The translations under genes and the position numbers were made by a program. Below, one piece after another: positions 1-15,983 of a stretch of 15,983 nucleotides of DNA. The stretch is from a bacterium (GTDB taxonomy: Bacteria; Verrucomicrobiota; Verrucomicrobiia; Limisphaerales; J093), in contig JAJXTA010000006.1 of the NCBI GenBank assembly GCA_021784265.1, positions 1-15,983 of the forward strand. The letters are read 5' to 3'. The notes beneath the pieces are model-generated. The model was not told the origin of the DNA, made no database searches, and saw nothing but the letters and a program-made list of their open reading frames with translations. Numbering within the stretch: position 1 is the first letter of the stretch; every line of letters starts with the position of its first letter.

Positions 1-50
1 GGCTCAGGGCGCGGGACAGGTCGGTCTCGCGGGCGGACGCGGCTTTGGGC

Positions 51-78
51 TTGAACCGACCCGCGGCCCGGGTACACT
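51..78 (+). promoter_or_regulatory. Possible promoter for the FmdB-family gene, leaderless type
   Basis: TTGAAC at 51-56 and TACACT at 73-78 are separated by 16 nt, and each matches 4 of 6 bases of the sigma-70 consensus. The ATG at 85 lies only 6 nt after the -10 box, so transcription would start at or next to the start codon. No Shine-Dalgarno sequence precedes the gene, which agrees with a leaderless mRNA. The rest of 1-84 holds no gene that can be supported. One plus-strand frame reaches a TGA at 52-54 and could be the end of an upstream gene. Confidence 0.35.
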
Positions 79-84
79 CCCACC

Positions 85-312
85 ATGCCGATTTACGAGT
101 TTCATTGTTCCGCCTGCGAACGCGACAGCGAGCTCTTGGTGCGCTCCGCGAAGTGGAAGGGGGCTAAATGCCCTCATTGCGGCTCGACCAAGCTGCTGAA
201 GAAGCTCTCGGTGTTCGCCTCCAGTGTCGGGGGAAGCGCCGAGACGCCGACCTGCTCGGGCAACCCCGGTTCGTGCGGGATGTGCGGCACCGGACGGCCG
301 CATTCGCATTAG
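85..312 (+). CDS. FmdB-family zinc-ribbon protein
   Basis: A 75-residue protein opening with MPIYEFHC, the typical start of the FmdB/CxxC_CxxC_SSSS putative regulatory family. Two CxxC knuckles (C8/C11 and C29/C32) should bind one zinc ion. The tail adds further cysteines (C57, C64, C67) and ends in HSH, and could bind more metal. The family is widespread. Its founding member was linked to expression of formamidase/acetamidase genes, but no general function is established. The ATG at 85 is chosen because family members begin at this point. There is no Shine-Dalgarno sequence. The gene converges on the HAD gene across a 39-bp gap and has no visible operon partner here. Confidence 0.85.
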   Translation: MPIYEFHCSACERDSELLVRSAKWKGAKCPHCGSTKLLKKLSVFASSVGGSAETPTCSGNPGSCGMCGTGRPHSH

Positions 313-333
313 GGCGCTCCGCCGGGGCGTGCC
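313..333. terminator. Weak hairpin between convergent genes
   Basis: Directly after the TAG stop of the FmdB-family gene, GGCGCTCC (313-320) can pair with GGGGCGTGCC (324-333) around a short loop, with one wobble pair and one mismatch. It lies in the 39-bp convergent gap, where a shared terminator would be expected. No U-tract follows on either strand, so intrinsic termination is doubtful. Confidence 0.2.
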
Positions 334-351
334 GCGGGGGAACGAGGACGG

Positions 352-1047
352 TCAGCGGTCCCGGAATGGTTGCGGGCAGACAGTGGCGACATCGACATGC
401 TCGAGGCTCGAGACTACCCAATCGGGGTTGCAGGCGCGCAACTCGGCCAAGCTGGCGCCGCCGGTCGCGACCGCCAGCGTGCGGGCTCCAATCGCCCGCC
501 CGCATTGGACATCGAAGGGGGTGTCGCCCACCACGAGAATCTCCTCCCCGGCGACCTCGCGCGCCAGGAGGCGGCAGCCGCGTTGCCGGGCGATGCCCGC
601 CAGCCGGTTGCGGTCCTCGTGGTCGTCGCCGAAGGCCCCGGTCTCGAAGAGCTCCCAGAGGCCGAAGTGCCGCAGCTTGATCTCGGCGCCCAGGCGGATG
701 TTGCCCGTGAGCAGGCCGAACCCAGGCGGGTGCGGCAGGGCGCGCAAGGCGCGAAGGAACGAGTTGACGCCGGGACATCGGGCTCCGACCGCCAGGGGCA
801 AGTGATGGTCGAGCAGAAAGACATAGCGGTCAAAGAAGCGCTGGAAGTTCTCTGGAACCGGCGCGACCTGGTGGTGATCAAAGAGCTCGCGGACCAGCGA
901 GGTGTCGGTGCGGCCGGCGAACTTGAGCTGGCGGGTCGCGTGCGGCAGGTCGAATTCAGTGGCCGCGGCCCGCTCAAAGGCCCGCACGCCCGCGCCCCCG
1001 GTGCGGATGAGCGTGCCGTCGATGTCGAAGAAGACCAGCTTGATCAC
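352..1047 (-). CDS. HAD-superfamily phosphatase, phosphoglycolate-phosphatase-like
   Basis: A 231-residue haloacid-dehalogenase-type hydrolase. All four HAD motifs are visible: motif I DIDGT at 8-12 (D8 nucleophile, D10 general acid/base), motif II Thr at T114 in LLTGN, motif III Lys at K124, and motif IV GDTPFD with D175 and D179. The segment between motifs I and II is long enough for an alpha-helical C1 cap, as in Gph-like phosphatases. The exact substrate cannot be read from the sequence. The frame is open for 107 codons upstream, but that part is low-complexity GC-rich translation. GTG at 1047 puts motif I at its usual distance from the N-terminus, so it is taken as the start. No Shine-Dalgarno sequence is seen. 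The gene is divergent from the GH98-like gene across 109 bp. Confidence 0.88.
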   Translation of the reverse strand: MIKLVFFDIDGTLIRTGGAGVRAFERAAATEFDLPHATRQLKFAGRTDTSLVRELFDHHQVAPVPENFQRFFDRYVFLLDHHLPLAVGARCPGVNSFLRALRALPHPPGFGLLTGNIRLGAEIKLRHFGLWELFETGAFGDDHEDRNRLAGIARQRGCRLLAREVAGEEILVVGDTPFDVQCGRAIGARTLAVATGGASLAELRACNPDWVVSSLEHVDVATVCPQPFRDR

Positions 1048-1053
1048 GGTCGC

Positions 1054-1081
1054 AAGGTAGCAGAACCGGGCCGGAAGCCAA
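1054..1081 (-). promoter_or_regulatory. Possible promoter for the HAD gene, leaderless type
   Basis: On the minus strand TTGGCT (1081-1076) and TACCTT (1059-1054) are 16 nt apart, and the GTG start follows the -10 box after exactly 6 nt. This is the same geometry as upstream of the FmdB-family gene. The -10 match is weak (3 of 6 bases, but fitting TANNNT), so this is a suggestion only. Confidence 0.25.
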
Positions 1082-1145
1082 GGGGGTAAGCGCCCACCGC
1101 GGCAACGCGGCGGCGCCGCCTGCGGCCGAAACCGCCCGTGGACGC

Positions 1146-1150
1146 AGGAG
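1146..1150 (+). promoter_or_regulatory. Shine-Dalgarno AGGAG deciding a GTG start
   Basis: AGGAG lies 6 nt before the GTG at 1157. It supports that codon as the start of the GH98-like gene, even though this gives an unusually long N-terminal region before the signal-peptide core. Confidence 0.7.
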
Positions 1151-1156
1151 AGAAAC

Positions 1157-3571
1157 GTGAGGCTTGACGTGAAGGGCGCCAGCAAACCATCGCAGAGTGC
1201 CGTGAGGAGTGGGCGGCCAACGGCGTCCGGGGCCGAGCGCCTGGCTCGCCGCCCGAACGTCGGGCTCTGGCTGCTGGTGGCGCTCTGGCTGGCGCGGCCG
1301 AGCCTGGCGACGCCGCCGCCGGGTTGCCGCCCGCCGGAGTTGGCGATCTCGCGGGAGCATCCACTCATCTTGCTCTATGGGCCTGGGACCGGCGAGCGGA
1401 CGGTCCGCTGTTGGGCGCATTTGCCGCCGGACCTCAAGCCCTACTGCGTGGTGACGATGGACCCGCCGGCCCTCGACCTGGAGGCCCGGCTCACGGGCTG
1501 GCGCGCGATGCTCCGCGTCGTGCAGGCCGCCGGCATCCCCATCGCGCTCCAGGTCTGTGGGGACGAGGCGGAGTGGACCACGCCGCTCCCGCTGATCGAG
1601 ACGTTGCTCCGCGAGTTTCCGTGCATCAAGATCGTCCAGGCCGTCGAGCTGCGGTGTGCTTACTACAGCCGGTTTGCCGGTGACGCCGACCTGGATACTC
1701 CGGCCAACCTGCGCTACCTGGCCGAGTTGCTCAAGTTGTGCGGGCGTTACGGCAAACATCTGTCGCTCCAAATCCAGGCCGACATGGTGCATCTGGGGAG
1801 CGATAAGCTGGCGGGACCGCTCCGCGCGACGTTCCGCCGCTACCGGGACTACTTTCTGCCGCAAAACGAGTGCATCGGGCCGCAGTATTACTGTGCCCAG
1901 ACGGCGACATGGGGGCTCTGGCTAGCCGGCTACTGCGAGCATTGGGGGATGGAACCCCAATGGTGGTGGTGGACGCAGGGGGAGTCCTATTTCCTCCGGC
2001 CCGGGCTCTTCGGCGTCGAGGCCGAGGTGCCCACCGACGAGGACGATTATGCGCGCCTCTACCGGGCGTTCATTATCGAAGGGGCCTTGATGGGGGCCAC
2101 GGTTTATTCGATCGAACCGCCGCAGGATATCTGGCAGGGGGACGGGACGGACCCGCGCCATTTCGACCAAGTGATCTACCCCACGCTGCGGCAGATCATC
2201 GACCAAGGCTTGATCGCCAGCCGGGCCGACGTGTTGCAGCAAGCCAAGGTGGCCTATCAGATGAAGGAGTGCGCCACGCTCCACCAATACGATGCGATGC
2301 TCCAGGACCTGGACTTCGAAGTGGCCCACGGCTGGCTGGCCCGGGCCGCCTACGGGGTGTTGCTGCCCCACCTGATGAAGGAGATGATTCCCGACACGGG
2401 CGGCCGTTACTACTTCATCCCCTTGCTGCCGGTGGGAACCCCGGGCGACGTCGCCCGCCGCTTTCGGAAAGTGATGCGGCCGGGGGAAGCCACCTCGGTG
2501 GGCGGCTATCGCGCCCTGTTGAACCGTTACTACCCGCCCACCGCGAACAGCGGTGCCGACGACGCCAATGACCGGGCCTGCGTGCTGCGGTGCGGGCGGG
2601 CGATCGCCGTAATGCAGTCGCGGGAGAACCTCTACGAGCGGCAGCCGTTCGCGGTGGAGGTGCCGCGTTGGGTCACGGACTTGGCGGCGGAGCGGCGGCC
2701 GACGGGGCTCCATCTGACTTGGGCGCGGGACCCGGCGGCGAAGGATTACCGGGTCTGGCGGCGGCGCCCGGGCGCGAAGGCCTATCCGGAATGGGAGCTG
2801 CTCCAGGATCACGTCCTCGAGCCGGCCTGCGACTTGGCCGGCGTGGAGCAGGGCGCGTTCGGCGTCACCGCCCACACGCCGGCCCGGCGCCGGCTGGCGG
2901 GGACGGTGAACTTCGGTGACTACCTCCTCTTCACGACCACGGAGAGCCCCATCGTGGAAGCGGTGGTGGTGAGCCCGGCTGGGGTGAGCCGGGCGCCGGT
3001 CCAGTGGTCGGACCCGGCGCTGCCGGCGCGGCAGGAGGTTTGGCGGATCCTCACCGGCGTCCCGGCGGGGCGCCGGGCGGAGGCGGAGGCGGTGCTGGCG
3101 CGCTTCGCCGGGTTGATCCGGGCCTTCGAGGCCCAGGACCTGGACCAGCTCATGGCGTTCTACGATCCGGCCTATCGCGATAGCAACGGCTACACCACCG
3201 AGTACGTCCGCCGGGCCTGGCGTTGGTGGTATCAGCGCACGGTGATCCCATACGCGGCGGCACAGGTCCGAAGCTGGGACTTCTCCCGCGCCGCGGCAGG
3301 CCTGGTCTCCCTCACCGCGTGGGACCGGTTCGGCGGCACCATGGTCTGGGATGAGCCCTTTGGTTATCACGGACGGGTTCGCATCCCGCGGCATCCGGGC
3401 GAACGGGTGACGTGGACCTGGCGCCGCGCCGCTGACGGCCAATGGCGAGTCGTGAGCACCGCACCGGCGTTGCCCAACTTCGGGGAGATGTTGTGGAACA
3501 GCCGCGGGCACGATGTGAGCCATACCATGGAGGAGTTCCGGGACCCGCCCCTGACCCGACCCGGGCGGTAA
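1157..3571 (+). CDS. Secreted GH98-like glycoside hydrolase with C-terminal FN3-like and NTF2-like regions
   Basis: An 804-residue protein starting at GTG behind a good AGGAG. Residues 29-51 form a signal peptide (RLARR, then a Trp/Leu-rich core, likely cleaved after PSLA at 51), preceded by about 28 extra residues. Residues about 60-480 resemble the GH98 catalytic barrel (family known for endo-beta-galactosidases on blood-group-type glycans). Shared segments are REHPLILLYG (66-75), LPPDLKPYCVV (89-99), VQAVELRC with E164, LLKLCGRYGKHLSLQI, QNECIGPQYY with E238, GLWLAGY, and SIEPPQDIWQ with E320. E164 and E320 are candidate catalytic acids. Four tryptophans (269-272) in a row are striking. 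Residues about 511-578 look FN3-like. Residues about 640-790 look NTF2/SnoaL-like (FYDPAY at 668-673). The family call is from remembered motifs. The substrate and activity are unknown. Confidence 0.72.
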   Translation: MRLDVKGASKPSQSAVRSGRPTASGAERLARRPNVGLWLLVALWLARPSLATPPPGCRPPELAISREHPLILLYGPGTGERTVRCWAHLPPDLKPYCVVTMDPPALDLEARLTGWRAMLRVVQAAGIPIALQVCGDEAEWTTPLPLIETLLREFPCIKIVQAVELRCAYYSRFAGDADLDTPANLRYLAELLKLCGRYGKHLSLQIQADMVHLGSDKLAGPLRATFRRYRDYFLPQNECIGPQYYCAQTATWGLWLAGYCEHWGMEPQWWWWTQGESYFLRPGLFGVEAEVPTDEDDYARLYRAFIIEGALMGATVYSIEPPQDIWQGDGTDPRHFDQVIYPTLRQIIDQGLIASRADVLQQAKVAYQMKECATLHQYDAMLQDLDFEVAHGWLARAAYGVLLPHLMKEMIPDTGGRYYFIPLLPVGTPGDVARRFRKVMRPGEATSVGGYRALLNRYYPPTANSGADDANDRACVLRCGRAIAVMQSRENLYERQPFAVEVPRWVTDLAAERRPTGLHLTWARDPAAKDYRVWRRRPGAKAYPEWELLQDHVLEPACDLAGVEQGAFGVTAHTPARRRLAGTVNFGDYLLFTTTESPIVEAVVVSPAGVSRAPVQWSDPALPARQEVWRILTGVPAGRRAEAEAVLARFAGLIRAFEAQDLDQLMAFYDPAYRDSNGYTTEYVRRAWRWWYQRTVIPYAAAQVRSWDFSRAAAGLVSLTAWDRFGGTMVWDEPFGYHGRVRIPRHPGERVTWTWRRAADGQWRVVSTAPALPNFGEMLWNSRGHDVSHTMEEFRDPPLTRPGR

Positions 3572-3577
3572 GCGACG

Positions 3578-3605
3578 CGCCAGAGCGAGCTGGCGGGGCC
3601 CCGCC
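3578..3605. repeat. Adjacent inverted repeats after the GH98-like gene
   Basis: CGCCAG (3578-3583) pairs with CTGGCG (3590-3595) over a 6-nt loop, and a perfect 14-bp palindrome GGCGGGGCCCCGCC (3592-3605) overlaps its 3' arm. The two folds are mutually exclusive. They begin 7 bp after the TAA stop and could end transcription, but no U-tract follows. The rest of 3606-3716 is GC-rich and shows nothing else recognisable. Confidence 0.3.
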
Positions 3606-3716
3606 GCCGCGCCCGGTCTCAGGGCGAGCGCACCGAACTGCGGCGTGCGGTGGGACGCGGTGTTCGGGGTTGCGGGGACGAACACGACAGGCGCCGGGGT
3701 CGAGTGAAAAGTGTGT

Positions 3717-3745
3717 TTGCTAATCAAGAGTGCAGAGCGCATACT
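3717..3745 (+). promoter_or_regulatory. Possible promoter for the Gfo/Idh/MocA gene
   Basis: TTGCTA (3717-3722) and CATACT (3740-3745) are separated by 17 nt, each 4 of 6 to consensus, in a locally AT-richer patch. The ATG at 3757 is 11 nt beyond the -10 box, giving a predicted leader of only about 5 nt. No Shine-Dalgarno sequence precedes that ATG. Confidence 0.35.
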
Positions 3746-3756
3746 GCTGTCTAAGT

Positions 3757-5130
3757 ATGAATCACCCAGAACAAACCGCCCTGTTACCCGGCTCACCGCC
3801 GCCGGGGGGAGTTTCACGCCGGCGGTTTCTCCGGCGCTCCTCGCTCACCGTGGCGGGGGCGATGGCCAGCCTGCCCTTCGTCACGCCGAGTCACGCCGCC
3901 CCCGACGACCCGATCCGCATCGGGCTGATCGGCTGCGGTGGGCGGGGCACGGGAGCGGTGCTCAACGCCCTGGGCGCGGCCACGAGGGTGAACTATCCCC
4001 AAGCCGGGTACCACACCGAGGACTTGGCCCAAGCGGGGCCGGTCCAGAATCGGAACATTCAGGTCGTCGCGTTGGCGGATGTCTTTCCGGACCGGGTGGC
4101 GCATTGTCGGGAGCAACTGCGGCCGTTGGGCCTGGAGCTCCCGGACGAGCGGTGTTTCACCGGGTTCGAGGCCTACCAGAAACTCCTGGCGGTGCCGGAG
4201 CTCAACTACGTGATTCTGGCGACCCCGCCTCATTTTCGTCCCCGGCACCTCATGGCCGCCATCGAAGCGGGCAAACATGTGTTCATGGAGAAGCCGGCGG
4301 CGGTGGATGGGCCGGGAGTGCGCTTGGTGCTGGCGGCGGGGGAGCTGGCCCAGCAGAAGGGCTTGGGGATCGTGGCCGGGACCCAGCGGCGGCATCAGCG
4401 CGGCTATCAGGAGACGATTCGCCGGGTGCAAGATGGCGCCATCGGCGAGGTGCTGGCGTGTCGGGCCTATTGGAACGGCGGCGTGATCTGGGTCATCGAG
4501 CGCCAAGCCGGGTGGAGCGACATGGAATGGCAACTGCGGAACTGGAACTACTTCACCTGGCTGGGGGGCGACCACATCGTCGAGCAGCACGTGCACAACC
4601 TCGACGTGATCAACTGGGTCTTGGGCGCCCATCCCCTCAAGGCCTATGGGATGGGCGGGCGGCAGGCCCGGCCGAACCAGACCTATGGGCACATCTACGA
4701 CCATTTCGCCGTCGAATTCGAGTACCCCAAAGGGGTGCGGCTCGCCAGTCAATGCCGTCAGATGAACGGCTGTGAGGGACGGGTCGAGGAAGGGGTGACG
4801 GGGACCAAGGGGGTGAGCAATTGCGCGAGCTGGTTGCGCCCGCAAGGGGGGGCGGCGTGGCGGTTTCGGGAGCCGGAGGGTAACCCGTATGAGCGGGAGC
4901 ACCAGGACCTCATCGCCAGCATCCGCGCCGGCAAACCGCTCAATGAGGCCCAGGCGGTCGCCGAAAGCACGCTGGCCGGCATCATGGGCCGCGAGTCGGC
5001 GTACAGCGGCCAGAGCGTTGACTGGGAGCAGGCGCTCAATTCCCAACACCGCTGGGGGCCAGACCGCTACGAGATGGGGAGCCTCCCCTTCCCTGAGGTG
5101 GCCGTGCCCGGGCAGTACAAGTTCAGTTGA
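3757..5130 (+). CDS. Tat-exported Gfo/Idh/MocA-family oxidoreductase
   Basis: A 457-residue NAD(P)-dependent oxidoreductase of the glucose-fructose oxidoreductase / inositol dehydrogenase family. A twin-arginine signal is clear: SRRRFLRRS at 20-28, a hydrophobic stretch, and probable cleavage after SHA near 47. The Rossmann fold starts at IRIGLIGCGGRG (53-64), with its GxGxxG-type loop. EKP at 178-180 is the conserved cofactor/substrate lysine motif. HNLDVINW (280-287) carries the His/Asp pair usual in the active site of this family. Tat export fits a protein folded with its dinucleotide before translocation. The sugar substrate is not readable. A GTG at 3730 is in frame, but the ATG at 3757 gives a normal Tat n-region. 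It follows the GH98-like gene by 185 bp, suggesting shared carbohydrate use. Confidence 0.9.
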   Translation: MNHPEQTALLPGSPPPGGVSRRRFLRRSSLTVAGAMASLPFVTPSHAAPDDPIRIGLIGCGGRGTGAVLNALGAATRVNYPQAGYHTEDLAQAGPVQNRNIQVVALADVFPDRVAHCREQLRPLGLELPDERCFTGFEAYQKLLAVPELNYVILATPPHFRPRHLMAAIEAGKHVFMEKPAAVDGPGVRLVLAAGELAQQKGLGIVAGTQRRHQRGYQETIRRVQDGAIGEVLACRAYWNGGVIWVIERQAGWSDMEWQLRNWNYFTWLGGDHIVEQHVHNLDVINWVLGAHPLKAYGMGGRQARPNQTYGHIYDHFAVEFEYPKGVRLASQCRQMNGCEGRVEEGVTGTKGVSNCASWLRPQGGAAWRFREPEGNPYEREHQDLIASIRAGKPLNEAQAVAESTLAGIMGRESAYSGQSVDWEQALNSQHRWGPDRYEMGSLPFPEVAVPGQYKFS

Positions 5131-5281
5131 CCACCTCCGCACGGCTGGGTGGGGCCGCGGCGGTGGGCTTTTTGGCGGGAGCGACGGGGCCGGGCTCCGC
5201 CGCGGGCACCGCCGAGGTCTTGCGTTGTCCCCGCCCCCGCCGCTAGCCTGCCTGACCCCGCGTGGCGGGGAACCTAGAATT

Positions 5282-6259
5282 ATGATCGCTTTAGTCACCG
5301 GCGGCGCGGGGTTCATCGGTTCACACTTGGCTGAGGCCTTGTGTCGCCGGGGAGCGCGGGTGCGGGTGTTGGATAACCTGAGCCAGGGCCGCGTGGAGAA
5401 TCTGGCCTGGCGGCGGTCGGGCGATGCGGTGGAGCTGATCGAGGCTGACCTCAACGACGAACCACGGCTCCGCCAGGCCGTCCAGGGTTGCGAGTGGGTG
5501 TTTCACGAGGCGGCGGCGGTGTCGGTGCCCTGGTCGGTCGCCGAACCGTTCCAAAGCAATGCGGTCAACCTGGACGGGACGCTGCGTTGCCTGGTCGCCG
5601 CCCAGGCAGCCGGGGTGAAGCGCTTTCTCTTCGCCTCTTCGTCGGCCATTTATGGCGACAGCGACGTGCCGGCCAAACACGAAGGCCTGCCGCCCAATCC
5701 GCTTTCCCCGTACGGCTTGCAGAAGTACGCCGGCGAGCAATACCTGCGGCTGTTCCACCAGCTCTATGGCCTGGCCACGGTCAGCCTCCGCTATTTCAAC
5801 GTCTTCGGGCCCCGCCAGGCCTTCAACTCGCCTTATTCCGGCGTCATCGCTCGGTTCTGCACCACGCTGCTCGCCGGGGAACGGCCCACGATCTTTGGCG
5901 ACGGCGGCCAGTCGCGCGACTTTATCTACGTCGAGAACGTCGTGGCGGCCAATCTCCTGGCGGCGGAAGCCCCGGCGGCGCGCGCCGCCGGGCGCGTGTT
6001 CAACGTGGGCGGCGGCCAGAGCATCACGTTGCTCGAGTTGGCCGCCGAGTTGCGGCGTCTCACCCGGCCGGAGTTGACGCCGTGCTTCGCCCCCGCCCGG
6101 GCGGGCGACGTGCGCGCCTCGCTGGCGGAGATCACCGCCGCCCGGCAGGCCCTGGGCTACGACGTCCGCGTTCCCTGGCAGGCCGGACTGGAGCGGACGC
6201 TGGCGTTTTATCGGGGGTCGGCCACGGGAGGCTTGCCGCGGGGCGGGCCCGCGGGTTAG
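5282..6259 (+). CDS. UDP-hexose 4-epimerase-like SDR, WbpP/TviC type
   Basis: A 325-residue extended short-chain dehydrogenase/reductase. The NAD-binding TGGAGFIGSH begins at residue 6, D31 ends the second strand (adenosine ribose binding), and the catalytic set is the Ser of SSSAIYG (119-125) with Y144 and K148 in YGLQK. LRYFNVFGPRQ (169-179) and GDGGQSRDFIYVENV (206-220) match the UDP-sugar epimerase family and most resemble UDP-GlcNAc/GalNAc C4-epimerases such as WbpP. The exact sugar is uncertain, and a UDP-glucose 4-epimerase or a dehydratase-like member is possible. The start is fixed by the Rossmann motif. The frame is open further upstream but overlaps the previous gene. Only a weak GGGGAA lies upstream. 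The gap to the oxidoreductase gene is 151 bp. Likely role: nucleotide-sugar supply for surface polysaccharide. Confidence 0.85.
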   Translation: MIALVTGGAGFIGSHLAEALCRRGARVRVLDNLSQGRVENLAWRRSGDAVELIEADLNDEPRLRQAVQGCEWVFHEAAAVSVPWSVAEPFQSNAVNLDGTLRCLVAAQAAGVKRFLFASSSAIYGDSDVPAKHEGLPPNPLSPYGLQKYAGEQYLRLFHQLYGLATVSLRYFNVFGPRQAFNSPYSGVIARFCTTLLAGERPTIFGDGGQSRDFIYVENVVAANLLAAEAPAARAAGRVFNVGGGQSITLLELAAELRRLTRPELTPCFAPARAGDVRASLAEITAARQALGYDVRVPWQAGLERTLAFYRGSATGGLPRGGPAG

Positions 6260-6407
6260 GCTGGCGGGTCCTGAGCGTGGCGCCCGGGGCGGTGGGCGAC
6301 GGCGTTACAACGTGCCTTATCGATATTATTATGAGAACCGAAAACTTGGGTTCCGCGCGAACTTTCCTTGCGGGGGCGGCGGCGGTGCGGTATGTACCCC
6401 CCTCGTT

Positions 6408-6423
6408 CTGAGCACAAGCTCAG
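6408..6423. repeat. 16-bp inverted repeat, possible operator
   Basis: CTGAGC and GCTCAG form perfect 6-bp arms around ACAA. It lies about 40 bp upstream of the possible -10 box of the respiratory operon. No U-tract follows, so it looks more like a protein-binding site than a terminator, although it could also be the end of the epimerase transcript. Confidence 0.35.
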
Positions 6424-6448
6424 CTAATTGAGTGAATTGGGCTTATTT

Positions 6449-6479
6449 TTGGACATTTGTTGTGTGGCTTTTGTTAATA
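6449..6479 (+). promoter_or_regulatory. Possible promoter of the ACIII operon
   Basis: TTGGAC (6449-6454) is followed after 19 nt by TTAATA (6474-6479), inside the most AT-rich part of the intergenic region. The spacing is longer than the 17-nt ideal. A shifted -10 (TGTTAA at 6472-6477) restores 17 nt but matches less well. Transcription from here would place the hairpin at 6489-6520 at the very 5' end of the mRNA. Confidence 0.35.
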
Positions 6480-6488
6480 AACGGTCAG

Positions 6489-6520
6489 GCGCCCCGGCGC
6501 CGCCGAGCGGCCCGGGGCGC
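6489..6520 (+). promoter_or_regulatory. Strong GC hairpin in the actA leader
   Basis: GCGCCCCGG (6489-6497) pairs perfectly with CCGGGGCGC (6512-6520). Inside it GCCGC (6499-6503) pairs with GCGGC (6507-6511) around a CGA loop, leaving a single bulged C at 6498. This makes a 14-bp, nearly all-GC stem, 37 nt before the actA ATG, with no following U-tract. It could protect the 5' end of the mRNA or influence translation of actA, which lacks a Shine-Dalgarno sequence. Confidence 0.5.
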
Positions 6521-6557
6521 GGCGCGAGGGTAAGCCCGCGCCCCCGGCTCTTGCGCC

Positions 6558-7211
6558 ATGTCTGACCTCTTTCCGAAGTGGACCAACCGCCTCCCGCTCT
6601 ACGCGGCGGTGAGCGGCGTGCTCGCCGTGACCTCCGTGACGGCGGCGGTCTGGTATTATTTCACCCCCAAGTACGCCCGGGTGGGCTACCAGCCGCTGCA
6701 GCCGGTGACCTTCTCCCACGCCACCCACGCCGACCAGTTGGGGATCGACTGCCGCTACTGTCACAACGGGGTCGAAAAGTCGTGGTTTTCCAACGTGCCC
6801 GCCAGCACGGTGTGCATGAACTGCCATGTGCAGGTGCTCAAGGATGACCCCCGCCTGGCCCTGGTGCGGGAGAGCGCCCAGTCGGGGCGCCCGATCCCCT
6901 GGGTGCAGGTGCATAAGCTGCCCGATTATGTCTTCTTCAACCATTCAGTGCACGTGAACCGGGGGATCAGTTGCGTCGCCTGCCACGGCCAGGTGAATCA
7001 TGAGGATGAAATCCGGCATCTCCAGCCGCTGAGCATGACGTTCTGTCTGGATTGCCACCGGCAGCCCGCGGCCAATCTGCGCCCGCCCAACCAAGTCTAT
7101 AACTTGGACTGGCAGCCCGCCAGCCCGGAGAAGCAACTGGCCGATGGGACGCGGTTCATGAAGGAGTGGAAGGTGGAGTCCCTGGAGAATTGCACCACGT
7201 GTCACCGATGA
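6558..7211 (+). CDS. actA: ACIII pentaheme cytochrome c subunit ActA
   Basis: A 217-residue protein with one N-terminal membrane helix (about 13-35) and a periplasmic domain. It carries five CxxCH heme-binding motifs at C65-H69, C86-H90, C139-H143, C163-H167 and C212-H216; the last sits one residue from the C-terminus. Five hemes, one anchor and position as first gene before a fused Mo/Fe-S protein and an NrfD protein are the hallmarks of ActA in alternative complex III. There it takes electrons from the ActB Fe-S chain and passes them towards ActE or an external cytochrome c. The ATG at 6558 has no Shine-Dalgarno sequence but is the only start giving the expected short cytoplasmic tail. Its stop overlaps the next start as ATGA. 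Confidence 0.95.
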   Translation: MSDLFPKWTNRLPLYAAVSGVLAVTSVTAAVWYYFTPKYARVGYQPLQPVTFSHATHADQLGIDCRYCHNGVEKSWFSNVPASTVCMNCHVQVLKDDPRLALVRESAQSGRPIPWVQVHKLPDYVFFNHSVHVNRGISCVACHGQVNHEDEIRHLQPLSMTFCLDCHRQPAANLRPPNQVYNLDWQPASPEKQLADGTRFMKEWKVESLENCTTCHR

Positions 7212-10200
7212 AAGACCTTGCCCCCCCCACGGCCGCGCCGACCACGGGGCGGCAGTATTGGCGCAGCCTGGACGAGCTGGCGGACACGCCGGAGTTCCGC
7301 GCCTGGATGGAGCGGGAGTTCCCCGCCGGGGCCAGCGAGTTCACCGACCCGCTCTCGCGCCGCTACTTCGTGAAGATCATGTCCGCCTCGTTTCTGCTGG
7401 CGGGGGTGGGGCTGACGGGGTGCCGGCGGCCGGTGGAGACGATCCTGCCCTTCTCGAAGCTCCCGCAGGGCTATCTGTACGGGGTGCCGCAGTATTATGC
7501 CACGGCGATGCCCGCGCCGGGCGGGGCGCTCCCGCTGGTGGTCCGGGCCAACGACGGGCGCCCGACCAAGATCGAGGGAAATCCGGAGCATCCCCTGAAC
7601 CGCCCCGGGGCAGGGCAGAGCCAGGTCTTCAAGCAGGGGGCGACCGACGTCTTCGCCCAAGCAGCGATCCTGGGGTTATATGACCCCGACCGGGCGCAAC
7701 GATTCACCTTCAAAGGGGAGAATGTCGCCCGGGAGAAGGCGCTGGATTTCCTGACACAGACCGCGCGCCAAGCGGCGGCCAACCAAGGGCGCGGGCTTTG
7801 CTTTCTGGTGGAGGCGAGCGATGCCCCGTCGCGCGCCCGCTTGCAGAAGGTCATCAGCGACAAGTACCCGCAGGCGCGGTGGTTCGGGTTCAACCCGGTG
7901 GAGTTCGACGTGCCTCGCCAGGCGGCCACGCTGGCGTTTGGCCAGCCGGTCAGGCCCTTCGTCCAGTTGGAGCGGGCCCGGCGCATCGTTGCCCTGGACT
8001 GTGATTTCCTCGGGCTGGAGGCCGATGCCTTCCGCCAGATCCGCGGCTTTGCGCGGGGGCGGCGGCTGGAGCGGCCGACCGACGACATGAGCCGGCTCTA
8101 CGTGGTGGAGGGGGTGTTCAGCCTCACCGGGATGAATGCCGACCACCGGCTGGCGGTGCCGGCGGGGGCGATCTTCCCCGTGGCGTGTCGCTTGGCGGCG
8201 GAGGTCATCGAACAGAGCCACGCCCAGGACCAGGACAGCCGGGCCGGGGAGTTCCGCCAAGCCCTGCTCAAGGCCAGCGCGGGGTTGAAGGTGGACGCGG
8301 GGTGGGTGCGGGAATGCGTGAAGGACCTGTTGGCCCATCGCGGGGAGGTGGTCGTGCTGGCGGGACATCGGCAGCCGGTCGAAGTCCATTTGCTGGCCCA
8401 GGCCATCAATTTCCATCTCGGGGCGGTGGGGAGCACCGTGCTGCTCGCACCCGCGTCCGATCCCGGGTTGGGCTCCTTGAGCGCACTGGCGCGCGCGTTG
8501 AACGCCGGCGAGGTCGAGACCTTGGCCATCTTGGGCGGCAACCCGGCCTACAGCGCCCCGGCCGACCTGAACTGGCCGCAGGCCCAACGCAAAGCCCGCA
8601 CCGTGCTGCGCCTGGGCGACTACGAGGACGAGACCTTTGCCCTGACGGACTGGCACTTGCCCGCCGCCCATTTCCTGGAGTCGTGGGGGGATGCGCGGAG
8701 CAGCGACGGCACCCTGGTCCCGGTGCAGCCGTTGATCGAGCCGCTGTTTGGGGGCGTGACGGAGCTGGAAGTGCTGGCGCGCCTGGGGGGTGTCGCCGAC
8801 CCGAGCCCCTACGCGGTCGTGCGCGAGACCTTCCGCCAATTGGCGCCCGCGGGCGTGTTCGAGGAGAACTGGAAGAAGTTCCTGCACGACGGCTACTGGG
8901 AAGGGAGCGCCGCGGCGCCGGTCACCGCCGAGTATGACTGGGCCAGCGCCGCCCCGGCCATCCTGGCGGGGCGGGTGCTCCCGCCGCCGACGGCCCAGCA
9001 GCTCGAGGTGGTCTTTCAGCGGGATTACCGGCTGGACGACGGGCGGTACAATAACAATGGGTGGTTACAGGAGCTGCCTGACCCGATTACCAAGCTGACG
9101 TGGGATAACGTGATTTTGCTCAGCGAGCGCACGGCCGCCGAGCTGGGCGTGGTTGTGGTCGATCATGCCATGAACAACCTGCGGGTGCCGGTGGTGCGCC
9201 TGGAGGCAGGGGGGCGGGCGATTGAGGGGCCGGCCTGGATCCAGCCTGGTCTGGCGGACTATCAACTGGTGGTCACGCTGGGTTATGGCCGGACGGCCAC
9301 GGGTCGCGTTGGGGTGGGGACCGGCTACAACGGTTATCCGCTCCGCACCAGCACCGAGCCGAACCTGGCCACCGGCGCCAAGCTGAGCCTCACCGGGCGG
9401 GACTACTCCCTGGCCTGTGCCCAGGACCACTGGGGAATGGAGGGGCGGCCGATCGTCCGCGAGGCCAACCTCGAGACCTATCGGCGGGAACCGGAGTTTG
9501 TCGAGGCGGTGACCTACCAGGAGCCACCGGTGGTCAAGCCGCTTTACCCCAATCCGTTGGACGTGCCCAACGCCCAAGGCGTGACCCCCAAGCAAGCGGC
9601 GATGAATTGGTGGGGGCTGGTGGTGGACCTCAACTCCTGCGTCGGTTGCTCGGCCTGCGTGATTGCCTGCCAGAGCGAAAACAACATTCCGATCGTCGGC
9701 AAGGACCAAGTCCGGCGCCACCGCGAGATGCACTGGATCCGGATTGACCGCTATTACACGGGCCCCGTGGCGGACCCCCAGGCGGTGGTCCAACCGATGA
9801 TGTGCCAGCATTGCGAGTCGGCCCCGTGCGAGAATGTCTGTCCGGTCAACGCCACCGTGCATGATGCCGAGGGGCTGAACCAGATGGTGTATAACCGCTG
9901 CGTTGGGACACGGTATTGCTCCAACAACTGCCCCTATAAGGTCCGGCGCTTTAATTTCTTCGATTACAACCGCCGGCCGCTCAACGGCCTGTATAAGAGC
10001 CCGCTGACCAGCTTCACCAACGGGGAGTGGGAGTTGAAACGCTGGTTCTTCAATCCCGACCGCGGCAGCCGCAAGGAGGATGAGTGGGACCTCCTCAAGC
10101 TGGCCAAGAACCCGGACGTGACCGTGCGGATGCGCGGGGTGATGGAGAAGTGTAGCATGTGCGTGCAGCGGATCGAGCAGGCCAAGATCGCGCGCAAGGT

Positions 10201-10543
10201 GCGGGCCGGGGCCTCGGGGGAGGTCGAGGTGCCCGATGGCGTGATCCAGACGGCCTGCCAGCAGGCGTGCCCGGCGGAGGCCATTGTCTTTGGCAACCTG
10301 AAGGATCCGACCACCCAGGTCTCTCGGGCACACGCCCAGACGCGCAACTACGCGGTGTTGAGTTCCTTCCTGACTAAGCCGCGAGTCACCTATCTGGCCC
10401 GTGTGCGCAATCCCAACCCGGCGATGCCCGATTATCATACGCAACCGTTGAGCACGACTGAATTCCTGAGCCATGGCAACCAGCTCCGCCCGCTGGGGGC
10501 CGCCGGCGGCGAGGCCGGGCGGGAACAGAAAGGAGCACCCTAA
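7208..10543 (+). CDS. actB: ACIII subunit ActB, fused molybdopterin-like and ferredoxin-like domains
   Basis: A 1111-residue fusion of a molybdopterin-oxidoreductase-like half (about 75-780) and a four-cluster ferredoxin half. About 50 residues precede SRRYFVK (50-56), the late twin-arginine signal typical of this family. LTGC at 69-72 is lipobox-like. Fe-S cysteines: C811/C814/C817/C821, C866/C869/C874/C878, C898/C904/C908, C982/C985 and C1017/C1021. The third group reads CVGTRYC, with T901 where a fourth-cluster cysteine would be, as expected for the [3Fe-4S] cluster of ActB. In characterised ACIII the molybdopterin-like half carries no cofactor and is a scaffold. Role: Fe-S wire from ActC quinol oxidation to the ActA hemes. 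The start ATG overlaps the actA stop (ATGA), implying coupling. An in-frame GTG/ATG further upstream inside actA is less likely. Confidence 0.95.
10531..10535 (+). promoter_or_regulatory. Shine-Dalgarno AGGAG for actC
   Basis: AGGAG lies 7 nt before the ATG at 10543 and inside the last codons of actB. The stop and start share one base (TAATG), so this site permits both re-initiation and fresh initiation. Confidence 0.75.
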
Positions 10544-11964
10544 TGGCCGAGGCCATTGATCATCTGCGGATCGTCCCGCCGCCGCGGGAGCTGGAGCGGG
10601 TGCCGCTGGTGGCCAACCAGCGCGGCTTGGGCTGGTTGTCCGATGCCATCGCCGGGATTGCCGAGCGCAAGACCCCTACTTGGTGGTGGGTTGCCTTTGG
10701 GATCAGCGTGGTGCTGATGAGCGTGTGTTTTTCCTTGATCCTCTACCTCATGTCCACCGGCGTGGGGGTGTGGGGCTTGGGTCATCCGGTGATGTGGGGC
10801 TGGGCGATTGTCAACTTCGTTTGGTGGATCGGCATCGGCCACGCGGGGACGCTGATCTCCGCCATCCTGTTCCTGTTGCGCCAGCGGTGGCGGACGGCGG
10901 TGAACCGGGCGGCCGAGGCGATGACCATCTTCGCGGTCATGTGCGCGGGCATCTACCCTGTCATTCACATTGGGCGCATTTGGTATGGCTGGTGGCTGCT
11001 GCCGTTCCCTAACTCGAACAGCATTTGGCCCCAGTTCCGCTCGCCGTTGATGTGGGACGTGTTCGCGGTTTCGACCTACTTCACGGTCTCGGTGTTGTTC
11101 TGGTATATGGGCTTGATCCCGGACTTAGCGGTGATGCGGGACCGTTCCAAGAGCCGCCTGCGCCAAGCGCTCTACGGTTTCTTCGCCTTGGGCTGGACCG
11201 GGTCCAACCGGCATTGGAGCAACTACGAGCGGGCGTACCTAATCCTGGCCGGCTTGTCCACGCCGCTGGTGCTCTCGGTGCACAGTATCGTGTCCTTGGA
11301 CTTCGCCGTTTCGCAGTTGCCGGGCTGGCACACGACGATCTTCCCGCCGTATTTCGTGGCGGGGGCGGTGTTCTCCGGCTTCGGGATGGTGCTGACGCTG
11401 TTGATTCCGATCCGGAAGATCTGCAAGTTGGAGGAAGTGATCACCATGAAGCACATCGAGGTGATGTGCAAGGTGACGCTGGCGACGGGCTCGATTGTCG
11501 GTTACGCCTACACCATGGAGGTCTTTATCGCCTGGTACAGCGGCAACGCCTTCGAGCGCTTTGCCTTCTGGAACCGGGCGTTCGGCCCCTACTGGTGGGC
11601 GTATTGGACGATGCTCTCGTGCAACGTTTTCATCCCGCAACTGTTCTGGTTCCGCAAGGTGCGCCGCAATCTCTACGCCGTGTTTATCATTTCCATTTGC
11701 GTCAACATCGGGATGTGGTTCGAGCGCTTCGTCATCATTGTCACTTCGTTGAACCGGGAGTTCCTCCCCTCGAACTGGAATTATTACATCCCGACGTGGG
11801 TGGATATTTGCACCTTCATCGGGACCTTCGGCCTGTTCTTCACCTTCTTCCTGCTCTTCATGCGCTTCGTGCCCATCGTGGCGATTGCCGAGGTCAAAGG
11901 GGTCACGCCCCAGGCCGATCCGCATCATCCGCTCGGGGGGGCCAAACTGGGAGGAGGCCATTGA
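10543..11964 (+). CDS. actC: ACIII quinol-oxidising membrane subunit ActC (NrfD-like)
   Basis: A 473-residue polytopic membrane protein of the NrfD/PsrC family with about ten predicted helices beginning near residue 45. [10 protein letters not shown] places H142 and SPLMWDVF places D172. These match the conserved His/Asp pair that, as I recall from ACIII structures, lines the menaquinol site next to the ActB Fe-S clusters. [11 protein letters not shown] in the late helices is also typical of ActC. The protein oxidises quinol at the periplasmic face, and related NrfD proteins have been proposed to couple this to proton movement. It starts on ATG with AGGAG 7 nt upstream and shares one base with the actB stop. 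The gene ends in TGATG, followed by a duplicated junction before actD. Highly similar in kind to ActF, its paralogue in the same operon. Confidence 0.94.
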
Positions 11965-12005
11965 TGAGGCACCCAGGCACCCACGGGAAAGGAGGCCACT
12001 GATGA
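11953..12005 (+). repeat. Duplicated RBS/stop/start junction between actC and actD
   Basis: GGAGGCCATTGATGA (11953-11967) and GGAGGCCACTGATGA (11991-12005) match at 14 of 15 bases, 38 bp apart. Each unit carries a GGAGG, a Gly-His-stop coding end and an overlapping TGATG. The first copy ends actC. The second ends a 12-codon mini-ORF and starts actD. Confidence 0.85.
11964..12002 (+). other. 12-codon mini-ORF between actC and actD
   Basis: ATG at 11964, sharing its A with the actC stop, opens a 12-residue frame ([12 protein letters not shown]) closed by TGA at 12000-12002, which in turn overlaps the actD ATG. GGAGG (11953-11957) stands 6 nt before it. It probably arose by duplication of the junction, not as a protein gene. 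It could carry ribosomes from actC to actD. Confidence 0.45.
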
Positions 12006-12541
12006 CGGCGACGCCCACGCGCTACGGCTTGGTGGCCGAGTTCGAGACGCCGGCGGCGACGATGCATGCGGCCGCCCGGCTGCGGGACGAGGGGTTTCAG
12101 CACTGGGACGTGTTCACCCCCTATCCGGTGCACGGGATGGACAAGGCCATGGGCCTCAAGAGCTCGAAGGTGGGCTGGTTTTCCTTCTTGGGCGGGGTCA
12201 CCGGCTACACCACCGGCATGTTGATGATCTGGTTCATGAACAAGCTCGACTATCCGATCCCGGTGGGGGGCAAGCCGCTCTTTAGTCCGTTCTCGGCCTT
12301 CCCGCCCTCCTACGAGCTGACCATTCTGTTCGGCTCGTTCGGGGCGTTGCTCGGAATGCTGTTTTTGAATCGGCTGCCCCGCTTGCATCACCCGCTGTTG
12401 AAGCATCGGCGGTTTGCCTTGGCGAGCCACGACCGCTTCTTTATCGTGGTCGAGACCAGTGATCCGCGGTATCGGGAAGGGGAGACGCGCACCCTGCTGG
12501 AGTCGTTGGGCAGCACGCAGGTCGAACCCGTCGAGGAGTGA
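12002..12541 (+). CDS. actD: ACIII subunit ActD (DUF3341)
   Basis: A 179-residue protein of the DUF3341 family, which is ActD of alternative complex III. A soluble alpha/beta part (1-56), starting with RYGLVAEFETPAAT, is followed by two membrane helices (about 57-78 and 104-124). Between them lies a loop with KPLFSPFSAFPPSYE, and a cytoplasmic tail follows, including SHDRFFIVV. In known complexes ActD packs against the membrane subunits and binds no redox cofactor. The ATG at 12002 is chosen because GGAGG (11991-11995) lies 6 nt before it and family members begin close to RYGL. A longer frame begins at 11885 inside actC but adds only low-complexity Arg/Pro sequence. The gene continues the actABC order, and its stop is followed 2 nt later by the actE ATG. 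Confidence 0.92.
   Translation: MTATPTRYGLVAEFETPAATMHAAARLRDEGFQHWDVFTPYPVHGMDKAMGLKSSKVGWFSFLGGVTGYTTGMLMIWFMNKLDYPIPVGGKPLFSPFSAFPPSYELTILFGSFGALLGMLFLNRLPRLHHPLLKHRRFALASHDRFFIVVETSDPRYREGETRTLLESLGSTQVEPVEE
12533..12538 (+). promoter_or_regulatory. Shine-Dalgarno GAGGAG deciding the actE start
   Basis: GAGGAG sits 5 nt before the ATG at 12544. A GTG at 12538 is also in frame and overlaps the actD stop, but it falls on the last base of this site and so cannot use it. The ATG is preferred. Confidence 0.65.
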
Positions 12542-12543
12542 TC

Positions 12544-13155
12544 ATGCGTTACATCTTCGCTGTCTTTGCCCTCCTGGTGGTCCTGGTGGTGAGCGTGGCC
12601 GGGTTCCGGGGCCAGATGTCGCGCCGGCCTCCGATCGAGTTGTTCCCTGACATGGTGCGGCAGCCACGGGTGCGCCCGGAGAGTTACGCCGAGTTCTTCA
12701 CCAACGGTTTCGGCTCGCGGTTGCCGGTGGCGGGCACCATCGCCCGCGATGCCGCCTACCAGGACCTTCCCCTCAACACCGGGCGTGTCCCGGGCACCAC
12801 CAACTTCGTGGAGTTGAGCCCGGTGCCGATGACGGCCGAGTTGCTCGCCCGTGGGCGGGACCGGTTTCAGATCAGTTGTCTGCCCTGTCACGGGGCGTTG
12901 GCCGACGGCAAGGGCATTACCACCAAATACGGCATGACGGTCATTGCCAACCTGCACGATGCGCGCATCGTGCAGATGGGCGATGGGGAGATCTTCAACA
13001 CCATCACCTACGGCAAGAACCTGATGCAGGGTTACGGCGCGAACATTGCCATCCGCGATCGCTGGGCCATCATCGCCTATGTGCGGGCACTGCAACTGAG
13101 CCAATTGGGGGCGCGCGACGACGTGCCGCCCGCTCAGCGCGCCGCGTTGCGTTAA
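12544..13155 (+). CDS. actE: ACIII monoheme cytochrome c subunit ActE
   Basis: A 203-residue cytochrome c with one N-terminal hydrophobic helix (about 3-20) and a class I cytochrome domain. The single heme site is CLPCH at 112-116. M161 in NLMQGYG is the likely distal ligand. SRRPPIELFPDM (26-37) is the ActE signature just after the membrane segment. ActE is the mobile exit cytochrome of the complex, handing electrons to the terminal oxidase. Where many ActE proteins, as I recall them, have a lipobox Cys (AGCRG), this one reads AGFRG with F21, so an uncleaved helix anchor is more likely than a lipid. It starts 2 nt after the actD stop and ends 6 nt before actF. Confidence 0.92.
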   Translation: MRYIFAVFALLVVLVVSVAGFRGQMSRRPPIELFPDMVRQPRVRPESYAEFFTNGFGSRLPVAGTIARDAAYQDLPLNTGRVPGTTNFVELSPVPMTAELLARGRDRFQISCLPCHGALADGKGITTKYGMTVIANLHDARIVQMGDGEIFNTITYGKNLMQGYGANIAIRDRWAIIAYVRALQLSQLGARDDVPPAQRAALR

Positions 13156-13161
13156 CTGCCT

Positions 13162-14433
13162 ATGTCTGCTTCTGCTCCGACTCCTGCCGCCGGCCCGTTG
13201 GACTTGGCCCGGTGGCGCAATCTCCCGCTGGGTCTGATGGCCGTGGGCGGCCTGGGCTGCTTGGTCACGCTGCTGGTGAACAGCCGGCAGTTTGGCTTTT
13301 CGTGGCTGCTGGGGTTCATGTTCTATCTCAGCCTGGCGCTGGGCGCGTTGTTCCTGGTCTTGATGCACCACCTGTTCGATGCGAGCTGGTCGGTGGCCAT
13401 CCGCCGGCTCTGCGAGCATCTGGCGGCGTTGTGCTTCCCGTGGTTGGCGTTGCTCTTTGTGCCCATCGCCCTGTTGGCGCCTCGCATCTACCCCTGGATG
13501 CGGGAAACCGGGACGACGGACCATTTCTTGTCCGCGAAAGCGCCCCTGTTCACCCGCCCGATGTTCTACGTGGTGGCGGTGTTCTGTTTCTGGATCTGGG
13601 GGCTGTTCACGCACCGCTTGCGCCGCTGGTCGCTCCAACAGGACGCCGATGGGGCGGCGCGCTGCACCCAAATGATGCGGCGTTATTCGGGCGGCGGGGT
13701 AGTCCTCTATCCGATCGTGCTCACCCTGGCGGCGATCATGTGGGTCAAGGCCCTCCAGCATCAGTGGTTCTCGACGATGTATGGGGTGTATTACTTCGCC
13801 GAGAGTGTCTGGGTGACGGTGGCGACCGTCTATTTCATCGCCCTGCTGCTCAAGTCCGCCGGCAAGCTCGACGCCCTGCTGCAAGAGACCCAATTCTACA
13901 TGCTGGGTTCGTTGCTGTTGGCGTTCACGGTCTTCTACGCCTACATTCATTTCGCCCAGTACTTCATCATCTGGAACGCCAATTTGCCGGAGGAAACGTA
14001 TTGGTACGTCCTGCGGGAGCGGGGCAGTTGGTGGTACGTGGGGATGATCATCATCTTCGGCCATTTCTTCCTCCCCTTCCTGGCGCTGCTCCGGATTGAC
14101 GTGAAGCTGAAGTTTGCCTGCATGCTGCCGCTCTGTCTGTGGGCGTGGTTGATGCATTACTTCGACATGGCGTTCAACATCATGCCGGTGTTGCACCCGA
14201 ACAACTTCAGCTTCACCGGGATGTGGGCGGACCTCTCCTGCCTGGCCCTGATGGGGGGTGTGTTGCTGCGGGCGTTTGTGCGCGACTGCGGGCGTTATCC
14301 CCTCTACCCGCTGAAGGACCCGCGGCTGGGCGAGTGCCTGGGCGTTTACCACGCCCCCGCGGTCGCGTCCACCCCGGCCAGTGCGGCCCCGCCGCTCGGC
14401 ACGGCGGGAGCCAAACCGAAAACCGCCTCCTGA
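13162..14433 (+). CDS. actF: ACIII second NrfD-like membrane subunit ActF
   Basis: A 423-residue polytopic membrane protein with about ten helices, beginning near residue 22 (LPLGLMAVGG), and a Pro/Ala-rich C-terminal tail from about 395. It is the second NrfD-type subunit of alternative complex III, a paralogue of ActC with no direct Fe-S neighbour. Family features include FMFYLSLALGALFLVLMHHL (52-71), the HYFDMAFNIMPV segment late in the protein, and RYPLYPLKDPRL near the end. In known ACIII it pairs with ActC in the membrane and has been proposed to take part in proton transfer; a quinol site is less certain here. ATG at 13162 follows the actE stop by 6 nt without a Shine-Dalgarno sequence. 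Its stop overlaps the next start as TGATG. Confidence 0.93.
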   Translation: MSASAPTPAAGPLDLARWRNLPLGLMAVGGLGCLVTLLVNSRQFGFSWLLGFMFYLSLALGALFLVLMHHLFDASWSVAIRRLCEHLAALCFPWLALLFVPIALLAPRIYPWMRETGTTDHFLSAKAPLFTRPMFYVVAVFCFWIWGLFTHRLRRWSLQQDADGAARCTQMMRRYSGGGVVLYPIVLTLAAIMWVKALQHQWFSTMYGVYYFAESVWVTVATVYFIALLLKSAGKLDALLQETQFYMLGSLLLAFTVFYAYIHFAQYFIIWNANLPEETYWYVLRERGSWWYVGMIIIFGHFFLPFLALLRIDVKLKFACMLPLCLWAWLMHYFDMAFNIMPVLHPNNFSFTGMWADLSCLALMGGVLLRAFVRDCGRYPLYPLKDPRLGECLGVYHAPAVASTPASAAPPLGTAGAKPKTAS

Positions 14434-14804
14434 TGAAACTGCCCTCTTGTTGTGCGGACAAGGCCAGCCTCGGCGCTTGGATCGTCGGGATCGCCGGCCT
14501 GTTCTTGATCCTGGTCGTGTTAGCCGGTTTGGTGCGCCAACGCACCGCCCCTCCCGCCATCGACGAGGCGCGCAAGGAACTGCGGCGGCGCAATCTGGTC
14601 GAAATGCGCGCCGCCAACCAAGCCGCTCTGGAAACCTACGCCCTTTTGGACCCGACCAAAGGAATTGTCCGCCTGCCCATCGAGCGGGCGATGCAACTGA
14701 CGCTGGAGCTCTGGCGGGACCCGGCTGCCGGGCGCTCGAATCTGCTGAGCCGGCTGGCCACGGCGACGGCCAAACCGCCGGAGAAGCCCAATCCCTACGA
14801 GTGA
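14433..14804 (+). CDS. Small single-TM protein associated with the ACIII operon
   Basis: A 123-residue protein with one N-terminal membrane helix (about 14-34, SLGAWIVGIAGLFLILVVLAG region), a charged Arg/Glu-rich helix (45-65), and a conserved-looking core, YALLDPTKGIVRLPIERAMQ (69-88). It ends in a Pro/Lys-rich tail. I recall similar short proteins with a G-I-V-R-I/L-P-I-x-R-A-M motif beside ACIII, SCO and oxidase genes in Verrucomicrobiota and Planctomycetes. No function is established. Two cysteines (6-7) precede the helix on the probable cytoplasmic side. The start overlaps the actF stop (TGATG), so co-translation is likely. A role as an accessory or assembly subunit of ACIII or the linked oxidase is an inference. 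Confidence 0.82.
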   Translation: MKLPSCCADKASLGAWIVGIAGLFLILVVLAGLVRQRTAPPAIDEARKELRRRNLVEMRAANQAALETYALLDPTKGIVRLPIERAMQLTLELWRDPAAGRSNLLSRLATATAKPPEKPNPYE

Positions 14805-14846
14805 TCGGTGCGCGGTCCGTCGCTGCTGTTGACTGCCGACTCGCCC

Positions 14847-15983
14847 ATGAGTTCCTCGCCATCTTCAGTTTCCCCCACACCTGGGGCATCCCCAGCTCCG
14901 CCCGCGCCGCCGCGGGCGAGCGTGGCGGAGATTGACCGGTCCTGTCGCGGGCCGGTGTTGCTGCTCGCCGTGACCGGGGCTTGGTGGCTGGTGGTGGCCT
15001 CCGGGCTGGCGGAGTTGGCGTCCATCAAACTCCACGCCCCCGGCATGCTGGCGAACTGCGCGTGGTTGACCTACGGCCGGGTGCACCCCGCGGCGTGGAA
15101 TGCCTTTGCCTACGGGTTTGCCACGCCGGTGGGGTTGGGCGTTGCCGCGTGGTTGATGTGCCGCTTGGCGGGCGCCTGTCTCCTGGGCGGGCGCACCATC
15201 GCCTTGGCCACCCTTTTGTGGAATGCGGGGCTGTTGTTGGGGGTGTTGGGCATTCTCGGCGGGGATAGCACGGGTCTGCCGACCCTCGAGCTGCCCACCT
15301 ATGCCTCGCCGTCATTGTTTTTGGCCTACCTTGGCATCGCCGTGTGGGTGGTCCTGGCCTTCCATCAGCGGCGGCAGGCCGCGGTCTATGTGTCCGAGTG
15401 GTACCTGTTGGGCGGCCTGTTCAGTTTCCCCTGGCTTTACTCGGCTGCCAACCTGCTGGCGGTGTTTTATCCGTTGCGAGGCGTGCTGCAGGCGGCCACC
15501 CAGGCCTGGTACGCCCACGGCCTGCTGACCCTCTGGTTCACTTCCCTGAGCTTGGCGGTCATCTTCTACCTCGGTCCCAAGCTGACCGGCGTCCCCGTCC
15601 CGAGCCGGAGCTTGGCGACGTTCGGATTTTGGACCCTGGCACTCTTTGGGAGCCTGGGGGGGCTGACCCGGTATAGCGGCGGGCCGTTCCCGGTCTGGAT
15701 GACGAGTCTGAGTGTGGTGGCGGAGGTCCTGACGGTGGTTCCGGTGGTGGCGGTGGGGCTCAACTTAGTGGGGGTCTGGCGGGGGCAAGCGGCCACAGTC
15801 AAGGCCAGTCCGCCCCTGTGGTTCGCCACCGCCGCGCTGGTGGCGTTTCTGGTCGCGGGGGTGCTGGGAGCGCTCAACGCCCTGCCGAGCATCAGCCGCG
15901 TGACTCACTTTACGCTAGTCACTCCGGCCCTCGACCTCCTCAATCTGCAAGGGATGGTAGCGCTGGCCCTGCTCGGGGCGCTT
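14847..15983 (+). CDS. Degenerate cbb3-type oxidase subunit I-like membrane protein (partial, runs off the window)
   Basis: 379 residues are visible and the frame is open to the last base. A Pro/Ser-rich N-terminus (1-30) precedes eight to ten membrane helices. The pattern resembles CcoN: LTYGRVHP...NA (74-86), FSFPWLYSAANL (192-203), WYAHGLLTLWF (221-231), YLGPKLTG (241-248), FGFWTLAL (259-266) and THFT (353-356). The metal ligands appear lost. Only H224 matches a CuB histidine. The HH pair expected near 279-282 reads GPFP, the His expected near 83 is Ala, and the HxH expected after THFT reads TPA (359-361). It may be an electron-inactive scaffold. It lies 42 bp after the small TM protein. 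ATG 14847 has no Shine-Dalgarno sequence; GTG 14808 is an alternative start. Confidence 0.75.
   Translation, partial: MSSSPSSVSPTPGASPAPPAPPRASVAEIDRSCRGPVLLLAVTGAWWLVVASGLAELASIKLHAPGMLANCAWLTYGRVHPAAWNAFAYGFATPVGLGVAAWLMCRLAGACLLGGRTIALATLLWNAGLLLGVLGILGGDSTGLPTLELPTYASPSLFLAYLGIAVWVVLAFHQRRQAAVYVSEWYLLGGLFSFPWLYSAANLLAVFYPLRGVLQAATQAWYAHGLLTLWFTSLSLAVIFYLGPKLTGVPVPSRSLATFGFWTLALFGSLGGLTRYSGGPFPVWMTSLSVVAEVLTVVPVVAVGLNLVGVWRGQAATVKASPPLWFATAALVAFLVAGVLGALNALPSISRVTHFTLVTPALDLLNLQGMVALALLGAL

Follow-up and report, generated by a model that had tools for sequence, protein, structure and literature searches.

The last gene on a contig with an ACIII operon, from a bacterium of the Verrucomicrobiota, encodes a protein with the fold of CcoN, subunit I of cbb3 oxidases, that has kept one of the six histidine ligands of the catalytic protein. 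We suggest, with a probability of roughly 0.57, that this ligand-less CcoN is a membrane scaffold that keeps CcoO and a membrane-bound cytochrome c positioned at ACIII, from where electrons would be passed to a separate acceptor. Ligand loss of this kind is a trait of a whole lineage and arose several times.

The ACIII operon and the CcoN-like gene

The window, i.e. the whole stretch of 15,983 nucleotides that was analysed, is one complete contig (C478) of a fragmented genome of 4.33 Mb in 870 contigs that is 75.6% complete. It carries an ACIII operon with the genes in the order ActABCDEF, including a PF11821 ActD and an ActC of the NrfD type (Table 1). The CcoN-like frame starts at ATG 14847 or GTG 14808 and stays open until the contig stops at 15983, which leaves the gene without its 3' end. 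Upstream of the operon (positions 352-6259), inspection by eye suggested genes for a HAD-type hydrolase (negative strand), an oxidoreductase that has a signal region, and an NAD-dependent epimerase.

Table 1. Operon genes and ligand sites of the CcoN-like protein in the window
Feature	Position	Strand	Basis
ActA, multiheme c-type cytochrome	6558..7211	+	Cytochrome_C7 and QrcA-like matches; first gene of the operon in relatives
ActB, molybdopterin-oxidoreductase-like and FeS subunit	7208..10543 (start approximate)	+	TIGR04519, Fer4 and QrcC/QrcB-like matches
ActC, NrfD-family membrane subunit	10543..11964	+	PF03916, E 4e-22
ActD	12002..12541 (start approximate)	+	PF11821, E 4.5e-64
ActE, monoheme cytochrome c	12538..13155	+	PF13442, E 9.3e-10
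ActF, membrane subunit	13162..14433	+	Operon position and conservation over relatives; no family match over cut-off
Small single-TM protein (123 aa) separating ActF from the CcoN-like gene	14433..14804	+	Present in most loci of the order; TM by inspection; no family match over cut-off
Ligand-less CcoN-fold protein, 3' cut by contig end	14847..15983	+	Family match, structure relatives, alignments
A83 at the site of low-spin heme b ligand H60	15093..15095	+	Two alignments
H224 at the site of CuB ligand H207, sole ligand kept	15516..15518	+	Two alignments
G268 at the site of cross-link tyrosine Y251	15648..15650	+	Two alignments
T274 R275 at the site of the CuB pair H257 H258	15666..15671	+	Two alignments
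L362 / L364 at the sites of heme b3 ligand H345 / heme b ligand H347	15930..15938	+	Two alignments

Fold and missing metal ligands

In subunit I of cbb3 oxidases, six histidines bind the low-spin heme b, the high-spin heme b3 and CuB. The query has the COX1 fold, matching PF00115 with 100.5 bits (cut-off 34.8). The 3'-cut query reaches 71.8 bits against TIGR00780 (ccoN), below the equivalog cut-off of 583; it should be noted that six ligand-bearing, ACIII-linked relatives also fall under this cut-off (215-256 bits), which thus does not separate them. Five relatives with solved structures were found, all of them cytochrome c oxidase chains, the best being the CcoN structures 9g6b, 8smr and 3mk7. 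With H60, H207, Y251, H257, H258, H345 and H347 of 3MK7 CcoN as the reference ligands and tyrosine, the aligned query residues are A83, H224, G268, T274, R275, L362 and L364, and the same seven came out when the query was separately aligned pairwise with an intact relative. One of the six histidine ligands (H224) is present, and the helix VII cross-link tyrosine is replaced by glycine. The first-pass annotation had named H224, a CuB ligand, as the only survivor and had put the low-spin heme site at A83, and both alignments agree (A83 against 3MK7 H60). Its positions for the CuB pair (GPFP, 279-282) and for the HxH motif (T359/A361) were slightly off, the actual sites being T274/R275 and L362/L364.

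The same annotation had allowed that sequence downstream of the contig end might hold the missing ligands. The 95%-identical protein P0001, which extends to residue 459, has the same residues at the ligand sites and supplies none. Since the ligand sites all lie before residue 365 and P0001 lacks the ligands likewise, the absent C-terminus cannot supply the known ligands. The model of P0001 is a confident CcoN fold (pLDDT 96.5) with a structure match to CcoN. A hidden NorB identity was ruled out, as the histidine columns for low-spin heme, high-spin heme and FeB are empty too. Judged from its residues, the query protein is almost certainly non-catalytic as an oxidase. The initial description as a non-catalytic CcoN homologue within an ACIII operon is thereby borne out by the fold match, the ligand alignment and the Act genes.

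Distribution of ligand loss

The family alignment has 169 rows, made up of the query, 113 homologous proteins and 55 locus rows, with some genes present twice. By ligand histidines retained, 94 rows have 0, 53 have 1, 11 have 2, 1 has 3, 2 have 5 and 8 have 6. Both rows with five histidines have no letter at H60, thus 10 rows keep all ligands that they cover. The counts form two clear groups, with 158 of the 169 rows at zero to two histidines. Relatives that bear names (P0035, P0048, L034, L035) are Verrucomicrobiota, and the names of the homologues confirm a suspicion voiced at the outset, that the family is mis-annotated as cbb3 subunit I.

A strong CcoN-like match (E at most 1e-37) is found in 50 of the 58 genomes of the order, source genome included; two others (G007, G030) have weak hits or a fragment only and six have none. 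The copy is ligand-less in 48 of the 58 genomes, i.e. in 48 of the 50 with a strong match. G047 and G048 have an intact copy only, and G051 has both kinds, the bin holding a ligand-bearing copy on C548 (L045) and a ligand-less one on C174 (L056). All ligands are kept in two loci of the window's own order (L044, L046) and in many of the class. Loci L180 and L181 (the same genes as L153 and L154) keep the low-spin pair H60/H347 and have lost the heme b3 and CuB ligands. Loss of the ligands is a lineage-wide trait and not a matter of chance.

Free-standing pairs of CcoN and CcoO genes with all ligands occur in L170, L171, L193 and L194. The 17-19 kb retrieved for each contain no Act match, and these pairs served as intact outgroups.

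Repeated decay in place

Because some relatives with the same gene order keep every ligand, an ACIII-linked cbb3 oxidase must have decayed in place, and more than once. Recruitment to ACIII after ligand loss, the origin first envisaged, does not hold.

A tree of the ACIII proteins ActB, ActC and ActF from 96 loci (25 intact and 71 ligand-less) requires at least 10 trait changes, also when starred branches only are counted. Without regain there are 14 losses on the midpoint-drawn tree and 12-17 on the collapsed tree. The tree of the CcoN-like gene, made with the ligand columns removed, requires at least 3 trait changes; without regain it has 5 losses as drawn and at least 3 after collapsing weak branches, with an upper count of 38 if each unresolved ligand-less branch is taken apart. 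The ligand-less copy of L155 is nested among intact relatives in both trees. In AU tests a single ligand-less clade was rejected with p 5.9e-6 for the gene (26 of 100 rows) and p 1.5e-4 for the ACIII proteins (23 of 96 rows), the rows having been picked by hand once the trees had been inspected.

A single ancestral loss was allowed by the first tree, which had few ligand-bearing rows; wider sampling and the AU tests rule against it. The loss counts differ between the two trees, to which long branches, odd letter composition in some rows and exchange of modules between operons may contribute. At least three losses can safely be claimed.

Operon neighbours

We compared 51 loci, two of which (L035 and L077) are one contig. 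The association with ActF, which the first-pass annotation had wanted checked across genomes, is nearly constant, with ActF upstream of the CcoN-like gene in 49 of the 51; L034 starts at a contig end, and in L045 the 1.2 kb ahead of the gene contain no Act match. Downstream, a CcoO-type gene with a CxxCH motif follows in 50 of the 51 related loci, all but L083, where the contig ends; the query window ends before this site. FixO (PF02433) was over cut-off in all five CcoO-type proteins scanned (L042, L044, L045, L047, L175). A membrane cytochrome c follows CcoO in 47 of the 51 loci. Of the four loci without a separate one, three lie at the end of a contig; in the fourth, L060, a single frame has two CxxCH motifs.

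Among distinct CcoO genes, all 31 behind intact copies show the axial Met pattern, and so do 64 of the 77 behind ligand-less copies. Among the 13 without it, one is cut by a contig end, in L182 the Met was missed by the pattern, as found by reading, and five, all of one family, have a Cys. The cbb3-like module behind ACIII has thus largely kept its c-heme motifs beside an empty catalytic subunit.

Some CcoO proteins are unusual. In five loci of one family (L162, L183, L185, L189, L190) a Cys was seen by eye at the place of the axial Met, which suggests an altered heme c ligand in that family. The CcoO of L047 (10841-11830, positive strand) has an insertion that matches PF00542, the C-terminal domain of ribosomal protein L7/L12 (E 5.8e-15), and separates CxxCH from the Met motif. 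A spacing of more than 120 residues between CxxCH and Met occurs in 20 of the 64 motif-bearing genes behind ligand-less copies and in 0 of 31 behind intact ones, PF00542 having been tested in L047 only.

Selection and conserved positions

We estimated dN/dS by the Nei-Gojobori method with our own script. Ligand-less pairs gave 0.10, 0.20, 0.23, 0.28, 0.38 and 0.73, with one more saturated; five intact pairs gave 0.011-0.076, with three more saturated. Ligand-less copies are under purifying selection, relaxed and still present.

Between 32 intact and 79 ligand-less rows, 28 positions are shared that are 86-100% conserved in both groups; most of them are G, W or P. Another 43 positions that are fixed in intact rows drop below 50% in ligand-less ones, including five of the six ligand columns. 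H60 and Y251 are outside this list, although their columns differ in the 169-row alignment. Among the 43 are Y317, T215 and Y223, which we take to be K-channel residues and which are lost or weakened in ligand-less rows. At the thresholds used, one glycine only is newly fixed in the 79 ligand-less rows, and no His, Cys, Glu or Asp has become conserved in them. The pattern points to a framework that was retained and a catalytic machinery that is gone.

Other oxidases and the electron acceptor

The source genome also encodes an A-type COX1 (C355), a piece of a canonical CcoN (C313) and bd oxidases (C95, C378). The best model for the COX1 of C355 is CtaD/CoxA, under cut-off for what is a partial protein. 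In the class set, all 31 genomes with a ligand-less copy have at least two matches to PF00115, a family that also takes in NOR, and one of the matches is usually the gene itself. Among 25 intact genomes of the class set, two (G058, G203) have the ACIII-linked gene as their single PF00115 match; in the order, G047 is likewise. Five genomes (G004, G008, G011, G052, G056) have a ligand-less gene and no further PF00115 COX1 match, indicating that a second heme-copper oxidase is not required. Matches to bd are strong in four of these and weak only in G056. The rule that ligands are kept where the gene is the sole heme-copper oxidase fails, as three such genomes keep them and five do not.

Of the 67 ligand-less loci with room for it, 9 have an oxidase subunit I gene behind those for CcoO and the cytochrome c. 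It lies on the strand of the ligand-less gene, 1.4-2.4 kb downstream of that gene, and is absent in the other 58. The two tested (L183, L166) have CtaD/CoxA as the best model, with 545 and 655 bits (cut-off 671). CoxB-type genes lie alongside in both, and L183 also has a subunit III-type gene. These A-type subunit I genes behind nine ligand-less loci support an earlier proposal, that the protein bridges ACIII and a true oxidase. No adjoining oxidase gene was found in the six intact loci with room, and another 20 intact loci had no room. G314 has an oxidase gene also behind its intact copy, by coordinates from genome-wide PF00115 matches.

In three genomes (G034:C17, G021:C114, G031:C260) a second ActD and a COX1 match share a strand at a distance of 4.1-4.5 kb. 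Beside the ligand-less type, these genomes apparently have another ACIII that is partnered directly by an oxidase.

Proposed role and alternatives

We propose the following scheme. The ancestor would be an oxidase partner of ACIII in Verrucomicrobiota, and the protein a decayed CcoN that lost the ligands for heme b3 and CuB and, in the query, also those for low-spin heme b. In a physical complex that we infer, the emptied CcoN would keep CcoO and the membrane cytochrome c encoded next to it docked to ACIII, acting as an adaptor. Electrons would then pass from ACIII (the ActA and ActE hemes) to the c hemes of CcoO and cytochrome c and on to a separate acceptor, which may be another oxidase in most genomes, in some encoded directly behind, or a soluble carrier. 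Such a c-heme wire through docked CcoO would explain why CcoO is retained. The main clue to function is that the CcoO-type and membrane cytochrome c genes, which lay out of view of the first-pass annotation, have kept their heme motifs. Against the scaffold reading count the ligand-less genomes without other heme-copper oxidase, the 13 CcoO genes without the Met pattern, the 58 of 67 ligand-less loci with no oxidase gene adjoining, the oxidase gene behind the intact copy of G314, and the faster evolution of ligand-less copies, among which the pair at dN/dS 0.73 is readable as decay. The initial interpretation as a whole is partly supported; no evidence was found for the quinone-related role that it had also offered.

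The genomes without another heme-copper oxidase would also fit a membrane subunit that has acquired an activity of its own, for instance by serving as a channel for ions or quinone or by housing another cofactor in its emptied pocket. An oxidase-core cavity would be free to change, and partial cofactor states do exist, as L180 and L181 keep exactly H60 and H347. We nevertheless consider this rather unlikely, given the single newly fixed glycine, the lack of newly conserved His, Cys, Glu or Asp, and the loss or weakening of the presumed K-channel residues. Less probable still is an assembly or docking factor that positions a true oxidase against ACIII, with CcoO and the cytochrome c working otherwise. 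ACIII-oxidase supercomplexes are described in PMC5928083, and oxidase genes lie directly downstream in nine ligand-less loci, but the presence of CcoO and its CxxCH motif at 50 of the 51 loci would be left unexplained.

Long branches and the raised dN/dS of ligand-less copies are what would be expected of a pseudogene, i.e. of a useless oxidase whose gene is being lost. This is very unlikely, since the frames are free of stops in 48 of the 58 genomes sampled from the order and in many from the class, dN/dS is below 1 in the six measurable pairs, the 28 shared positions are conserved, the neighbouring CcoO is kept and the model has a pLDDT of 96.5. Misalignment, with ligands present but displaced, is hardly credible: in 24 rows two alignments put the gap at H258 in different places and some rows have one or two histidines at ligand columns, but two alignment methods agree on the query and the surroundings of the sites align gap-free to 3mk7.

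On the scaffold reading a wider proposal can be built, which we hold tentatively, at somewhat short of even odds. Verrucomicrobiota might repeatedly have made an ACIII-linked cbb3 oxidase a cofactor-free docking module, with the catalytic subunit emptied and the wire of CcoO and membrane cytochrome c kept, hard-wiring ACIII to another acceptor, often an oxidase. Many members of the class, including methanotrophs, would then have pseudo-oxidases that are named high-affinity cbb3. This matters as cbb3 genes are often used to infer respiratory capacity and oxygen affinity, and a gene named cbb3 subunit I without the O2-reducing residues is present in 48 of 58 sampled genomes of the order and in Methylacidiphilum. 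The natural series of copies with all ligands, with the low-spin pair only and with none lets a non-catalytic role of an oxidase partner for ACIII be asked about, and the ligand-less module offers a genetic handle on the electron hand-over from ACIII.

Methanotrophs and comparison with known systems

All six genomes of family f48 have pmoA-type genes, and five of them have the CcoN-like gene (G065 is without a match). The ccoN model finds no canonical ccoN in these six genomes, with nothing above 34 bits. The L173 gene matches proteins named Methylacidiphilum kamchatkense, M. infernorum and Methylacidimicrobium tartarophylax; these three proteins, L172 and L173 have one of the six histidines.

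According to the review PMC8498564, verrucomicrobial methanotroph isolates, one excepted, have cbb3, aa3 and ba3 oxidases, with ACIII adjoining the cbb3 genes, and it credits Refojo 2010 with the ACIII-linked cbb3 operon found in these methanotrophs and in Opitutaceae. In the genome paper PMC6688271, the ACIII-adjacent cbb3 oxidase of Methylacidiphilum is tied to high oxygen affinity. The operon described here has the same order, ACIII followed by a CcoN-type gene, and the Methylacidiphilum copies belong to the same operon type. The published operon is called a cbb3 oxidase, whereas the Methylacidiphilum and Methylacidimicrobium sequences here have one of six histidines, and by its sequence the ACIII-adjacent "cbb3" gene of Methylacidiphilum encodes no working oxidase. 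In the literature searched, including the accessible parts of PMC8498564, PMC6688271, PMC5928083, PMC8552683 and PMC8163782, we found no report of a ligand-less ACIII-linked CcoN. ACIII adjoining cbb3 genes is already known; the recurrent pseudo-oxidase within ACIII operons would be new.

Compared with catalytic CcoN (cbb3, C-type), the query lacks five of the six metal ligands and the cross-link tyrosine. The likeness to the ACIII-aa3 and ACIII-caa3 systems of Flavobacterium johnsoniae and Rhodothermus marinus would lie in direct transfer from ACIII to an oxidase, for which additional c hemes are described in PMC5928083 and PMC8552683. The extra heme in F. johnsoniae and R. marinus is reported there to be on ActA or oxidase subunit IIc, whereas here it would be provided by CcoO and a membrane cytochrome c on a ligand-less CcoN.
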